From contig NZ_JAGTAR010000006.1 of assembly GCF_018156225.1 (NCBI RefSeq), positions 1 through 64,000 of the forward strand: 64,000 bases of DNA. The letters run 5' to 3'. This document shows positions 1 to 64,000 of the stretch, in pieces (positions within the stretch are counted from its first letter, which is position 1; each line of letters opens with the position of its first letter). The notes under the pieces are model-generated. The model was not told the DNA's origin, made no database searches, and saw only the letters and a list, made by a program, of their open reading frames with translations. The DNA comes from Carboxylicivirga sediminis (GTDB lineage Bacteria > Bacteroidota > Bacteroidia > Bacteroidales > Marinilabiliaceae). Position numbers and translations under genes: made by a program.

Positions 1-121
1 GTTCACCATAGCTCGCTATGCTTTCACAAATATTCCTTGAAACTAAACATTTATAAGCGATTTGAGCCAGTAATTTTATGTCGAACTCAGGTTATTAATA
101 ACAATGATAAAACTTAGAAAC

Positions 122-694
122 ATGAAAGCAAGATTATTTCTACTCGGATTATTAAGCATCGCTTTAAACAGCTCACTAATGGCACAAAAACATGAAGCAG
201 ACATTGAAGCCAGTACTGTAAAATGGACAGGAACGAAAGTTGTTGGTTCGTCACACTATGGCTTTATTCAGCTAAAAGAGGGCAGCCTGGAATTGAAAAA
301 GGGTGATATTAAAAACGGCCATTTTGTGATTGACATGGCCAGCATGATCAATACTGATCTCGATAATGAAGACTATAATAAAAAGCTCATTGGTCACCTC
401 CATTCCGATGATTTCTTTGGTGTGGCCACCTACCCCACTGCCGAACTAAAAATTACAGAAGCATCAAAATTTAATAACAACAAAGCCACTGTTAAGGGAC
501 AACTAACCATTAAAGGCGAAACTAAGCCTGTAGAGTTTAATGTGACCAAAGAGGATGCTGCCTATACCGCATCAATAGTGGTTGACCGCACACAGTATGG
601 TATCCGCTATGGCTCTGGCTCCTTCTTCGATAACCTGGGAGATAAAGCCATCAGCAATGACTTTACACTTGATGTAAAATTAGTTGTGGAATAA
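122..694 (+). CDS. YceI family periplasmic protein
   Basis: A secreted lipocalin-like YceI-domain protein of 190 residues. The N-terminal signal peptide (MKARLFLLGLLS..., cleavage near LMAQ-K) is followed by the YceI beta-barrel, with the typical 'VKWTGTKV' strand near the start and 'VDRTQYGIRYGSGSFFDNLGDK' region (two blocks: VDRTQYGIRYG and SGSFFDNLGDK) near the end. YceI proteins bind polyisoprenoid or other lipid-like ligands in the periplasm; the exact ligand here is unknown. An in-frame ATG at 104 would add six residues before the signal peptide; ATG 122 gives the cleaner signal sequence. A paralogue of similar length lies at 44207-44773. It stands alone, with a hairpin just downstream. 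Confidence 0.9.
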   Translation: MKARLFLLGLLSIALNSSLMAQKHEADIEASTVKWTGTKVVGSSHYGFIQLKEGSLELKKGDIKNGHFVIDMASMINTDLDNEDYNKKLIGHLHSDDFFGVATYPTAELKITEASKFNNNKATVKGQLTIKGETKPVEFNVTKEDAAYTASIVVDRTQYGIRYGSGSFFDNLGDKAISNDFTLDVKLVVE

Positions 695-710
695 TACAGA
701 AACGTTCATC

Positions 711-743
711 ATTCAGGTAGGAGCATTTTGTTTCTACCTGAAT
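711..743. terminator. Possible hairpin between convergent genes
   Basis: ATTCAGGTAG (711-720) and CTACCTGAAT (734-743) form a perfect 10 bp stem with a 13 nt loop. It lies between the convergent YceI gene and the lipoprotein gene. No T-run follows on either strand, so termination is only a suggestion. Confidence 0.4.
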
Positions 744-782
744 TGCCAAGCTTGGTTTCAATATGATGATTAGAAAAAAAGG

Positions 783-1574
783 TTAGTAAGTGGCCTCCTC
801 ATTCGGATCATAATTGTCAATGGCTATAATGGCTAAGCCGGTTAGTGCAGCCACTCCAACAACGGTGCCAACACCGGTTGACTTAGTAAGATAAAACTGA
901 TCGGCCCGGGCAGGTAGGCGACTATCAACAATCTGGTATACCGATGTCACCCAAAACTCATTATCAATGTACTTTTTATCGCCGGATTGAGCATCGCTAT
1001 AGCTAATAAAACACCTGAAAAATAGCGGAGTGCTTGCCTTATTAAAATCAAAGGCCTTCACTTCATAGCTCAAACCATTAGCCGCAACAATGTTTCGTTT
1101 CTCAGTCTTCGTCGCGTTTTTGGTGTTTAAAAATTTAGTGCAAACATTTAAATCGTTCAGCCTCAAACTGGCTTTGGGAGGTACAAAACCTGAGCGATCG
1201 TTGTTGGTGATTGTACCCGAACTGCTTCCATTGGTATAAGTGCTATAGTACAATTCGGTGCTTGTCTCGGAATAATCGGTACTGAAAGTAGCTACAGATG
1301 GATTAATCGGATATGTGGCGCCATTAACAATTAACGACGATTGATTCCAATAAATAATAATGGGTACATCCAGCTTATTATAAACATTGATGTTGAGCGG
1401 ACAATTGAGACCTTCGAAGGAATAGTGAAGCTGTAAAGTGTCATTTTCAAAAATAAAACCATCGGCAAATGGTTGTTCCAATGAACTGTTGACGGTTGCA
1501 AACTGATAGCTCGAACAAGAGGTAGCTATAAGAACAGTCAATACAACAATAGGTAATAGGTTAAGCTTTTTCAT
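783..1574 (-). CDS. Uncharacterised lipoprotein
   Basis: I do not recognise this family. The product from ATG 1574 is 263 residues and begins MKKLNLLPIVVLTVLIATSC, a clear lipoprotein signal with the lipidated cysteine in 'IATSC'. An upstream ATG at 1622 would place 16 residues before the signal and is less likely. The mature part is Ser/Thr/Asn-rich and probably beta-rich. Near the C-terminus is one hydrophobic, glycine-rich stretch (GVGTVVGVAALTGLAIIAI), followed by an acidic tail. That stretch could be a membrane helix or a buried strand. The gene is monocistronic as far as can be seen, convergent with the YceI gene and separated by about 100 bp from the MFS gene upstream. Confidence 0.75.
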   Translation of the reverse strand: MKKLNLLPIVVLTVLIATSCSSYQFATVNSSLEQPFADGFIFENDTLQLHYSFEGLNCPLNINVYNKLDVPIIIYWNQSSLIVNGATYPINPSVATFSTDYSETSTELYYSTYTNGSSSGTITNNDRSGFVPPKASLRLNDLNVCTKFLNTKNATKTEKRNIVAANGLSYEVKAFDFNKASTPLFFRCFISYSDAQSGDKKYIDNEFWVTSVYQIVDSRLPARADQFYLTKSTGVGTVVGVAALTGLAIIAIDNYDPNEEATY

Positions 1575-1676
1575 AGCAGACAAAATAAAAAGGGTGGTGT
1601 AACTGATGATATTGATAAACAAAAATCATACCTCTTTGATATGACAATGCACCAATCATCTGCACGTAGTCCAATC

Positions 1677-2969
1677 TTAGTCTGTATTTCCTTTCATTGG
1701 TCGATTGGCCTTTAATGAGCCTATAAGCATGAATAATAAAAATGCCAGACTCACATAACCTACAGACCCATATGTCGCTGTCAATGTATTGGCTACACTA
1801 AACAGGTAAGGTCCAATAGCACTTGCCATTACAATCATTGACATAGCTTTGCCTGAGATGGCACCAAGATGCTGGCGCCCGTAATAGCGCGGCCATGTAA
1901 TTGCATTAATAACGGCAAATAAACCGCCTGTTACACCCAGCCCGATAATCAGTAAATAAACACCCAGCTCATTCTTTATTAGAAGTAGGCCAAAACTGGC
2001 TATTAGGGCCCCTGCAATCATCACATACAAAAACACCTTCAGGCGCATCCAGTCACTCATAAAATTAGCAATTAATGAGGTGAGAACCGATACCACTGTC
2101 ATTGGCAAGAAGATACTGATAGCCTCAGTACGCGTCAGACCAGCTTCAGCAAACAAAGACACCACGTGAAATGTGAGACCGGTAACAAAGAAGGCATGAA
2201 AGGCCAGTATCAAGGCATACATCCAAAAGCTCCTTGTTTTCTTAGCTTCCTCAAGTGTGAAAGCATCTCTGCCAGCTGATTGTGAAGCAGTACTTATTTC
2301 TGAATCGCTCCCATCGGGATGCAGACCATAGCTTTCCGGATTATCCTTATAGAATAACAAAATCATACCCAAAACAAAGACCAATCCCAACGCCATCACC
2401 TGCCAGGCGCCTTGCCAGCTAAAATGCTGAATCAGCAAATCAATCAATAAGGGTGAAGCCGAGAATCCGAGCGATACACTAACACTGCTAAAGGCATTAA
2501 TTCGACCACGCATCTGGTCAAACCATTTCATTATCATGTTTCGCGAGGTCATTGTTAAAACCCCTTGTCCGCTAAAGCGCAGCATAAAAAACAACCCCAC
2601 CATTACTACAAAAGGGATGGCCCAATGCCGTATGCCAATCAGTGATTCCAACAAACCCGAGATACCTGGCGAATATGAGCACAAAAGCAATGTAATGGCC
2701 AAAACAAGGACGGCAAGTGCGGCTGTTGGTCGTACACCATATCGGTCGTAAAGCTTTCCGGCTCGCGTCAGCACAATAGAGCTCAGTAAAGTACCGATCA
2801 TATATGCCAGGCTAAACTGATCACGCGTTAAAGAAAGGGCATCTTTCACCGGGTCTGTAAATGTAGAAACACCAGCTGTTTGTCCGGGAATACTAGCCCA
2901 GATACCAATAGTTCCGACCAAGGCTATCAAATAACCATAGAAAAATGGGAATCGTTGTGGTTTAATCAT
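1677..2969 (-). CDS. MFS transporter
   Basis: An inner-membrane major facilitator superfamily permease of 430 residues with about twelve hydrophobic segments. A hydrophilic central loop (around residues 210-240, rich in D/E/S) separates the two six-helix halves. The motif 'RAGKLYDRYGVRP' after helix 2 matches the MFS loop 2-3 signature (GxLaDRxGrR). The general architecture, including the 'FFYGYLIAL' start, resembles the oxalate/formate antiporter-like (OFA) group, but the substrate cannot be read from sequence. Start ATG 2969 directly precedes the first helix. Upstream is a long inverted repeat at 3067-3113 that could be regulatory. No partner gene reveals the cargo. Confidence 0.85.
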   Translation of the reverse strand: MIKPQRFPFFYGYLIALVGTIGIWASIPGQTAGVSTFTDPVKDALSLTRDQFSLAYMIGTLLSSIVLTRAGKLYDRYGVRPTAALAVLVLAITLLLCSYSPGISGLLESLIGIRHWAIPFVVMVGLFFMLRFSGQGVLTMTSRNMIMKWFDQMRGRINAFSSVSVSLGFSASPLLIDLLIQHFSWQGAWQVMALGLVFVLGMILLFYKDNPESYGLHPDGSDSEISTASQSAGRDAFTLEEAKKTRSFWMYALILAFHAFFVTGLTFHVVSLFAEAGLTRTEAISIFLPMTVVSVLTSLIANFMSDWMRLKVFLYVMIAGALIASFGLLLIKNELGVYLLIIGLGVTGGLFAVINAITWPRYYGRQHLGAISGKAMSMIVMASAIGPYLFSVANTLTATYGSVGYVSLAFLLFMLIGSLKANRPMKGNTD

Positions 2970-3066
2970 CGTGGTTCTTTGCTCGTCCGCGCAAAGTTAT
3001 CAATCCCTGACAAAAATTTAGCACAACATCGCAATCCTTGAAGAAACCCGATTAGTCATCACATAA

Positions 3067-3113
3067 GAATGTCCGGCATTGTTTATTGGGTAAACAAATA
3101 ACACCGGACATTC
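3067..3113. other. Long interrupted inverted repeat upstream of the MFS gene
   Basis: GAATGTCCGG (3067-3076) pairs perfectly with CCGGACATTC (3104-3113). Inside, GTTTA (3081-3085) pairs with TAAAC (3091-3095). The element sits between the YbaK-type gene and the MFS gene, both on the minus strand. No T-run follows the stem, so it is not a classical terminator. It may be an operator or a leader hairpin. Confidence 0.5.
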
Positions 3114-3177
3114 ACCATCTCACATTACCATCCAACATCTTATTATCGCAAACTATTGTATCAATAGCCGATTGGAT

Positions 3178-3657
3178 TTATGCTTCGGCAATCACTTTCC
3201 TCGACAGTTTCAAAACCGTTGGATGCACTAAACGCTGATAATCTTTGTAAGTCATCTGTATCAACTCAGCATGATTACAGGCATTGAATGCTATAGTGGT
3301 ATCTTCAGTAAGCTTTTCGGCAACAAACACATCCATGTTGTACAGGTTACCAAAAGGTGGCTGAGCACCAACTTCACAATCAATAAACGCATCTTTAAAC
3401 TCTGACTCAGTAGCCAGCCGAACACTTTTAGCACCAGTGGCGCGCTGCAATTCATTTAAATCAACCTGGAATGAGGCTGGCAACACAACCATGCATAATC
3501 GCCCATCAACTTTCACCATCACTGTCTTTGCTATTTCATCGCCCGAAATATGCGAATAAGCAGCGGTCTTTTGCGCTGTGTAGGCTCTGGAGTGCACAAT
3601 TCGCTTATAATTGACATGCTCCAGATTCAAAAACTTTTCTAAGCGTGTAAGTGGCAT
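3178..3657 (-). CDS. YbaK/ProX-type aminoacyl-tRNA deacylase domain protein
   Basis: A 159-residue single-domain protein of the YbaK/EbsC/ProX family, which hydrolyses mischarged aminoacyl-tRNAs in trans. The family's conserved lysine lies in 'DEIAKTVMVKVDGRLCMVVLP', here as AKTVMVK followed by the beta-strand 'LCMVVLPAS'. The conserved glycine/proline segment is 'EVGAQPPFGNLYNMDVFV'. The start at ATG 3657 is chosen because an unusually strong Shine-Dalgarno (GGAGGGG) lies 5-6 nt upstream; an upstream ATG at 3720 would add 21 residues with no family match. The specific tRNA substrate (Pro, Cys or other) is not evident. The gene is divergent from the three-gene set beginning at 3849. Confidence 0.85.
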   Translation of the reverse strand: MPLTRLEKFLNLEHVNYKRIVHSRAYTAQKTAAYSHISGDEIAKTVMVKVDGRLCMVVLPASFQVDLNELQRATGAKSVRLATESEFKDAFIDCEVGAQPPFGNLYNMDVFVAEKLTEDTTIAFNACNHAELIQMTYKDYQRLVHPTVLKLSRKVIAEA

Positions 3658-3796
3658 AATTTCCCCTCCATTTAAGTGTTTATAATCTTTGCGGTACAAG
3701 CTGACATAAGTTACTATCAAATTGAGCTGCTGTAAATAGTAAATAGCGGTATTTTACATTGCAATAGGCTTATGTGCTGATTTTCAGTTGGCATTT

Positions 3797-3825
3797 TTGT
3801 TTTCAACATATTTATGCCAATTTTG
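3797..3825 (+). promoter_or_regulatory. Putative Bacteroidota-type promoter
   Basis: TTG at 3797-3799 and CAATTTTG at 3818-3825 approximate the Bacteroidota -33 (TTG) and -7 (TAnnTTTG) boxes, with 18 nt between them. One mismatch is present in the -7 box. Transcription would start near 3832, about 17 nt before the ATG at 3849. Confidence 0.5.
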
Positions 3826-3848
3826 TGCCCTAATAGTTAGATTTAAGA

Positions 3849-4232
3849 ATGGGAAAAGAACAGGTTTTAACTGCTGAAGAGCTACACTTTTTGGGCATCA
3901 AGGTAGTTTACAAGGATATGATTGACAAAGGGTATAAGGTGCTTAATGTTCGTAAAGAGCTGGATGTTAACCCTCAAATTCTGGCTACCAAGGATGACAA
4001 GCGCTATTTTGTAGTTGTGCGCACCGCCACCTATCCTGACATGGGTTTATTGCTGCCTCACATTGCGGCTGAGGTAATGAAACACGGCAACAAGCACAAG
4101 GCCATATGCTACTTTGCCAGCGTTGGTATTGCCAATGCCAATGGACAAACCGATGAAGAGATGGCTCAACCAATTAAGGATGGTGAGTACTATATCAACT
4201 ACAAAGGTCTCCAACTGTTCCCCACCTATTAA
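3849..4232 (+). CDS. Conserved hypothetical protein, 127 residues
   Basis: A small soluble protein with no signal peptide and no membrane segment. Visible features are a helical N-terminus (VLTAEELHFLGIKVVYKDM), an alternating alpha/beta middle (YFVVVRTATYPD), and a C-terminal 'GEYYINYKGLQLFPTY' segment. Similar short proteins are common in Bacteroidota, sometimes with misleading respiratory-subunit names. I see no flavin, iron-sulfur or NAD motif here and assign no function. It is first in a short co-directional set: the next gene starts 11 bp after its stop, and a TlpA-type thioredoxin follows that. Confidence 0.75.
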   Translation: MGKEQVLTAEELHFLGIKVVYKDMIDKGYKVLNVRKELDVNPQILATKDDKRYFVVVRTATYPDMGLLLPHIAAEVMKHGNKHKAICYFASVGIANANGQTDEEMAQPIKDGEYYINYKGLQLFPTY

Positions 4233-4243
4233 GTAATTATATC

Positions 4244-4903
4244 ATGCTTAATCAGCTTAAAGAATTTTACAAAAAGAACAGGCTGTTTATTATTATTGGA
4301 CTGGCCTTCATTTTGTTAATGCAGATATGCAGCCGTGGAGGCCGTGTTAGCAAACCGGCGGTAGCCGAAACAGCCGTGCATCAGCCTGACTCTTCTGTTT
4401 CAGATGACAGCCAGCTTAAGCCGCTTCGTGAAATATATTACGAAGAGCAGCAGAACAAGAAAACACAAAACCCAGAGATAACCAACCTTTTTATACTTAT
4501 GGGCCTGGTATTGCTGGTGTACGTGGCCACCAGGCGTGGATGGTTACAAAAGCTGGCCCCCTCAATTGTTTGGATCAATATCCGAATCAGGCGACATAAA
4601 ACCAGCAAAGAACGGATTGCCACTATTACTATCAGCAACCATACTAAAGAAAGCCTGACTTTTTCTTCACCGGTACTGAGCTTTGGCTCTCCGCTTAAAA
4701 AGAGCCGAAAATTTAAGCTGAAAGGAGGAGGCGAACAGTCGGTCTTTCCTCTGACTTTAATGCCAGGCACAGCCCACAGCCTCACCATCAACCTGGATGC
4801 ATTTCGACAAAAAGCAGGTATAGCAAAGGGATATAAATGGGTAAAAACCGAAGTGGACACAGGCACAAAAAATTATCGCTCCATCTGGAAATACCTGTTC
4901 TAA
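4244..4903 (+). CDS. Uncharacterised membrane protein
   Basis: A 219-residue protein with two predicted transmembrane helices, around residues 13-28 (LFIIIGLAFILLMQIC) and 80-97 (NLFILMGLVLLVYVATRR). About 50 hydrophilic residues lie between them. The C-terminal domain (about residues 105-219) is basic and beta-rich ('RIATITISNHTKESLTFSSP', 'HSLTINLDAF'), resembling an immunoglobulin-like or AMIN-like fold, though I cannot name a family. By the positive-inside rule the KTSKER-rich face is probably cytoplasmic. It starts 11 bp after the preceding hypothetical gene and 44 bp before the thioredoxin gene, so all three are probably one transcript. Function unknown. Confidence 0.75.
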   Translation: MLNQLKEFYKKNRLFIIIGLAFILLMQICSRGGRVSKPAVAETAVHQPDSSVSDDSQLKPLREIYYEEQQNKKTQNPEITNLFILMGLVLLVYVATRRGWLQKLAPSIVWINIRIRRHKTSKERIATITISNHTKESLTFSSPVLSFGSPLKKSRKFKLKGGGEQSVFPLTLMPGTAHSLTINLDAFRQKAGIAKGYKWVKTEVDTGTKNYRSIWKYLF

Positions 4904-4947
4904 AACCAATCGTCGCATAGCTTGTTATACCTCAAAAACAAATAAAC

Positions 4948-5550
4948 ATGAAGAAAGGATTCTGGGCCGAACAATGGTATAAGTATCGTCGTAAAAAAAC
5001 AATAATGGGCATTGTTTTCGACTTTCTGTTTACAGCCCTTCTCATTGCAATGATATTTCCGGCTTCACGTAAAGTGGTTCAGTCAACCATCATCAGGTAT
5101 AGCATGTTTCAGCCCCGCGAAAGCAAAGATATTACTTATCTGAGTGATGCTGACTACAATTGGCACATCGAAGATTTGGAAGGTAATGTCATTCAGCTGT
5201 CGGAACTGAAAGGCGAAGTCCTTTTCATCAATTTCTGGGCCACCTGGTGTCCGCCCTGCATTGCTGAAATGCCCTCCATCCAGCGCTTATATGACGAGTA
5301 CAAAAACAAAATGGCCTTTATACTGGTGAGTAAAGAATCCAAAGATATTCTGCAGGAGTTTATTCAAGCGAAAGGCTATACTTTCCCGGTGTATGTCCTG
5401 AGAAGTCGCGAACCGGATGTGTTTACTTCTCGCAGCATCCCGGCCTCCTTCCTCGTATCACCAGAAGGCCAGCTAATGATGAAAAAACAGGGTGCTGCCC
5501 GCTGGGATGGTGACAAAGTAAAAGCACTCATCGATGACATGCTGCAATAG
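4948..5550 (+). CDS. TlpA-family membrane-anchored thioredoxin
   Basis: A 200-residue thiol-disulfide oxidoreductase of the TlpA/ResA/AhpC-TSA group. One N-terminal helix (about residues 20-37) anchors it in the inner membrane. The thioredoxin domain covers about residues 72-200, with an intact active site 'FWATWCPPC' (Cys101 and Cys104). The cis-proline loop is 'SIPASFLV'. Such proteins reduce periplasmic disulfides, for example in apocytochrome c or secreted proteins. It is the last gene of a three-gene set with two uncharacterised proteins. Unlike the two thioredoxin-fold proteins at 20979-23448, this one keeps both redox cysteines. A 9 bp hairpin lies 43 bp after its stop codon. Confidence 0.9.
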   Translation: MKKGFWAEQWYKYRRKKTIMGIVFDFLFTALLIAMIFPASRKVVQSTIIRYSMFQPRESKDITYLSDADYNWHIEDLEGNVIQLSELKGEVLFINFWATWCPPCIAEMPSIQRLYDEYKNKMAFILVSKESKDILQEFIQAKGYTFPVYVLRSREPDVFTSRSIPASFLVSPEGQLMMKKQGAARWDGDKVKALIDDMLQ

Positions 5551-5593
5551 CAGCATTATCAACCATCGTAACACGTTAACACCAAAAATTAAG

Positions 5594-5806
5594 CTTGCAA
5601 ATACCATTTGCAAGGCTTCTCCATGGTATTTTCTAAGTAAGTTTTCATGTAAACTATGTGATGTTTTTCGGTTTTTACCCTGGTCAAATGATATTTTAAC
5701 CAGGGTTATATTATTTTTTAACCAGGGTAATACTATCAAAACATAAGGACATTCCGTCAGGATACTAGTGATAAATATCCAAAAACCTCACAAGGTTTTA
5801 CTAGTA
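5594..5806 (+). other. Hairpin-rich gap upstream of pyrH
   Basis: The 337 bp between the thioredoxin gene and pyrH holds no convincing gene but four pairing elements. (1) CTTGCAAAT (5594-5602) with ATTTGCAAG (5606-5614). (2) ACCCTGGT (5677-5684), which can pair with ACCAGGGT at 5699-5706 or with a second copy at 5722-5729; the two are mutually exclusive. (3) TACTAGT (5763-5769) with ACTAGTA (5800-5806), enclosing (4) AAAACCT (5782-5788) with AGGTTTT (5793-5799). No long T-run follows any of them. They may represent termination, leader control or a small RNA. Confidence 0.5.
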
Positions 5807-5849
5807 ATCTAACTTTCCTCGCTATCATTAAGCAATGCAAATCATTTCT

Positions 5850-5857
5850 TATCTTTG
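5850..5857 (+). promoter_or_regulatory. pyrH -7 promoter box
   Basis: TATCTTTG is a perfect match to the Bacteroidota -7 consensus TAnnTTTG. It lies 30 bp upstream of the pyrH ATG. No clear TTG -33 box is present at the expected distance. Confidence 0.5.
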
Positions 5858-5887
5858 ATTGCTTAAACAAAAAAATAACCGGTAACA

Positions 5888-6595
5888 ATGAAATACAAAA
5901 GAGTACTTCTAAAACTAAGTGGTGAATCGCTGATGGGTGAACAAGGCTACGGCATTGACCCGGAAAGGCTAAATGACTATGCTGAACAAATTAAAGAGGC
6001 CGTTGAACTGGGTGTTCAGGTTGGTATTGTTATAGGGGGTGGTAACATATTCAGGGGGCTCAGCGGCGCTTCCAAAGGATTTGACCGCTATAAAGGCGAC
6101 CAGATGGGTATGTTAGCCACAGTGATTAATGGTTTGGCGCTTCAGTCGGCCCTGCAAGCTATGGCTGTGCGAACGCGAGTGCTCACTGCTATCAGAATGG
6201 AGCCTGTAGGCGAATATTACGACAAACCTAAAGCGGTTGATGCCCTGGAGAAGGGAGAAGTAGTTATTTTGTCAGCTGGCACTGGTAATCCTTATTTTAC
6301 AACTGACACTGGTTCTTCACTGCGGGGCATTGAAATTGAAGCCGATGTGATGCTTAAAGGCACACGGGTGGATGGTGTTTACACAGCCGACCCGGAAAAA
6401 GATCCAACAGCCACCAAGTTTGATGAGATTACTTTTGACGAGGTGTACAACCGCGGACTTAAAATCATGGACTTAACTGCCACAACCATGTGTAAGGAAA
6501 ATAACCTGGATATTGTGGTTTTTGATATGGATACTAAAGGTAACCTTATAAAGGTGCTAAAAGGTGAAAATATAGGCACTGTTGTAAAGAATTAG
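5888..6595 (+). CDS. pyrH: UMP kinase
   Basis: Uridylate kinase of 235 residues, the usual bacterial length. It phosphorylates UMP to UDP with ATP in pyrimidine nucleotide synthesis and is cytoplasmic and hexameric. Motifs of the amino-acid-kinase fold are all present: '[11 protein letters not shown]' at the N-terminus, '[12 protein letters not shown]', '[15 protein letters not shown]', '[12 protein letters not shown]' for nucleotide binding, and '[11 protein letters not shown]'. The gene is often followed by frr in Bacteroidota. Here instead a strong bidirectional terminator and the convergent gldN follow directly, so pyrH appears monocistronic. A TATCTTTG -7 box lies 30 bp upstream. Confidence 0.97.
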
Positions 6596-6611
6596 CAGAT
6601 ATATACAAACG

Positions 6612-6642
6612 AAAAAAGGGAGCTATCGAGCTCCCTTTTTTT
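6612..6642. terminator. Bidirectional terminator between pyrH and gldN
   Basis: AAAAAAGGGAGCT (6612-6624) pairs perfectly with AGCTCCCTTTTTT (6629-6641) around a 4 nt loop. T-runs are present on both strands, so it can terminate both pyrH and the convergent gld operon. Confidence 0.9.
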
Positions 6643-6674
6643 ATATAATAAGACTAGTAAACTTTATCCTTCAA

Positions 6675-7523
6675 TTAAAATTCCCACATATCGTGTTCCT
6701 TTTCAAAAATTTCTTGCTTGATGCGTTCTGACTCCATCATAGCCTCCATTCCTGCAGTAAATTCTTCAATACGGCGGTTATTATAAACGTTGGCTTCTTT
6801 ATAGATATAGCTGCCAAAATAACGCTTGATAAATATATCATCGAAAGTACGGCGTTGAGCATCGTTACGTGGGTTAAATACCTCATGACGGGCAAATAAG
6901 CCGCGTGCTTCAGGGAAGTAAATCCAGAATGTCTGTGATTTCCTTACTTGTCCTTGATCGCCTTCGCCACCGACGTACTCTCTGATAGGACACAAACCTA
7001 TAATCCGCACATCCATACGTGAGTATTTTCTGTCGAAGAACCAGATTTCCTTTAGCATGATTTGCTTAATCTCGGTTGAGCGCACTTCTCCACCTACGAC
7101 CTTTTCTTCATACATCCCAGTCTCGGCATTACGAATCATAGTTGTATCTGCAACTGCACCCATTTCACGCATTACCTGCTCTACTGTTAATGGCACCTGA
7201 AATTCATCTTCAGTTTTTGTTGAATAAGCCGTTAATCCTTCGTATTGAATGCCGTAAATTAAAAGATCAATCAAACTATAACGATCATCCATCTTAGTAG
7301 TTGGATAATACATAGGCAGATTAATTTTCTCACGTAAATCAATCACGCGCCAAATTTTCTTAGCCCATAGTACATCAGCCTCACGAACGTGCGCATATGG
7401 AATCGGACGACGATTAGGCACATGATCTTTAGTGTACAACTCAGTGTTTACTTCCTGTGCATGCACCATGTCAGCAGCACCAAATCCAAGCAAAACGATA
7501 AGGATAAAGAATAATCTTTTCAT
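6675..7523 (-). CDS. gldN: Type IX secretion/gliding protein GldN (PorN)
   Basis: A 282-residue periplasmic component of the type IX secretion system, equivalent to Porphyromonas PorN. It forms rings with the lipoprotein GldK under the outer membrane and contacts GldM. A signal peptide is evident (MKRLFFILIVLLGFGAADMVHA-Q). The mature protein carries the family's 'ADVLWAKKIWRVIDLREKIN' region (ADVLWAKKIW, RVIDLREKIN) and 'YGIQYEGLTAY', then 'LKEIWFFDRKYSRMDVRIIG', 'LCPI' and 'FWIYFPEAR'. It is the last gene of porP-gldK-gldL-gldM-gldN, starting 18 bp after gldM, and ends at a strong bidirectional terminator. Confidence 0.96.
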   Translation of the reverse strand: MKRLFFILIVLLGFGAADMVHAQEVNTELYTKDHVPNRRPIPYAHVREADVLWAKKIWRVIDLREKINLPMYYPTTKMDDRYSLIDLLIYGIQYEGLTAYSTKTEDEFQVPLTVEQVMREMGAVADTTMIRNAETGMYEEKVVGGEVRSTEIKQIMLKEIWFFDRKYSRMDVRIIGLCPIREYVGGEGDQGQVRKSQTFWIYFPEARGLFARHEVFNPRNDAQRRTFDDIFIKRYFGSYIYKEANVYNNRRIEEFTAGMEAMMESERIKQEIFEKEHDMWEF

Positions 7524-7541
7524 TGTCTTTTAATTTATTTC

Positions 7542-9104
7542 CTAGTCAACAGTAATCACTATAGGTGCCAGTTTTCTGTTACGTCCATCTGGTCCAATAG
7601 CTTTAATTTCTTCAATAGTTATTTTAGCACCCCTACTGGTTCCCTTAATCAACTCAATCTGAGCCTGAGTAAGTTTATTGCTTTTAGACAATTCACTCTG
7701 GAAGAAACCTCCTTTTATTGTAGCAATACTAAATTGCGTTACTTTATATTCTAATTCAAAATCAAAATCCTCTCCCATCTCAGCAAATACCCCACTCTGA
7801 CTTGCTAGCAGGTTTTTACGCACCTTACCATCACGCTTACCAGCAAAAGTAGCATATGGCAATGGTAATGGCTTAATACGGAACTCCTGGCTACCCAAAC
7901 GTCGCACTTGTCCGTTAATTTCAGCTGATACGCTTACAACCGATTTACCACCTGCGAAACCTGCCTTTGGTTTCACATAAAACACATCGCCACGCTTCCT
8001 GAATGTACAGTTACCAAATGAAACTCTCAGCTGACTACCTGAGATACCAGGCACAGAAACTTCAACTGGGTTTTCTAGAGCTTCATAAAATACATTCATC
8101 TTAGTCGGTGAAATCACCACGTTTGGCTGAATAACCTCATATTCACGATTAACAGCATAACGTCTTGGCTGTCCATCTGGTCCAGTCATTGAGATGATAC
8201 CTTTCCAACTTTTGGTTCCCAAAGAATTGGCAGGTATGGTTAACACACCACGACCATTAGGCTGAGCGTCCACACTGTGACCTTCAATATTAAACTCTGG
8301 CAACTGCAGTGTATCTGTTGCAGCCAGCAACAACTCGGCACGGTATTCGCCACCTTTGATAACAATCTCTGAACGAGGTATTACGATCGGCTCTACCTTA
8401 TTAAATTTGAAAGAACCTTCGTCAATACTATTCAACAAGTAGTTTGTTATATCTGCCTGCGTATTTCTGATATTACTCTGAATACTACTGAGCAATGCAA
8501 AAGAAGCAGATAAAGGTAAATGCTCAAACTTCTGACTTTCCCACGACTGTTGAACCTGACCTTGCTTTGGTTCTTTAGGCTCTGTAGATAAACTCTTGGT
8601 AATGGTATGTACCAAAGCTGTATCTTCGGAATTTACGTACTCTAGCAACAGATCTTTATACGCATTTAATTTTTCTTTTAACTCAATACTGCGTGCTCTG
8701 TTTTGCTCCGTTATCATGATTTGTGCAGCCACATCCTGATTATCGGCTCCCTTATAACTCTCCAAAGTAGCTTCCGGACTGCCATCTGCAGTGCGCATCA
8801 TTAATAGTTTCAGCTCGTGGATGTGATTGTAAAGACTATCAGCTTCACCATAAATCCTGTTAACCTTCTCGCGTACAGGCCTTACCTTGTTTGGATTAGC
8901 AAATTCTGCTACCTCAAATTGTGATTCCAGCTGCTTGTTTTTTACATCCGTTGCTTTAATACTTTCCTGAATACTTTCATCAACCAGTTGAAAAGCCTGA
9001 AGTAACTCTCCCGACACGTTCAATGCAAGCATTGCCGTGAGGAAAAGGTACATCATTCCGATCATCTTCTGCCTGGGGGTTTCGGGACAATTTCCGCCAC
9101 TCAT
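7542..9104 (-). CDS. gldM: Type IX secretion/gliding motor protein GldM (PorM)
   Basis: A 520-residue inner-membrane protein that, with GldL, forms the proton-driven motor of the type IX secretion system; its periplasmic rod reaches GldK/GldN. The N-terminus has the family hallmark 'CPETPRQKMIGMMYLFLTAMLALNVS', seen here as 'ETPRQKMIGMMYLFLTAML', forming the single membrane helix (about residues 12-32). Next come a helical region (about 35-220) and the beta-rich domains D2-D4, including 'RSEIVIKGGEYRAELLLAA' and a C-terminal 'APIVITVD'. Length and order between gldL and gldN match the family. Confidence 0.97.
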   Translation of the reverse strand: MSGGNCPETPRQKMIGMMYLFLTAMLALNVSGELLQAFQLVDESIQESIKATDVKNKQLESQFEVAEFANPNKVRPVREKVNRIYGEADSLYNHIHELKLLMMRTADGSPEATLESYKGADNQDVAAQIMITEQNRARSIELKEKLNAYKDLLLEYVNSEDTALVHTITKSLSTEPKEPKQGQVQQSWESQKFEHLPLSASFALLSSIQSNIRNTQADITNYLLNSIDEGSFKFNKVEPIVIPRSEIVIKGGEYRAELLLAATDTLQLPEFNIEGHSVDAQPNGRGVLTIPANSLGTKSWKGIISMTGPDGQPRRYAVNREYEVIQPNVVISPTKMNVFYEALENPVEVSVPGISGSQLRVSFGNCTFRKRGDVFYVKPKAGFAGGKSVVSVSAEINGQVRRLGSQEFRIKPLPLPYATFAGKRDGKVRKNLLASQSGVFAEMGEDFDFELEYKVTQFSIATIKGGFFQSELSKSNKLTQAQIELIKGTSRGAKITIEEIKAIGPDGRNRKLAPIVITVD

Positions 9105-9141
9105 AATTTTGTTCTTTTAGCAGTTAATAATGATCTTCTGA

Positions 9142-9975
9142 TTATTTATTACCCATATTCATGGCACTTAGCATGTTACCGTAAATGGCGTTCAGCTCCG
9201 ATACTGACTGGCTCAACTGAGCAACCTGCTCACGATAAACCTTGGCATCATTAGCTGATTGCTGGAATTGATTGGTAATTTCAGATAATCCTTGTGTAAG
9301 GGCCTGCGAAGCCTGAACCTGGCTGTTTACTCCTTGTAGCTGCAGTTCGTAGGCAGAATTTATAGCTGCTAAATTTTTTGTTACATCATTTAATTTTTCA
9401 CCATAAGCCTGGTTGTTGGCCGACAGTGTTTCAAAATGTGCTTTAATGGCACTGCCTGATGTGGCATAGGTATTGGCTAATACTTCGCTGCTTTGGGCCA
9501 TTGATGCCTGCTGATTAGCAAATTGTCCAACTGCTTCACCAGCCGACTTCATATTCTGAATATAACTATCAGTGGCTACCGTGGCATTACTCAAATCAGA
9601 AAGTTGAGAGGATGTATCCGAAAGCTTTTTAATTCCTTCTGTTAATTTTTCAAGGTCTTTAGCATCCAAATTACCACTCTGCACAAGGGCAGCCAGTTCG
9701 CTACCACCTCCTTCTCCTCCTCTTTCTCTGGGTTCTAATCCATGTAATTCAGGATATACTAAACCCCAATCCGGCATTTCATGCGGTTTTTCAAACGCCG
9801 AAAGTGCGAAAATAATAGCTTCGGTACCTAATCCGGCAATCAACATAACAGAAGCGTAAGGTAAGTGAAGAATTTTCCACAGTGCTCCTAAAATTACCAC
9901 AGCCGCACCAAGACCGTATACTTTGCCCATAACCTTTTTATAAGCAGGGCTCTCAACAAATTCCGAAATACTCAT
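9142..9975 (-). CDS. gldL: Type IX secretion/gliding motor protein GldL (PorL)
   Basis: A 277-residue inner-membrane motor subunit that forms the pentameric partner of GldM. Two transmembrane helices lie near residues 18-36 and 40-62 ('VYGLGAAVVILGALWKILHL', 'ASVMLIAGLGTEAIIFALSA'). The conserved acidic residue in helix 2 (E in 'GTEAIIF') and the K in 'LWKIL' match residues considered important for proton coupling in this family. The long cytoplasmic tail is Ser/Gln/Asn-rich and coiled-coil-like, with a short Gly/Glu-rich linker (ERGGEGGGSE). The start ATG 9975 is followed by 'MSISEFVESPAYKK', typical of the family. Confidence 0.96.
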   Translation of the reverse strand: MSISEFVESPAYKKVMGKVYGLGAAVVILGALWKILHLPYASVMLIAGLGTEAIIFALSAFEKPHEMPDWGLVYPELHGLEPRERGGEGGGSELAALVQSGNLDAKDLEKLTEGIKKLSDTSSQLSDLSNATVATDSYIQNMKSAGEAVGQFANQQASMAQSSEVLANTYATSGSAIKAHFETLSANNQAYGEKLNDVTKNLAAINSAYELQLQGVNSQVQASQALTQGLSEITNQFQQSANDAKVYREQVAQLSQSVSELNAIYGNMLSAMNMGNK

Positions 9976-10020
9976 AATGACCTGATTTTTTTCAATTAAC
10001 CGTCCTACAATTGATTTGTC

Positions 10021-11349
10021 TTAGTCACCAATGTAATCTCTTACACATCGGAAACCAATAAATGATTTGGATGAATCCTGATATTCATAAGTACGTGTTC
10101 CATTTTGCAGGAAGTAACCTACATCTTTCCATGAACCACCACGTAATACTTTTCTTTTCATTACATGTGGGTCATCTGGTAAAGCATTGTACTTATAGGT
10201 TGGGTTAAAATCGTGTGTAAAAGTATATGCCGACTCGTCATATGCGCTTGAAGTCCATTCAGCCACATTACCAGACATGTCAAATAATCCATAATCATTA
10301 GGCGCGTATGAACCTACGGACATAGTTGTCATACCACCATCATCGCCATAGCGACCACGTAAAGGCTTGAAGTTTGCCAGGAAGCATCCCTTGTCGTTAC
10401 GGGTGTACATACCTCCCCATGGATACATGGCGTGCTCTAAACCACCTCTTGCTGCATATTCCCATTCAGCTTCTGTTGGCAGACGATAGTTATTCACGAC
10501 CGGCTCGCCTTTGCTGCTCAAATAACTATTTAACAATTGAGTACGCCAGATACAGAAGGCTGTCGCCTGTTTCCAGTTAACACCTACAACTGGATATTCA
10601 TCGAATCCAGGGTGCCAGAAATATTTCTCTGTCCATGGCTCATTGAATGAATAGGTGAAGTCAGCAATCCAGCACAGTGTATCAGGATAAACGTTTACAG
10701 CATCTTTCATAATAAAGGCCGAGCGATCCTTAATCTCTCTTTCTTCACCTCTTTGGTCGTAAACAACTCCTTCGTACTGTTTTGTTTCGAAGTTATAACG
10801 GTTGCTTCGCTTAGCAGCTTGTAAAAGATCAACCCACTCGTATTCGTAAGTTAACTTACGGGTATCAATTTCTTTTCTTCGAAAGAAACGTTCGTTTTCT
10901 GCCAAGTACATTTCATCAAGTATCTCAGCATATTCTTCGTTATCCCACTCAATCTCTTCATCCCAGTTTAGGAATGGAGGGTCAATTTCATTACCAAGAT
11001 AATCTTCGCTAATTAAAAATTCTTCGAACTGCTCACCCAACAAACGACGGGCAATTGAATCTCTCACCCAGAAAACAAACTGACGATATTCGCTGTTTGT
11101 AATCTCTGTTTCATCCATCCAGAATGAACGAACCGAAACTGTTTTTGTTTGTGAGGTCATTGTGTTAGCAATGTCCATATCATTTGGCCCCATATTAAAG
11201 CTTCCTTGTGGAATAAAAAGCATTCCGTAAGGATCTGGTTCATAGAATGAGGCGCGGCGCTGAACGCCAACCAATTCTCCACCACTGGACTGTCCGCATC
11301 CAGTTAAGATGGTGATTAAAATGACACTGATGGCAAGTACTTTCTTCAT
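10021..11349 (-). CDS. gldK: Type IX secretion lipoprotein GldK (PorK)
   Basis: A 442-residue outer-membrane lipoprotein that forms the type IX ring complex with GldN. The signal ends in 'ILTGC' with the lipidated Cys18. The mature part has the formylglycine-generating-enzyme (FGE/sulfatase-modifying) fold: 'IPQGSFNMGPNDMD' near the start, 'DETEITNSEYRQFV', 'YPVVGVNWKQATAFCIWR', 'RLPTEAEWEYAARGG' and the closing 'GFRCVRDY'. The enzymatic cysteine pair of true FGE is not expected in this structural relative. It lies between porP/sprF (48 bp upstream) and gldL (45 bp downstream) in one operon. Confidence 0.97.
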   Translation of the reverse strand: MKKVLAISVILITILTGCGQSSGGELVGVQRRASFYEPDPYGMLFIPQGSFNMGPNDMDIANTMTSQTKTVSVRSFWMDETEITNSEYRQFVFWVRDSIARRLLGEQFEEFLISEDYLGNEIDPPFLNWDEEIEWDNEEYAEILDEMYLAENERFFRRKEIDTRKLTYEYEWVDLLQAAKRSNRYNFETKQYEGVVYDQRGEEREIKDRSAFIMKDAVNVYPDTLCWIADFTYSFNEPWTEKYFWHPGFDEYPVVGVNWKQATAFCIWRTQLLNSYLSSKGEPVVNNYRLPTEAEWEYAARGGLEHAMYPWGGMYTRNDKGCFLANFKPLRGRYGDDGGMTTMSVGSYAPNDYGLFDMSGNVAEWTSSAYDESAYTFTHDFNPTYKYNALPDDPHVMKRKVLRGGSWKDVGYFLQNGTRTYEYQDSSKSFIGFRCVRDYIGD

Positions 11350-11397
11350 AATAGCCTTAATATCTGAATTACTTATCTTTTACTTATTCTGTTCTAA

Positions 11398-12378
11398 CTA
11401 TAAATATCTTACGCTTTTATACTGCTTCTTTCTTTTTTCTATACTGAGGTCAAACCGATAACCCAACATTATTTCATGCGATCCGTTTTTGGCCTCACTC
11501 AGTTCTGAAATACTGATGTCGTAGCTGTAACCTATTCGTAAACCATTGTTCAATTCTACGCCTCCCAACAGCACAATGGCGTCTTGCATTCGATAGGTTA
11601 ATCCGCCCCAATATTTATCTTTCAAAATGCCATTAATATTCCAGTCAATCTGGTAACTCGACATGTTTGTTTTCAGAAATATGGATGGTACCAGAATGAT
11701 TGGTCGTTTTTTCATTTGGATGCGATAGCCTCCGGTAATAAAAACAGTGCGGTCGAGGTAGGTGGTGTATGTATCTTTAAATTTAGGTTTTGGTTGATTA
11801 AGGTGAGCCACTGAAATACCCAAATAATAGGTTTTGTGTTCCAGAAAAGCTCCAAATCCTGCATCAAATGCCGTTCCCTGATCGTCCGGAAACTGTTCAT
11901 CCACATGCGAATTATCACCGGTGATGTCCTGTCCGTAACCAAACTCGGGCATTGTTTTCAAAATACTCCCGTTAATTCCCTGATTAAGCAGTCCTAACGA
12001 AAGCCCCACTCCTAACTTACCGTAATCCGTTTCCCATCGTTTTGCATAAACAGCCGACATATACAAGGTTGTAAAGGCGCCTATTTCATCATTCATGATG
12101 GTTAAACCAACTCCGCTGTTCCATCCCAATAAATTTACTTCTGTATCTACTCCAAAAACCGTTGTACTTGGAGCCAATGAAGAGCCGTCTGCTCCTTTAA
12201 ATCCGCCCATCCATTGTTGTCTGTTACCAAGCGTCAGATTCATCATTTCGCTTGTGCCTGCATATCCTGGGTTGACAGTCAAATGGTTAAACATGTTCTG
12301 ACTGAACTGAGGATATTGCTGCCCCCATGCGAGAGAAGCAATGCAAAATAACAGAAAAAATACTATTCTCCTAGCCAT
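11398..12378 (-). CDS. PorP/SprF family type IX secretion membrane protein
   Basis: A 326-residue outer-membrane beta-barrel of the PorP/SprF family, first gene of the type IX operon. It has a signal peptide (ARRIVFFLLFCIASLAWG-Q) followed by the family start 'QYPQFSQNMFNHLTVNPGYAGTS'. Other family features are 'LGNRQQWMGGFKGA', repeated amphipathic strands with 'AGFGAFLEHKTYYLGISVAH', and 'IMLGYRFDL' near the C-terminus. PorP and SprF proteins help export or anchor type IX substrates; adjacency to gldK is the classic PorP arrangement. A -7-like box lies 145 bp upstream, leaving a long structured leader. Confidence 0.92.
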   Translation of the reverse strand: MARRIVFFLLFCIASLAWGQQYPQFSQNMFNHLTVNPGYAGTSEMMNLTLGNRQQWMGGFKGADGSSLAPSTTVFGVDTEVNLLGWNSGVGLTIMNDEIGAFTTLYMSAVYAKRWETDYGKLGVGLSLGLLNQGINGSILKTMPEFGYGQDITGDNSHVDEQFPDDQGTAFDAGFGAFLEHKTYYLGISVAHLNQPKPKFKDTYTTYLDRTVFITGGYRIQMKKRPIILVPSIFLKTNMSSYQIDWNINGILKDKYWGGLTYRMQDAIVLLGGVELNNGLRIGYSYDISISELSEAKNGSHEIMLGYRFDLSIEKRKKQYKSVRYL

Positions 12379-12432
12379 GCCATAAAAAAGCTGGTATTAA
12401 CACTAAGAACCTGAGTTCATTTTATTGTTTCC

Positions 12433-12461
12433 ATGATTGATGTCACTTTCAATCATTTTTT
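12433..12461. other. Hairpin in the leader of the type IX operon
   Basis: ATGATTGA (12433-12440) pairs with TCAATCAT (12449-12456). On the plus strand it is followed by a six-T run, but no plus-strand gene reaches it. On the minus strand it would lie in the 5' leader of porP-gldKLMN. Nearby, AGCTGGTA (12389-12396) and TACCAGCT (12463-12470) could form a longer-range stem in the same leader. Confidence 0.4.
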
Positions 12462-12522
12462 CTACCAGCTGACAAAATGCTGGGGATATATACTCTAATT
12501 TCATATTAAAGGTTTCATTTTT

Positions 12523-12530
12523 CAAACTTA
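12523..12530 (-). promoter_or_regulatory. Putative -7 box of the type IX operon
   Basis: On the minus strand TAAGTTTG matches TAnnTTTG perfectly. Transcription would begin near 12516, giving a leader of roughly 138 nt before porP/sprF. No obvious TTG box was found at the -33 position. Confidence 0.45.
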
Positions 12531-12560
12531 TAAATCATAAAAACACCGCTTTATTTTGAT

Positions 12561-13721
12561 TTACAAGCTCTTTTTTTGAATGTAACGAAACCACTTCTCC
12601 GGTATCTCGTTCGCCGAAGCTGTTTCAAAATCCGTTCGACCACAGGCAATCACATCAACTCCACCTCCTTCACCTGGTATCTCTACCCACCAGCGGTCGT
12701 TATCCGGATTATTATAAAACTTAATTTCTAACTCATAATCGTCGAGATAAACGATAAACTGACGATACAAGTCCAGATCTTTAGCCGGATAATCATTATA
12801 ACGTAAAGCAATCCCTTCTAGTATGTGCCAAATGGCCTGAGCGGTTAAAACTATGCCCTGATGCCCTTTATCGTCGTGTACATCCTGCTCAAAAACACCA
12901 ATAACATTCAGCCGGTCGCTTTGACCGGCATACCACATCAGCTGGCACAATTCTTCACCTGATAAACCATTGGGCATAGGCGTAATATGGGCAGGCTGAT
13001 CACATTGCCTCACTACAGTCATATCAACACTTAGCAAATCGGCATCACGCAACACCGGTTCTGCCAGGCGATGCCCTAACTGCCTGATTTGTCCAAGACG
13101 AAGGATTTCGTATGAATGCTTGTGAAGTTCAGCTTCCTGCTTCGGGCTGTAGAGGTATTTTTGCACACCAACAAAAGATACATCTTTAGGTGCAACACCT
13201 TCTTGCTCACAAATTTTACCTAAATAATTGTTTGCCGAGTAATCTTGCGCATGAAGCAACCAGTCAATGCGACTATCTAAAATGGCCAGATTATACTTTG
13301 CCTGATATTGACGAACGGCCTTGGCCATTGGCAGGGTGTAATCCTGGCTTCCCCCAAGCACAATAGTTATAACTTTTAATGTCTGAAGATGCAACAAGAT
13401 ATCTTCGAGCGCTTTATATCTATCATCAATAGTATTTCCTCGTATATTACCCAGATCAACGATGGTAAGCGGCTTCGAAAGACTCCTCAAACCTGCCAGA
13501 TAGGAACGTACTAAATCCGGCGCCTCTGCGCTTCCTTTATGAACAGAATTCCGGGCATCATTCACCCCTATTAAAGCAATATCGACTGCATCCCAATCAA
13601 CCGTTTTCAGCTGATGAAAGCTATCTATTCCATTCTTGAGTCTGTCTTCATCCAGACCTTCAAAGGCATTTATTACTTTATAATTGGGTTGGTTAAAATA
13701 ATGTATCCAGTCTTCTGTCAC
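12561..13721 (-). CDS. Arginase-fold (ureohydrolase) protein with degenerate metal site
   Basis: A 386-residue protein of the arginase/agmatinase/formimidoylglutamase superfamily. The three metal-binding signatures are recognisable but altered. GGxHD has become 'GGSQD' (His to Gln), DAHxD has become 'DSRID' (His to Arg), and SxDxD has become 'SVDMT' (Asp to Thr). Three of the six usual manganese ligands are therefore missing, which argues against ureohydrolase activity. A C-terminal domain of about 90 residues ('YNDYPAKDLDLYRQFIVYLD', ending 'EIPEKWFRYIQKKSL') follows the fold. It starts 8 bp after the topA stop and lies directly upstream of the type IX operon. Automatic tools would probably call it formimidoylglutamase; a structural or regulatory role is more likely, by inference. 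Confidence 0.85.
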   Translation of the reverse strand: MTEDWIHYFNQPNYKVINAFEGLDEDRLKNGIDSFHQLKTVDWDAVDIALIGVNDARNSVHKGSAEAPDLVRSYLAGLRSLSKPLTIVDLGNIRGNTIDDRYKALEDILLHLQTLKVITIVLGGSQDYTLPMAKAVRQYQAKYNLAILDSRIDWLLHAQDYSANNYLGKICEQEGVAPKDVSFVGVQKYLYSPKQEAELHKHSYEILRLGQIRQLGHRLAEPVLRDADLLSVDMTVVRQCDQPAHITPMPNGLSGEELCQLMWYAGQSDRLNVIGVFEQDVHDDKGHQGIVLTAQAIWHILEGIALRYNDYPAKDLDLYRQFIVYLDDYELEIKFYNNPDNDRWWVEIPGEGGGVDVIACGRTDFETASANEIPEKWFRYIQKKSL

Positions 13722-13729
13722 AGGGTTAG

Positions 13730-16177
13730 CTATTTGGTTTTCTTAGCAGTCGCTTTCTTTTTTGTGGTTGTGGCCTTTTTAGTTGCTGTCGTTTTTTTAG
13801 TCGTTGCCGCTTTCTTGGCAGCTGTCTTCTTTTTGGGCGAAGCTTTGGTATCTGCCTCAATCAGCGCCTTACAGTCTTCCAAAGATAATTCTTCTGCATT
13901 TTTATCCTTGGGTATCTTGTAATTCTTTTTTTGGTATTTGATGAACGGCCCCCATCGACCGTTTAAAATTTGCAAATCCGGCTCCTCAGTAAATTCTTTG
14001 ATAATTTTTTTCAGATCTTCTTCGCGTTTGGTTTTAATACGCTCAATGGCTGTTTCCAGATCAATCTCAAAAGGATCGTCAACCCCTTTCTTCAGAGAAA
14101 CGAATTTACTATCGTGACGAATATACGGGCCAAAACGACCAATACCTATCACCACCACTTTATTTTCAAATTCACCAAGTGTTCGGGGTAACTTAAATAA
14201 GTCCAATGCCTCTTCCAGCGTAATGGTTTCCAGATGCTGTCCTTTTCTAAGCGATGCAAATCTTGGCTTTTCAGCGCCTTCTTCATCAGATGATACACCA
14301 ATTTGCGCCAATGGCCCAAAGCGGCCAATGCGCACAGAAACCTGCTGCCCACTCGCAGGGTCTACACCCAGGATGCGCTCGCCTGTGCTTTTTTCTGATT
14401 GCTCCAGGGTTTCTTCAACCGTATCATGGAATGGTTTATAAAATTCATCTATTGACTTGCTCCACTCCACATTTCCTAATGCCACATCATCAAATTCCTT
14501 TTCAACTTTTGCCGTAAAGTCAAAAGAAACGATACTCTCAAAATATTTAACCAGGAAGTCATTAACGACCATGCCAATATCTGTTGGAAACAGCTTACTC
14601 CTTTCTGCTCCTGTAATCTCTTTCTTCTCGCTTTCGATTAGCGGTTCTCCTTTTTCAAGCCACAAATGCTTATAGTGCCTTTCGGTTCCATCGCGATCCT
14701 CCTTCTCTACGTAGCCTCTGTTTTGGATGGTGGAGATAGTTGGAGCATATGTTGACGGACGGCCGATACCCAATTCTTCGAGCTTACGTACCAGGCTGGC
14801 TTCTGTATAGCGGGCTGGCTTCTGACTCCAGCGCTGACGTGCCTCTACATTCAGCATCTCCAATACTTCGCCTTTGTGAATTGGCGGTAACAACACACTC
14901 TCATTCTCTTCCTGTTCCCCTTCATTATCTGTTGATTCGATATATACCTTCAGGAAACCATCGAACTTAATAATTTCGCCTGTTGCCAAAAACTTTTCAC
15001 CAGTATTCCCTGCTTCAATATGAATCACCGTCTTCTCCAACTGGGCATCACTCATCTGAGAAGCAATGGTTCTTTTCCAGATCAGCTCATACAGGCGTTT
15101 CTCCTGTGACGAACCAGCAACCGTATCCTTATCTAGGTAGGTTGGGCGAATTGCTTCGTGAGCCTCCTGTGCCCCTTTTGCCTTGGTTTTATACTTTCGA
15201 ATATTGACATATTCAGGCCCCATCATTTCACTAATCTGCGCCGATGCCATATTTAAAGCTAAATCAGACAAGTTGACCGAGTCGGTACGCATATAGGTAA
15301 TCTTACCAGCCTCATAAAGTTTTTGTGCAATGGACATAGTCTGCGCAACTGAGAAGCCCAGTTTTCGTGACGCTTCCTGCTGTAGGGTTGATGTTGTAAA
15401 TGGCGCTGCAGGCGATTTCTTAACGGGCTTTTTCTCCACTTGTGAAACCAAAAACTCGGCATCACTGCATTTCTCAACAAATGCTTTGGTTTGCTCGTAA
15501 GTATCAAAACGCTTGTTCAGCTCTGCTTTAAGCTCCTTAACACGTCCTTTATCGTCGGTTACTTCAAAAATAGCGGTTACACGGTATGATGAAGTGGGTT
15601 TGAAAGCAAACACCTCACGCTCACGATCAACAATCAAACGCACGGCTACTGACTGAACACGCCCTGCCGATAAAGAAGGCTTCACTTTGCGCCATAATAC
15701 AGGTGATAGCTCAAAACCCACCAAACGGTCAAGTACACGCCTGGCCTGCTGTGCATTTACCAGGTTAATATCAATTTTTCGCGGATTTTTAATGGCTTTC
15801 TGAATCGCATCCTTTGTAATCTCATGAAATACAATGCGTCGCGTATTTTCTTCTTTGAGCTCAAGTGTTTCAAACAAGTGCCAAGCAATAGCCTCTCCTT
15901 CACGGTCTTCATCGGAAGCGAGCCATACCATCTTGGCATTCTTGGCCAACTGCTTTAATTCCTTAACAACTTCCTTTTTGTCGGAAGATATGATGTAATC
16001 GGGCTGATAATTATTATTGATATCAACGCCAAAATCACTCTTTGATAAATCGCGAATATGCCCATAGCTCGATTTCACCAGAAAGTCTTTACCCAAGAAT
16101 TTCTCGATGGTTTTTGCCTTCGCAGGTGACTCGACTATCACCAAGTTTTCTTCCGTAACCGTTGTTTTTTTACCCAT
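13730..16177 (-). CDS. topA: DNA topoisomerase I
   Basis: Type IA topoisomerase of 815 residues that relaxes negative supercoils. The Toprim domain begins 'LVIVESPAKAKTIEKFLG' (catalytic Glu16) and carries the acidic triad in 'ASDEDREGEA' (Asp89, Asp91, Glu93). The active-site tyrosine is Tyr295 in 'ITYMRTDSVN'. Instead of zinc-finger cysteines, the C-terminal part has three GR[FW]GP repeats ('GRFGPLAQIG', 'GRFGPYIRHD', 'GRWGPFIKYQ'). The last ~36 residues are almost pure Lys/Ala/Thr, like a histone H1 tail, and probably bind DNA nonspecifically. It is followed after 8 bp by the arginase-fold gene, so the two are probably co-transcribed. Confidence 0.97.
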   Translation of the reverse strand: MGKKTTVTEENLVIVESPAKAKTIEKFLGKDFLVKSSYGHIRDLSKSDFGVDINNNYQPDYIISSDKKEVVKELKQLAKNAKMVWLASDEDREGEAIAWHLFETLELKEENTRRIVFHEITKDAIQKAIKNPRKIDINLVNAQQARRVLDRLVGFELSPVLWRKVKPSLSAGRVQSVAVRLIVDREREVFAFKPTSSYRVTAIFEVTDDKGRVKELKAELNKRFDTYEQTKAFVEKCSDAEFLVSQVEKKPVKKSPAAPFTTSTLQQEASRKLGFSVAQTMSIAQKLYEAGKITYMRTDSVNLSDLALNMASAQISEMMGPEYVNIRKYKTKAKGAQEAHEAIRPTYLDKDTVAGSSQEKRLYELIWKRTIASQMSDAQLEKTVIHIEAGNTGEKFLATGEIIKFDGFLKVYIESTDNEGEQEENESVLLPPIHKGEVLEMLNVEARQRWSQKPARYTEASLVRKLEELGIGRPSTYAPTISTIQNRGYVEKEDRDGTERHYKHLWLEKGEPLIESEKKEITGAERSKLFPTDIGMVVNDFLVKYFESIVSFDFTAKVEKEFDDVALGNVEWSKSIDEFYKPFHDTVEETLEQSEKSTGERILGVDPASGQQVSVRIGRFGPLAQIGVSSDEEGAEKPRFASLRKGQHLETITLEEALDLFKLPRTLGEFENKVVVIGIGRFGPYIRHDSKFVSLKKGVDDPFEIDLETAIERIKTKREEDLKKIIKEFTEEPDLQILNGRWGPFIKYQKKNYKIPKDKNAEELSLEDCKALIEADTKASPKKKTAAKKAATTKKTTATKKATTTKKKATAKKTK

Positions 16178-16220
16178 CTCTCAAATTGTCTTACAAGCAC
16201 CACTTATTAATTAAAGCACG

Positions 16221-16228
16221 CAAAATTA
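16221..16228 (-). promoter_or_regulatory. topA -7 promoter box
   Basis: Minus-strand TAATTTTG matches TAnnTTTG exactly, 44 bp upstream of the topA start. The 282 bp between topA and the divergent penicillin-binding protein gene is AT-rich. I saw no other clear element in it and no small gene. Confidence 0.45.
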
Positions 16229-16459
16229 TATAAAATTGCCACAATGTTAAAAAATGAAAATGCTTTACGCAAACGTTCACCTCAGTCGATCTGTCAAATT
16301 TTACTATTTTTACACCAAAATATCAATAATTATTACGAAACTGCTTACAGAGAATATTTGTGAGCCACAGCTGATAATTTTAATGGCTGCCTGAGCAAAC
16401 TCTTGATGGGTGGGCTTCTAAGAGCAAAAACAGCCAGATAATTAAACACCTGAAGAAAG

Positions 16460-18814
16460 ATGGAGCAATCTAAATCAAAATACCGCAAATTAATTCGCAC
16501 ATTCTGGATACTTGTTATTGGTGGTATGCTATCGGTATTTCTACTATTTACCATGATCTCTTATGGTCTGCTTGGTTTTATGCCAACCTTTGAAGAGCTT
16601 GAAAACCCAAAAAGCAATCTGGCAACCAATGTTATCTCCAGCGATCACCAGATTTTAGGGAATTATTTCCGCGAAAACAGAAGCTTTAGCCAGTATGAAG
16701 AACTCTCGCCCAACATTGTTAATGCACTTGTAGCCACAGAAGACGTCCGTTTTTATGACCACTCAGGTATTGATGCCAGAGGATTGGCCAGGGTGATATT
16801 TCGAACCATTATTATGCAAGACCAAAGCTCCGGAGGAGGTAGTACCATTACCCAGCAGTTAGCCAAACTGCTGTTTCATGGCCATGCATCCAGTAATATC
16901 GAAAGAGCCTTTCAGAAACTTAAAGAATGGGTAATAGCTGTGAAACTTGAAAGAAGCTATACCAAGGACGAAATTCTAACCATGTATTTAAACAAGGCAG
17001 AGTTTATATATGATGCGTATGGGATTAAAAGTGCAGCCAAAACATTTTTCAATACCTCAACCGACTCCATAAAAGTTGAAGAAGCAGCTGTAATTATTGG
17101 CATGCTGAAAAATCCCGCTCTTTTCAACCCGGTTCGCAGACCTGAATTAACGCAAGACCGTCGTAACGTTGTACTCAACCAGATGCTTAAGGCCCAATTC
17201 TTAACGCAGACCGAATATGATTCCATATCCGTTTTACCGCTTGAGCTTAAATTCAACCGAGCTGATCATAAAGAAGGTCCTGCTCCCTATTTCAGAGAGT
17301 ATCTGCGCTTGGCTCTAACGGCCGATGAACCTACAAGAGCCAACTACCCATCATGGATGGAAACTAAATTTTTGGAAGACAGCGCGCGCTGGGTGGATGA
17401 TCCTCTGTATGGCTGGATTCATAAAAATTATCGCCCGGATGGCACCCAATATGATATTTATAAAGATGGCTTAAGGATATACACTACCATTGATTCGCGC
17501 CTGCAACAATATGCCGAAGATGCTGTTAAAGAACACCTCAGTCAGGACTTACAACCAAAATTCTTTACAGAAAAGAAAGGCCGAAGCGGTGCTCCTTACA
17601 CCAGAGATTTATCGAAAGAGGATTATGAAAAAATCATTGATAAGGCCATTAAAAACACCGATCGTTATCGTGCATTAAAAAGAAGTGGTGCTGATATGGA
17701 CAGTGTTAAGCGGGTGTTTAATACACCTTACGACATGACGGTATTCACATGGGCTGGTGAACGCGACACAGTGATGACACCCCTTGATTCAATACATCAT
17801 TATAAGTTTTACCTGAGGGCCGGTATGATCTCGATGGATCCGCTTTCGGGGCATGTAAAAGCATACGTTGGAGGGCCCAACTTTAAGCACTTTATGTACG
17901 ATATGGCCGGTAAAGGAAAACGACAAGTCGGCTCAACCATTAAACCATTTGTATACACCTTGGCTATGCAGGAAGGCTTTACGCCTTGCGATTTAGTGCC
18001 AAATATAGCTCAGACATTTTACCTGGGCGGCGGTAAAACCTGGACACCGCGTAATAGCGGCAGTGCACGTGCCGGTGAGATGGTGACACTTAAATGGGGA
18101 CTGGCCAATTCCAATAACAACATAACTGCCTGGGTGATGAAACAGTTTAACCCTGAAGCGGTTGCCAATACCATCCATGAGCTTGGCATCAAAAGCCCAA
18201 TGGATGCAGTACCGGCTCTTTGTCTGGGAACGCCTGATTTTGGCCTTCTGGAAATGACTAGTGGCTACTGTACCTTTGCCAACAAAGGCGTACATATTGA
18301 ACCAATGATCGTAACACGCATTGAAGATCGCTATGGCAATGTTATCAGTGATTTCCATCCGCAGAAGCGCGAAGCCATCAGCGAACAAACAGCTTACCTG
18401 ATGCTTAACCTATTGGAAGGCGTTATTAACCAAGGCACCGGTATACGATTGCGACTAACCTACGAGTTACATGCCCAGATGGGAGGCAAAACCGGCACCA
18501 CACAGAACCATTCTGACGGTTGGTTTATGGGTGTAACGCCACAATTGGTTACTGGCATATGGGTTGGTGGCGAAGAACGCGACATTCATTTCGATGGTAT
18601 CAGACTTGGACAGGGAGCCAACATGGCTCTGCCCATATTTGCCTTATACATGAAAGATGTGTATGCCAATGAAGAATTGGGCATAACTGAGGAAGACATC
18701 TTTGAAGAACCTCTTAACTTCAATATTAATATTGATTGTGGCGATAATGCTGCCAGACGCGCTGAGGCAAATAACCAGGAAGAAGTTATTGAGAACGTTG
18801 AAGAGTTCTTTTAG
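16460..18814 (+). CDS. Class A penicillin-binding protein (PBP1A-like)
   Basis: A bifunctional peptidoglycan synthase of 784 residues. One N-terminal helix (about residues 14-36) anchors it in the inner membrane. The GT51 glycosyltransferase domain has the catalytic-glutamate motif 'ATEDVRFYDHSGID' and 'GGGSTITQQLAKLLF'. The transpeptidase domain has SxxK as 'GSTIKPF', SxN as 'SNNN', and KTG as 'GGKTGTT'. The tail after residue ~740 is acidic (EEVIENVEEFF). It polymerises and cross-links glycan strands in the periplasm. It is divergent from topA, and a bidirectional terminator separates it from the convergent KAS III-like gene. Confidence 0.95.
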   Translation: MEQSKSKYRKLIRTFWILVIGGMLSVFLLFTMISYGLLGFMPTFEELENPKSNLATNVISSDHQILGNYFRENRSFSQYEELSPNIVNALVATEDVRFYDHSGIDARGLARVIFRTIIMQDQSSGGGSTITQQLAKLLFHGHASSNIERAFQKLKEWVIAVKLERSYTKDEILTMYLNKAEFIYDAYGIKSAAKTFFNTSTDSIKVEEAAVIIGMLKNPALFNPVRRPELTQDRRNVVLNQMLKAQFLTQTEYDSISVLPLELKFNRADHKEGPAPYFREYLRLALTADEPTRANYPSWMETKFLEDSARWVDDPLYGWIHKNYRPDGTQYDIYKDGLRIYTTIDSRLQQYAEDAVKEHLSQDLQPKFFTEKKGRSGAPYTRDLSKEDYEKIIDKAIKNTDRYRALKRSGADMDSVKRVFNTPYDMTVFTWAGERDTVMTPLDSIHHYKFYLRAGMISMDPLSGHVKAYVGGPNFKHFMYDMAGKGKRQVGSTIKPFVYTLAMQEGFTPCDLVPNIAQTFYLGGGKTWTPRNSGSARAGEMVTLKWGLANSNNNITAWVMKQFNPEAVANTIHELGIKSPMDAVPALCLGTPDFGLLEMTSGYCTFANKGVHIEPMIVTRIEDRYGNVISDFHPQKREAISEQTAYLMLNLLEGVINQGTGIRLRLTYELHAQMGGKTGTTQNHSDGWFMGVTPQLVTGIWVGGEERDIHFDGIRLGQGANMALPIFALYMKDVYANEELGITEEDIFEEPLNFNINIDCGDNAARRAEANNQEEVIENVEEFF

Positions 18815-18837
18815 AAATTACAACTTTATATAAATAG

Positions 18838-18877
18838 AAAAGCGAGCTATCCAATTATCGAATAGCTCGCTTTTTTT
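18838..18877. terminator. Bidirectional terminator
   Basis: AGCGAGCTAT (18841-18850) pairs with ATAGCTCGCT (18862-18871). The stem is flanked by an A-run before and a seven-T run after, so it can serve both the penicillin-binding protein gene and the convergent KAS III-like gene. Confidence 0.9.
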
Positions 18878-18895
18878 ATAGTTTCAATAAAGTAT

Positions 18896-19984
18896 TTACG
18901 GCATTTTATACATAAATGCATTGATATTCATACCTGCTCCTACGGATGTCATCATCACATTATCACCGCTTTCCAGCGTGTGACCATTCAATTGCTTTTT
19001 ACAAATTAAATCGAACAGTGTTGGAACTGTTGCCACACTACTGTTGCCCAGCTCTCGAATCGTCATTGGCATTACGTCCATATCTACCTTACGCTCGCCA
19101 TACAATCTAAAAATGCGTTTGAGAATCGCCTCATCCATTTTGGCATTAGCCTGGTGAATTAAAATCTTCTTCACATCCTTTAGCTCCATCTCATTTTTAT
19201 CCAGACATTCTTTGGCCAGTTGCGGCACATTGGTAAGCGCATAGTTATATAAACGTCTGCCGTACATCTTCAAAAACAGGTTTTCACCCTTTAATGCTTC
19301 ATTGTACGGATTATCCATACGCAGAAGATCAATGTGTTCTTCAGTGTCGGTTTGTACCGCATGCTTTAATATACCCACAGGGGTTTCGCTTTCGCGAGCC
19401 TCAAGCACCACGGCTCCGGCGCCATCGGCGAATATCATCGAATCCCTGTCGTGTGGCTCCATGGCACGGCTCAGCGTGTCGGCACCTATCACCAGGGCAC
19501 TTTTAGCATCACCTGACTTAATGTAATAATTGGCCTGTATCATGGCTTGTGTCCAGCCCGGACAACCAAAGGTTATGTCGTAAGCAATGGTTTTCGGATT
19601 CTTAATGCCAAGTTTATGCTTGACACGAGATGCCAAAGTTGGCAGAATATCCGGATAAATAGTACCATGACGCATATCACCGAGGTTATGAGCCACAATG
19701 ATATAATCCAGCTTCTCCTTATTGAAACCAGCATCTTCAAGTGCTGCCTTACCGGCAAACATAGCCAAATCTGAAGTGACGTGATTCTTTTCGGCACATC
19801 GCCTTTCGGCGATATCGGTTATCTGCTCAAACTTATCAACAATTTCCTGGCCTTCTGTTTCGATAACTGTTCCATCATCGTTGAAAAAGGTGTTGTTGAT
19901 AAAATCGGCATTGGCTTTAACCACAGGAGGGATATAGCTTCCTGTTCCGGTAGCTACAGCATAAATCTCAGCCTTTGAATTCAT
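18896..19984 (-). CDS. 3-oxoacyl-ACP synthase III (KAS III)-like enzyme
   Basis: A 362-residue thiolase-fold condensing enzyme of the FabH-like group. The catalytic triad is visible: Cys141 in 'ITFGCPGWTQ', His277 in 'LIHQANAKMD' and Asn314 in 'ELGNSSVATV'. Such enzymes condense an acyl-CoA with malonyl-ACP, or acyl donors with other nucleophiles. The protein is longer than housekeeping FabH (about 320-330 residues), with an extended N-terminal region around residues 25-50, so it may serve a specialised lipid or pigment pathway rather than general fatty-acid initiation. It lies 23 bp after lpxH, suggesting co-transcription and a link to envelope lipids. No acyl carrier protein gene is adjacent. 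Confidence 0.88.
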   Translation of the reverse strand: MNSKAEIYAVATGTGSYIPPVVKANADFINNTFFNDDGTVIETEGQEIVDKFEQITDIAERRCAEKNHVTSDLAMFAGKAALEDAGFNKEKLDYIIVAHNLGDMRHGTIYPDILPTLASRVKHKLGIKNPKTIAYDITFGCPGWTQAMIQANYYIKSGDAKSALVIGADTLSRAMEPHDRDSMIFADGAGAVVLEARESETPVGILKHAVQTDTEEHIDLLRMDNPYNEALKGENLFLKMYGRRLYNYALTNVPQLAKECLDKNEMELKDVKKILIHQANAKMDEAILKRIFRLYGERKVDMDVMPMTIRELGNSSVATVPTLFDLICKKQLNGHTLESGDNVMMTSVGAGMNINAFMYKMP

Positions 19985-20007
19985 TTTTACTTTTTTTCTA
20001 TATCAAA

Positions 20008-20769
20008 CTATACGTGCGAATCGAAGTACTGTAATTCAATGGTATTTCCATCGAAAACACCATATGAAAAATGCTGTATCCAGTCGCCTAAAAAGATAAG
20101 CTGGCAACCTGGCCCCACACTGACCGTTCGTGCCACATGGCGGTGACCAAATACAAAGTAATCGACCTTTTCTTCTTTTAAAAACTCTTTGGCATACAAT
20201 ACCGAGAACTCCTTATCATCGCCCAGGTATTTATCGCCATACTCCTTATTGTTTTTCTCCCGGCTTTTTCCCGACCAGTAATTGGCCAATCCAATGCCAC
20301 TGTTTGGATGAATACGAGCAAACAGCCATTGAGCAAACTTATTGGTGAAAACCGATTTCAGGAAATTATAGTGCTTGTCGTAATCGCCAAGTCCATCGCC
20401 ATGTGCCAGAAACACTTTCTTCCCATTGAAATCTCTGATTACAGGCTCACGATATACCTTAACGCCACACTCATTTTCGAGATAATCAAACAGCCAGATA
20501 TCATGATTACCGGTAAAGAAATGAACCGGAATCCCACTATCGGTAATTTCAGAAAGTTTACCTAAGAAGCGTGTAAAGCCTCTTGGCACCACATGCTTAT
20601 ATTCAAACCAAAAATCGAAGATATCACCCATTAGGTAAATCTCAGATGCATCTTTTTTGACTGTATCCAGCCAGTTTACAAACCGCTTCTCATGCAATCG
20701 ATGATTATTTATACCTGGAGCTCCCAGGTGTACATCCGATGCGAAGTATATCTTTTTATTCGTTTCCAA
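20008..20769 (-). CDS. lpxH: UDP-2,3-diacylglucosamine hydrolase
   Basis: A 253-residue calcineurin-like metallophosphoesterase that cleaves UDP-2,3-diacylglucosamine to lipid X in lipid A synthesis, at the cytoplasmic face of the inner membrane. All metal motifs are present: 'SDVHLG' (Asp12, His14), 'MGDIFDFWFEY' (Asp49), 'TGNHDIWLFDY' (Asn88, His89), 'AHGDGLGDYD' (His123) and 'FGHRHVA' (His209, His211). 'FDFWFEY' is typical of LpxH rather than of general phosphoesterases. A perfect -7 box lies about 28 bp upstream. The KAS III-like gene follows 23 bp downstream in the same direction. Confidence 0.93.
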   Translation of the reverse strand: METNKKIYFASDVHLGAPGINNHRLHEKRFVNWLDTVKKDASEIYLMGDIFDFWFEYKHVVPRGFTRFLGKLSEITDSGIPVHFFTGNHDIWLFDYLENECGVKVYREPVIRDFNGKKVFLAHGDGLGDYDKHYNFLKSVFTNKFAQWLFARIHPNSGIGLANYWSGKSREKNNKEYGDKYLGDDKEFSVLYAKEFLKEEKVDYFVFGHRHVARTVSVGPGCQLIFLGDWIQHFSYGVFDGNTIELQYFDSHV

Positions 20770-20796
20770 GTATGCTACCTGCTATATTTTAACCGA

Positions 20797-20804
20797 CAAA
20801 TATA
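20797..20804 (-). promoter_or_regulatory. lpxH -7 promoter box
   Basis: Minus-strand TATATTTG matches TAnnTTTG exactly. Transcription would start near 20790, about 20 nt before the lpxH ATG. Confidence 0.5.
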
Positions 20805-20927
20805 TTAGAAAAATAAAGCATCTCCTAACCTAATTATTCTTGTAAGTAATTGTTGAACAAACAAGTAAAAAAGTCGAAGATTAAATTTCGCCTAATTTGC
20901 TGGTTAATTTTATGTAAATGAGACATT

Positions 20928-20958
20928 AAAAAAACCGCAATCGTAAGAATGCGGTTTT
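20928..20958 (-). terminator. Terminator after the thioredoxin-fold gene
   Basis: AAAACCGCA (20931-20939) pairs with TGCGGTTTT (20950-20958). Read on the minus strand, the stem runs into a T7 tract, 20 bp after the stop codon of the gene at 20979. Confidence 0.88.
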
Positions 20959-20978
20959 CAAGTTTAGCTTTTATAAGC

Positions 20979-22142
20979 TTATAATAGTTCTTTTAACTTA
21001 TCGGTTAAACGATTTCCAAATAAATCCTTCCCTATAATCTCCCCTTTGGGACTAATAATATAGTTGGATGGTATTTGTTTGATATTATATAAGCGGGCCG
21101 GAAATGAATTGGTGTAATTTAGATCACTTACATCTACCCACTCATAGCCTTCTTTTTTTATAGTGCTTTCCCAAAGTACTTTACTCCTATCAAGAGAAAC
21201 TGAATAAACAGCCAATCCTTTATTCTTGTATTGGGCATACATTTTTTTCAGATGACGGTTAGCAGCTACAGATTTTTCGTCCCATGATGCCCAAAAATTA
21301 ACAATTATGGTCTTTCCCTCCAGCGAAGATAGCTTAATGGTATCACCTTGCAGGTCTGGAGCCTCAATATCAACATATCCTCTCTCATCGGCTTTTGAAG
21401 CCATTAACTCATCAGCAAATTTCTGACGTTGCTGCTGAGCCTTTGCACCTAAAACATAGTTGTAAAGGTGATTTGCTCTTTCTGACTCAGGAAAATATAG
21501 GTTTAGACTGGTGGCTAAAGTTGAAAAATAAACTTGATCCTTTTTATCAAACACGTTCATAACAGAGCTATTATCATCCAGGTTCTGAAAAAGGGCATAA
21601 TAACCGGCAAAAGAACGAGGATTCTCCATTATGAACTCTCCGACAAAAGCCTTATGCTCGTTCAGTTTCTGATCATAGCGTTGCTCTAGCTCTGCACGTG
21701 TTTGAGCATCCTTTACATCGGTGGCCTTATATTTAGCCACAATGGTATTGAGCTCCTTATTGAGTTTACGAATGCGCTTATTAAACATCTGGATATAAAC
21801 TGAACCAATCGAATTCTTAAGCTGATAGCTTGTTTCGAGATTTTTGGCATCTGCATCTACTGCTATTGTTTCAATAGAATCTGCCAGTAAAGTAATGAAG
21901 TTATTGTCATTTAGCTTTAAAATTAAGAATGTAGGTTCCTCGAGTCTATCGTTTTTAAACTCAAAATTGCCATTCTTAATCTTTACTGAATCAATGGTTA
22001 CCGTTTGGCTTAGATCCATACGTTGAAGGTATAGCATTTGATCCTTAGCTCCTTCGATATGTCCGGTTACCCTGAATTTATCTTTATTATTACACGCAGT
22101 TGTCAATACTATTATTAAAAGTAAAAACAGTCCTTGTCTCAT
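20979..22142 (-). CDS. DUF4369/TlpA-like lipoprotein lacking redox cysteines
   Basis: A 387-residue lipoprotein with signal MRQGLFLLLIIVLTTAC. The region after the signal ('KFRVTGHIEGAKDQMLYLQR...') looks like the DUF4369 beta-domain common in Bacteroidota. A helical middle follows, then a thioredoxin fold from about residue 265. At the position of WCxxC the sequence is 'FWASWDEKS' (residues 283-291), so Cys is replaced by Asp288 and Ser291. The cis-proline loop (IPSNYII) is kept. It cannot act as a dithiol reductase. ATG 22142 is chosen because it begins the lipoprotein signal; upstream in-frame ATGs up to 22247 give no signal. It lies downstream of a paralogue with the same Cys losses. Confidence 0.85.
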   Translation of the reverse strand: MRQGLFLLLIIVLTTACNNKDKFRVTGHIEGAKDQMLYLQRMDLSQTVTIDSVKIKNGNFEFKNDRLEEPTFLILKLNDNNFITLLADSIETIAVDADAKNLETSYQLKNSIGSVYIQMFNKRIRKLNKELNTIVAKYKATDVKDAQTRAELEQRYDQKLNEHKAFVGEFIMENPRSFAGYYALFQNLDDNSSVMNVFDKKDQVYFSTLATSLNLYFPESERANHLYNYVLGAKAQQQRQKFADELMASKADERGYVDIEAPDLQGDTIKLSSLEGKTIIVNFWASWDEKSVAANRHLKKMYAQYKNKGLAVYSVSLDRSKVLWESTIKKEGYEWVDVSDLNYTNSFPARLYNIKQIPSNYIISPKGEIIGKDLFGNRLTDKLKELL

Positions 22143-22294
22143 ATTTAATAGTTTATTTTCATTGCTTATAAGTTGTAACTCACCTGCCTTTATCAACATC
22201 CATTTAAAAGTCATGATAAACAGGCATAAATACGAACTTATTATCAATTGGTTATAAGTTAGTATAATACTAAGATTCTCAATTATAGAACGCT

Positions 22295-22302
22295 CAAATA
22301 TA
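22295..22302 (-). promoter_or_regulatory. Putative -7 box between the two thioredoxin-fold genes
   Basis: Minus-strand TATATTTG matches TAnnTTTG exactly, just after the stop of the upstream paralogue. It would give the downstream gene its own transcript with a leader of about 146 nt. Confidence 0.4.
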
Positions 22303-22305
22303 GGA

Positions 22306-23448
22306 TTAATTTTTCATTAATTGCCGCAAAGCCGTGCTTAGGTCGTCTAATTCGCGAGTGCGCTTAACAATGATTCGATTACTGTCTGTGAGCAATAAAT
22401 ACGGGATAGCTGATAGCCCTAACTGCTGAAGAACAGGCGAAGTATCACCATTCAAATCAGACAGGTGCAACACGGCCAGGCGATCCTCTTTTATGGCGCT
22501 TAGCCACTTATCTCTATCGTTATCCATCGAAATCAAGCAAACCTGGAGACCCTGATTACGATATGGTCGGGTCCATCGCATTAGCTGACCAGTGATATGA
22601 CGCGATGCTGCATCATCTGATTTCCAGATTACAAACAAAGTAGGTTGGCTAATCAAACTATCAAGCCGAACTTCTTGCTTCCATGCATCTGGCACCGAGA
22701 TCGCCGGAAATGTTCGCCCCTCTTTGGTAATGGCATTAAACAAGCTTCTGTTCATTAACGAATCAACATGCGTTGCAAACTGCTTCACCGGCCAGTAATC
22801 AGGATATCGATTCTGAAGCTGGTTGCTGGTTTCATAATACAAATCGGCATATTGCTCGGGATGAAACAGATAGTGATTACCTGCTTTGAATTGCATAGCC
22901 AGTAGTGGGAGCAAGGTATTCCGATGATTATTGGCAATGCGGTTGATGTCTCTTGCTTTCTTATTAATAATAGCATTAATGGCTGTATAGAATGAATCTT
23001 TCACAAATACAAATTCCTCAGCGACAATTGAATCTGGCCGGCTGGCAACTAACTGCTGTATCTCATATGCAGCTTCCTGTGCCAATTGCTCACATTTCCA
23101 CAAGGCTTTTGTTTCGGAATTGCCAGAAACAGACAGACGTTGATCATTAGCTTGAAAATGCCCTGTTATGGTCGCCGGGAAAGTGGAATTAATTATCAAT
23201 GAGGCTAGTTCTTCACCATTAATGTGCAAACTATATATGCCCTCGGGCACACTATCTTTCACAAATTCCCAATGACCTTCTTCAGCCTGTATGGCTCTAT
23301 CGAATAAGTGAGCGGTTTCGTCAAAACGATACAGTTCAACCTTTCCGTTTAAGTCCTGCTCAGGCTTAAGTGTTAAGTAAGGTGTCTTTTGTGGCTTGGT
23401 ACAATACAAAAACATTAAGGCCATTGCAGCCAATACAAAATATCTCAT
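22306..23448 (-). CDS. Second DUF4369/TlpA-like lipoprotein lacking redox cysteines
   Basis: A 380-residue paralogue of the next gene downstream. The lipoprotein signal is MRYFVLAAMALMFLYC. The domain order is the same: N-terminal beta-domain, helical middle, and C-terminal thioredoxin fold from about residue 255. The WCxxC position reads 'WKSDDAAS' (residues 275-282), so both cysteines are again replaced by Asp279 and Ser282, the same two substitutions as in the paralogue. 'AIPYLLL' keeps the cis-proline. ATG 23448 is preferred; ATG 23460 would add four residues. Loss of the dithiol in both copies suggests a binding or structural role rather than a recent pseudogene. Confidence 0.82.
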   Translation of the reverse strand: MRYFVLAAMALMFLYCTKPQKTPYLTLKPEQDLNGKVELYRFDETAHLFDRAIQAEEGHWEFVKDSVPEGIYSLHINGEELASLIINSTFPATITGHFQANDQRLSVSGNSETKALWKCEQLAQEAAYEIQQLVASRPDSIVAEEFVFVKDSFYTAINAIINKKARDINRIANNHRNTLLPLLAMQFKAGNHYLFHPEQYADLYYETSNQLQNRYPDYWPVKQFATHVDSLMNRSLFNAITKEGRTFPAISVPDAWKQEVRLDSLISQPTLFVIWKSDDAASRHITGQLMRWTRPYRNQGLQVCLISMDNDRDKWLSAIKEDRLAVLHLSDLNGDTSPVLQQLGLSAIPYLLLTDSNRIIVKRTRELDDLSTALRQLMKN

Positions 23449-23598
23449 AGTGTGCAGCATTTACACAAAAATACAAAAAACTGTTTATTGGGAATCACTT
23501 TTAAAGATGCCTGATTCCCGATCCATTTTGTGGCATAACAATTGTTTATACTGGCAAATTAATTTAAGTGACCTTATATTTACATGATACTGACACCC

Positions 23599-23618
23599 TT
23601 ACCTAATTAATTAGGTAA
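23599..23618 (+). promoter_or_regulatory. Perfect 20 bp palindrome, probable operator
   Basis: TTACCTAATT followed by AATTAGGTAA is a perfect inverted repeat with no spacer. It lies 16 nt upstream of the -7 box of the acyl-CoA synthetase gene and covers the expected -33 region. That is the position expected for a repressor operator. No regulator gene is adjacent. Confidence 0.6.
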
Positions 23619-23633
23619 TTACAGAATTTTAAA

Positions 23634-23641
23634 TAATTTTG
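23634..23641 (+). promoter_or_regulatory. -7 box of the acyl-CoA synthetase gene
   Basis: TAATTTTG matches TAnnTTTG exactly, 44 bp upstream of the ATG at 23685. The 20 bp palindrome occupies the -33 region in place of a clear TTG box. Confidence 0.5.
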
Positions 23642-23684
23642 GTCGGTTATTTAAGCCTTTAACGGTCAACAAAAAACAAGCAAC

Positions 23685-25337
23685 ATGGATAATAATGGAT
23701 ACTTGAGCTATGTTGAACATGCTCTTAAAAATTACCGTCAGTTAAATGCATTCAGTGATTTCCAGGGAGAATCTATTACTTACAATCAGGTAGGTGAACG
23801 CATCCTTGGATTACATCAATTATATAAGGAGCTGGGCATCGAAAAAGGAGATAAAATTGCACTGATCGGCCGTAACATGACCAGCTGGGCAGTGGTTTAT
23901 TTAGGCACCATTACTTACGGAGCTGTTATTGTGCCCATCCTGCCCGATTTTAATTCAAGTGACATTCACCACATTGTCAACCATTCAGAGTCCAAACTGC
24001 TGTTTTCAACCGACTTGCTTTTTGACAAGCTCGATGAAACCAAAATGAACGGATTACTGGGTATTGTGTCAATTAACCAATGCATATCACTTGTTGACAA
24101 TAGCAATGGAAAACTGGCAGAAAAGGTGATTAATTTACAGCCTCTTTTTAAAGGCGATGGTAAAAACTTCAATCCTGAAAAGTTAGATTTCCCGGAAATT
24201 GATGCCGAAGCCGTGATGGTACTTTCATACACATCCGGCACTTCAGGTTTCTCAAAAGGGGTATTATTGCCCCACCGCAGTATCTGGTCGAACATAAAAT
24301 ACGCGCAAGAGCATTTAATCCTCAAGCCAGAGGAAAGGGTGGTTTCATTTCTTCCCCTTGCACATGCCTATGGCTGCTTATTCGAGTTTTTGTGGCCATT
24401 TACCATGGGATGCCACATTACCTTCCTCACCCGCACACCATCTCCGCAAATCATCACAGAAGCATTCAGAAAGGTAAAACCACATCTGATTTTATCGGTA
24501 CCGCTTATTCTTGAAAAAATATTTAAGAAACGCGTTCAACCACAACTGGAAGAACCAAAAGTAAAGGCATTATTAAAAATCCCCGGGCTAAATAAAATTG
24601 TATTCAACAAAGTGAGGAACAAGCTGACTGAGGTATTTGGCGGGGAATTTCGTGAGATTATAATTGGCGGAGCGGCTCTGAATAAAGATGTGGAGCAATT
24701 TCTGCGTAAAATTGGCTTCCCTTTTACCATTGGCTATGGCATGACCGAGTGTGGACCTCTCATCAGCTATGCTCCATGGACCGAGTCGAGAACTTACTCA
24801 GCAGGTGCTTTGGTAGACCGCATGAGTATAAAGATTGATTCAAAAGACCCCTATAATGAGGTTGGTGAAATACTGGTAAAGGGCGATAACACCCTACTTG
24901 GTTACTATAAGAATGAGGAAGCCACTGAGGAAATATTTGATAAAGATGGTTGGCTTCACACGGGTGATTTAGGTGTAATTGACGAGCAAAACTTCATCTA
25001 CATAAAAGGGCGAAGTAAAAATATGCTGCTGGGACCTTCAGGTCAGAATATTTACCCTGAGGAAATTGAGACCACCATCAACTCGATGAATTACGTACAA
25101 GAGTGCCTTGTCAGAGATAACGATGGGAAACTAGAGGCGCTGATTTATCCTGATTATGAAGCTACAGATGCCGAAAAGCTTACCAAAAAACAAATAGAAG
25201 AAAAATTACAAGCCATAAAAGTAGCTGCCAATAAGCTACTACCTGCTTACATGAACATATCTAAAGTAACCCTGTTCCCTGAAGAATTTGAAAAAACACC
25301 AAAGAAGAGTATTAAACGCTATAAATACACCAAATAG
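23685..25337 (+). CDS. Long-chain acyl-CoA synthetase-type AMP-forming ligase
   Basis: A 550-residue ANL-superfamily enzyme that activates a carboxylic acid, probably a fatty acid, to acyl-AMP and then acyl-CoA. Motifs are the phosphate-binding loop 'LSYTSGTSGFSKGVLLPHRS', 'GYGMTECGPLISYAP', 'GWLHTGDLGVIDEQNFIYIK' with the adenylate-binding Asp, and the C-terminal catalytic Lys region 'EKTPKKSIKRYKYTK'. There is no signal peptide. It may recycle or import fatty acids at the inner membrane; chain-length preference cannot be read. It is a single gene between a promoter with a palindromic operator and a strong terminator. Confidence 0.92.
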   Translation: MDNNGYLSYVEHALKNYRQLNAFSDFQGESITYNQVGERILGLHQLYKELGIEKGDKIALIGRNMTSWAVVYLGTITYGAVIVPILPDFNSSDIHHIVNHSESKLLFSTDLLFDKLDETKMNGLLGIVSINQCISLVDNSNGKLAEKVINLQPLFKGDGKNFNPEKLDFPEIDAEAVMVLSYTSGTSGFSKGVLLPHRSIWSNIKYAQEHLILKPEERVVSFLPLAHAYGCLFEFLWPFTMGCHITFLTRTPSPQIITEAFRKVKPHLILSVPLILEKIFKKRVQPQLEEPKVKALLKIPGLNKIVFNKVRNKLTEVFGGEFREIIIGGAALNKDVEQFLRKIGFPFTIGYGMTECGPLISYAPWTESRTYSAGALVDRMSIKIDSKDPYNEVGEILVKGDNTLLGYYKNEEATEEIFDKDGWLHTGDLGVIDEQNFIYIKGRSKNMLLGPSGQNIYPEEIETTINSMNYVQECLVRDNDGKLEALIYPDYEATDAEKLTKKQIEEKLQAIKVAANKLLPAYMNISKVTLFPEEFEKTPKKSIKRYKYTK

Positions 25338-25362
25338 CACTAATTTTATAGAGAAAATATGC

Positions 25363-25390
25363 AGCCGCCTGAACAACAGGCGGCTTTTTA
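25363..25390 (+). terminator. Terminator after the acyl-CoA synthetase gene
   Basis: AGCCGCCTG (25363-25371) pairs with CAGGCGGCT (25377-25385), loop AACAA, followed by a short T-run. It lies 26 bp after the stop codon. Confidence 0.9.
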
Positions 25391-25435
25391 TTGTCATATT
25401 GTAACCTAACTATCATCATTTCGTAACAGGGGAAA

Positions 25436-25466
25436 TTGTTTTTTTATCACTTCGCAATTATTTTTG
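25436..25466 (+). promoter_or_regulatory. Chemoreceptor gene promoter
   Basis: TTG at 25436-25438 and TATTTTTG at 25459-25466 match both Bacteroidota boxes with the usual 20 nt spacing. The start site would be near 25473, leaving a leader of about 80 nt. Confidence 0.6.
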
Positions 25467-25551
25467 CTTAATACAATCTTTACCAACAGCTCGCAAATTG
25501 CCATTACCTAAGGGATAATGCATTAATAACGAATTGAGTGGGAGGAACATT

Positions 25552-26682
25552 ATGGGAATGGAATCATTTATAGTGAGGTTCTTTGTTATTTTGGTAACAA
25601 CAAGCTCTATCGGGTACTTTTTATTACGTTTGCTCTACAAGGGAAGTATTTTCTTCAGGATTGGAGCATTGTGGATGATCAACGTGTTTTTAACGGTGAT
25701 GAACAGCCGGATTCATTACAAAAACCCGGAAGCTTATCCTTTCTGGGCTGCTTTATTGGGAGGTATTATTGTGACTGTTATTCTTCAATACCTGGTTTAT
25801 CTGCAAATCAAAAAACCACTGGCAAGTATTACCAATAAACTAAAGAATATTGCAGCTGGAAATATTTCTAGTAAGCAAGAAGCCTACACTGCACCGGTTA
25901 AAGGTGAATTGTTCCAGATACATCAGGCCATTAATCATTTACAATCACAAATGAGTAATGTAGTAGCTGAGGTGGGGCACTCTGCCGATGAAGTTAATCG
26001 GGTTGGAACGAGCCTAAATGAAACGGCCACAGAAATATCAAGCCTCGCCAATAATCAGGCATCAGGCCTTGAGGAAATATCCTCATCAATGGAAGAAATG
26101 GCTGCTAACATAGAGGCCAACAGCCAGAATGCATTGGCTACTAAAGATAATTCGCATAAAGCAAGACAATCAGTTGATGAAAGCTATGCTAGTACACAGG
26201 AAGCTTTAAGTGCTATGCAACAGATCAATGAAAAAATTAAAATAATTGATGAGATAGCCATTCAGACTAACCTGCTGGCACTTAATGCCGCTGTAGAAGC
26301 CTCAAGAGCAGGCGCCGAAGGAAGAGGTTTTGCCGTTGTAGCAGGTGAGGTTAGAAAACTGGCTGAACGCAGCAAACTAGCGGCCAAAGAAATTGAAAGC
26401 TATTCGAAAAAAGGTAATGAGATGGCAGAAATAGCCCTGGACAAACTGCAGCATACGCTTCCATTAATAAAGAAAAATGCAGACCTGGTGGATGAGATTG
26501 CATCTTCGAGTGAAGAACAAAACCTGGGAGCCGCACAAATTAATAATGCACTGCAGGAAATCAATCGTTCTACACAAAGTAATGCTGCCATTTCTGAAGA
26601 GATGTCGTCCAGTTCGGGACTAATGGTTGAACAAGCAGCATCCCTCATCGAAAAACTTCGATTCTTTAAATTGCAATCATAA
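25552..26682 (+). CDS. Methyl-accepting chemotaxis protein without a sensor domain
   Basis: A 376-residue chemoreceptor. The N-terminus has two to three closely spaced membrane helices (about residues 3-22, 32-48 and 60-85) with almost no periplasmic loop. A HAMP-like linker ('[18 protein letters not shown]') and the cytoplasmic coiled-coil signalling domain follow. The hairpin tip is '[20 protein letters not shown]', then '[20 protein letters not shown]'. The missing ligand domain suggests sensing in the membrane or by a partner. The start is ATG 25552, with GGAGG 7 nt upstream; a TTG at 25534 would include the ribosome site. The protein ends FFKLQS, similar to the tails of the other two receptors here. 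No che genes are in the window. Confidence 0.92.
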
Positions 26683-26739
26683 CAGAAATAGCCGCACTAT
26701 CACCTCTGTTTATTACTTTTACTGCCGAAAGGTAATAGT

Positions 26740-27465
26740 GTGAAAAACGAAGAACTGGTAAACATACCCGAAATAGGCGAAGTAAGCATTAGAATAAGTG
26801 CAAAAGCCAGGCGCATTAGTATACGGATGAAGCCCTTTGCACCTCCAACGCTCATCATACCTAAAGGAGCCAGCATACAGGAAGCCGTGCGCTTTTTACA
26901 CGAGAAGCGTCAATGGGTGTTACAGCAACGCAGCAGACTTGAAGAAAAAGAACAGAACCTGACCATTTTTGATGAACAGACTCAGTTCAAGACCCGTTCG
27001 TTTGCTTTAAAAATAGAGCAGCATCAACAGCCCAAAGTACGCCTGCAATTACAAAATGGGTTACTACACATCTCTTATCCATCTCACCTGCCGGTTACAT
27101 CACCCGAAATTCAGAAAACCATCCGATTTGGTATTGAGGAAGCCTTGAGGTTGGAGGCTAAGCGTTTTCTGCCGGGCCGATTAGCATGGCTGGCTCAGCA
27201 GCATCATATCAGCTTTCGCAATGTTACCATTAAGAACTTAAAAACGCGCTGGGGCTCATGCTCTACTACCAACAACATTAATCTCAATCTTCATTTAATG
27301 CGTTTGCCCGACCAACTGATAGATTATGTACTTTTGCATGAATTATGCCATGTACACGAGAAAAACCATGGCCCGCATTTCTGGGCACGGCTCGATATCA
27401 TGTGCAAGGGCAAAGCACGTGAGCTGGATAAAGCCATGAAGGATTATCAAACAAAAATATATTAG
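26740..27465 (+). CDS. YgjP-like (DUF45/M48-type) metallopeptidase
   Basis: A 241-residue cytoplasmic protein of the YgjP/DUF45 family. The zinc motif is 'LLHELCHVHEKNHGPHFW', that is HExxH with a downstream His, preceded by the family's 'LKTRWGSCSTTNNINLNLHL'. This is the WSS/SprT-like arrangement; the in vivo substrate of YgjP proteins is not settled. The start is GTG at 26740, with GAAAGG about 10 nt upstream. Its stop codon is followed after one base by the dgt start codon, so the two are translationally close and probably co-transcribed. Confidence 0.85.
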   Translation: MKNEELVNIPEIGEVSIRISAKARRISIRMKPFAPPTLIIPKGASIQEAVRFLHEKRQWVLQQRSRLEEKEQNLTIFDEQTQFKTRSFALKIEQHQQPKVRLQLQNGLLHISYPSHLPVTSPEIQKTIRFGIEEALRLEAKRFLPGRLAWLAQQHHISFRNVTIKNLKTRWGSCSTTNNINLNLHLMRLPDQLIDYVLLHELCHVHEKNHGPHFWARLDIMCKGKARELDKAMKDYQTKIY

Positions 27466-27466
27466 C

Positions 27467-28789
27467 ATGAACTGGGAGCAACTACTATCAACAATACGCA
27501 CCGGACAAGAAAACCAAACGCAAATAAAACACGATCGCACCCAGTTTCAGCGCGATTATGATCGTCTTATTTTTTCGTCTCCTTTCAGACGACTGCAGGA
27601 CAAAACACAGGTATTTCCATTACCCGGAAGTATTTTTGTACACAACCGCCTTACTCATAGCCTTGAAGTTGCCAGTGTGGGCCGTTCGCTGGGTAACAAC
27701 ATCGCTGCCCGATTAACGAAAGCTGGACATGGCAATCCTGAATTAGTGGCAGAGATTGGCTCTGTTGTGGCAGCCGCCTGCCTGGCGCACGACCTGGGCA
27801 ACCCTCCATTTGGTCATTCGGGCGAAGCCGCTATTGGTCATTACTTTACCAATGGAGAAGGAAAGAAATTTAAGGCTGAACTAAGCCCTTCGCAATGGAC
27901 AGATATAACCCGCTTTGAAGGTAATGCCAATGCGCTGCGTATGCTGACACATGCCTTTAAAGGACGACGCAAAGGTGGCTTTGCCATGACCTATACTACC
28001 ATTGCGTCCATCATCAAATATCCTTATTCCTCAGGCGTTGGCCTTAAAAAATATGGCTATTTCCAGTCTGAATACGATACCTTTGAGCACATCGCCTCCA
28101 CTTTGGGGCTTCAGCTATTAGACAGTGTAAAGGGGATTTATGCCCGTCACCCCCTGGTTTATCTGGTTGAAGCAGCCGATGATATTTGCTACCAGGTAAT
28201 GGATATAGAAGATGCCCATAAGCTTAAAATCCTCTCATACGAAGAGACATATGATTTGCTAACCGGCTTTTTTGACAAGGACCAGGAGGCCGAGGAGTTT
28301 AAAAAGATAGCCAGTGTTTTTGAGGAGGTTACTGATCTAAATGAGCGCATGGCCTTTCTGCGGGCTAAAGTAATTGGCAAATTGGTAGGCCAATGCACCG
28401 AAATATTTTGGAATAACCATGCAAACATCCTCAATGGTACTTTTGAAAAAGGCTTGATCGACCACCTGAGCGGCCATGAACGTGAAGCTATGGAAACCTG
28501 CCAGACAACAGCCTACACGCGTATCTACAAACACCCTTCAGTCGTTGAAATTGAAATAGCCGGTTACCGCATACTTGGCACACTGCTCGAAGAATTTATC
28601 AAGGCGGTCACCAATCCCAACGACTTCTATTCAAAAATGCTTTTACCCTTTATTCCTGAACAATTCAGATGCGAAACCGATACTCCATTGTATGATAAAA
28701 TCCAGTCAGTCCTTGACTTTATCTCAGGAATGACCGACGTGTATGCATTGGATTTATACAAAAAAATCAGCGGCATAGGTTTAAAATAG
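27467..28789 (+). CDS. dgt: Deoxyguanosinetriphosphate triphosphohydrolase
   Basis: A 440-residue HD-domain dNTP triphosphohydrolase that splits dGTP into deoxyguanosine and tripolyphosphate, affecting dNTP pools and sometimes phage resistance. The metal ligands are in 'HNRLTHSLEVASVGR' (His64) and 'AACLAHDLGNPPFGHSGE' (His108, Asp109). 'EAADDICYQVMDIEDAHK' supplies the fourth ligand, the Asp. The N-terminal 'RDYDRLIFSSPFRRLQDKTQVFP' region (RDYDRLIFSS, PFRRLQDKTQVF) is characteristic of Dgt. The length fits the family. It starts one base after the YgjP-like gene's stop. Confidence 0.93.
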   Translation: MNWEQLLSTIRTGQENQTQIKHDRTQFQRDYDRLIFSSPFRRLQDKTQVFPLPGSIFVHNRLTHSLEVASVGRSLGNNIAARLTKAGHGNPELVAEIGSVVAAACLAHDLGNPPFGHSGEAAIGHYFTNGEGKKFKAELSPSQWTDITRFEGNANALRMLTHAFKGRRKGGFAMTYTTIASIIKYPYSSGVGLKKYGYFQSEYDTFEHIASTLGLQLLDSVKGIYARHPLVYLVEAADDICYQVMDIEDAHKLKILSYEETYDLLTGFFDKDQEAEEFKKIASVFEEVTDLNERMAFLRAKVIGKLVGQCTEIFWNNHANILNGTFEKGLIDHLSGHEREAMETCQTTAYTRIYKHPSVVEIEIAGYRILGTLLEEFIKAVTNPNDFYSKMLLPFIPEQFRCETDTPLYDKIQSVLDFISGMTDVYALDLYKKISGIGLK

Positions 28790-28944
28790 AGAGCGTTGTA
28801 ATAAGTCCAGCTTTTTCCCTACAAAAGTGGCGTTTGAACTTTTTGGAGCATTCATTGAGCGAAACGGGATTTTAGAACTTGCAGATTCACAGCATCTTTG
28901 TCATGTAATAATTAACAAAGTATAATCAATTAAATGTTTGAGTC

Positions 28945-29121
28945 ATGAAAGCATTAAAATCAATTTTCGCTGTAAGTCTTTTTATTGTAGGTTTAAGTTT
29001 AACGTCATGCAGTAGCGATGACAAGTACGTTGATCCAGATGGACCATCTGTTGAGAATCCTATCTGGACGGAGAAACCAGAACATTTACCAGAAGGGGAA
29101 GCTGTTCAGCCACTTCCATAA
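28945..29121 (+). CDS. Small lipoprotein, 58 residues
   Basis: A short gene in a 547 bp gap. The product begins MKALKSIFAVSLFIVGLSLTSC, a textbook lipoprotein signal with Cys22 as the lipidation site. Only 36 residues follow, acidic and proline-rich (SSDDKYVDPDGPSVENPIWT..., ending AVQPLP). An acidic residue pair follows SS after the Cys (C-S-S-D-D), which resembles the lipoprotein export signal used in Bacteroidota for surface exposure. No known family is recognised. A clear terminator at 29169 supports a real transcription unit. The rest of the gap holds the TPR gene's promoter and nothing else that I can see. Confidence 0.7.
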   Translation: MKALKSIFAVSLFIVGLSLTSCSSDDKYVDPDGPSVENPIWTEKPEHLPEGEAVQPLP

Positions 29122-29168
29122 GTAAAATGAATACCCTGAGTCGATATTCGTGACTCCGTATATACTCG

Positions 29169-29203
29169 AAGGTTGCCGGCCGTAATGGTTTGCAACCTTT
29201 TTG
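29169..29203 (+). terminator. Terminator after the small lipoprotein gene
   Basis: AAGGTTGC (29169-29176) pairs with GCAACCTT (29192-29199), and the stem runs into a T-run (29198-29202). It lies 48 bp after the stop codon. Confidence 0.8.
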
Positions 29204-29284
29204 TTTATCATTAACACGCCTTTAAAAAAGTGGACTCTTTACTTTATTGCTAAGGGATAAGTGACTATAAATTCTATTTTACAT

Positions 29285-29316
29285 TTGTTATTCAACTAAC
29301 TTTTTAGTTATATTTG
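29285..29316 (+). promoter_or_regulatory. TPR gene promoter
   Basis: TTG at 29285-29287 and TATATTTG at 29309-29316 match both Bacteroidota boxes with 21 nt between. The start site would be near 29323, only about 14 nt before the ATG at 29337. Confidence 0.65.
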
Positions 29317-29336
29317 AATGATAAAATGATAAAATC

Positions 29337-30629
29337 ATGATCCTTAAACCCAAATTCTTTATTGCAGCTCTCTTTTTGTGCGCCTTACAAGTTAGTATTA
29401 ATGCACAAGTTTCCCCCCACCTCCTGCTGGCCGAAGGACAATACGACGCTCTAATTAAACAGCTCGAACCAAAATCCCAAAGTCTGGATTTTCCGGACTC
29501 CTATTACCTGGCGCTAGCCTATCAACAGCTAGGCTTCCCTAATAAGGCTATTCAATGCTTAACAAATACAACTGCTACACTCAATTCACAGCAGCTTGAC
29601 CTACTCTGCCGTTGCTACCTCAGCACAGGCGACTACACTAAAGCACTGCCCATCATTAAAAAAACCTATCAGCAAACCCCTGCAAATACTGTTAATTTAC
29701 TGCGATATGCTGAAGTTAACCACTTCTATAAAGAATATGAAGCGAACGTTGAGCTATTACAAGAATATACTCAGCAAGATTCCAGTAACTACAACATCAA
29801 CCTGTTTCTGGCTGAGTCGTATGAAAAAACCAAGCAAACCAGTCATGCCATTACCACTTATCAAATGATATTGCAGGCTCACCCCAATAATCAGAAGGTG
29901 GCATTAAAACTGGCCAACCTTTACTATAGCGATAAGCAATATGTAGAATGCCACGACTTGTGTATGCCTTATATTGAACGTTTGGAGAACAACAAAAACT
30001 TCCTGCTGCTTGCAGGCATGGCCAATTTTAAAAATGGCTCAAACCATAATGTGATGGTCATGTTCAAGCGCCTGGAAGCACAGGGCGACAGTTCATTTCT
30101 GACTAAAAAACATTTGGGCATAGCATCGTACCGGCTCGAAAATTTTGATAATGCAACCAGTTACCTGAAGTCAGCCATTAAATTAAAAGATGATGATCCT
30201 GAAGTTGCCTTCTTTTTAGGTGCTTCATTGGGGCAATCCAATCAGCCACTTGATGGTAAACTTTTTCTGTTGATAGCCCAGGAGTTAATTAAACCTTCAC
30301 CTGTGTTAATGGAAAAAACCAACCTGAAACTGGCCATGATGCATTTTGATACCGGACACTATCAAATGGCCATCAATTACTACAATAAAGCTTATATCTA
30401 TGCACCTTCCAATCACCAATACCTGTATCGTCAGGCATCGATATATGACTACCAGCTGAAGGATCCTGATAAGGCCAAAGAGCTATATCAGCATTTTATT
30501 GATGCTCTGCCTGAAGACCTCAATCCGAAAAAAGGCAATGAATTATATGCCATCAAACTCAAAAAAGTAGCCAGCAACCGACTCAACAATCTTATTGAAG
30601 AAGACTTCTTTAAAAATGGCATCAACTAA
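29337..30629 (+). CDS. Secreted TPR-repeat protein
   Basis: A 430-residue periplasmic or outer-membrane-associated protein with signal peptide MILKPKFFIAALFLCALQVSINA-Q. The rest is a run of about nine to ten tetratricopeptide-like repeats. Examples are 'SYYLALAYQQLGFPNKAIQC', 'YNINLFLAESYEKTKQTSHA', and 'NLKLAMMHFDTGHYQMAINY' followed by 'YNKAYIYAPSNHQYLYRQAS'. TPR proteins scaffold protein complexes; no partner is evident from the neighbours. It is a single gene with its own promoter and a terminator straight after the stop codon. Confidence 0.85.
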   Translation: MILKPKFFIAALFLCALQVSINAQVSPHLLLAEGQYDALIKQLEPKSQSLDFPDSYYLALAYQQLGFPNKAIQCLTNTTATLNSQQLDLLCRCYLSTGDYTKALPIIKKTYQQTPANTVNLLRYAEVNHFYKEYEANVELLQEYTQQDSSNYNINLFLAESYEKTKQTSHAITTYQMILQAHPNNQKVALKLANLYYSDKQYVECHDLCMPYIERLENNKNFLLLAGMANFKNGSNHNVMVMFKRLEAQGDSSFLTKKHLGIASYRLENFDNATSYLKSAIKLKDDDPEVAFFLGASLGQSNQPLDGKLFLLIAQELIKPSPVLMEKTNLKLAMMHFDTGHYQMAINYYNKAYIYAPSNHQYLYRQASIYDYQLKDPDKAKELYQHFIDALPEDLNPKKGNELYAIKLKKVASNRLNNLIEEDFFKNGIN

Positions 30630-30658
30630 ATAAGGCTGCTCTTTCGGGCAGCCTTATT
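30629..30658. terminator. Terminator between the TPR gene and tpx
   Basis: AATAAGGCTGC (30629-30639) pairs with GCAGCCTTATT (30648-30658). The stem begins at the last base of the TPR stop codon and is symmetrical, so it may also serve the convergent tpx gene. Confidence 0.75.
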
Positions 30659-30686
30659 CAACTCGAGAGTAAAACTAAACAACTAA

Positions 30687-31184
30687 TTATAATGCTTTTA
30701 AAGCAGCCTCATAGTCAGGTTCGTTAACGATATCATCTACCTGCTCACTATGGGTTACTTTTCCGTTTTCGTCTACTACTACAACTGCACGTGACAATAA
30801 ACCAGCCAAAGGTCCGTCTACCATCTTAACGCCATAATTCTGGCTGAATACTTCATCTTTATATTCAGATAATGAGACTACATCATCCAGTCCTTCAGCT
30901 CCACAGAAACGTGCATGTGCAAAAGGCAAGTCGCGCGAGACGCATAAAACAACCGTGTTGTCCTGCTTTGAGGCTTCGGCATTGAAACGACGCACTGACG
31001 CCGCACAAACACCTGTATCAACACTTGGGAATATATTCAATACAACTTTTTTGCCTTTGTAATCAGATAAAGACACTTCACCCAAATCAGTTTTTACCAG
31101 CGAGAAATCTGGTGCCTCTGCTCCTACTCTTGGAAGATCGCCTGCTGTACTAACTGGCGAACCTTTAAATGTTATTTTTGCCAT
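30687..31184 (-). CDS. tpx: Thiol peroxidase
   Basis: A 165-residue atypical two-cysteine peroxiredoxin that reduces hydrogen and lipid peroxides using thioredoxin. The peroxidatic cysteine is Cys60 in '[16 protein letters not shown]' and the resolving cysteine is Cys94 in '[13 protein letters not shown]', the Tpx spacing. The N-terminal '[18 protein letters not shown]' also matches the family. Size is normal and no signal peptide is present, so it is cytoplasmic. It lies downstream of the cytochrome c assembly gene, but a strong terminator between them makes tpx an independent unit. Confidence 0.96.
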
Positions 31185-31249
31185 TTTGTTCTATAATTTT
31201 GTTATGATTCCTAAACAACGTGTTCGAATAGATTGTTTGCTGAAAATTC

Positions 31250-31288
31250 AAAAAAAATGACTGATAACCAAAATGTCATCAGTCATTT
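31250..31288 (-). terminator. Terminator after the cytochrome c assembly gene
   Basis: AAATGACTGAT (31255-31265) pairs perfectly with ATCAGTCATTT (31278-31288). On the minus strand it runs into a T8 tract, 30 bp after the stop of the gene at 31319. Confidence 0.92.
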
Positions 31289-31318
31289 CAATGATAATGT
31301 TATACTTAGTCAGTCTTC

Positions 31319-34300
31319 CTAATCACTATTTTTTTCGGCCTTGATAGCCTTTTGCACCTTCGCTTCGTTGTAGTAGGCAAAGAAGGATACTACCCCCACT
31401 ACGACAATGGTATAGTAAACAAATGCAGGTATTGGCACCGGATCTCCTTTGGCATACGAATGCATACCTGCCAGGTAGTAGTTAACGCCAAGATAAGTCA
31501 TAACCACCGAGCTAAAACCTATTACAGACCAGAAGTTGAAAGTGGTTAATCCACGCATACCAGGGATAAAGCGCATGTGCACAATAAACGCATATACTAA
31601 TATGGTAACTGCCGACCAGGTTTCTTTTGGATCCCAGCCCCAATAGCGTCCCCACGACTCGTTAGCCCACACGCCGCCTAAAAAGGCACCGATAGTTAGC
31701 AGGTACAGTCCCACCGTCATACTCATCTCACTGATGGCTGATAGCTCTTCAATTGTGAGCGAAAAGGCTTTATTGTTCTTTGGTGATTTAACACCGAATA
31801 ATATCAAATTCAGGAATCCCAATAATGCACCCAAAGCCAGGAAGCCATAACTGGCAACAATAATGGCCACGTGGATGGTTAACCAGTATGACTTCAGAAC
31901 CGGCACCAGGTTGGTAATTTCTGGGTTCATCCAACTAAGGTGAGCCACCATCAGGATAATACCTGCAAAAAATGAGGTGACCGATAGAGCTATTGGACTT
32001 TGTTTGCTGAATAATAAACCTGCCAGCAAGGTACTCCACCCAATATACAACATCGACTCATAGCCATTACTCCAGGGTGCATGCCCTGATATATACCAGC
32101 GAATGGCTAATCCTGCTGTGTAGAATACAAAGGCCAGTATAATAAGAATTAATCCTCCCCGTAATATCCATTTAAACTGCCACTTAGGATTCACCAGTTT
32201 CACTAACTGGAAGAACAACAAAATCAGTCCCAATACTAAAAAGTATGGCATTAAACTCATAAATAACGAGCTGTTGTTGTAGAAAATCTCAATGCTCTTC
32301 TTGGCTTCAGAGGGCAGAATATCCTCACCATATTTAATCTGGTAATTGGCAATAGCTGTGATGTAACTTTGTTCATCTGCCTTATTGCCAGAACTAATGG
32401 CTTCCAGGTACATGCCGAATAAATTGCGAACCAGCAAACTATCTTCGTGCGTGAACCCTTCTGATTTGGATCCGGGAATCAGCCATGGCTCATGAGAGTC
32501 AGTAGGCTGTGGGAATAACTTCAGGAAACTACCCATTCGCGACATATAGAACACATTAATCTGCTCATCCACCTTTACGGCCTCTTGTTCCAGTTTATTC
32601 CGATAGGCCGGGCGCTTTCGATAAGAATCTTCGACTAGTTTACGTATTTTATACTCGCCTTTTGGCGTAAAAAAGTCCTGAAACGTTGCCTTCTTACCAC
32701 TTATCTGCAACTGACTTTTCAGCTCATCGTGCTTAACGGTAATCATCGGCACAGTTTGCCAATACGCAGGATCAATCATCATACTTAGCACCACCCTGTC
32801 TGCCGACCAGCCTTTAAAGGTATGGTGCTTGGCCAGCTTGCGCACAACTTCACTGTTAAGGGTATTAAGTGGCTTTATTCTTCCTCCATTATCTTGCACC
32901 CACAATTGTCCAAAGGCATCAGCCGTTTCCTGACTGATATTATGCGGAGGATTTAATTCATTGGCATAAACCGCTGAACCAATGAAAAGAGCCAGGAATA
33001 CAGCCAGGGTTTGTTTTTTCTTATAGATTTCAGAGGTACGCTTAATTAGCTGACGGAAACGCGTGTTAGGCGCTATTAATGCGGCAAACATGCCCAGGGT
33101 TAACAATAAGTAACCTGCATAAGTCAATAGCGTGCCCCACCAATCGCGGTTAACGGATAGCACTGTGCCTTTTTCATCCATATCATACGACGATTGGAAG
33201 AATCGATAGCCATGATAGTTTAAAATATTATTCATAAAAATGCGTCTATCCTCTTTAAGGCCGGTGCGCTCATCCATCAGGGTTACTTCAGAAGCAAATG
33301 AACTAGGGCTTTCACTGCCAGGGTACCTGTCGAGCTCAAACTTATTCAGATGCAAGGAGAACGGTATATGTATATTCTTAGCACCATAGGTCACAGTAAA
33401 TTTAACACCATCAATTTCTTCGGTATATGGTTTGCCCAACACATCTTTCTGTCCAAAAACAAAGAAGTCTTTTCGCTTATCGCCCAATTCTGCCACGAAC
33501 TTGATGGCATCGGGTAAGCCTCGCCCCTGATTGCCTTCAACAGAAACTGGTTCAATTACCGCACTCTCAACAAAACTGGATAGCACCATACGTAAATCGG
33601 CCACACTATACAATACCCCATTAAACAACTGATGAACTGAATCGGCAGCAAAAGTCTGACTAGTACCTGTTTGCATCTGCATCATACTAGCATCAACCGA
33701 TGGTTTGTAATAAGGTATGCCATCTGCCACACTCAAAACAATAGTTTGTCCGTCTTCCTTTACAGGATTAAATGCAATTCGATGATTCCCCACCTGAACT
33801 TCATCACCTTCAAATAATGAAAACTCCTGACGCCCTGATGCTGCCGAAAGTACTAGGTTGATGGATGGTTTGCCACCTGGCTTTTCAACCGACCGTGACA
33901 TAGCCTGCGGAATATACAAATCACTTCTCAGCTTCAATTTTCCTTTAGGTGTTGAGAAAGACGCTGTATATTCATGTGGGCTGACAATAGAATAAAGTAC
34001 ATGTTCTTCATCCTCCTTCTCATAAGCATCAGCCGTTACCTTGACATTAACAAACTGGTCACTGGATAAAATGGTGCTCGATTCTTCACCTTCACGAATG
34101 TGCATCATTCCCTCATATCCGGCATAACGCGTTATGGCGGCCCCAACTATTATCAATAAAAAAGACAAGTGAAAAACCAAAGCCGGCAGTTTTTTTAAAC
34201 TAAAGCTTTTGAACTTTAGCAGGTTGCCAACCATGTTAATAGCCAATAGCACAAACACCAATTCGAACCACCAGGCATTATAAACCAAAGCTTTAGATGC

Positions 34301-34414
34301 GTTGGTTCCAAAATCATTTTCAATAAATGTAGCGACGCCTAATACAGCACCCAGAAATAGCAATAAACTACCCATCAGCCAATAGGCAGTCAGGAACTCA
34401 ATTAGTTTTTTCAT
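31319..34414 (-). CDS. ccsA: Fused ResB/CcsA cytochrome c biogenesis protein
   Basis: A 1031-residue fusion of the two System II cytochrome c assembly proteins (CcsBA). The N-terminal ResB-like part (about residues 1-455) has membrane helices near 10-30, 45-62 and 75-92, a long periplasmic beta-rich domain, and a helix near 430-450. A second periplasmic segment follows (about 490-710). The CcsA part (about 720-1031) has multiple helices and the haem-handling signature 'WGRYWGWDPKETWSAV', plus conserved histidines in 'MVAHLSWMNP' and 'WLTIHVAII'. The complex exports haem and attaches it to CxxCH apocytochromes. It is divergent from a chemoreceptor gene. The TlpA-type thioredoxin at 4948 could supply reduced apocytochrome, by inference. 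Confidence 0.93.
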   Translation of the reverse strand: MKKLIEFLTAYWLMGSLLLFLGAVLGVATFIENDFGTNASKALVYNAWWFELVFVLLAINMVGNLLKFKSFSLKKLPALVFHLSFLLIIVGAAITRYAGYEGMMHIREGEESSTILSSDQFVNVKVTADAYEKEDEEHVLYSIVSPHEYTASFSTPKGKLKLRSDLYIPQAMSRSVEKPGGKPSINLVLSAASGRQEFSLFEGDEVQVGNHRIAFNPVKEDGQTIVLSVADGIPYYKPSVDASMMQMQTGTSQTFAADSVHQLFNGVLYSVADLRMVLSSFVESAVIEPVSVEGNQGRGLPDAIKFVAELGDKRKDFFVFGQKDVLGKPYTEEIDGVKFTVTYGAKNIHIPFSLHLNKFELDRYPGSESPSSFASEVTLMDERTGLKEDRRIFMNNILNYHGYRFFQSSYDMDEKGTVLSVNRDWWGTLLTYAGYLLLTLGMFAALIAPNTRFRQLIKRTSEIYKKKQTLAVFLALFIGSAVYANELNPPHNISQETADAFGQLWVQDNGGRIKPLNTLNSEVVRKLAKHHTFKGWSADRVVLSMMIDPAYWQTVPMITVKHDELKSQLQISGKKATFQDFFTPKGEYKIRKLVEDSYRKRPAYRNKLEQEAVKVDEQINVFYMSRMGSFLKLFPQPTDSHEPWLIPGSKSEGFTHEDSLLVRNLFGMYLEAISSGNKADEQSYITAIANYQIKYGEDILPSEAKKSIEIFYNNSSLFMSLMPYFLVLGLILLFFQLVKLVNPKWQFKWILRGGLILIILAFVFYTAGLAIRWYISGHAPWSNGYESMLYIGWSTLLAGLLFSKQSPIALSVTSFFAGIILMVAHLSWMNPEITNLVPVLKSYWLTIHVAIIVASYGFLALGALLGFLNLILFGVKSPKNNKAFSLTIEELSAISEMSMTVGLYLLTIGAFLGGVWANESWGRYWGWDPKETWSAVTILVYAFIVHMRFIPGMRGLTTFNFWSVIGFSSVVMTYLGVNYYLAGMHSYAKGDPVPIPAFVYYTIVVVGVVSFFAYYNEAKVQKAIKAEKNSD

Positions 34415-34642
34415 ATTTTATTAATTGGATTTTCAATCATTAACTTTTCTAACTCGCAAAACGACTTCAAAATAGTAAATAAGACCAATAAATCTGAAAT
34501 TTATTTAATTATTTTTTACATCACGTCGTTATTTCTATAACCGCTTATTTAGGAGTTTTCTAAACTGAAATGTTTTGTCAAAAATCATAACCTTTTATGT
34601 GCAGGTGCCGTAAAGTTGCACTGGGAATATAACAAGGATAAA

Positions 34643-36196
34643 ATGAAACTAACAACCAAAATCATCGTCTTCTCGGTGACAATGCTATTGGTATTGGCCA
34701 TGTCAATAGCCATACCTTCTATTTACATTAATTACAAGTCGCAACAGCAAGAGCTAGTCAGGCTGGAAGCAATGATGCGCAATGACTTTGATGGACTGAT
34801 TAAGCATGAGGTAGAAACCGTCATCAGCCTGTTGAATAGCATCAAAAATGAAGTTGAAAACGATAGCCTGTCAGAAGAAGAGGCCACATTATTGGCAGCT
34901 AACATTATACGGCAATTACGGTACGGTGACGATGGCTATTTCTGGGTGGATACTAAAGAAGGTATCAATGTAGTACTTTTAGGTAAATCAGAGGTAGAAG
35001 GTAAAAGCCGATGGAGTCTTCAGGATGCCAAAGGGAATAATATGATACAGGACATCATCAATTCTGCTATCAATGGAGATGGCTATACCGAATACTGGTT
35101 TCCGCGCCCCGGCGAAACTGAAGCGGCGCCTAAACGTAGCTACTCGGCCTATTTTGAGCCCTTTGACTGGGTTGTTGGTACGGGTAACTATATTGATGAC
35201 ATTGATAAAGCCATTGAAACGGAAAGAATCGATCGCCTGAATCAGCTTAAAAAAGCAATTCTCACTGATATCCTGATTGTAGTTGGTGTATTAGTGCTTT
35301 TTTCAGTAATTATCATTGTTATTGGACGAAGATTTGCTGCCAAGTTAGTAACACTATCTAAAGCCACTGAGGAGATTGCAGGAGGTAATCTGATGATTAA
35401 CGTATCCAAAACAGACAATGACGAGATTGGTGTGTTACAAGCCTCTATCCAGCAAACGATTAATAAGCTTAAAGAAATTATGGGCGAGATAATCGAGGGC
35501 TCGGGCAATGTACTGGCAGCGAGCGAACAAATGGCTCAATCGGCCGAACACATCTCCAACGGGGCTACATCACAAGCGGCCTCCACCGAAGAAATATCAT
35601 CGTCCGTGGAAGAGATGGTATCAAATATTCAATCTAATGCCAACAATGCAAGTCGTACCGAAATAACAGCTGGTAAAGCAGAAAAAGGAATCAATCAGCT
35701 GCAGGAGACTGTAAAAAAGAACCTGGAAGCCATGCAAAGTATCACTTCAAAAGTGGCTGTCATCAAAGAAATAGCCGTGCAAACCAACCTGCTGGCACTG
35801 AATGCTTCGGTTGAAGCAGCTCGTGCTGGAGAAGCTGGCCGTGGTTTTTCGGTAGTAGCAGGTGAAGTGCGCAAGCTATCGGAAGTAACACAAACTGCTG
35901 CAGGCGAAATTGATGATTTATCAGTCAACAGCCTCGAGATTGCTGAAAAATCATGGCAGGCCATGGAAGAGTTATTGCCCGAGATAGCCAATATCATCCA
36001 GATGATTCGAGAGATCCTGGCTTCGAGCAAGGAACAGGAAGCTGGTGCCAATCATATCAACAGCGCCATTCAGTCGTTAGTCAGCATTACTTCTGAGTAT
36101 TCGGCATCATCTGAGGAAATGGCCTCCAGCTCCGAAGAGCTGTCACGCCAGTCTGAGGTATTAAACGAAAGTATCTCATTTTTTAAAATTAAGTAA
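34643..36196 (+). CDS. Methyl-accepting chemotaxis protein with a single Cache domain
   Basis: A 517-residue chemoreceptor. Helix 1 (about residues 7-28) and helix 2 (about 203-226) flank a periplasmic sensor of the single-Cache type, recognisable from '[18 protein letters not shown]' and '[15 protein letters not shown]', a fold that often binds small organic acids. HAMP ('[18 protein letters not shown]') and the signalling coiled coil follow, with tip '[20 protein letters not shown]' and '[19 protein letters not shown]'. It ends SFFKIK. ATG 34643 is preferred, with AAGGA upstream; a TTG at 34616 is unlikely. It is divergent from the cytochrome c assembly gene. Confidence 0.94.
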
Positions 36197-36227
36197 TATA
36201 AGTCATAGATATATGGCCATAAGAGGT

Positions 36228-36258
36228 TTGCACAGCTACAAGCTTTTTTGTTGCTTTG
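36228..36258 (+). promoter_or_regulatory. Porin gene promoter
   Basis: TTG at 36228-36230 and TTGCTTTG at 36251-36258 lie exactly 20 nt apart. The second box has one mismatch to TAnnTTTG. The start site near 36265 leaves a leader of about 36 nt before ATG 36301. Confidence 0.55.
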
Positions 36259-36300
36259 CAACGTTTTTCACAAAGAACTAAGGAAGATAAGAAATACGTA

Positions 36301-37521
36301 ATGAAAAAAATTCTCTCTATACTAACTGCTGTAATTATTAGCTCGTTAGTAATCGCTCAGGAAGAAACCAAACCGTTTAAAGTTGAGATACATGGCTTTG
36401 TTGGTGTTAACGCTTTTATGGACACTCGACAAAGTGTGATTGCCCGAAACGGAAACATCTACCTGTTTCCCAAACCTGCTGATCTGGATGAAGGGGGTAA
36501 TGATATAAATAAAAATGCAGCCTATGATATAGATGCGGCCTATAGCCGTTTTAACATTGGTGTATCAGGTCCCGACATGTTTGGCGCCAAAAGTTTCGCA
36601 TTTATGGAAGGTGACTTTTTGGGTGACCGCTCAGGTTCGCAGGATGTATACTTCCGTTTACGCCATGCTTTTATTCGCCTAAACTGGGATAACACAAGCT
36701 TATTATTTGGACAGTACTGGCATCCGCTGTTTATCACCGAGAATTTTGCCAGCACAGTTAATCTGAGTTGTGGCACACCATACCACCCACTTAACCGCCA
36801 ACCTATGATACGTGTTGGACATCAGCTAACTGATAAACTGGAAGTTATTGGATTTTTAATGTCGCAGAATGACTTCCTGGATAAAGGCATGGTTAAAGCA
36901 GCTGAAAACTCGCTTCGCCCCGAAGCTACACTGCAGTTTAAGTACAAAACAAACGGATTCTTTGCCGCCTTTACCGGGGGCTTGAAAGCCTTACGCCCGG
37001 CGCTAAAAGATCCAAACACCAACATCGAAACAAAGGAGTTGGCCAAAGGCCATTATGTTGCCGGTTCAGTTAAGAAAGATTTCGGTGCTGTTACCTTCAA
37101 AACAGAAGCTTTGTATACAGCAGGCATGTCAAATATTGTGATGCTGGGTGGTTTTGCCGAGAAAGCTAATGCTACTCCTGAACGCGAGTATACGGCTATT
37201 AAGAACTTTTCATTCTGGGCCGATTTGGAATCAAATGCTAAGAAAGTAAAGCCAGGCATCCTGGTTGGTTATACCGAAAACCTGGGTGCACTTGATAAGG
37301 CAACGCCTTTGGCCGGATACAATCTGGGCGGAGATATCGCCAACATGTATTCGATTATTCCTCGTGTGAAATTTATGGCCAGTCCTAAAATTTGGTTTGG
37401 CCTTGAATGGATGTATGTGGTGGCTGCCTATGGCAATGACTACGATGAGTATGCCAAGCCTGTTGACACCACCGACTATACAAATAACCGCCTGACAGCC
37501 AGCATGCGTTACACCTTCTAA
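36301..37521 (+). CDS. Outer-membrane porin-like beta-barrel protein
   Basis: A 406-residue secreted protein with signal MKKILSILTAVIISSLVIA-Q. The mature part is a beta-barrel with alternating amphipathic strands, for example 'FKVEIHGFVGVNAFMDTRQS', 'SRFNIGVSGPDMFGAKSFAF', 'MEGDFLG' and 'NTSLLFGQYWHPLF'. It ends in the outer-membrane assembly signal '...LTASMRYTF', with a terminal aromatic. The pattern resembles DcaP-like or phosphate-selective porins, but I would not fix the substrate. The start at ATG 36301 gives a proper signal peptide; an upstream TTG at 36256 lies inside the promoter. It is followed 9 bp later by a tiny membrane protein and then a DUF4268 gene, all co-directional. Confidence 0.85.
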   Translation: MKKILSILTAVIISSLVIAQEETKPFKVEIHGFVGVNAFMDTRQSVIARNGNIYLFPKPADLDEGGNDINKNAAYDIDAAYSRFNIGVSGPDMFGAKSFAFMEGDFLGDRSGSQDVYFRLRHAFIRLNWDNTSLLFGQYWHPLFITENFASTVNLSCGTPYHPLNRQPMIRVGHQLTDKLEVIGFLMSQNDFLDKGMVKAAENSLRPEATLQFKYKTNGFFAAFTGGLKALRPALKDPNTNIETKELAKGHYVAGSVKKDFGAVTFKTEALYTAGMSNIVMLGGFAEKANATPEREYTAIKNFSFWADLESNAKKVKPGILVGYTENLGALDKATPLAGYNLGGDIANMYSIIPRVKFMASPKIWFGLEWMYVVAAYGNDYDEYAKPVDTTDYTNNRLTASMRYTF

Positions 37522-37530
37522 TCCTATAAG

Positions 37531-37710
37531 ATGAAACAAAAACTAGCAGTTATAGCCATACTGATGATTATTGCCGGCTTTGGCATGATTCATAGCACAA
37601 AAGGCACTATGGAGATAGTAAGTCTGTTATTGATTGGCACAGGTGCTGCATATCTGTTATTTTTGTTGCTTGTTAATAAAAAGAATAACAACCTATCTGA
37701 CGAGGATTAA
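37531..37710 (+). CDS. Small membrane protein, 59 residues
   Basis: A short gene that fits tightly between the porin (9 bp gap) and the DUF4268 gene (12 bp gap). The product has two predicted membrane helices, about residues 4-21 (KLAVIAILMIIAGFGMIH) and 29-48 (IVSLLLIGTGAAYLLFLLLV). A basic KK then polar NNNLSDED tail follows. The first stretch could instead be a signal anchor. No family is recognised. Spacing and coding-like composition support it. Confidence 0.7.
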   Translation: MKQKLAVIAILMIIAGFGMIHSTKGTMEIVSLLLIGTGAAYLLFLLLVNKKNNNLSDED

Positions 37711-37722
37711 ACATTAACAGGC

Positions 37723-38193
37723 ATGTTTTCAAAAGAGGAAGCTAAACAAATCAGGCAATTATTCTGGCACAAGTTGGAAAATCGCACCCGACGTATACCC
37801 GGCCAAAAAGGAAAAAAAATCAAATGGCTATTTGATGATACAGGTATCAAAGGGGTGGATTTACGCTTTGATATCAATCGCGAGCGGGCAATTGTGGCCT
37901 TGGAAATAAACCATCGCTCAGAAGAACGCCGATTAAAGCTTTACGAGAAACTTGAGGCTTGTAAAAGCATATTTGAGTCAACATATGGTGGCACATTAGA
38001 GTGGGACTATTTATATACAAAGGATGAAGGAAGAGACGTATGCCGTGTATATGAAGAACTTGCTCCGGCCGATCTGTACCAACAGGAACAATGGCCCGAT
38101 GTTATGAAATTTATGATTGACCGGATGATACGATTGGAAAAAGCATTTCTGGAAGTAAAAGATTTCCTTTTACACGATGAGCTTGGGCAATAA
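37723..38193 (+). CDS. DUF4268 domain protein
   Basis: A 156-residue soluble protein. It matches the DUF4268 pattern: 'FWHKLENRTRR...GKKIKWLFDDTGIKGVDLRFDI', an alternating beta-sheet core ('RAIVALEINHRSEERRLKLYEKL'; seen as RAIVALEINHRSEERR), and a C-terminal helical 'MKFMIDRMIRLEKAFLEVKD'. DUF4268 is often found with restriction or nuclease-like proteins and may share that fold, but I see no complete catalytic motif. It closes the porin set and is convergent with the next gene after 18 bp. Function unknown. Confidence 0.75.
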   Translation: MFSKEEAKQIRQLFWHKLENRTRRIPGQKGKKIKWLFDDTGIKGVDLRFDINRERAIVALEINHRSEERRLKLYEKLEACKSIFESTYGGTLEWDYLYTKDEGRDVCRVYEELAPADLYQQEQWPDVMKFMIDRMIRLEKAFLEVKDFLLHDELGQ

Positions 38194-38211
38194 TATCTTA
38201 ATAACAAAATA

Positions 38212-39081
38212 CTAAAGGTCTATCCATTGCGATAGACCTTTTTTGTAGCCCAAACAGATATGTTCTGTTGATGCGAAACTTGTACCGATGTTATTGTTGC
38301 AGAAAGGAAACTCAAGTGTAAGATTTGACGCCGAATTATTCTTAATAATATGGTAAACGATAGCCTTTACGCCAATATTATCAACCTCTGATGAAGTACA
38401 ATGCAGTAAAATGAGGCTAGTCTTTGACTTCAGAAGAAAAGCCCCTGCCATCATCTGGTTATGGGCATCATAGGCTGCATATAAACCCGCACTTTTATAC
38501 CTCAACGCATAAGGTATGAGTTTCGTAAGTAAACGATGTATAAATGAACTCAGTTGCTTATTGGCCTTAGCAAACATGAGGTAGCTACTTACATCTAATG
38601 CTCTCACCACCGTCAATTGTTTACTGTCGTATAGCTCCATAACTTGAACCATTTCCTTACTAAAACTGCTTTTTATACGCTCAACATCACTTATCAGATC
38701 CAATACGACATACCGAAATTCATATTTCTTTTTTGCCATACCACTGGGCAGCTTATTGTGCGCATTCATCACCAGATGAATATTCGCATAAGGAATCGCT
38801 TTCATCATTTGACGATAAACACCAAAATCGATAGGCACCTTATTGACAATACCAATATAGGGTACTATCTCAGGCCGATAAACATGTTTAATACCCAAAG
38901 TTCGTTTTACAGGAATTGGCAAAACGGCGTCGTAATCATCTGCCACAATTGCTTCCCATTCTGGGCATATCAAATCAAGCAACCAAACGTGCGCAAACAC
39001 ATTGCCATTGGAAGCAGTCTGAACACATTCCTTCCAGCGTACTTCATCAATCTTCTCACGTTTTAACAGACGAATATTCAT
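38212..39081 (-). CDS. GNAT/FemAB-like acyltransferase-fold protein
   Basis: A 289-residue soluble protein resembling the uncharacterised Bacteroidota GNAT-like family. It starts 'MNIRLLKREKIDEVRWKECV' and carries 'GNVFAHVWLLDLICPEWEAI', 'DDYDAVLPIPVKRTLGIKHV' and 'YRPEIVPYIGIV', a pattern like the first half of FemAB-type proteins, which contain two GNAT folds. The second half has 'AGLYAAYDAHNQMMAGAFLL', typical of a GNAT core strand pair. The catalytic acid and acyl-CoA loop are not clear. Neighbours are radC (8 bp upstream, same strand) and a convergent DUF4268 gene. The function is probably an acyl or aminoacyl transfer, at low confidence. Confidence 0.7.
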   Translation of the reverse strand: MNIRLLKREKIDEVRWKECVQTASNGNVFAHVWLLDLICPEWEAIVADDYDAVLPIPVKRTLGIKHVYRPEIVPYIGIVNKVPIDFGVYRQMMKAIPYANIHLVMNAHNKLPSGMAKKKYEFRYVVLDLISDVERIKSSFSKEMVQVMELYDSKQLTVVRALDVSSYLMFAKANKQLSSFIHRLLTKLIPYALRYKSAGLYAAYDAHNQMMAGAFLLKSKTSLILLHCTSSEVDNIGVKAIVYHIIKNNSASNLTLEFPFCNNNIGTSFASTEHICLGYKKGLSQWIDL

Positions 39082-39089
39082 ACAATTTT

Positions 39090-39788
39090 TTATATCATGC
39101 CTTCATCGGCATAACTAAAATAACTCCCATCGGTAACAATGATATGGTCCAATACCGGAATATCCATAATACGGCCTGCTTCGCTCATCTTTTTCGTCAC
39201 CTTGGTATCTGCATCGCTGGGCTGCACATTACCACTTGGATGATTATGACATAAAACGATGGATGATGCCAGGTGATCAATGGCCGATTTAAGAATGAGG
39301 CGAACATCGATCACAGTACCTGATAGACCTCCCTGGCTCACTTTGTTTTTTGCTATCACCTGGTTTGAACGATTCAGCATAAGCACCCAAAACTCCTCGT
39401 GGTGTATGTCGCCTAATATAGGTTGGAAAATATTACTCACATCTTTACTACAACTTATCTTTGGCCTCGTCTCAGTTTCCTGCAGTTTGCGGCGTCGCCC
39501 CAGCTCAAGAGAGGCCACAATACTTATGGCCTTCGCTTCGCCAATGCCGTGATAACCGGTCTTTAAATCATTAACTGACTTTTTGCCGAGCGTATGCAGA
39601 TTATTCTTGCAGTCGCGTAAAATTTTTTTCGATAATTCAACGGCACTTTCCCTGGCACTACCCGAGCCAATTAAAATAGCTAACAATTCGGCATCTGATA
39701 ACGAAGCAAGTCCTTTACTGATAAGTTTCTCCCGGGGACGATCCTCCAGGGCCCATTCTTTAATGCTGAGGTGTTGATAGGTCTCCAT
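39090..39788 (-). CDS. radC: RadC family JAB-domain protein
   Basis: A 232-residue RadC homologue. The N-terminal helix-hairpin-helix-like region ('RPREKLISKGLASLSDAELL') is followed by the JAB/MPN metalloprotease-fold domain with its zinc motif 'LCHNHPSGNVQPSDADTKVT' (His-x-His...Asp). The old name DNA repair protein RadC is not well supported biochemically, and the true activity is unsettled. It lies just downstream of the tRNA-rpsT-tRNA cluster on the same strand, but a terminator intervenes. The next gene starts 8 bp after its stop, so radC and the GNAT-like gene are probably co-transcribed. Confidence 0.93.
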   Translation of the reverse strand: METYQHLSIKEWALEDRPREKLISKGLASLSDAELLAILIGSGSARESAVELSKKILRDCKNNLHTLGKKSVNDLKTGYHGIGEAKAISIVASLELGRRRKLQETETRPKISCSKDVSNIFQPILGDIHHEEFWVLMLNRSNQVIAKNKVSQGGLSGTVIDVRLILKSAIDHLASSIVLCHNHPSGNVQPSDADTKVTKKMSEAGRIMDIPVLDHIIVTDGSYFSYADEGMI

Positions 39789-39849
39789 CTTTTTTCTTTT
39801 ATGAGAAAAAGATAAAGAGGCTATATGAGAAAGTAAATATGCAGATACT

Positions 39850-39875
39850 AAAAAAGCCCTCCATATTGGAGAGCC
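39850..39875 (-). terminator. Terminator of the tRNA/rpsT cluster
   Basis: AGCCCTCCA (39855-39863) pairs with the segment TGGAGAGCC (39867-39875) with one G-U pair. On the minus strand the stem is followed by a T-run. It lies just after the last tRNA-Glu. Confidence 0.8.
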
Positions 39876-39881
39876 CTTGTG

Positions 39882-39953
39882 CAGTCCCTAGGAGAATCGA
39901 ACTCCTGTTTCAAGGATGAAAACCTTGCGTCCTAACCACTAGACGAAGGGACC
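39882..39953 (-). tRNA. tRNA-Glu (UUC)
   Basis: A 72 nt tRNA with acceptor GGTCCCT/AGGGACT, anticodon stem CAAGG/CCTTG around TTTTCAT (anticodon TTC, Glu) and T-loop GGTTCGATT-like (here AGTTCGATTCT). CCA is not encoded. It is identical to the two copies at 39986 and 40359 over the tRNA body. Confidence 0.97.
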
Positions 39954-39985
39954 CTATGGCCTTTTTTAGGCTATAAAGTTATATG

Positions 39986-40057
39986 CAGTCCCTAGGAGAA
40001 TCGAACTCCTGTTTCAAGGATGAAAACCTTGCGTCCTAACCACTAGACGAAGGGACC
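39986..40057 (-). tRNA. tRNA-Glu (UUC), second copy
   Basis: It is identical to the copy at 39882, from which it is separated by 32 bp. Its 5' end lies 11 bp after the rpsT stop codon, so it must be cut out of a transcript that also carries the rpsT message. Confidence 0.97.
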
Positions 40058-40068
40058 TTAAGCAGCTA

Positions 40069-40320
40069 TTAAAGTGTGTTAACGTGCTTAGTTAACTTTG
40101 ACTTTAAGTTTGCAGCCTTATTCTTATGAATAATATTTTTCTTTGCAAGCTTATCAAGCATTGAAGCTACTTTTGGAAGCAATTCCTGAGCTGCTTCTTT
40201 TTCAGATGTACCTCTCAATGTTTTCACAGCATTACGAGCAGTTTTTGCATAGTATTTGTTGTGAAGTCTTCTCTTCTGTATCTGACGAATTCGCTTTTTC
40301 GCTGATTGATGATTTGCCAT
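40069..40320 (-). CDS. rpsT: 30S ribosomal protein S20
   Basis: An 83-residue basic ribosomal protein that binds 16S rRNA in the small subunit. It begins 'MANHQSAKKRIRQIQKRRLH', typical of S20 (MANxxSAKKR), and has 'ARNAVKTLRGTSEKE' and a C-terminal 'KNIIHKNKAANLKSKLTKHV'. Length and charge are standard. The unusual feature is its position between identical tRNA-Glu genes: one lies 38 bp upstream and two lie downstream, the first only 11 bp after its stop. Confidence 0.97.
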   Translation of the reverse strand: MANHQSAKKRIRQIQKRRLHNKYYAKTARNAVKTLRGTSEKEAAQELLPKVASMLDKLAKKNIIHKNKAANLKSKLTKHVNTL

Positions 40321-40358
40321 CGTACTACAATTAAAAATTGTTAATCTTTTTATTTTCG

Positions 40359-40430
40359 CAGTCCCTAGGAGAATCGAACTCCTGTTTCAAGGATGAAAAC
40401 CTTGCGTCCTAACCACTAGACGAAGGGACC
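40359..40430 (-). tRNA. tRNA-Glu (UUC), third copy
   Basis: It is identical to the copies at 39882 and 39986 and is the first RNA of the cluster, 38 bp upstream of rpsT on the minus strand. The discriminator base is G and CCA is not encoded. Confidence 0.97.
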
Positions 40431-40625
40431 TTATTGCCTCTGGACCTTGTTGTTTGTCTCAAATGCGGATGCAAAGATATATCAAATTAAAATCCCTCCA
40501 AATTTTTTTTACAAAAAACATCGAAAAATTTACACCTCACCATCCGACACACCTTCTTCAATATTCACTAACTGTTAGTTACATGATTTTATGATTCTAA
40601 TCAGGACATTTAACTCTTATTTTAT

Positions 40626-40656
40626 TTGCAAACGATTTTATAAATGTGTTATTTTG
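40626..40656 (+). promoter_or_regulatory. metK promoter
   Basis: TTG at 40626-40628 and TTATTTTG at 40649-40656 fit the two Bacteroidota boxes with 20 nt spacing and one mismatch. The predicted start near 40663 lies just before the riboswitch, which supports both calls. Confidence 0.6.
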
Positions 40657-40666
40657 CAGCAGTGAA

Positions 40667-40714
40667 AAGTGGAAGGATTTGGCTGATTGCAACCACTTAA
40701 AAAAAGTGCTAAAA
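40667..40714 (+). promoter_or_regulatory. SAM-II-like pseudoknot riboswitch upstream of metK
   Basis: Two nested pairings form an H-type pseudoknot. Stem 1 is AAGTGG (40667-40672) with CCACTT (40693-40698). Stem 2 is TTTGGC in its loop (40678-40683) with GCTAAA downstream (40708-40713), including one G-U pair. The loop segment GATTGCAA before the stem 1 strand and the GCTAAAA tail are hallmarks of SAM-II aptamers, as I recall them; SAM-V shares this core. The aptamer lies at the predicted 5' end of the metK transcript, and metK makes S-adenosylmethionine. High SAM would be expected to lower metK expression. The rest of the 373 bp between the third tRNA and metK holds only the promoter and the hairpin at 40771. 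Confidence 0.75.
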
Positions 40715-40770
40715 CGCAAAACTCGTTTGTACTTCCCCCTTTTCACATATCAATTAGTTTTAATGTACAT

Positions 40771-40785
40771 CTGTATACTATACAG
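40771..40785 (+). other. Inverted repeat in the metK leader
   Basis: CTGTATA and TATACAG flank a single C, 18 bp upstream of the metK start codon. It could form a short hairpin that hides or exposes the start region, or act as an operator. Confidence 0.4.
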
Positions 40786-40803
40786 ACTTTATTTTTAAAT
40801 GAT

Positions 40804-42057
40804 ATGGGATATTTATTTACATCAGAATCCGTTTCTGAAGGACATCCAGACAAAGTAGCAGATCAAATCTCAGATGCGTTACTTGACAATTTTTTGGCAT
40901 TTGACCCCAACTCGAAAGTAGCTTGCGAAACCTTGGTGACAACTGGCCAGGTAGTATTGGCAGGTGAAGTACACTCTAAACACTATGTTGATGTGCAGGA
41001 AGTGGCTCGTAGCGTAATTAATCGCATTGGATACACCAAAAGCGAATACCGTTTTGATGGCGACTCTTGTGGTGTATTATCAGCTATCCACGAACAATCA
41101 GCTGATATCAACCAGGGCGTAGACCGGGCAGAAAAAATGGAGCAAGGTGCCGGCGACCAGGGAATGATGTTTGGTTATGCATCAAAAGAAACAGACGACT
41201 ATATGCCAATCTCACTGGAGCTGTCGCATCGCTTGCTAATTGATATGGCCGACATTCGCCGAGGCGGTAAAGAAATGACCTATTTGCGCCCTGATTCGAA
41301 AAGCCAGGTAACCATTGAATATGGTGACGACAACCAACCAAAGCGCGTACACACCATTGTAGTATCCACGCAGCACGATGAATTTGACGAAGATGAACCA
41401 ATGTTGGCTAAGATTAAGGATGATGTGCGTAATATTTTAATACCACTCACCATTTCTAAGTTGCCTGCACGTGTACAAGCTCTCTTCGATGATGATTATA
41501 TTTTACATGTTAATCCAACGGGTAAGTTTGTGATTGGTGGACCTCATGGTGACACCGGCCTGACTGGCCGTAAGATAATTGTAGACACATACGGTGGTAA
41601 AGGAGCACACGGCGGTGGTGCTTTCTCAGGAAAAGATCCGAGTAAAGTAGACCGTTCAGCAGCTTATGCATCGCGTCATATGGCTAAGAACATGGTAGCT
41701 GCAGGTTTGGCCGATGAAGTACTGGTACAGCTTTCATATGCTATCGGTGTTGCTCAGCCTGTGGGTGTTTTTGTTGATACTTATGGAACATCTAAGGTAA
41801 CAATGAGCGATGGCGAAATTGCCATTAAAATAGCCGAAGTATTTGACCTGCGCCCTGCGGCAATCGAAGAACGTTTAAAACTACGTCACCCGATGTATGA
41901 AGAAACAGCCGCTTACGGACACATGGGACGTACTCCACGAACCGTTAAGAAGGTGTTTGAATCACCCTATTTTGGTAGTAAAGAAATGGAGGTGGAATTA
42001 TTTACCTGGGAAAAGCTGGATTATGTAGATGTTATTAAAGATGCCTTTAAACTTTAA
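40804..42057 (+). CDS. metK: S-adenosylmethionine synthetase
   Basis: A 417-residue enzyme that makes S-adenosylmethionine from methionine and ATP in the cytoplasm. It starts '[20 protein letters not shown]'. Other motifs are '[16 protein letters not shown]', '[19 protein letters not shown]' and '[19 protein letters not shown]'. The ATG at 40804 is chosen because the family N-terminus begins there; a reading frame open from 40687 would translate through the riboswitch and is not credible. It is a single gene between its regulated leader and a 15 bp-stem terminator. Confidence 0.98.
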
Positions 42058-42078
42058 AATATTCTGCTTTTAGATACT

Positions 42079-42114
42079 AATAAAGGCCTTAAGTTATTTC
42101 TTAAGGCCTTTATT
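42079..42114. terminator. Bidirectional terminator
   Basis: AATAAAGGCCTTAAG (42079-42093) and CTTAAGGCCTTTATT (42100-42114) form a perfect 15 bp stem with a 6 nt loop. It separates metK from the convergent chemoreceptor gene. Confidence 0.88.
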
Positions 42115-42137
42115 AATTATATCCAATCTTTCAATTC

Positions 42138-44042
42138 TTATTTCTTAAAATATGCCATCGTATCCTTTAGCTTCTCAGCCAATTGAGTCAGATGCTCAGA
42201 GTTATTTGTAAAGATAGATGCCGACCCCGAGTTTTGCTGCGTCACCTCATTGAGCTCCTGTATGGCTTTATTAACCTGTTCAGCACCGCTTTGCTGCTCA
42301 TAGCTCGATGCCGTAATCTCCTGCACCAGCTGTGTGGTTTTTTCAATCTCAGGAATGATATCTTCTAATTGCTTGCCAGATTTCTCAGCTGCATCAACTC
42401 CGTGCTGCGTTAAATCAATTATCTCCACTGCTGCCTTTTGCGAGCGTTCAGCCAACTTCTTCACCTCGGCCGCCACCACTGCAAACCCCCTGCCCTGCTC
42501 ACCGGCACGAGCAGCTTCTACAGCAGCATTTAATGCCAGGATATTCGTTTGTTTGGCAATCTCCTCAATAATGGTGATTTTTTGAGCAATTTCCTGCATC
42601 GATACTGTTGTTTCTTTTGAGCTCTCAAAGCTCTGCTTGATGCCCTTAGCCGACTCAAGGGCGATGCCCTCAGTTTGTTTGGAGTTTTCGCTGTTTTGCT
42701 GTATCGTGGCTACCATCTCCTCCATTGAAGACGATATTTCTTCAGAAGAGGCCGCCTGATTAGATGCTCCTTCGGATAGCTGATTAGAAGAGGAAGCCAG
42801 TTCCAGACTGGCAGTATTAATGGCATCGGAGCTTTCGATAATCTCATTCACAATTTGCTTCAGGTTATCAATCATATCGCGTAATGCCCGACCTAAATCT
42901 CCGGCTTCATCCTGCTGCTCATCATCCACATCAATCTCAGCCGTTAGATTCCCATCAGCAATTTCACGAGCGATAGCCGCACTTTTAATAATTGGCCGAA
43001 CAATATTGCCTGCAGTGAAATAGACTATCACATAAAGAATAATTAATCCTATCAATCCAATGATGACACTCTGATAGAAAATGGCATTGGCCTTTTTCAA
43101 TATTACTGCTTTTGGCACTTCAATACCCAGCGTCCAGGTTGTTTCAATGCCTTTAAAAGTTACCGGCGTATAAGATACATAGTACTCTACCCCGTTTTTC
43201 TGGTTGACATACTCAAAAGGATAATCCTCAGACTGTAATGTTTTAGCCAGTCCTAATGCAAATTCCTGACTGTCAGAATCAATAACCGATAATAACTTTT
43301 GGGATACATAATCGGGTGAAGTATGAGCCACAATACTGGTGTCACGTGATACCAGATAAGAAACAGCGCCTTCATAAAGATCCATGCTTGAGATGATCTT
43401 CGACATATCATTCAGGCTAATATCAACACCCACCAGACCAAGAAAACGACCACCGGCATCTTGCAGGGGTGCAGTGATTGAAGTCATCAAGATACCTTCC
43501 AACTCCTCTGTTACCACATCATAATATGGATTCCAGATATCTGCATGATTATATTCGCGCGCCTGGTAATACAAACTGGTCAGCACTTCATCATTCATAT
43601 CCACTCTTTCAGTGGTTTGCTTCAATTGACCATTTAACCGGAAAACTACATTACGCTCACGCCCATTCCGCATGGTATAGTTACTGTCCAGGGCTTTAAG
43701 CTCCCATATTTGCCAGGTTGACAACAAATCCGGATTGTTCTGACACCAACCATATAACATATTGCCAAACACCTCATCCCGATAGGCCTCATCCATTGGC
43801 AAATAATTATTGTAATTATCACGAATGGTATTAGTTGATGTAATAACCTGATTAATATCATTTTGTATCAGGTTACGAGAAGCCTTTAAGTTGGCATCAA
43901 TGATTGATTTAGAATCCTCTAATGCATTCTTTCTCAATTGAAAACTAATGTAAGCAAGCGTTGCGCCATAAATGAGTGTAAAAGATGCAAGCGTATAAAC
44001 CAACAGCTTACTCTTTAAGCGTAGATTAATAATTTTATTCAC
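42138..44042 (-). CDS. Methyl-accepting chemotaxis protein with a double Cache domain
   Basis: A 634-residue chemoreceptor. Helix 1 (about residues 11-31) and helix 2 (about 325-347) enclose a large periplasmic dCache_1-type sensor, with 'ADIWNPYYDVVTEELEGILM' and 'GRFLGLVGVDISLNDMSKII' as typical strands. These sensors bind amino acids or related small molecules. HAMP ('AIAREIADGNLTAEIDVDDE') and the signalling coiled coil follow, with tip '[20 protein letters not shown]' and '[20 protein letters not shown]'. It ends AYFKK. It appears monocistronic. Confidence 0.95.
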   Translation of the reverse strand: MNKIINLRLKSKLLVYTLASFTLIYGATLAYISFQLRKNALEDSKSIIDANLKASRNLIQNDINQVITSTNTIRDNYNNYLPMDEAYRDEVFGNMLYGWCQNNPDLLSTWQIWELKALDSNYTMRNGRERNVVFRLNGQLKQTTERVDMNDEVLTSLYYQAREYNHADIWNPYYDVVTEELEGILMTSITAPLQDAGGRFLGLVGVDISLNDMSKIISSMDLYEGAVSYLVSRDTSIVAHTSPDYVSQKLLSVIDSDSQEFALGLAKTLQSEDYPFEYVNQKNGVEYYVSYTPVTFKGIETTWTLGIEVPKAVILKKANAIFYQSVIIGLIGLIILYVIVYFTAGNIVRPIIKSAAIAREIADGNLTAEIDVDDEQQDEAGDLGRALRDMIDNLKQIVNEIIESSDAINTASLELASSSNQLSEGASNQAASSEEISSSMEEMVATIQQNSENSKQTEGIALESAKGIKQSFESSKETTVSMQEIAQKITIIEEIAKQTNILALNAAVEAARAGEQGRGFAVVAAEVKKLAERSQKAAVEIIDLTQHGVDAAEKSGKQLEDIIPEIEKTTQLVQEITASSYEQQSGAEQVNKAIQELNEVTQQNSGSASIFTNNSEHLTQLAEKLKDTMAYFKK

Positions 44043-44148
44043 AAGCAGTTATTTTAGGTTATTTTCCCGGACCTAGTTATGCCTTATATATACGTGTAAT
44101 GCTAACAAAAGTTTTCCTTTCCACAAATGAGTTTTAACATTTTTATAC

Positions 44149-44175
44149 AAAAAATGCCTGACTAATCGCCAGGCA
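44149..44175 (-). terminator. Terminator after the second YceI gene
   Basis: TGCCTG (44155-44160) pairs with CAGGCA (44170-44175). On the minus strand the stem is followed by a T6 tract, 31 bp after the YceI stop codon. Confidence 0.82.
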
Positions 44176-44206
44176 GAGCTATTATTATAGTATTATATTA
44201 GGAGAT

Positions 44207-44773
44207 TTATTCCATGGCGAATACTTTAAAGGCTAATTCAAAGTCATCGTATATCATCTTGTCTCCCAGATTATCGAAGAACTTTCCTGAGCCATATTTC
44301 ACATCATATTGAGTGCGATCAACAATAATTTTACCTTCAAAAGCATTACCACTTTTAGTAACATTAAACGCTACCGGATGCGTTTTACCTTTAATAGTTA
44401 AATCAGCTATTACTTTATAAGCACTGTCTTCTTTTACTACTTTTGAGATGATAAGTCGACTCTCAGTATACTTTTCAACACCGAAGAAATCGTCTGACTT
44501 TAAATGACCTACCAGCTTGGCATTATAATCCTTATTATCCAAATCAGTACAGGTGATGGTGGTCATATCAACAACAAATTTACCACCAACCAGCTCCTTG
44601 TCTTTCATCTGCAATGTGCCTGATTTGAATTGAATATTACCCATATGCTCACCGGTTACTTTTTTTCCTGTCCAGGTAATCTTACTCAGCTTAACATCAA
44701 CTTGTCTTTCTTGCGCAACAGCCCAGGTAAAAAACAGGCACAGGCCAGCAATTAATAATGATGATCTTTTCAT
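44207..44773 (-). CDS. YceI family periplasmic protein, second copy
   Basis: A 188-residue YceI protein with signal MKRSSLLIAGLCLFFTWAVA-Q. The barrel pattern repeats that of the gene at 122: 'SKITWTGKKVTGEHMGNIQF', 'TCTDLDNKDYNAKLVGHLKS', 'DDFFGVEKY', and 'VDRTQYDVKYGSGKFFDNLG'. The two are clear paralogues. The ligand is probably an isoprenoid or lipid, from family knowledge. It is divergent from the glycosidase operon. The 298 bp between their start codons holds a possible -7 box for the operon and no other gene. Confidence 0.92.
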   Translation of the reverse strand: MKRSSLLIAGLCLFFTWAVAQERQVDVKLSKITWTGKKVTGEHMGNIQFKSGTLQMKDKELVGGKFVVDMTTITCTDLDNKDYNAKLVGHLKSDDFFGVEKYTESRLIISKVVKEDSAYKVIADLTIKGKTHPVAFNVTKSGNAFEGKIIVDRTQYDVKYGSGKFFDNLGDKMIYDDFELAFKVFAME

Positions 44774-44969
44774 GGTGTTTATTTTTTAATAGTTATTGTC
44801 GACTTTTAATAGAAACATCATCTGCTATTATTGGTTCAGATTCATGCTGTTAAAAGTTTGTTAACAGGCTATCAAAAGTGTGTTACAAATGTTCAGATAA
44901 TGAATTACAATTTCAATAGAGTTAGCCACATATGCAATTGATATACTGAACACTACCAACACACGGAGC

Positions 44970-44977
44970 TAATTTTG
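44970..44977 (+). promoter_or_regulatory. Putative -7 box of the glycosidase operon
   Basis: TAATTTTG matches TAnnTTTG exactly, 94 bp upstream of ATG 45072. No clear TTG box lies at the -33 position, so an activator may be needed. Confidence 0.4.
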
Positions 44978-45071
44978 CCAGCTATATATCAATAAGGTAC
45001 ATGTGGTTTAAATAAAGATGGATGCTTATTTTTACTTTTCCTGATGGTTGTATTTCAAAGCTTTATTCGAT

Positions 45072-47456
45072 ATGTTGCCAGTAAAATTTGCGCTTATACT
45101 ATGCTTTCATTTTTTAGTTAACTGCCTGCTTGCCCAGGAAATTATCTATAAAAAAGACTGGATCGATTTCAATAAAAACGGCATTAAGGATATCTATGAA
45201 GATCCGAAGGCACCCATAGATAAGCGCATCAATGATTTGCTGTCGCAGATGACCTTAGAAGAAAAAACCTGCCAGATGGTGACGCTTTATGGCTATGGTC
45301 GCGTGGCCAAAGATGAGCTACCTACCAAAGACTGGCAGCAAGAGCTTTGGAAAGATGGCTTAGGCAATATCGACGAAGCATCAAATGGTGTTTTTAAAGA
45401 TGCCCAATTCAAATACCCATATGATAAACATGTATGGGCACTTAACCAGATTCAAAAGTTCTTTGTGGAAGAAACACGACTGGGTATACCCGTTGAATTC
45501 ACCAATGAAGGCATACGTGGCTTGAATCATTATAAAGCCACTGCATTTCCGGCCCAAATTGGCATGGGCTGCACCTGGAATAAAGAATTACTACATCAGG
45601 TAGGTTTGTGCATTGGATCCGAAGGGCGGGCTCTTGGCTATAATAACATCTATTCGCCAGTGTTAGATGTGGCACGCGATCAGCGTTGGGGCCGCATCGT
45701 TGAGTGCTTCGGGGAAGACCCCTTTCTTGTGGCCGAGCTGGGCATTCAGGTAAGTAAAGGTATTCAGTGGTATGGCATGGCCAATACCCTGAAGCATTTT
45801 GCCGTATACTCGGCACCCAAAGGTGGCCGTGACGGACATGTGAGGCTTGATCCACACATTGCGCCTCGTGAAATGCATCTGCTATACCTCTATCCCTTTA
45901 AAAGAACCATAATGGAAGCGGACGCACTTGGCATCATGAGTTCGTACAATGATTACGACGGGATCCCGGTGAGTGCCAATCGTTATTTTTTATACGATTT
46001 ATTAAGACACACCTACGGCTTCAAAGGCTATGTAGTGTCTGACAGTGATGCCGTGGCCTGGGTTTACTCCAAGCACCGCGTGGCTGAAGACTACAAAGAG
46101 GCTGTGCGACAAACGGTGGAAGCCGGTTTAAATGTGCGCACCACCTTTAACCATCCCGCGAATTTTGTATATCCGTTGCGCGAACTGATCAATGAGGGCA
46201 CCCTTTCAACGGCAGTTATCGATGAGCGGGTGAAAGATATTTTATACGTCAAGTTTAAAGAAGGACTTTTTGATCAGCCATACAGAGATGAGCAAACTGC
46301 TAATTCTGCCGTTCGAACACCAGCTCACCTGGAGCTATCCAAACAAGCTTCGCGCGAATCATTGGTTCTGCTTAAGAATAACGGAGCTTTACCTCTAAAA
46401 ACTTCCCAATTACAAAACATACTGATTGTAGGGCCTAATGCCAAAGCAAAGAAGAGTTCTATCAGTCGATATGGTGCTTTGGGAGTTGATGTAGTTTCTC
46501 CTATGGAAGGCATTCTCAGTTATCTGCCTGAGGATGTTAAGGCGGATTATGCCTTGGGTTGCGAGCTAAAAGACAGCAACTGGCCACACTCCGAAATCAT
46601 ACCATACGACATTAATCCAGATGAACAAAAACACATCAAGGAAGCGGTTGACAAAGCCAAACTTTCGGATGTAATTATTGCATTTTTGGGCGAAGACGAG
46701 AGTATGGTTGGTGAAAACCTGAGTCGCACCTCACTGGATTTACCCGGCAGACAAAAAGACTTACTAAAAGCTTTGAGGTCCACAGGTAAACCTATAATTG
46801 TAGTGCTTATTCATGGGCGCCCTTTATCGGTTAACTATGCGCATCAGGTTGCTGATGCCATTATTGCTGCCTGGTTCCCAGGTGAATTTGGAGGACAAGC
46901 CATTGCCGAGGCTTTATTTGGAGAATTCTCGCCCGGCGGGAAGTTATCCACCACCTGGCCGGCCACCGTCGGACAAATACCGCTTAACTTCCCGTTTAAA
47001 CCATACTCCCAGGCAGGACAAGCCAAGGAAGGTCCTCACGGCACCGGTGAAAGCCGCCTTGTTGAGCCGCTCTATCCATTTGGCTATGGACTTTCTTATA
47101 CCAATTTTGAGTATGATAATCTAAACATCAACAACCAGCTGACAACAAGTACGGGAGATCTGACCATTACATTTGACATCACCAACACCGGCGACTATGC
47201 AGGTGACGAGGTGCCACAGCTATACATCAAAGACGAGTACAGCTCTATCATAACCTACGAATGGCAACTGAGAGGATTTGAGCGCGTGCACCTGACACCT
47301 GGCGAAAAGAAGCAAGTTAGCTTCACCATTAAACCGGATCACTTGAGCCTCCTCAATCAACATATGGAGTGCGTTATCGAAGTCGGACGTTTTCAATTGG
47401 CCATCGGCTCCTCATCGACTGACATAAGACTTAAAAACAGTTTTGAAATCAAATAA
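45072..47456 (+). CDS. Glycoside hydrolase family 3 enzyme
   Basis: A 794-residue secreted GH3 enzyme with signal MLPVKFALILCFHFLVNCLL-AQE. It has the (beta/alpha)8 domain with 'GEDPFLVAELGIQVSKGIQW', and the catalytic nucleophile Asp324 in 'GYVVSDSDAVAW'. The alpha/beta sandwich domain carries 'LVLLKNNGALPLKTSQLQNI', 'LIHGRPLSVNYAHQVADAII' and 'AAWFPGEFGGQAIAEALFGE'. A C-terminal fibronectin III-like domain has 'YPFGYGLSYTNFEYDNLNI'. Activity could be beta-glucosidase, beta-xylosidase or related. ATG 45072 begins the signal peptide; a TTG at 45048 is unlikely. It leads an operon with GH92 and GH125 mannosidases, so it probably removes a beta-linked sugar from the same glycans. Confidence 0.93.
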   Translation: MLPVKFALILCFHFLVNCLLAQEIIYKKDWIDFNKNGIKDIYEDPKAPIDKRINDLLSQMTLEEKTCQMVTLYGYGRVAKDELPTKDWQQELWKDGLGNIDEASNGVFKDAQFKYPYDKHVWALNQIQKFFVEETRLGIPVEFTNEGIRGLNHYKATAFPAQIGMGCTWNKELLHQVGLCIGSEGRALGYNNIYSPVLDVARDQRWGRIVECFGEDPFLVAELGIQVSKGIQWYGMANTLKHFAVYSAPKGGRDGHVRLDPHIAPREMHLLYLYPFKRTIMEADALGIMSSYNDYDGIPVSANRYFLYDLLRHTYGFKGYVVSDSDAVAWVYSKHRVAEDYKEAVRQTVEAGLNVRTTFNHPANFVYPLRELINEGTLSTAVIDERVKDILYVKFKEGLFDQPYRDEQTANSAVRTPAHLELSKQASRESLVLLKNNGALPLKTSQLQNILIVGPNAKAKKSSISRYGALGVDVVSPMEGILSYLPEDVKADYALGCELKDSNWPHSEIIPYDINPDEQKHIKEAVDKAKLSDVIIAFLGEDESMVGENLSRTSLDLPGRQKDLLKALRSTGKPIIVVLIHGRPLSVNYAHQVADAIIAAWFPGEFGGQAIAEALFGEFSPGGKLSTTWPATVGQIPLNFPFKPYSQAGQAKEGPHGTGESRLVEPLYPFGYGLSYTNFEYDNLNINNQLTTSTGDLTITFDITNTGDYAGDEVPQLYIKDEYSSIITYEWQLRGFERVHLTPGEKKQVSFTIKPDHLSLLNQHMECVIEVGRFQLAIGSSSTDIRLKNSFEIK

Positions 47457-47465
47457 AACAAACAT

Positions 47466-49706
47466 ATGAACAACAGATTTTTAGGAATAATCACATTGGT
47501 AATGGCACTGGCTCTTTCCGCCTGCCAACCTCAAGAAAAGGTGGCTGACAATATATTGGAGTACGTTGATCCATTTATTGGCACAGGCTTTCATGGACAC
47601 ACCTTTCCGGGGGCCACACTGCCTTTTGGTATGGTGCAGTTAAGCCCCGATACCCATTTGGATGGCTGGGAAGCCAGTAGCGGGTACCATTACGATGACA
47701 CAAAGATCTACGCCTTTAGCCATACCCACCTAAGCGGCACCGGTATTGGCGACCTGGGTGATGTTGGCCTGCTTCCATATTCCAACACCACTGAATCAAT
47801 TCCGGCAGCAACATTTAGTAAGGAAAAAGAAAACGCTGCACCAGGACACTATTCTGTTCACCTCGATAACTTTAATATCGACGTTGAATTAACCACCACC
47901 TTACGCGTAGGTATGCATAAGTACACCTATGGAAACACTCATGATCGTAATGTGATGCTGAACCTGGCGCACGTGCTTCAGGCTAACTGGGGCAACGCCA
48001 TAACGGGCAACGAATGCAACATTTTGGATGAACAAACCATTGAAGGGATTCAGCTGTCAACCGGTTGGGCACATGACCACCTGGTGGCCTACCGCATTGA
48101 ATTCTCGGAGCCTTTTATACAAAAACGCATTATGGTAGATGGTGAAGAAAAAGACCTGACAAAAGTAAATGCCAATGATGCGCAGATCTACCTGACGTTT
48201 AACGAGAGTGATAAACCTTTGCTGGTCAAGGTGGCCATTTCAGCAGTGGACCCGTCTGGCGCCCACAAAAATATGCAGGCCGAGCTGCCTGGCTGGAACT
48301 TTGAACAAACATTGGCTAAGGCACAGTCTGAATGGCAAAAGCAATTGGAGCAGATACACATTGAGACCAACGATGCAGCAGTAAAAACTAATTTCTACAC
48401 AGCCATGTACCATAGCATGATGGCTCCTTTTATATGGCAGGATGTAGACGGCCGCTACCGCGGTATGGACAAACAGATTCATCAGGCGGCTGAAGGACAT
48501 GTCAATTACACGGTATTCTCACTATGGGATACCTTCCGAGCCTTTCACCCCTTGATGACCATTATTCAACCAGATAAAGCCAGCATCTGGGCCGAAGCAT
48601 TGGTTCAGAAATACAAGGAAGGCGGCATACTGCCCAAATGGCCTTTAGTAAGCAATTACACAGGTACCATGGTGGGTTATCCGGCGGTGTCGGTATTGGC
48701 CGATGCTGCAGCCAAAGGCTTAGGTCCTGATGACTTAAGTGAGTGGCTCGAAGCCTCTGTGCAATCTGCTACCTGGCGACCTGACATTGTGGAGCGTTTC
48801 AAAGGCACCCGGGAAGCAGCCGTGATGCCGAAACACATCTATTTTAAGGAGACATTGGGCTGGGTACCGAGCGATTCAGTTGCTGAGGCCGTATCATACG
48901 GATTGGAAATGGCCTATTACGACTGGTGTGTTGGCCAAATTGCCAAAGCTGCCGATGAAACTAAAACAGCTAGTGAATTCATGGCTAAAAGCGAATATTT
49001 CCGTCATTATTTCGACCCAACAACAGGATTGATGCGTGGTCGTAACTACGATGGTTCATGGGTAACGCCCTTCCGTCCCCGCTATTCGAGTCACGAAAAA
49101 AGTGACTACGTCGAAGGTAATGCCTGGCAGTGGAGCTTTTTTACGCCACACGCCAATGAGCAGCTGATTGAGCTGTACGGCTCAGTCGACCGTTTTGAGG
49201 CCATGATGGACACCTTATTCACCACTGATTCGGGTATTGAAGGCGAGCACGCTTCCGCTGATATTACCGGATTAATCGGTCAGTATGCCCATGGTAACGA
49301 GCCAAGCCATCACATGGCCTACCTTTACAATTGGACCAATGCGCCTTATAAAGCCAATGAACGCCTCGACCAGATTATGCGCGAATTCTATCTGCCTGAA
49401 CCAGCTGGTATCATCGGCAACGAAGATTGTGGTCAAATGTCGGCCTGGTATGTTATGAGTGCTTTGGGCTTTTACCAGATATGCCCGGGCGATGCTACCT
49501 ACACAACCGGTCGCCCCATGGTAGACAAAGCAATCATCAACCTGCCCCAAGGTACACTTGAAATTATCGCCCATAATAACTCACCAGAAAATATGTATGT
49601 GGAAAAGGTTGTTTTGAATGGAAAAGTACTGGATAAACCATTCTTCACCCACGATCAGCTATTGACAGGCGGCCAGCTTGAGTTTTTTATGACCAGTGAA
49701 AAATAG
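47466..49706 (+). CDS. GH92 alpha-mannosidase lipoprotein
   Basis: A 746-residue family 92 alpha-mannosidase. The lipoprotein signal is MNNRFLGIITLVMALALSAC (Cys20). Family motifs are 'YVDPFIGTGFHGHTFPGATL' with 'PFGMVQLSPDTHLDGWEASS', 'SLWDTFRAFHPLMTIIQP', 'YAHGNEPSHHMAYLYNW' and 'IGNEDCGQMSAWYVMSALGF', which hold the calcium and catalytic acid/base residues. GH92 enzymes are calcium-dependent inverting exo-mannosidases, usually on alpha-1,2, -1,3 or -1,6 linkages. It starts 9 bp after the GH3 stop codon. Lipidation suggests membrane attachment, perhaps at the periplasmic face. Confidence 0.95.
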   Translation: MNNRFLGIITLVMALALSACQPQEKVADNILEYVDPFIGTGFHGHTFPGATLPFGMVQLSPDTHLDGWEASSGYHYDDTKIYAFSHTHLSGTGIGDLGDVGLLPYSNTTESIPAATFSKEKENAAPGHYSVHLDNFNIDVELTTTLRVGMHKYTYGNTHDRNVMLNLAHVLQANWGNAITGNECNILDEQTIEGIQLSTGWAHDHLVAYRIEFSEPFIQKRIMVDGEEKDLTKVNANDAQIYLTFNESDKPLLVKVAISAVDPSGAHKNMQAELPGWNFEQTLAKAQSEWQKQLEQIHIETNDAAVKTNFYTAMYHSMMAPFIWQDVDGRYRGMDKQIHQAAEGHVNYTVFSLWDTFRAFHPLMTIIQPDKASIWAEALVQKYKEGGILPKWPLVSNYTGTMVGYPAVSVLADAAAKGLGPDDLSEWLEASVQSATWRPDIVERFKGTREAAVMPKHIYFKETLGWVPSDSVAEAVSYGLEMAYYDWCVGQIAKAADETKTASEFMAKSEYFRHYFDPTTGLMRGRNYDGSWVTPFRPRYSSHEKSDYVEGNAWQWSFFTPHANEQLIELYGSVDRFEAMMDTLFTTDSGIEGEHASADITGLIGQYAHGNEPSHHMAYLYNWTNAPYKANERLDQIMREFYLPEPAGIIGNEDCGQMSAWYVMSALGFYQICPGDATYTTGRPMVDKAIINLPQGTLEIIAHNNSPENMYVEKVVLNGKVLDKPFFTHDQLLTGGQLEFFMTSEK

Positions 49707-49748
49707 ACTATCAGACAATAGACGCGAGAAAAAAACAAACACAGGCAT

Positions 49749-51185
49749 ATGAAACGTAGAACCTTTATAAAGCAATCGGGCATGGTCATTGGTGGTACTT
49801 TATTAGCATCACCATTGCTCCGTGCTCAAAACCAATCAACTGTTGATTTAAAGTCAATGCGCCCTGCTGAGGGCAAGCGCTGCTTCAGCAGTAAAGAAGT
49901 TGAGAAACTGATTAATAAAGTAAAGAGCTCCATGGCCGACAATGAACTGGCCTGGCTGTTCGAGAACTGCTTCCCCAACACACTGGACACAACGGTTGAC
50001 TTTGAATACATTGATGGGCAACCGGATACCTTTGTGATTACCGGCGATATTGATGCCATGTGGCTGCGCGACAGTACCGCTCAGGTGTGGCCCTATATGC
50101 CACTTATTAAAAAAGATAAGGATCTCAGAGAAGTGATTAAAGGTCTGGTTAAGCGACAAACCAAATGCATCATACTCGACCCATATGCCAATGCTTTTTA
50201 TAAAGATGTGACCAAAGTATCGAAATGGCAGAGTGACCGCACCCAAATGCTCCCTGGCATACATGAACGCAAATGGGAGATTGACTCGTTATGCTATGCG
50301 GTGAGGTTGGCCAATGAATATTACAGCATTACTGGTGACAGCAGCGTTTTTGACGACGATTGGCAAGAGGCTTCACGCCTTATTGTGCAAACATTTAAAG
50401 CCGAGCAGCGTAAAGATGGCACCACCCCTTATACCTTTAATCGTGAGACAGGGCAAATGTTTGACAGTCCGGTTCACTGGGGATTAGGTCGACCGGTGAA
50501 GCCCGTCGGACTTATTTGCTCTATGTTCCGTCCATCAGACGATGCCACGCTTTACCCCTACCTGATTCCATCCAACGTGTTTGCGGTAGTTAGTTTACGA
50601 CAAATGGCCAATATTCATGAAAGCATTACCGGTGAAACACAACTCGCCAAAGAATGTACTGCTCTGGCCGATGAAGTAGATGCAGCTATCAGGCAATATG
50701 CCATTGTGGAGCATCTGGATTTTGGTGAAATTTATGCCTATGAGGTCGATGGTTTTGGCAACCGTGTATTTATGGATGATGCGAACGTGCCATCACTCAT
50801 GTCACTGGCCTACCTGGGTGCACATCAGCCCGATGACGCCTTGTATAAGCGTACCAGGGCCTTTTTACTAAGTGATAATAATCCCTACTATTTAACGGGC
50901 AAAGCGGCAGAAGGACAAGCCAGCCCGCACACCGGACAAGTTAATATCTGGCCTATGGGAATTATCCTCAGGGCCATGACCAGCACTGATGACAAAGAGA
51001 TACTCCATTGTTTAAAGATGCTTAAAGCTACCCATGCCGGCACCGGTTTTATGCACGAGAGTTTTCATAAAGATGATGCATCAAAGTATACCCGCGACTG
51101 GTTCGCCTGGGCCAATACTCTGTTTGGCGAGCTAATCGTTAAGCTCTATCATGAACGACCTCATCTGCTAAAGACAGAACTGTAG
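49749..51185 (+). CDS. GH125 exo-alpha-1,6-mannosidase
   Basis: A 478-residue family 125 enzyme. The N-terminus 'MKRRTFIKQSGMVIGGTLLA' is a twin-arginine-like signal (RRTFIK), so the folded protein may be exported by Tat. The (alpha/alpha)6 domain has 'GDIDAMWLRDSTAQVWPYMP', 'WQSDRTQMLPGIHERKWEID' and 'NRVFMDDANVPSLMSLAYLG', matching family blocks. GH125 enzymes cut alpha-1,6-linked mannose from the non-reducing end and complement GH92 in N-glycan or yeast-mannan breakdown. It starts 42 bp after the GH92 gene and ends the operon at a clear terminator. Confidence 0.94.
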   Translation: MKRRTFIKQSGMVIGGTLLASPLLRAQNQSTVDLKSMRPAEGKRCFSSKEVEKLINKVKSSMADNELAWLFENCFPNTLDTTVDFEYIDGQPDTFVITGDIDAMWLRDSTAQVWPYMPLIKKDKDLREVIKGLVKRQTKCIILDPYANAFYKDVTKVSKWQSDRTQMLPGIHERKWEIDSLCYAVRLANEYYSITGDSSVFDDDWQEASRLIVQTFKAEQRKDGTTPYTFNRETGQMFDSPVHWGLGRPVKPVGLICSMFRPSDDATLYPYLIPSNVFAVVSLRQMANIHESITGETQLAKECTALADEVDAAIRQYAIVEHLDFGEIYAYEVDGFGNRVFMDDANVPSLMSLAYLGAHQPDDALYKRTRAFLLSDNNPYYLTGKAAEGQASPHTGQVNIWPMGIILRAMTSTDDKEILHCLKMLKATHAGTGFMHESFHKDDASKYTRDWFAWANTLFGELIVKLYHERPHLLKTEL

Positions 51186-51198
51186 ATAATACAATAGT

Positions 51199-51235
51199 AA
51201 CGCCGCTTTATTATTCAACTAATAAGGCGGCGTTT
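51199..51235 (+). terminator. Terminator of the glycosidase operon
   Basis: AACGCCGC (51199-51206) pairs with GCGGCGTT (51227-51234), with TTATTA/TAATAA inside extending the stem. It lies 14 bp after the GH125 stop codon. Confidence 0.88.
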
Positions 51236-51421
51236 ATGTATCAGGATAGTTATTGTTGGCTCTACAGAGCAATGTGCCCGCATGAGAGTTGGTTTCAATA
51301 TCTCATGCTCCCATAGATGACTCATCAGCCTTGTTAGGTAAGCTATCTCCCGCCCATGCCTTTAAATTTGGAACTGGTAATCAAAAACTAATTTGTTTTG
51401 TTATACCTTTACACTATTACC

Positions 51422-51439
51422 GTTTTACAATCGTAAAAC
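51422..51439 (+). other. Inverted repeat upstream of the AsmA-like gene
   Basis: GTTTTAC and GTAAAAC flank AATC, 30 bp before ATG 51469. It may be an operator or leader hairpin. The rest of the 283 bp between the glycosidase terminator and the gene shows only a weak promoter-like TACCTTTA and no other feature. Confidence 0.4.
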
Positions 51440-51468
51440 TGATTTACTAATCTGCTTAACCACTAAAA

Positions 51469-53685
51469 ATGAAACAGATCAAAAAAAGGTATTATGTGCT
51501 CTCCTCATTGGCACTCATTATCTTCCTGCTGCTTTTCTTTCTTTCCACCTTTGTTAAAAACTATATTAACAAGAACAGTGAGGAACTGATTGGACGTAAA
51601 GTGCATCTTACTGATTTAAGCATCAACTATTTCAAGGTCGCCGTGCGTGCATCGGAACTAGCCGTTTATGAAGCCAACCAAACAGACACCTTTGCAGGCT
51701 TCAGAGAGTTGTATGTGAATTTTGATCCCACCCGCTTATTCGGTAACGAGTATTCTTTTTCGACTATTACACTAGATAGTTTATACATCCATGTCACACG
51801 TACCGATAAAGGCTTTAATTTTGATGACTTAATCCCGCCCGCCGATTCGGCAAGTCAGGAGGTAGCGACCGATACAGTGCCTTCGAAGCCTTTGCGTTTT
51901 GCCATCCATAATATTCAACTGGCTCACGGTCATTTCAACTTCCTTGACCAAACAGTTGATAACGAGCTAAAGCTGGAAGACATCACTCTTGAACTGCCAC
52001 TTATTGCCTGGGACAGCGAATCGTCGGATGTGGGTATTGAATTTGAATTTGGTGAGCGCGGCAAGGTGTTTGTTGATGCCCATGTGGACCAACTAAAAAA
52101 TGAATACAGGGTTGATTTTGAAGTGAGTAAGCTAGGCCTTGATAATATCTCAAGCTATGTGGAGGATGTAATTGATGCAGGCGGCATTGAGGGTTATGTG
52201 AATACCAAACTGCATATTACAGGTCACATGGTTGAAACCAGCCAAATAGTGGTAAAAGGTGAAGCCAGTGTAGATTCATTCCGCATTTGGGATTTGGAAA
52301 ACAAAGACGTGTTCAGGCTTGACCAATTCAGCGTTGGATTAGAAAACATCGATGTTGGTAATGAAAACTATCACTTTTCTCACCTGTCTGTTGTAAGACC
52401 AACCCTCACAGCCAGCCTTTACAAAGATATGACCAACATTGAGCGCATGTTATTGCCGGTGATGCCAGCAGACAGTATTAGTCAGGAGGCCGATGCGACT
52501 GCTGATACCACTGAAACTGCATCCTCTCTAAGCTATCGGGTAGATAACGTGAATATCGACAATGGCACGGTTGTTTTTACCGATCATACGCTGTATCGTC
52601 CATTCTTATACGACCTGAAAAATATTAATGTGGAGCTCAACGGCATCACCAATAATGCCGAGCAGGTGCCGGTTAATTTCAGCGTTAACCTGAACGATCA
52701 GGGCAAGATGGAAGGGCATTCGACTATTAACATACTGCATCCTGAGGTGTTTGATTTGGAGGCCAAAATGGAGAAACTACAACTACTGAGCTTCTCTCCC
52801 TATTCAGAGTACCACATTGCCCGACCAATTACACAGGGTGACTTCAACTACGACCTGAGCATCAGCATGACGCCAACCCACATGATGAATAACAATGACA
52901 TTGTGATTAATGAGTTGGAGATTGGTGATAAAACTCAAAACGAACCACAAGTGAAAGCCCCGGTGAAGTTAGGCCTTTACCTGATGAAAGATCCACAAGA
53001 TGTCATCAGCATTCACATGCCGGTTGAAGGAAATCCTTCAGATCCTAATTTCAGCGTTGGCAAGCTTATCTGGAAGGCTATCTCCAACCTTATCATTAAA
53101 GCCGCAGCTTCGCCATTTAATGCACTGGGCAATCTGGTTGGTACACGCCCCGAAGAGCTGGAAAATATTCCCATGCCATATGCACAGGATTCATTGTCAA
53201 TGGAGCAGAAACAAACGCTTGATAAGATTGCTAGCATTCTGACGAAAAAACCACAGCTTAACTTCAGCTTTATGCAACAGACCGATCCGGAAACGGAGAA
53301 AAGTGCATTGGCTGTCGCCATGGCCAAAAAACGCATGCTGACCGAAATAATGCCAACCAACAATGAAAAGCAGATTGCGGCATACAATGAAAGACTGGCT
53401 GCATTAGCCAATGACGACCCTGATTTCCTTGACTACATCAGCAAAACAGTAGAAGGTTCGGTAGGCCAGCCTCTATCAGCCAGCTGCCGACAGCTGATTG
53501 GTGAGGATGAGTTACAAGACGCCTTTACAAAGCTACTGATTAACCGCAACGAGCAGCTGAGCTACTATCTGCTGCAGGAAAAAGGGGTGGACTCGACCAG
53601 TATTAGTGTAGCTACAGCGGATTTGCGCAACTTGCCCGAACAGCTGAAGAGTTGTAATTACAAAGTGGAGGTATCGATTAAATAA
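51469..53685 (+). CDS. AsmA/DUF748-like membrane-anchored protein
   Basis: A 738-residue protein with one N-terminal helix (about residues 9-28, VLSSLALIIFLLLFFLSTFV) and a very long periplasmic region of repeating beta-strands. Early features are 'GRKVHLTDLSINYFKVAVRA', and DUF748-like repeats such as 'NVNIDNGTVVFTDHTLYRPF'. The last ~180 residues are helical and hydrophilic ('KKPQLNFSFMQQTDPETEKS'). AsmA-like proteins are thought to help lipids cross the periplasm to the outer membrane. This is a family-level inference. It stands alone between the glycosidase operon and ssb, ending at a strong terminator. Confidence 0.85.
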   Translation: MKQIKKRYYVLSSLALIIFLLLFFLSTFVKNYINKNSEELIGRKVHLTDLSINYFKVAVRASELAVYEANQTDTFAGFRELYVNFDPTRLFGNEYSFSTITLDSLYIHVTRTDKGFNFDDLIPPADSASQEVATDTVPSKPLRFAIHNIQLAHGHFNFLDQTVDNELKLEDITLELPLIAWDSESSDVGIEFEFGERGKVFVDAHVDQLKNEYRVDFEVSKLGLDNISSYVEDVIDAGGIEGYVNTKLHITGHMVETSQIVVKGEASVDSFRIWDLENKDVFRLDQFSVGLENIDVGNENYHFSHLSVVRPTLTASLYKDMTNIERMLLPVMPADSISQEADATADTTETASSLSYRVDNVNIDNGTVVFTDHTLYRPFLYDLKNINVELNGITNNAEQVPVNFSVNLNDQGKMEGHSTINILHPEVFDLEAKMEKLQLLSFSPYSEYHIARPITQGDFNYDLSISMTPTHMMNNNDIVINELEIGDKTQNEPQVKAPVKLGLYLMKDPQDVISIHMPVEGNPSDPNFSVGKLIWKAISNLIIKAAASPFNALGNLVGTRPEELENIPMPYAQDSLSMEQKQTLDKIASILTKKPQLNFSFMQQTDPETEKSALAVAMAKKRMLTEIMPTNNEKQIAAYNERLAALANDDPDFLDYISKTVEGSVGQPLSASCRQLIGEDELQDAFTKLLINRNEQLSYYLLQEKGVDSTSISVATADLRNLPEQLKSCNYKVEVSIK

Positions 53686-53702
53686 TAATCAGAGTAAAAT
53701 AA

Positions 53703-53744
53703 AAAGCCGTCGGGACCATGTTTATTTATGATCCTGACGGCTTT
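53703..53744. terminator. Terminator between the AsmA-like gene and ssb
   Basis: AAAGCCGTC (53703-53711) pairs with GACGGCTTT (53736-53744), with further partial pairing inside (GGGACCAT/ATGATCCT). It can serve both convergent genes. Confidence 0.85.
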
Positions 53745-53827
53745 CCTTTATTTGACTGTTTACAGAATCTTCTTATACAGAAAAATCTCTGCAGCTTTTT
53801 GCCCAATAACTAATTTGCCATCATCAC

Positions 53828-54169
53828 TTACTTCTTTAAACCCGGGAAAACCACGTAGCTACTTAATACCACCTCGGTAATATACCTTGTTTGCTTGTTT
53901 TTATCTTCGTATTGACGATAGGTTAAGCGCCCTTCAATGGCCACCTCATTTCCTTTTTGCAAATACTTTTGAGCTATTTCAGCTTGTTTGCCCCAAGCCA
54001 CAACATTGTGCCATTGTGTTTCTGTCTTCTCCTGCCCGTTCACGCCATTAAAACTTTCATTGGTGGCCAATGTAAATTTTGCCAGCTTGCGTCCATTATC
54101 AAATGCTTTGATCTCCGGATTCATACCCAGGTTGCCAACTAACTGTACTCTGTTCCTTATATTTGCCAT
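53828..54169 (-). CDS. ssb: Short single-stranded DNA-binding protein
   Basis: A 113-residue OB-fold protein beginning 'MANIRNRVQLVGNLGMNPEI', with 'TETQWHNVVAWGKQAEIAQK' and 'GNEVAIEGRLTYRQYEDKNK', all standard SSB blocks. It ends 'LSSYVVFPGLKK', immediately after the OB fold. The long disordered linker and the acidic DDxIPF tip used to recruit repair proteins are missing. It is therefore probably a second, specialised SSB rather than the main replication SSB. It is divergent from a zinc-ribbon gene, with phased direct repeats between them. Confidence 0.92.
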   Translation of the reverse strand: MANIRNRVQLVGNLGMNPEIKAFDNGRKLAKFTLATNESFNGVNGQEKTETQWHNVVAWGKQAEIAQKYLQKGNEVAIEGRLTYRQYEDKNKQTRYITEVVLSSYVVFPGLKK

Positions 54170-54268
54170 GACTCATAATTTTAAATGAATAATAAATTGA
54201 TGAAACAAAGGTGCAACGCCGCGCAAGCTTTATTTGGTTATTAAGTATTTAGAGTTGTTTAGCTTTCG

Positions 54269-54301
54269 TTTAAAACCGTTTGCAATCATTTAAAAACGTT
54301 T
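54269..54301. repeat. 20 bp-phased direct repeats between ssb and the zinc-ribbon gene
   Basis: TTTAAAACCGTTT (54269-54281) and TTTAAAAACGTTT (54289-54301) differ at one base and start 20 bp apart, about two helical turns. The second contains AAACGTTT, a palindrome. Spacing of this kind often marks binding sites for a regulator or a DNA-bending protein. Confidence 0.5.
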
Positions 54302-54339
54302 ATATATTTACTTACCTGATACTTACAAAACCAAATCAC

Positions 54340-54696
54340 ATGTCTGAAAAACGTTTATGCCCGGTTTGCAACGACCCGATAATTGGCAGAGTTGACAAGA
54401 AATTCTGCTCCGACCAATGCCGAAACAGTTTCAATAATCGAAGATACAGTACTGAAAATGCCTTAGTTCAAAAAGTTAATCGCACCCTTAAGAAGAATTA
54501 CAGCATTCTTCAGGCTTTCAACCAATTGGGTAAAACAAAGATTAAACGCACCAAGTTGCTACAGGAAGGTTTTGACTTCAACTACTTTACTGGCACCTAC
54601 ACCACCCAAAAAGGCGCCACCTACCATCTGTGCTACGATCAGGGGTATTTACCTTTAAGTGATGAGCTGTATTTATTGATTCATTGGGAAGGTTAA
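54340..54696 (+). CDS. Zinc-ribbon protein, uncharacterised
   Basis: A 118-residue protein with an N-terminal four-cysteine zinc site: 'CPVC' (C-x2-C) near residues 7-10 and 'CSDQCRNSFNNRR' (C-x3-C) near 22-26, similar to the MYM/TRASH-like knuckle that binds nucleic acid or protein. The rest is helical then beta-rich ('GFDFNYFTGTYTTQKGATYH'). Proteins of this kind are common in Bacteroidota without known function. ATG 54340 is chosen over 54280, which would add 20 residues not resembling a domain. It is divergent from ssb and shares a repeat-bearing intergenic region with it. Confidence 0.8.
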   Translation: MSEKRLCPVCNDPIIGRVDKKFCSDQCRNSFNNRRYSTENALVQKVNRTLKKNYSILQAFNQLGKTKIKRTKLLQEGFDFNYFTGTYTTQKGATYHLCYDQGYLPLSDELYLLIHWEG

Positions 54697-54782
54697 ACCC
54701 ATAGATATCAATGGTCTTGCTGCTTCATATTCAAACATCTTTATAACAATACTCCAATGATACATCTGGATTAAAACAACAA

Positions 54783-54808
54783 AAGCAGACCTGTATCAGT
54801 CTGCCTTT
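54783..54808. terminator. Hairpin between convergent genes
   Basis: GCAGAC (54785-54790) pairs with GTCTGC (54799-54804), with A-rich and T-rich flanks. It lies between the zinc-ribbon gene and the convergent secreted-protein gene, and may stop both transcripts. Confidence 0.6.
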
Positions 54809-54828
54809 ATTAGTATGTGAGCATTGGG

Positions 54829-55284
54829 CTATTTCTTATTGAAGAAGTAAACTTTTCGTTCCTGGCTATTAGGAATACCAATGATATTGTTAAGATAATC
54901 ATTCTTTAAAGTCAATCCGCTTTTCTGAACATAGCCTTCCCCCATAGGCATGGCCGTCGCCCAGGAACCACTCATCTGGGTATATTCCAAATCGGTAATG
55001 CGTGCGATGGTATGCACCCCAACTGTGATAACGCAAAAATGATAGTCTTTGGCTGTTTCAAGGATTTCTTTAACCGATTCTTTGGTTAAATCTTTTGTCA
55101 GTGCGGTTTGTTCGGCAGCCAGCATTTTGATATCGGCAATTGGTGTGCCCTCATTAATAGTGGCATTTTCAAAACTGATGATACCATCAAGAAACTCAGT
55201 CAGTGTTTCGGTTTTTGATTGTGCAGAAAGGTTACCTGCCAACCCAAAACAAAAGATAAGGACCAGTGTGCTAATACATTTCAT
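54829..55284 (-). CDS. Small secreted protein, uncharacterised
   Basis: A 151-residue protein with signal MKCISTLVLIFCFGLAGNLSA-Q. The mature part has an acidic helical start (KTETLTEFLDGIISFENAT), then 'YHFCVITVGVHTIARITDLE' and a positively charged C-terminus ending ERKVYFFNKK. No family is recognised. The gene lies downstream of the ABC permease operon on the same strand, but 229 bp without a clear terminator or promoter separates them. Whether it belongs to that operon is open. Confidence 0.7.
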   Translation of the reverse strand: MKCISTLVLIFCFGLAGNLSAQSKTETLTEFLDGIISFENATINEGTPIADIKMLAAEQTALTKDLTKESVKEILETAKDYHFCVITVGVHTIARITDLEYTQMSGSWATAMPMGEGYVQKSGLTLKNDYLNNIIGIPNSQERKVYFFNKK

Positions 55285-55513
55285 ACTTGTAGATATTACA
55301 ATTAATAGTTAACAAGCATTGAAGATAATAATATACCCAATAAATTTTTAATTTAAGAAGAAATTATATCAACACACCTTGAACAGTGCCATTGTTTGAC
55401 CACAATCCCCCTTCTTCAATGCACAGAAAGCATATTACTGTTGCAACTTGTGATTGAAATACTAGCTCAATTTGTTAGCGCACTAATCATTAACATATTT
55501 ACCAGATTCATGC

Positions 55514-57919
55514 TTATTCGTAACGCAAGGCCTCAACCGGGTTGCGATTGCCAATACGCAGATAATTGACCACCGCCACGGCGGCAACTGTCAAAAGTAT
55601 AATGAAACTGCACATTAAAAACAGCATCCAGTTCAAGGGTATCTTATAGGCAAAATTCTGCATCCATTTACTGGCAGTGTACCAGGCACCAACTAAACCA
55701 AACATTACTGCCGGAATAGCCATGTATTGAAGCTCCATAACAAAATACTGCACCAGATTTGACATTTTAGCGCCATTGATGCGTCGAATAGCCAGCTCTT
55801 TCTGTCGGCGGGTTGCTTCATTTGTAGTATACCCAATCAGGCCGATGATCGTTATCAGAAGAATCACAAAATTTCCGGCCAGCATGGCATTGCGGAAGCC
55901 TTTCTCATCAGCATAGCTAATTAGTTGTTCTTCCGCCAGGCTCTTTACTTCAGCATCTTTCTGCGGTAATACTTTATTAAATACGGCAGCTATTTTATCC
56001 TTCATACCAGCCTGCGTGGTGCTGTGTACTTTCACAAGTATAGTCATTGACATAAACGGATGTTCATTCTTCTCCTGGATAAACAAATGCTGAGGCTTGT
56101 AAAAGAAAACAGAAGGTCGATCATCGGGTCTCGAAAGCGGACCGATAACAAAATCAGGATAGATACCCTGGATGGTAGTTGCGCCATGTTCAGTAATGGT
56201 GAGCGGCTTACCTGTAACACCATCCGTCCAGTTATTATACACTTCCAGCAAATCAGCCGCTTTCTGACTAATCATCACATTATTGGTCGATGCCATTTCA
56301 TTGGCAAAAGAATGTCCCTGGATGATGGGTATGCCCAACATTGAAAAATAGTGCTCATCAACCTCGTAAAAATCGGCCACATTAAACAGCTCACGATGCC
56401 CGCCGGGCGAAAGCACATTGTTACCCGAAGCATAGCGTATGGGCACAGAATAGCCCAATGACACCTGCTCAACCTCAGCCATGGCATTTAATTCATTAAT
56501 AATCATCTGTACCTGACTCCCGTTCATAGCAGTGGTAGCACCATAATAAATACCTTCAGTATCATAACCGTGATCGGCCTTGCGCATTTGCTCGTACTGC
56601 AAGGTGACTATCACCATGAGCGTTAAAATAAATGAGGCACCCACCAATTGCAGGGCCAGTAGCCCCAGTTTCCAGTTATTTTTCTTTTGCCGGTAACTAC
56701 GAAAAGCTGTGGCAACCGGGATGCGTGAAAAGTAACGGGCTGGTAAGTAACTCATCAAGACTAACCATATGGCCAAAACGCCCATTAAAGGCCATAATAC
56801 GCCTGGATTAACAGATGCAGTCAGGCTATGTCCAAGCTGCGCTTCGGCGAAGGGTTTAAATACCCAAAGCAGCAGAGACGCCAAGGTCAAGGCCAGAACA
56901 AAAAGGGTGAGCGACTCCACAAAAATTAATTGTCGGATATTATTCACCTGCGCTCCGCAGGTTTTATAAATGGCTGATGACTTAGCCCGGTTAACCAATA
57001 TACTAAGGGTCAGCAGAAAATAGTTCATCAAAGACACAAACAGCACAGCCAATGCAATGGTACTGAGTATCACCAGCATGTCTTTATGGTTGTTTTTATA
57101 GATACACTTAATTGGTTTTAGAACGTATTTGAGTACCAAACCACCCTGCTCTTCCTCCAGCCGCTCTATATCCTGGTGTTTTTGCTGCATTTTTCGCAAG
57201 GCCGGAGCTAAATCATTGGGGTTAATGCCAGGCTGCAGCTTGACGTAGGCCATGTAACGATCGTTACCTAACCAATTGGTTGAACCGTCCCATGAGAAAA
57301 ACTCGGTGATGGAAACCATCGAAACCAGAATATCATAGTTATAGTTCGTGTTTTCGGGCAAGGCTTCGAATACGCCCTGAATAGTCAGTTGTTTGCCCGG
57401 GTAGCGTTTTAGCTCAATCACCTGGCCTATTACGTCGCCCCCCATAGCTTCAGCCAATTCGCTGGATACCATGCAGGCCATCGGACTTGCTAATATTTTA
57501 GCTGGATGACCACTTATCATTGGTCGGGGTACAACATCGCCCCAATGTTCGTCGGCCAGTACCACCTCGGCCTTGTAGCCTCTTTTAAGCTGATCATATA
57601 CTAGATGTGTACCTATTGAATTAAGCCGTGTAGCCGCCTCCACGCCCGGCACTTCGGCTTTGATACCGGGAGCTATGGCCCCGCTTACTTTCGAATAGTT
57701 CTCAAATTCACCCGCTTCCTTATCGCGCTTAAAACTGGACTGCACCGTGTAAATACGATCTGCATCGGGGTAAAACCCATCGTAGCTATAGTAATAAAAA
57801 ACTTCGGATAGTATTAGCATCCCAAAAGCCAGTCCGACAGCCAGTGAGATGGTGCGTGTAAATGTATATTGTCCTTTTACAAATAGCTTGCGAAGAGCAA
57901 GTTTAATTGCGTGTTGCAT
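55514..57919 (-). CDS. MacB/FtsX-type ABC transporter permease (third)
   Basis: An 801-residue permease with two FtsX halves. Each half has an N-terminal or central helix set and a large extracytoplasmic MacB_PCD-like domain. It begins 'MQHAIKLALRKLFVKGQYTF' and ends 'NPVEALRYE'. Typical FtsX segments are 'IALAVLFVSLMNYFLLTLSI' (about residues 285-305) and 'TRRQKELAIRRINGAKMSNL' near the C-terminus. Such proteins work with a cytoplasmic ATPase to move lipids, peptides or drugs from the membrane and periplasm outward. It is the last of the permeases in this minus-strand locus, 30 bp after the preceding one. Confidence 0.9.
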   Translation of the reverse strand: MQHAIKLALRKLFVKGQYTFTRTISLAVGLAFGMLILSEVFYYYSYDGFYPDADRIYTVQSSFKRDKEAGEFENYSKVSGAIAPGIKAEVPGVEAATRLNSIGTHLVYDQLKRGYKAEVVLADEHWGDVVPRPMISGHPAKILASPMACMVSSELAEAMGGDVIGQVIELKRYPGKQLTIQGVFEALPENTNYNYDILVSMVSITEFFSWDGSTNWLGNDRYMAYVKLQPGINPNDLAPALRKMQQKHQDIERLEEEQGGLVLKYVLKPIKCIYKNNHKDMLVILSTIALAVLFVSLMNYFLLTLSILVNRAKSSAIYKTCGAQVNNIRQLIFVESLTLFVLALTLASLLLWVFKPFAEAQLGHSLTASVNPGVLWPLMGVLAIWLVLMSYLPARYFSRIPVATAFRSYRQKKNNWKLGLLALQLVGASFILTLMVIVTLQYEQMRKADHGYDTEGIYYGATTAMNGSQVQMIINELNAMAEVEQVSLGYSVPIRYASGNNVLSPGGHRELFNVADFYEVDEHYFSMLGIPIIQGHSFANEMASTNNVMISQKAADLLEVYNNWTDGVTGKPLTITEHGATTIQGIYPDFVIGPLSRPDDRPSVFFYKPQHLFIQEKNEHPFMSMTILVKVHSTTQAGMKDKIAAVFNKVLPQKDAEVKSLAEEQLISYADEKGFRNAMLAGNFVILLITIIGLIGYTTNEATRRQKELAIRRINGAKMSNLVQYFVMELQYMAIPAVMFGLVGAWYTASKWMQNFAYKIPLNWMLFLMCSFIILLTVAAVAVVNYLRIGNRNPVEALRYE

Positions 57920-57949
57920 AGTTATTTTGTTTTCAAACGTTCATTCTTC

Positions 57950-60289
57950 TTATTCATAGCGTAGGGCCTCAACCGGATTAAGGCTACTCGCTTTGATGAC
58001 CTGGTACCCACTTGATATCAGAGTGATAAGAATGGATAACAACAGTATTATACCGGCATCGAGTATTGTAAACTGATATTTAAACTGGCCGGGCATCGTA
58101 TCCTTAAGGAACATCGCCACTGGATAGACCACTATGTTAGCCGTCACGGCCATCAACAGGTATTTTTTGGTTATGAGCGGAAAAATCTGATAGGCCCTGG
58201 CTCCTTGTACTTTTCTAACACCAATCTCTTTAACCCGCCTTTGTGCCGCATAGTATATCAAACCAAACAGTCCCATTGCCGCAATAACCACCGCCATAAC
58301 TGTAAAAAACAGGACGGTATTTTTTGCGTTATTCCAAATTTTCAGCTCTTCACGCGGCAGATTGGTATCGTAGGAGTTGACTTCGAACAAAACGTCAGTA
58401 AAGTGCTTATTCATTACCTGGTTAATATGTTGCAGGCTGCTTGCTGTTGTCTGCGGATGCACCTTAAAGGTTAAATCCAGGGCCTGCGATAAATCTCTGT
58501 CAATGAATAATAGCACGTATGGATTAACCGGATTATGAACATCTTCAATGTTAAAATCCTTAATGACACCCACCACTTTATAAGTACCTTCCTTTTCGAG
58601 TTGTTTCCCAATAGGCTGTTGCCAGCCAAATGCACGTGCAGCCGTTTCATTTATCAGGCATGCCTGTTCATCACTGGCCAGATCATCTGAAAAGTTACGC
58701 CCTTCGACAAGTTGCATGCCCATGGTATTAATAAAATTGGAGCAGGCAGCATTCCACCTTGAAAACACAGAGTTTTCACTTGACCAGCCTTCGGGAATGA
58801 TCTGGCAGCCCCAGTTGGCATGCAATGGTGAATTAATGGACATGCTCATATTCTCAATACCAGGATGCGCCAGTATTTCATCACGCAGGGCATCGTGGGA
58901 AATACGGCTCTCTTGTGCCGGCAGCGTGCAATGAAGCAGGTGCTCCTTTTGAAATCCTAAATCTTTATTGATCAGAAAATTCACCTGACGATAGGTCCAC
59001 AAGCTAACCGTTATGAGTACCACCGAAAGAATAAACTGAAAATATACCATGGCTTGCAACGCACTGAAACGATTCTGTTTTACCAGGTTACTGCGTTTGA
59101 GCACCACCACCGGTCGATAGTTAGACACTACAAATGCCGGGTAAGCCCCTGACAGCAATCCTGTGAGGAGCACCACTCCAAGTAGAAAAAGAGTAAAACG
59201 ATAGTCAGCAAACAAGTTCAGTTCGATGTGGCGGTTAACCACGTTATTGAATACAGGTAAAAGCATATGAGCCAGGAACACAGCCAACACAAAAGCCACT
59301 ATGGCTATAAACAAGGTTTCGCTTAAAAACTGAATGGCGATACTTTTGCGGCTGCTGCCAATGCTTTTTCGAACCCCGATTTCTACCTGTCGCAGTGAAG
59401 AAAATGCCGTGGTCAGATTCATAAAACTAACACAGGCCAGCAGTAAGATCATCAGGCCCATCACCGAGAAGATGTAAACCACCGCTCCCCGATCATCGCG
59501 TGGATTCTCCTTGAGGTGCAAAGTACTTAAGGGATTGAGGTATAATACGCGCCGGGCATCTGGATCATGCTTGTGAATCACCTCATCAATCTTCCGATTG
59601 ATATCATCCACCGAAGTATTGGGCTTTAATTGCACATATACCGAAAAGGAATTATTGTACCAGTTATCGGCATAATTTTTTAATAAGGTAGCACTGGACC
59701 TGAAGTAGTCCACAGCGAGGTGTGATTGCTCAGGTACATCCTTCATAATGCCGCTGACAACTAACTCTTCCTTTTGTCCATCATAAATAATTTTACCCAT
59801 TGCATTCTCACCAGGAAAATAACGCTCAGCCATCGACTCACTAATCACAATGGCATTGGGGGCATCCAGCACCGTATGACGGTTGCCCTGGCGAAGCTCA
59901 AAGGAAAACATTTCAAATATGGCTGACGGTGCCTTATAACCTTTAAACTCCTTGTATACAGTTCCTTTATCGGGCGATAAAAACTCAAACCAAATCTGAC
60001 GAATAACAAAAGCATCATCTACTTCCGGCACATGCTCTTTCAGGTATTGGGCCACAGGCACTGGTATCTGATACCAGTCATCTGTTTTATCTCCTACTTT
60101 GTATGTTTGTGCCCGATAGATATGCTCATAATTGGCATTAAACTTATCGAAGTCTTGTTCATACTGCACATACCGTGCTACTAAGAAGAAAGCAGCCAGC
60201 CCAATAGATAAGCATACCACCTGAATAAAAGAAAGCGTCTTTTTACGTTTCAGGTTACGCCAGGCGATTAATAAATAATGGTAGAGCAT
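57950..60289 (-). CDS. MacB/FtsX-type ABC transporter permease (second)
   Basis: A 779-residue permease of the same type. It begins 'MLYHYLLIAWRNLKRKKTLS', with the FtsX core 'LRQVEIGVRKSIGSSRKSIA' in the first half and 'QRRVKEIGVRKVQGARAYQI' in the second. The ending is 'KASSLNPVEALRYE'. The two extracytoplasmic MacB_PCD-like domains lie between helices 1-2 of each half. A 118 bp remnant of another permease lies directly upstream (60317-60434), and the shared ATPase is at 60501. It probably forms a heterodimer or separate transporter with its neighbours, by inference. Confidence 0.9.
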   Translation of the reverse strand: MLYHYLLIAWRNLKRKKTLSFIQVVCLSIGLAAFFLVARYVQYEQDFDKFNANYEHIYRAQTYKVGDKTDDWYQIPVPVAQYLKEHVPEVDDAFVIRQIWFEFLSPDKGTVYKEFKGYKAPSAIFEMFSFELRQGNRHTVLDAPNAIVISESMAERYFPGENAMGKIIYDGQKEELVVSGIMKDVPEQSHLAVDYFRSSATLLKNYADNWYNNSFSVYVQLKPNTSVDDINRKIDEVIHKHDPDARRVLYLNPLSTLHLKENPRDDRGAVVYIFSVMGLMILLLACVSFMNLTTAFSSLRQVEIGVRKSIGSSRKSIAIQFLSETLFIAIVAFVLAVFLAHMLLPVFNNVVNRHIELNLFADYRFTLFLLGVVLLTGLLSGAYPAFVVSNYRPVVVLKRSNLVKQNRFSALQAMVYFQFILSVVLITVSLWTYRQVNFLINKDLGFQKEHLLHCTLPAQESRISHDALRDEILAHPGIENMSMSINSPLHANWGCQIIPEGWSSENSVFSRWNAACSNFINTMGMQLVEGRNFSDDLASDEQACLINETAARAFGWQQPIGKQLEKEGTYKVVGVIKDFNIEDVHNPVNPYVLLFIDRDLSQALDLTFKVHPQTTASSLQHINQVMNKHFTDVLFEVNSYDTNLPREELKIWNNAKNTVLFFTVMAVVIAAMGLFGLIYYAAQRRVKEIGVRKVQGARAYQIFPLITKKYLLMAVTANIVVYPVAMFLKDTMPGQFKYQFTILDAGIILLLSILITLISSGYQVIKASSLNPVEALRYE

Positions 60290-60316
60290 ATTATATTGGT
60301 TTAATTCGTTCTGTAT

Positions 60317-60434
60317 CTATTCATATCGCAGTGCCTCCAGCGGATTACGACTGGCTGCTTTCCACGACTGCACAGACACTGTAGCTAAGGCAATGACCAG
60401 GGCCAACACTTTTAGGATGGTTTGTGTTGTTGCT
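60317..60434 (-). pseudogene. C-terminal remnant of an FtsX-type permease
   Basis: Between the ATPase and permease genes, the minus strand encodes 'LKVLALVIALATVSVQSWKA' followed by 'ASRNPLEALRYE' and a stop at 60317-60319, preceded by an in-frame stop near 60437. This is the last membrane helix and tail of an FtsX permease. The match to the permease at 61293 (ending QTWKAASQNPIEALRYE) is closer than to the others. No start codon or upstream domain remains, so a fourth permease gene has been almost wholly deleted. Confidence 0.85.
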
Positions 60435-60500
60435 TATTCAAAAAATTACTTTTCAGTAAAAGCACTGGTAATGTATTGAAGCATTATAAGCTGCATTCAT

Positions 60501-61205
60501 TTACAACTCAACTGCCTCAAAACTCTTGTTCTGATGTATCTGCTCCGTTACTACGTGCCCATCGAACAGGTTGATAGTGCGGTGCGCATATTCAGCATGC
60601 TCGGCCGAGTGCGTCACCATCACAATGGTGGTACCTTCTTCATTAAGCTGACGCAACAGGTTCATTACTTCGGCGCCATTACGTGAGTCGAGATTACCGG
60701 TAGGCTCATCGGCCAGAATTAACTTTGGACTGGCAACTACGGCACGGGCTATGGCTACACGCTGCTGCTGTCCACCTGATAGTTGCTGCGGAAAATGTTT
60801 GGCACGATGAGCTATCTGCATGCGCTCCATCACTTTTTGTACGCGCTCGCGTCGCTCTCGGGCCGATAGCTTCAGATAAACCAATGGCATTTCAATATTT
60901 TCATATACATTGAGCTCATCAATCAGGTTAAAGCTCTGAAATACAAATCCAATATTGCCTTTTCGCAGGTTGGTGCGCTGACGCTCTTTAAAGGCAGCAA
61001 TTTCCTGACCATCAAAATACAATTCACCATCGGTAGGATTATCCAGTAAGCCAATGATATTAAGCAATGTTGACTTGCCACAACCCGAAGGTCCCATAAT
61101 GGCCACAAACTCGCCCTTTTGCACATGGATATTTACATTATTCAAAGCGGTGGTTTCCACTTCCTCAGTCCTGAAAACCTTTTGGAGATTGTTCGTTCTT
61201 AGCAT
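60501..61205 (-). CDS. ABC transporter ATP-binding protein (MacB/LolD type)
   Basis: A 234-residue ATPase that powers the FtsX-type permeases. Walker A is '[12 protein letters not shown]', the signature is '[14 protein letters not shown]', Walker B is '[13 protein letters not shown]', and the H-loop is '[13 protein letters not shown]'. It has no membrane segment. The start '[20 protein letters not shown]' suits the LolD/MacB group. It is the only ATPase in the locus and probably serves more than one of the three permeases, by inference. It lies 87 bp after the permease at 61293. Confidence 0.95.
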
Positions 61206-61292
61206 ATGTTTAGTTTTTAAGTGCTTTGTTTTTAGCGCACGGTGATAAGTTAATTTGATTGTATTGTAAATAGCTATCAGCTATTGGCTGCT

Positions 61293-63587
61293 TTACTCAT
61301 ACCTTAGTGCTTCTATGGGGTTTTGGCTGGCTGCTTTCCATGTTTGACGCAAGGTTACCAGGGAAGCCAATAGCCACACTCCCATTCCGCCCAGCAAAAA
61401 GTAATACCATTGAATAGCTGTATGCACAATAAAGTTATTCATCCACAGCTCCATCAAATACCATACAAGGGGCACCGAAATCACAAAAGCGATGATAATG
61501 GTATAGGTAATCTTCCTGTTGAGTAGTTTAATAATATCATATATACGTGCCCCATTAGCCTTACGAATCCCTATCTCTTTTATATGACGCTGGGTAATAA
61601 TGGTGACCAGCCCTGTAATACCGATAGCTGTAATTAAGAGGGCTATGAAGCTGAAAAAGCTGATGAGCTTAAACAGGTTCATCTCACTCTTATAGTAAGC
61701 CTGGTAGGTGTCATCCACAAAACCATAGTCGAACATCTGATTAGGTGATACATCCTTGAAACAATTCTCAACATGATCTAAAACAAGTGGCAGGTTTCCT
61801 GAGAACTTAACAAACGCCATGTTGCACCGACCTCGATTGAGCCAGAAACACATCGGATCAACTGTATGATGCAAAGAAGCATAATTAAAGTTCTCACAGA
61901 TACCTATCATATCAGCTTCTCCGCTAAAAGTAGGAAACTTCTTATTCAACTTCTGTTCCCAGTTGAATTTATCAATGGCCGTCTGGTTGAAGATAAATGT
62001 ATTGTCATCCATTGTTTTATTCGAGTAATCACGGCCTTTAAGCACCTTCACATCAAAAAAGCTCAGGAAATTCTCGGCCACCGGCCACACATAAAACGAT
62101 ACCGACTCTCCATCAATGGTTCTTCCCCATCCCATCATGGTATTGGATGGTCCATGGGCAGCATAAGTGACATCAGTAATATGTGCTGATTTCTTTAACT
62201 CCGAAGTAAAACTATCCAGGTTTTTCTTAATCTTACCACTCAAAGGAAACGAGAGTATGTTATTAGTGGCAATGCCCGTATCGTAATGGAGAAGAAACTG
62301 CTTTTGCTGATAAATAACAATCGAACTGATTATCAACACCAGTGAAGCAATAAACTGGAATGTCATCAGTATACCGCGCATGCTTATGAACGATTTGGTG
62401 GAGGACTGACGGTACTTACCTACCAGTGTATCGGTAAATTTAAAGCCGGTTGGCAGCAATACCGATATAACAGCAGCAGAAATACTAATGGCAGACAACA
62501 TCAGCAATCTTTGTCCCAGCCCAAATTCTTTAAGGTCATAAGGTACCAGATCCGATAATTGTGAACTGTTAAACAACTCTACCAGCAGGTAGGCCAAAGC
62601 AGCTGCCATCGCGCACACAATAAGTCCCTCAATCAACAGTGTTAGCCTGATATGCTTCAATTTAGCCCCGTTCACCTCCTGTACAAAGAAGTTCTTTTCA
62701 CGGGTAGGCATAATGCCACACTTGAAATTATAATAGTTAATCACACTAATAATCAGAATAAGAAAAGCAATGGACAAGAATAGATCCACCGTCGAACGCT
62801 TGGTTACTTTGGCATATTCGTAGTTTATTTTTTCTGCGAAATGCACATCTTTCAGAGCTCGTAGATGAATGGTTACCTCATCATCAAATTCAGTATTGAG
62901 AATTTCTGCCATACGCTGCTTCAGACGCTCTGTCACCAGGTGCGAATCAAGCTCCACGAATGTTAAAAAGCTGCTCTCTGTCCTATCAAAACGCGATTGA
63001 TTTTGCTTGATGCTCATAAAACCCGCCGGACTGAAGGAACTGTTGGAGGGAAACGATTTATACACAGCACATATCTCCATCTCTCGTCCGTAGTTAACCA
63101 ATACCTTCTCGCCAATAACACTGGTAGAACCAAATAACTGCAGGGCTGCATCAGAAGCGATGGCCATCTTACTTTTATCAATAAATGCAGCATCTAAATC
63201 GCCAATGAGCACATCAAAGGTGAGCATTTTACTCAGCGCCGAATCAGATTGAAACACACGCCCTGCATATATATTATCAGGCTGTGTTGGATGCACCATA
63301 ACCTGACCCGCATAGGATGATAGTGTAGTGGCATTTTTAATCTCAGGCATCTTATCTTTTAGCAGCTGCGCAGTGGTTCCTTTATAAATCACCTGATCGC
63401 CAAACTCAATACGGTAAACTGTTGCAGCCTTCTCATGGTGGCTATCAAAACTGTATTCGAAAATAACATAGAAGAAAATGATAAGCGATGTGGCAAAAGC
63501 CATTGCAAAACCAACAATATTGAGCAAGCTGAAATACTTGCGATGGATGATATGGCGAAAAGCCGTTTTTAATAAATAGTTTGTCAT
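61293..63587 (-). CDS. MacB/FtsX-type ABC transporter permease (first)
   Basis: A 764-residue permease beginning 'MTNYLLKTAFRHIIHRKYFS'. It has two FtsX halves; the second carries 'TQRHIKEIGIRKANGARIYD'. It ends 'QTWKAASQNPIEALRYE'. Helices lie at about residues 20-42, 270-290, 320-340, 365-385, then again in the last 130 residues. Its start codon lies 6 bp after the adaptor gene's stop, so the two are tightly coupled. With that adaptor and the ATPase it would make a tripartite MacAB-like efflux pump that also needs an outer-membrane channel, not seen here. Confidence 0.9.
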   Translation of the reverse strand: MTNYLLKTAFRHIIHRKYFSLLNIVGFAMAFATSLIIFFYVIFEYSFDSHHEKAATVYRIEFGDQVIYKGTTAQLLKDKMPEIKNATTLSSYAGQVMVHPTQPDNIYAGRVFQSDSALSKMLTFDVLIGDLDAAFIDKSKMAIASDAALQLFGSTSVIGEKVLVNYGREMEICAVYKSFPSNSSFSPAGFMSIKQNQSRFDRTESSFLTFVELDSHLVTERLKQRMAEILNTEFDDEVTIHLRALKDVHFAEKINYEYAKVTKRSTVDLFLSIAFLILIISVINYYNFKCGIMPTREKNFFVQEVNGAKLKHIRLTLLIEGLIVCAMAAALAYLLVELFNSSQLSDLVPYDLKEFGLGQRLLMLSAISISAAVISVLLPTGFKFTDTLVGKYRQSSTKSFISMRGILMTFQFIASLVLIISSIVIYQQKQFLLHYDTGIATNNILSFPLSGKIKKNLDSFTSELKKSAHITDVTYAAHGPSNTMMGWGRTIDGESVSFYVWPVAENFLSFFDVKVLKGRDYSNKTMDDNTFIFNQTAIDKFNWEQKLNKKFPTFSGEADMIGICENFNYASLHHTVDPMCFWLNRGRCNMAFVKFSGNLPLVLDHVENCFKDVSPNQMFDYGFVDDTYQAYYKSEMNLFKLISFFSFIALLITAIGITGLVTIITQRHIKEIGIRKANGARIYDIIKLLNRKITYTIIIAFVISVPLVWYLMELWMNNFIVHTAIQWYYFLLGGMGVWLLASLVTLRQTWKAASQNPIEALRYE

Positions 63588-63593
63588 TTTGTT

Positions 63594-64000
63594 CTAGTTT
63601 AAAACCACCACTTCATTGTCTCCAAATATCTCATAGCCCGATGTAATTACTTCTTCTCCGGCCTCCAATCCGTCCAGTACCTCAAAGTAACGCGGGTTCT
63701 GCCGGCCAATACTCACCTGACGCTTATAAGCTGTAGTACGATCCTTATTAAGTACAAACACCCACTGCCCGCCTGTGCTTTGAAAGAAGCTGCCACGTGG
63801 CAACAGAAGCGCTTTAGATGAGTTACCCAGTTCAAGTTTTACATGACTGGTCTGGCCAATACGCAGGTTCTGCCGATTGCTGTTATCAAACTCCAGGTCA
63901 ACGGTAAACTTACCCTCTTTTACTTCGGCGTATATTTTACTCACCTCAGCATCAATAGTCCCACTGGGAAACTGACAGCTGGCTTTTAGACCTTTTCGCG
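63594..64000 (-). CDS. HlyD-family efflux adaptor, partial
   Basis: The C-terminal ~134 residues of a periplasmic adaptor (membrane-fusion protein); the gene continues past the window end. Readable features are 'SGTIDAEVSKIYAEVKEGKF' and 'TVDLEFDNSNRQNLRIGQTS', a beta-barrel region, then 'SKALLLPRGSFFQSTGGQWV' and 'GLEAGEEVITSGYEIFGDNE', the usual membrane-proximal domain of MacA/HlyD adaptors. The start is not in view: the frame is open to base 64000. A GTG at 63944 is internal and should not be taken as the start. It is the promoter-proximal gene of the locus as far as visible. Confidence 0.88.
   Translation of the reverse strand, partial: RKGLKASCQFPSGTIDAEVSKIYAEVKEGKFTVDLEFDNSNRQNLRIGQTSHVKLELGNSSKALLLPRGSFFQSTGGQWVFVLNKDRTTAYKRQVSIGRQNPRYFEVLDGLEAGEEVITSGYEIFGDNEVVVLN

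Follow-up and report, generated by a model that had tools for sequence, protein, structure and literature searches.

The window, by which we mean the whole stretch of 64,000 nucleotides that was analysed (positions 1 to 64,000 of contig NZ_JAGTAR010000006.1 of Carboxylicivirga sediminis), carries a gene for an arginase-fold protein that appears to have left enzymatic work behind. Alignments and locus comparisons show that the metal-site positions of this pseudo-ureohydrolase are degenerate in all members examined, that a C-terminal domain has been added, and that most named loci have the gene in close linkage with topA. We lean towards the view that the protein is a cytosolic, non-catalytic descendant of a formimidoylglutamase-like enzyme and would serve as a binding module, with TopA or a TopA-linked process as the likeliest partner.

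The positions of the gene, its motifs and its neighbours are collected in Table 1. The first-pass annotation had placed the gene between topA and porP-gldKLMN on the same strand, and this arrangement was borne out, with topA, porP/sprF, gldK, gldL, gldM and gldN all confirmed. The plus-strand reading of the same interval is full of stops. The GTG start lies 8 nt from the stop codon of topA, and translational coupling across these few bases may occur. In every one of the 14 same-genus orthologues, as in several from the same family (loci L004-L020), a GTG (13719-13721 in the window) is the first in-frame start codon. A simple hydropathy test found a hydrophobic, signal-peptide-like N-terminus in none of the 158 rows of the family alignment.

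Table 1. Coordinates of the pseudo-ureohydrolase gene, its motifs and its neighbours in the window
Feature	Coordinates	Strand	Remarks
Pseudo-ureohydrolase gene	12561..13721	(-)	GTG start at 13721; 386 aa; stop included
Arginase-fold part, residues 47-300	12822..13583	(-)	Pfam PF00491
GGSQD, residues 123-127; first ligand His replaced by Gln (Q126)	13341..13355	(-)	Q in 124 and H in 17 of 158 rows
DSRID, residues 149-153; R151 in place of the middle His, D149 and D153 retained	13263..13277	(-)	K/R in 98 and H in 5 of 158 rows
SVDMT, residues 231-235; D233 kept, second Asp lost (T235)	13017..13031	(-)	Asp in 0 of 158 rows
R208...E221-x3-R225 core	13047..13100	(-)	each in 158/158 rows; each in 0/17 comparison proteins
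Private C-terminal domain, residues 308-386	12564..12800	(-)	F335, R343-W344-W345, C360, P374, W377
topA, DNA topoisomerase I	13730..16177	(-)	most persistent neighbour
porP/sprF	11398..12378	(-)	Pfam/NCBIfam; next gene downstream of the pseudo-ureohydrolase gene
gldK	10021..11349	(-)	TIGR03525, 612.7 bits
gldL	9142..9975	(-)	NCBIfam
gldM	7542..9104	(-)	NCBIfam
gldN	6675..7523	(-)	downstream of gldM
Conserved non-coding stretch between the pseudo-ureohydrolase gene and porP	12379..12560	(-)	possible leader of the T9SS genes

Both the Pfam score and the predicted model assign the protein to the arginase alpha/beta fold. Its Pfam Arginase score is 63.4 bits, where the cut-off is 22, and the AF2 model of the whole protein reaches a pLDDT of 94.3 and a pTM of 0.93. 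Residues 22-307 of the model have their best PDB match in the formiminoglutamase of T. cruzi, 4myn (Z 37.5; 1.9 A over 279 residues). The family alignment comprises 158 rows representing 157 distinct proteins, as the window protein occurs twice; the rows are the better-scoring search matches, and the most divergent members are therefore under-represented. Invariant in all of these rows are R72, G91, G123, R208, E221, R225 and G252, and also C259, G266, W298, F335, W345, C360 and P374. As a comparison set we used 17 proteins, of which 15 came from other classes of the phylum and two were the host paralogues; R208, E221 and R225 are foreign to all of them (Table 1).

The second private trait is the Trp-rich C-terminal domain of about 80 aa, which is present in nearly all homologues and in none of the comparison proteins. 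Modelled alone with AF2 it has a pLDDT of 90.9 and forms a four-stranded sheet with two helices. The domain of the window protein has no Pfam match, and when 63 such domains were scanned against Pfam at E <= 1 no family matched more than three of them; the top family was PF22479, a phage baseplate plug (best E 1.6e-4). The fold comparison gave no convincing PDB match (best PDB row Z 3.6, best Foldseek E 0.38), which is not proof of a new fold. An origin from TopA repeats was considered on account of a GRW/RWW likeness and of mycobacterial topoisomerase I rows with Z 3.0 and 2.6. It was rejected, as eight HHalign comparisons with the TopA repeat PF13368 gave probabilities of 0.0-0.7 and repeat-to-repeat controls gave 95.9-98.6. 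A profile of the domain matched 34 of 40 near genomes including the window's own; in 32 it gave a single match and in the other two an extra one near the threshold. Across the phylum it matched 48 of 198 genomes: 47 belong to the window's class (own included) and have one match each, and the 48th match is weak and lies in a frame with stops. Three class genomes, G071 and G153 (both of family f29) and G248, are listed as having no match.

The metal ligands of E. coli SPEB are H126, D149, H151, D153, D230 and D232, as given in PMC8049259; the window positions were matched to them through the motifs, not by direct alignment. An enzyme of the arginase/ureohydrolase type has six ligands (two His, four Asp), and the window protein has three of them, D149, D153 and D233, with Q126, R151 and T235 at the remaining positions. 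The comparison proteins carry H (12) or N (5) at position 126, and all 17 of them have H at 151 and D at 235. Alignment with them upheld the original observation that three of the six manganese ligands are lost. Scoring of the homologues, a check proposed at that time, found none with an intact site among these better-scoring matches: five or six ligands are kept in 0 of the 158 rows, four in 19, three in 122 and none to two in 17. The loss is thus not a local mutation. At position 235, where no row has Asp, the residue is mostly S, T, G or N. The ligands that serve the second metal alone, which we take to be His126 and Asp234 in rat arginase numbering, are the most thoroughly abolished in the 158 rows, and the others are retained or often conservatively replaced. 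Thus, the loss follows the structure of the metal site.

Five additional proteins, belonging to families f9, f29 and f31, have the remaining Asp cluster broken as well. All five keep R208, E221, R225, G252, W298, F335 and C360, and four of the five keep C259. The f9 proteins are shortened to 330 aa, with the shortening in the N-terminal half. In the two divergent f29 proteins position 235 is Asp and the RWW motif, P374 and W377 are changed; in the f31 protein W377 is changed too. This decay of the Asp cluster in a gene that is nevertheless kept is, in our view, the best indication that the function has ceased to depend on the metal site. The alignments thus argue for the non-catalytic ureohydrolase fold that had been proposed from the window alone.

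We found the gene in 49 of 60 genomes (the window's own and its relatives). It is present in 188 of 197 class genomes (E <= 1e-15), usually once, and in 171 of 246 order genomes; among these 'present' calls G425 (2.2e-18) in the class and G565 (7.4e-17) and G629 (4.7e-18) in the order are weak and may be canonical relatives. Within the wider phylum 139 of 296 genomes gave a match, and the matches examined from other classes, with E as low as 8.1e-41, were canonical relatives in which the C-terminal domain is missing. Among named relatives, Carboxylicivirga proteins are nearest, with 65% identity. A quick tree placed 71 family rows on one side of a branch and the 17 comparison proteins on the other, with an SH-aLRT of 100. 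Comparison of the window gene with that of a 98%-identical relative (dN 0.012, dS 0.14) shows purifying selection between these two sequences. The family probably had a single origin at or near the base of Bacteroidia, followed by mainly vertical inheritance.

To describe the neighbourhood of the gene we used 80 named loci, which are the best 80 of at least 586 relatives and not a random draw. In these, topA adjoins the gene in 61 and gldK was found in 52. Both are present in 50 loci; 11 have topA without gldK, including one with porP and one with a short downstream end; 17 have neither; and none has gldK without topA, two more having gldK but less than 1 kb of upstream DNA. The gap from the topA stop to the start of the gene has a median of 9 nt and a range of -4 to 175 in 132 loci, not de-duplicated. 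The short gap and the locus counts indicate that topA is a more persistent neighbour than gldK. In a larger tally of 202 loci some genomes are counted more than once and some loci extend over just 1.5 kb of flank, so we rely on the 80 named loci instead. Where topA and gldK are both missing, the loci share no neighbour beyond one cluster of four. In these four (L099, L100, L104 and L105, from three Paludibacteraceae MAGs and one Bacteroidales MAG) the gene adjoins a shared cluster encoding proteins of about 238, 1075 and 736 aa, and topA and gldK are absent from the sequenced flanks examined.

Of the two traits looked for in a TopA partner, gene linkage was found (61 of 80 named loci) and a need for the protein wherever topA occurs was not. 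All 30 gene-lacking genomes that were checked have topA, so TopA does not need the pseudo-ureohydrolase. The Lys-rich tail of TopA has a median charge of 11 in 59 proteins from gene-bearing genomes and of 7 in 30 from gene-lacking genomes (p 0.001); we set this difference aside as evidence because it is confounded by relatedness.

We propose that the protein would be co-expressed with topA and act as an adaptor or regulator through its C-terminal half, that is, through the R208/E221/R225 core and the Trp-rich domain. Gene linkage would make TopA, or a TopA-linked process, the likeliest partner, and the physical partnership itself is a proposal. The porP-gldKLMN genes would then be an ancestral neighbour in gene order, perhaps with a leader of their own, and not a functional partner. 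Several points speak against parts of this picture. Close linkage can be inherited order without function, 17 of the 80 named loci have neither topA nor gldK, and the gene is associated with GldK (see below). The Asp235 and the changed RWW motif of the f29 proteins also weigh against it, as does the lack of detectable homology between the C-terminal domain and the TopA repeats. A more specific idea, which we offer only tentatively, is a Bacteroidia-specific TopA partner whose Trp-rich domain would bind TopA or TopA-bound DNA and tune supercoiling, possibly tied to expression of the T9SS operon.

The first-pass annotation had suggested that the protein is perhaps a structural or regulatory part connected to type IX secretion (T9SS). 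Its neighbourhood is indeed shared with the T9SS core genes for PorP/SprF, GldK, GldL, GldM and GldN. The order topA-gene-(porP)-gldK is widespread and was seen in named loci of Bacteroidales, Flavobacteriales and others. Among the matches listed, gldK lies within 3 kb of the gene in at least 81 of 129 class genomes and within 4 kb in at least 68 of 127 order genomes. These values are lower bounds, with matches on other contigs numbering 42 in the class and 54 in the order, the class value covers those 129 of 150 listed gene matches for which a GldK was also listed, and the order value is based on 127 GldK rows, 23 of the 150 gene matches being left out. All 149 gene-gldK pairs within these distances (own genome counted twice) lie on one strand with the gene upstream. 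As nearly every class genome has GldK (196 of 197 give a match at E <= 0.001 and 190 score above the cut-off), the class sample could not test co-occurrence. In the order sample, GldK was found in 228 of 246 genomes (E <= 1e-60), and the gene is present in 168 of the 228 with GldK and in 3 of the 18 without it (Fisher p 2.2e-6, by genome, ignoring relatedness). Without the weak calls G565 and G629 the values are 166 of 228 and 3 of 18 (p 3.3e-6). GldK-bearing members of families f26, f175, f178, f189 and f191 also lack the gene, which indicates that part of the association is clade-wide loss.

This gene order, the same-strand pairs, the association in the order sample and the near-universal presence of both the gene (188 of 197) and GldK (196 of 197) in the class would all suit a cytosolic protein that assists or regulates the type IX secretion motor by binding the cytosolic parts of GldL or GldM, an explanation that we nevertheless consider doubtful. 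Both GldL and GldM possess cytosolic parts that such a protein could touch. GldK is described in PMC12635249 as disulfide-linked to SprF and PorG in the T9SS, and this link and the parts just named keep the idea alive as a rival. However, the gene and the T9SS are separable in both directions. We rejected strict co-occurrence of the degenerate form with the T9SS, as 60 of the 228 GldK-bearing order genomes lack the gene and 3 of the 18 GldK-negative ones keep it, a pattern at odds with a T9SS core component. Linkage to type IX genes in other genomes, the absence of which had been named in advance as a refutation, is common yet not constant. The 22 gene-lacking genomes tested for GldL had it in six cases (G018, G056, G369, G432, G476 and G494) and lacked it in 16, of which 15 had been chosen as GldK-negative. 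Among 30 gene-lacking genomes, four have porP-gldK or gldK immediately behind topA.

Conversely, some genomes keep the gene and have neither GldK nor GldL. No GldK (E <= 1e-60) and no GldL (E <= 0.001) was found in G665, which is 99% complete in a single 2.66-Mb contig, or in G713, and in both the gene lies 6 nt after topA, with the metal site gone and R208, E221, R225 and the C-terminal motif kept. G689 (95% complete), also without a GldK or GldL match, has a full-length copy 33 nt after topA; absence of the T9SS in these three genomes is judged by GldK and GldL alone. Two class genomes, G399 and G465 (95% complete), contain the gene or a piece of it and have absent or weak GldL, and they were not counted as T9SS-free. 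The copies that lie 6 nt past topA in the two genomes without GldK or GldL matches, at L228 (6044-7036) and L229 (6300-7292), are shortened and have no arginase metal site. In the named loci where the cluster breaks, the gene stays with topA. The T9SS core proteins belong to other Pfam/NCBIfam families, and the window protein differs from them in its lack of a signal-peptide-like N-terminus and in its separable distribution.

Within the genus, porP also owns a conserved upstream stretch, which counts against the T9SS rival. The non-coding block TATATATCCCCAGCATTTTG and its flanks (12379-12560, minus strand) occupy the same place in 14 of 14 same-genus genomes with 0-2 mismatches, and in about 2.6 Mb of partly redundant sequence the block has only one match elsewhere, with four mismatches. 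Its CCAGC/GCTGG hairpin is invariant, so covariation cannot test it, and overlaps a terminator-like stem, GCTGGT...ACCAGC-T6, directly before the porP start. A small hairpin in the stretch has four pairs with changes on both sides among 10 sequences. The stretch has no Rfam match, and its single-sequence folding gave a z of -1.33, matched by 20 of 200 shuffles. The stretch may act on the T9SS core operon as an attenuator or leader RNA.

Retention of part of the old site raises two further explanations. Most rows keep the three Asp residues (D149 in 155, D153 in 141 and D233 in 146 of 158), 98 have K or R at 151, and E278 is present in 107, all of which would fit a small-molecule sensor whose old pocket of three Asp and Lys/Arg binds a cationic or amino-acid ligand and signals via the C-terminal domain. 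We think such a sensor unlikely, since the five f9, f29 and f31 proteins have a broken Asp cluster yet keep most of the C-terminal half, and since K or R at 151 is found in only 62% of rows. Quite improbable, in our judgement, is an enzyme that would still work with one metal at site A only, held by three Asp and Gln/His. The losses are non-random, with the second-metal-only ligands gone in most rows, and relatives carry Asn at the first ligand position too (5 of the 17 comparison proteins), as such an enzyme would allow. However, the second metal site is gone, the window family has other residues in place of the S-G-T/S loop that most of the 17 comparison proteins carry, and three lineages have lost Asp ligands and still retain the gene.

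The best NCBIfam match of the window protein is hutG (TIGR01227), with 62.1 bits, far below the cut-off of 229.15. Four other family members scored 35.3-70.3 bits with this model and a fifth had no match. The host genome holds two other arginase-family genes on other contigs, and both exceed the cut-offs of their models (HutG, 278.9 bits; agmatinase, 207.6 bits). As, judged by model scores, the host thus possesses a HutG and an agmatinase besides this protein, the name 'formimidoylglutamase' is very probably wrong for the window protein, and an early warning against this annotation proved sound. Although hutG is the top NCBIfam match and the nearest folds are formiminoglutamases, the low score, the lost metal site and the presence of a protein above the hutG cut-off elsewhere in the same genome make it highly improbable that the protein is an ordinary formimidoylglutamase, as automatic annotation reads. 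The host HutG (L001 1456-2445, host genome C59) has an apparent Cys (LTLCTDV) at the first Asp of S-x-D-x-D, a placement that depends on the alignment. A strain described in the genome paper PMC11278836 is reported to lack the histidine pathway 'except for formiminoglutamase', and this would fit a possible mislabelling of the pseudo-ureohydrolase.

Among known systems, the formimidoylglutamases (HutG; T. cruzi 4mxr and 4myn; B. subtilis 3m1r) have the arginase fold in common with the window protein, which unlike them is without three metal ligands and the substrate loop and has the extra C-terminal domain. Histone deacetylases, of the arginase/HDAC superfamily, have a reduced metal site in the same fold. 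They retain one catalytic metal, equivalent to arginase site B, whereas site B is abolished in the window protein. Pseudoenzymes and heteromeric ureohydrolases are known kinds, and the MfmB subunit of metforminase is presumably itself non-catalytic. In metforminase MfmAB (PDB 8snf), two ureohydrolase-family polypeptides must be co-expressed for one active heteromer to form, according to PMC11647477, which by analogy shows a precedent for a ureohydrolase fold working by assembly. MfmA and MfmB are encoded together, whereas the other two arginase-family genes of the window host lie on other contigs. No connection between an arginase-fold protein and either the T9SS or topA turned up in the open-licence literature; in the parts of PMC4755523, PMC12147357 and PMC11278836 that were available, the shared terms were unrelated or stood in the reference list. 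As far as we found, the class-wide spread and the private C-terminal domain are undescribed in that literature.

The pseudo-ureohydrolase is thus a gene of 188 of 197 class genomes for which we found no published function and which is easily misread as a histidine-degradation enzyme. If the protein is a partner of TopA, it would add a new mode of regulation for a housekeeping topoisomerase. Should it instead be a T9SS regulator, it would be a cytosolic regulator encoded beside the core cluster.
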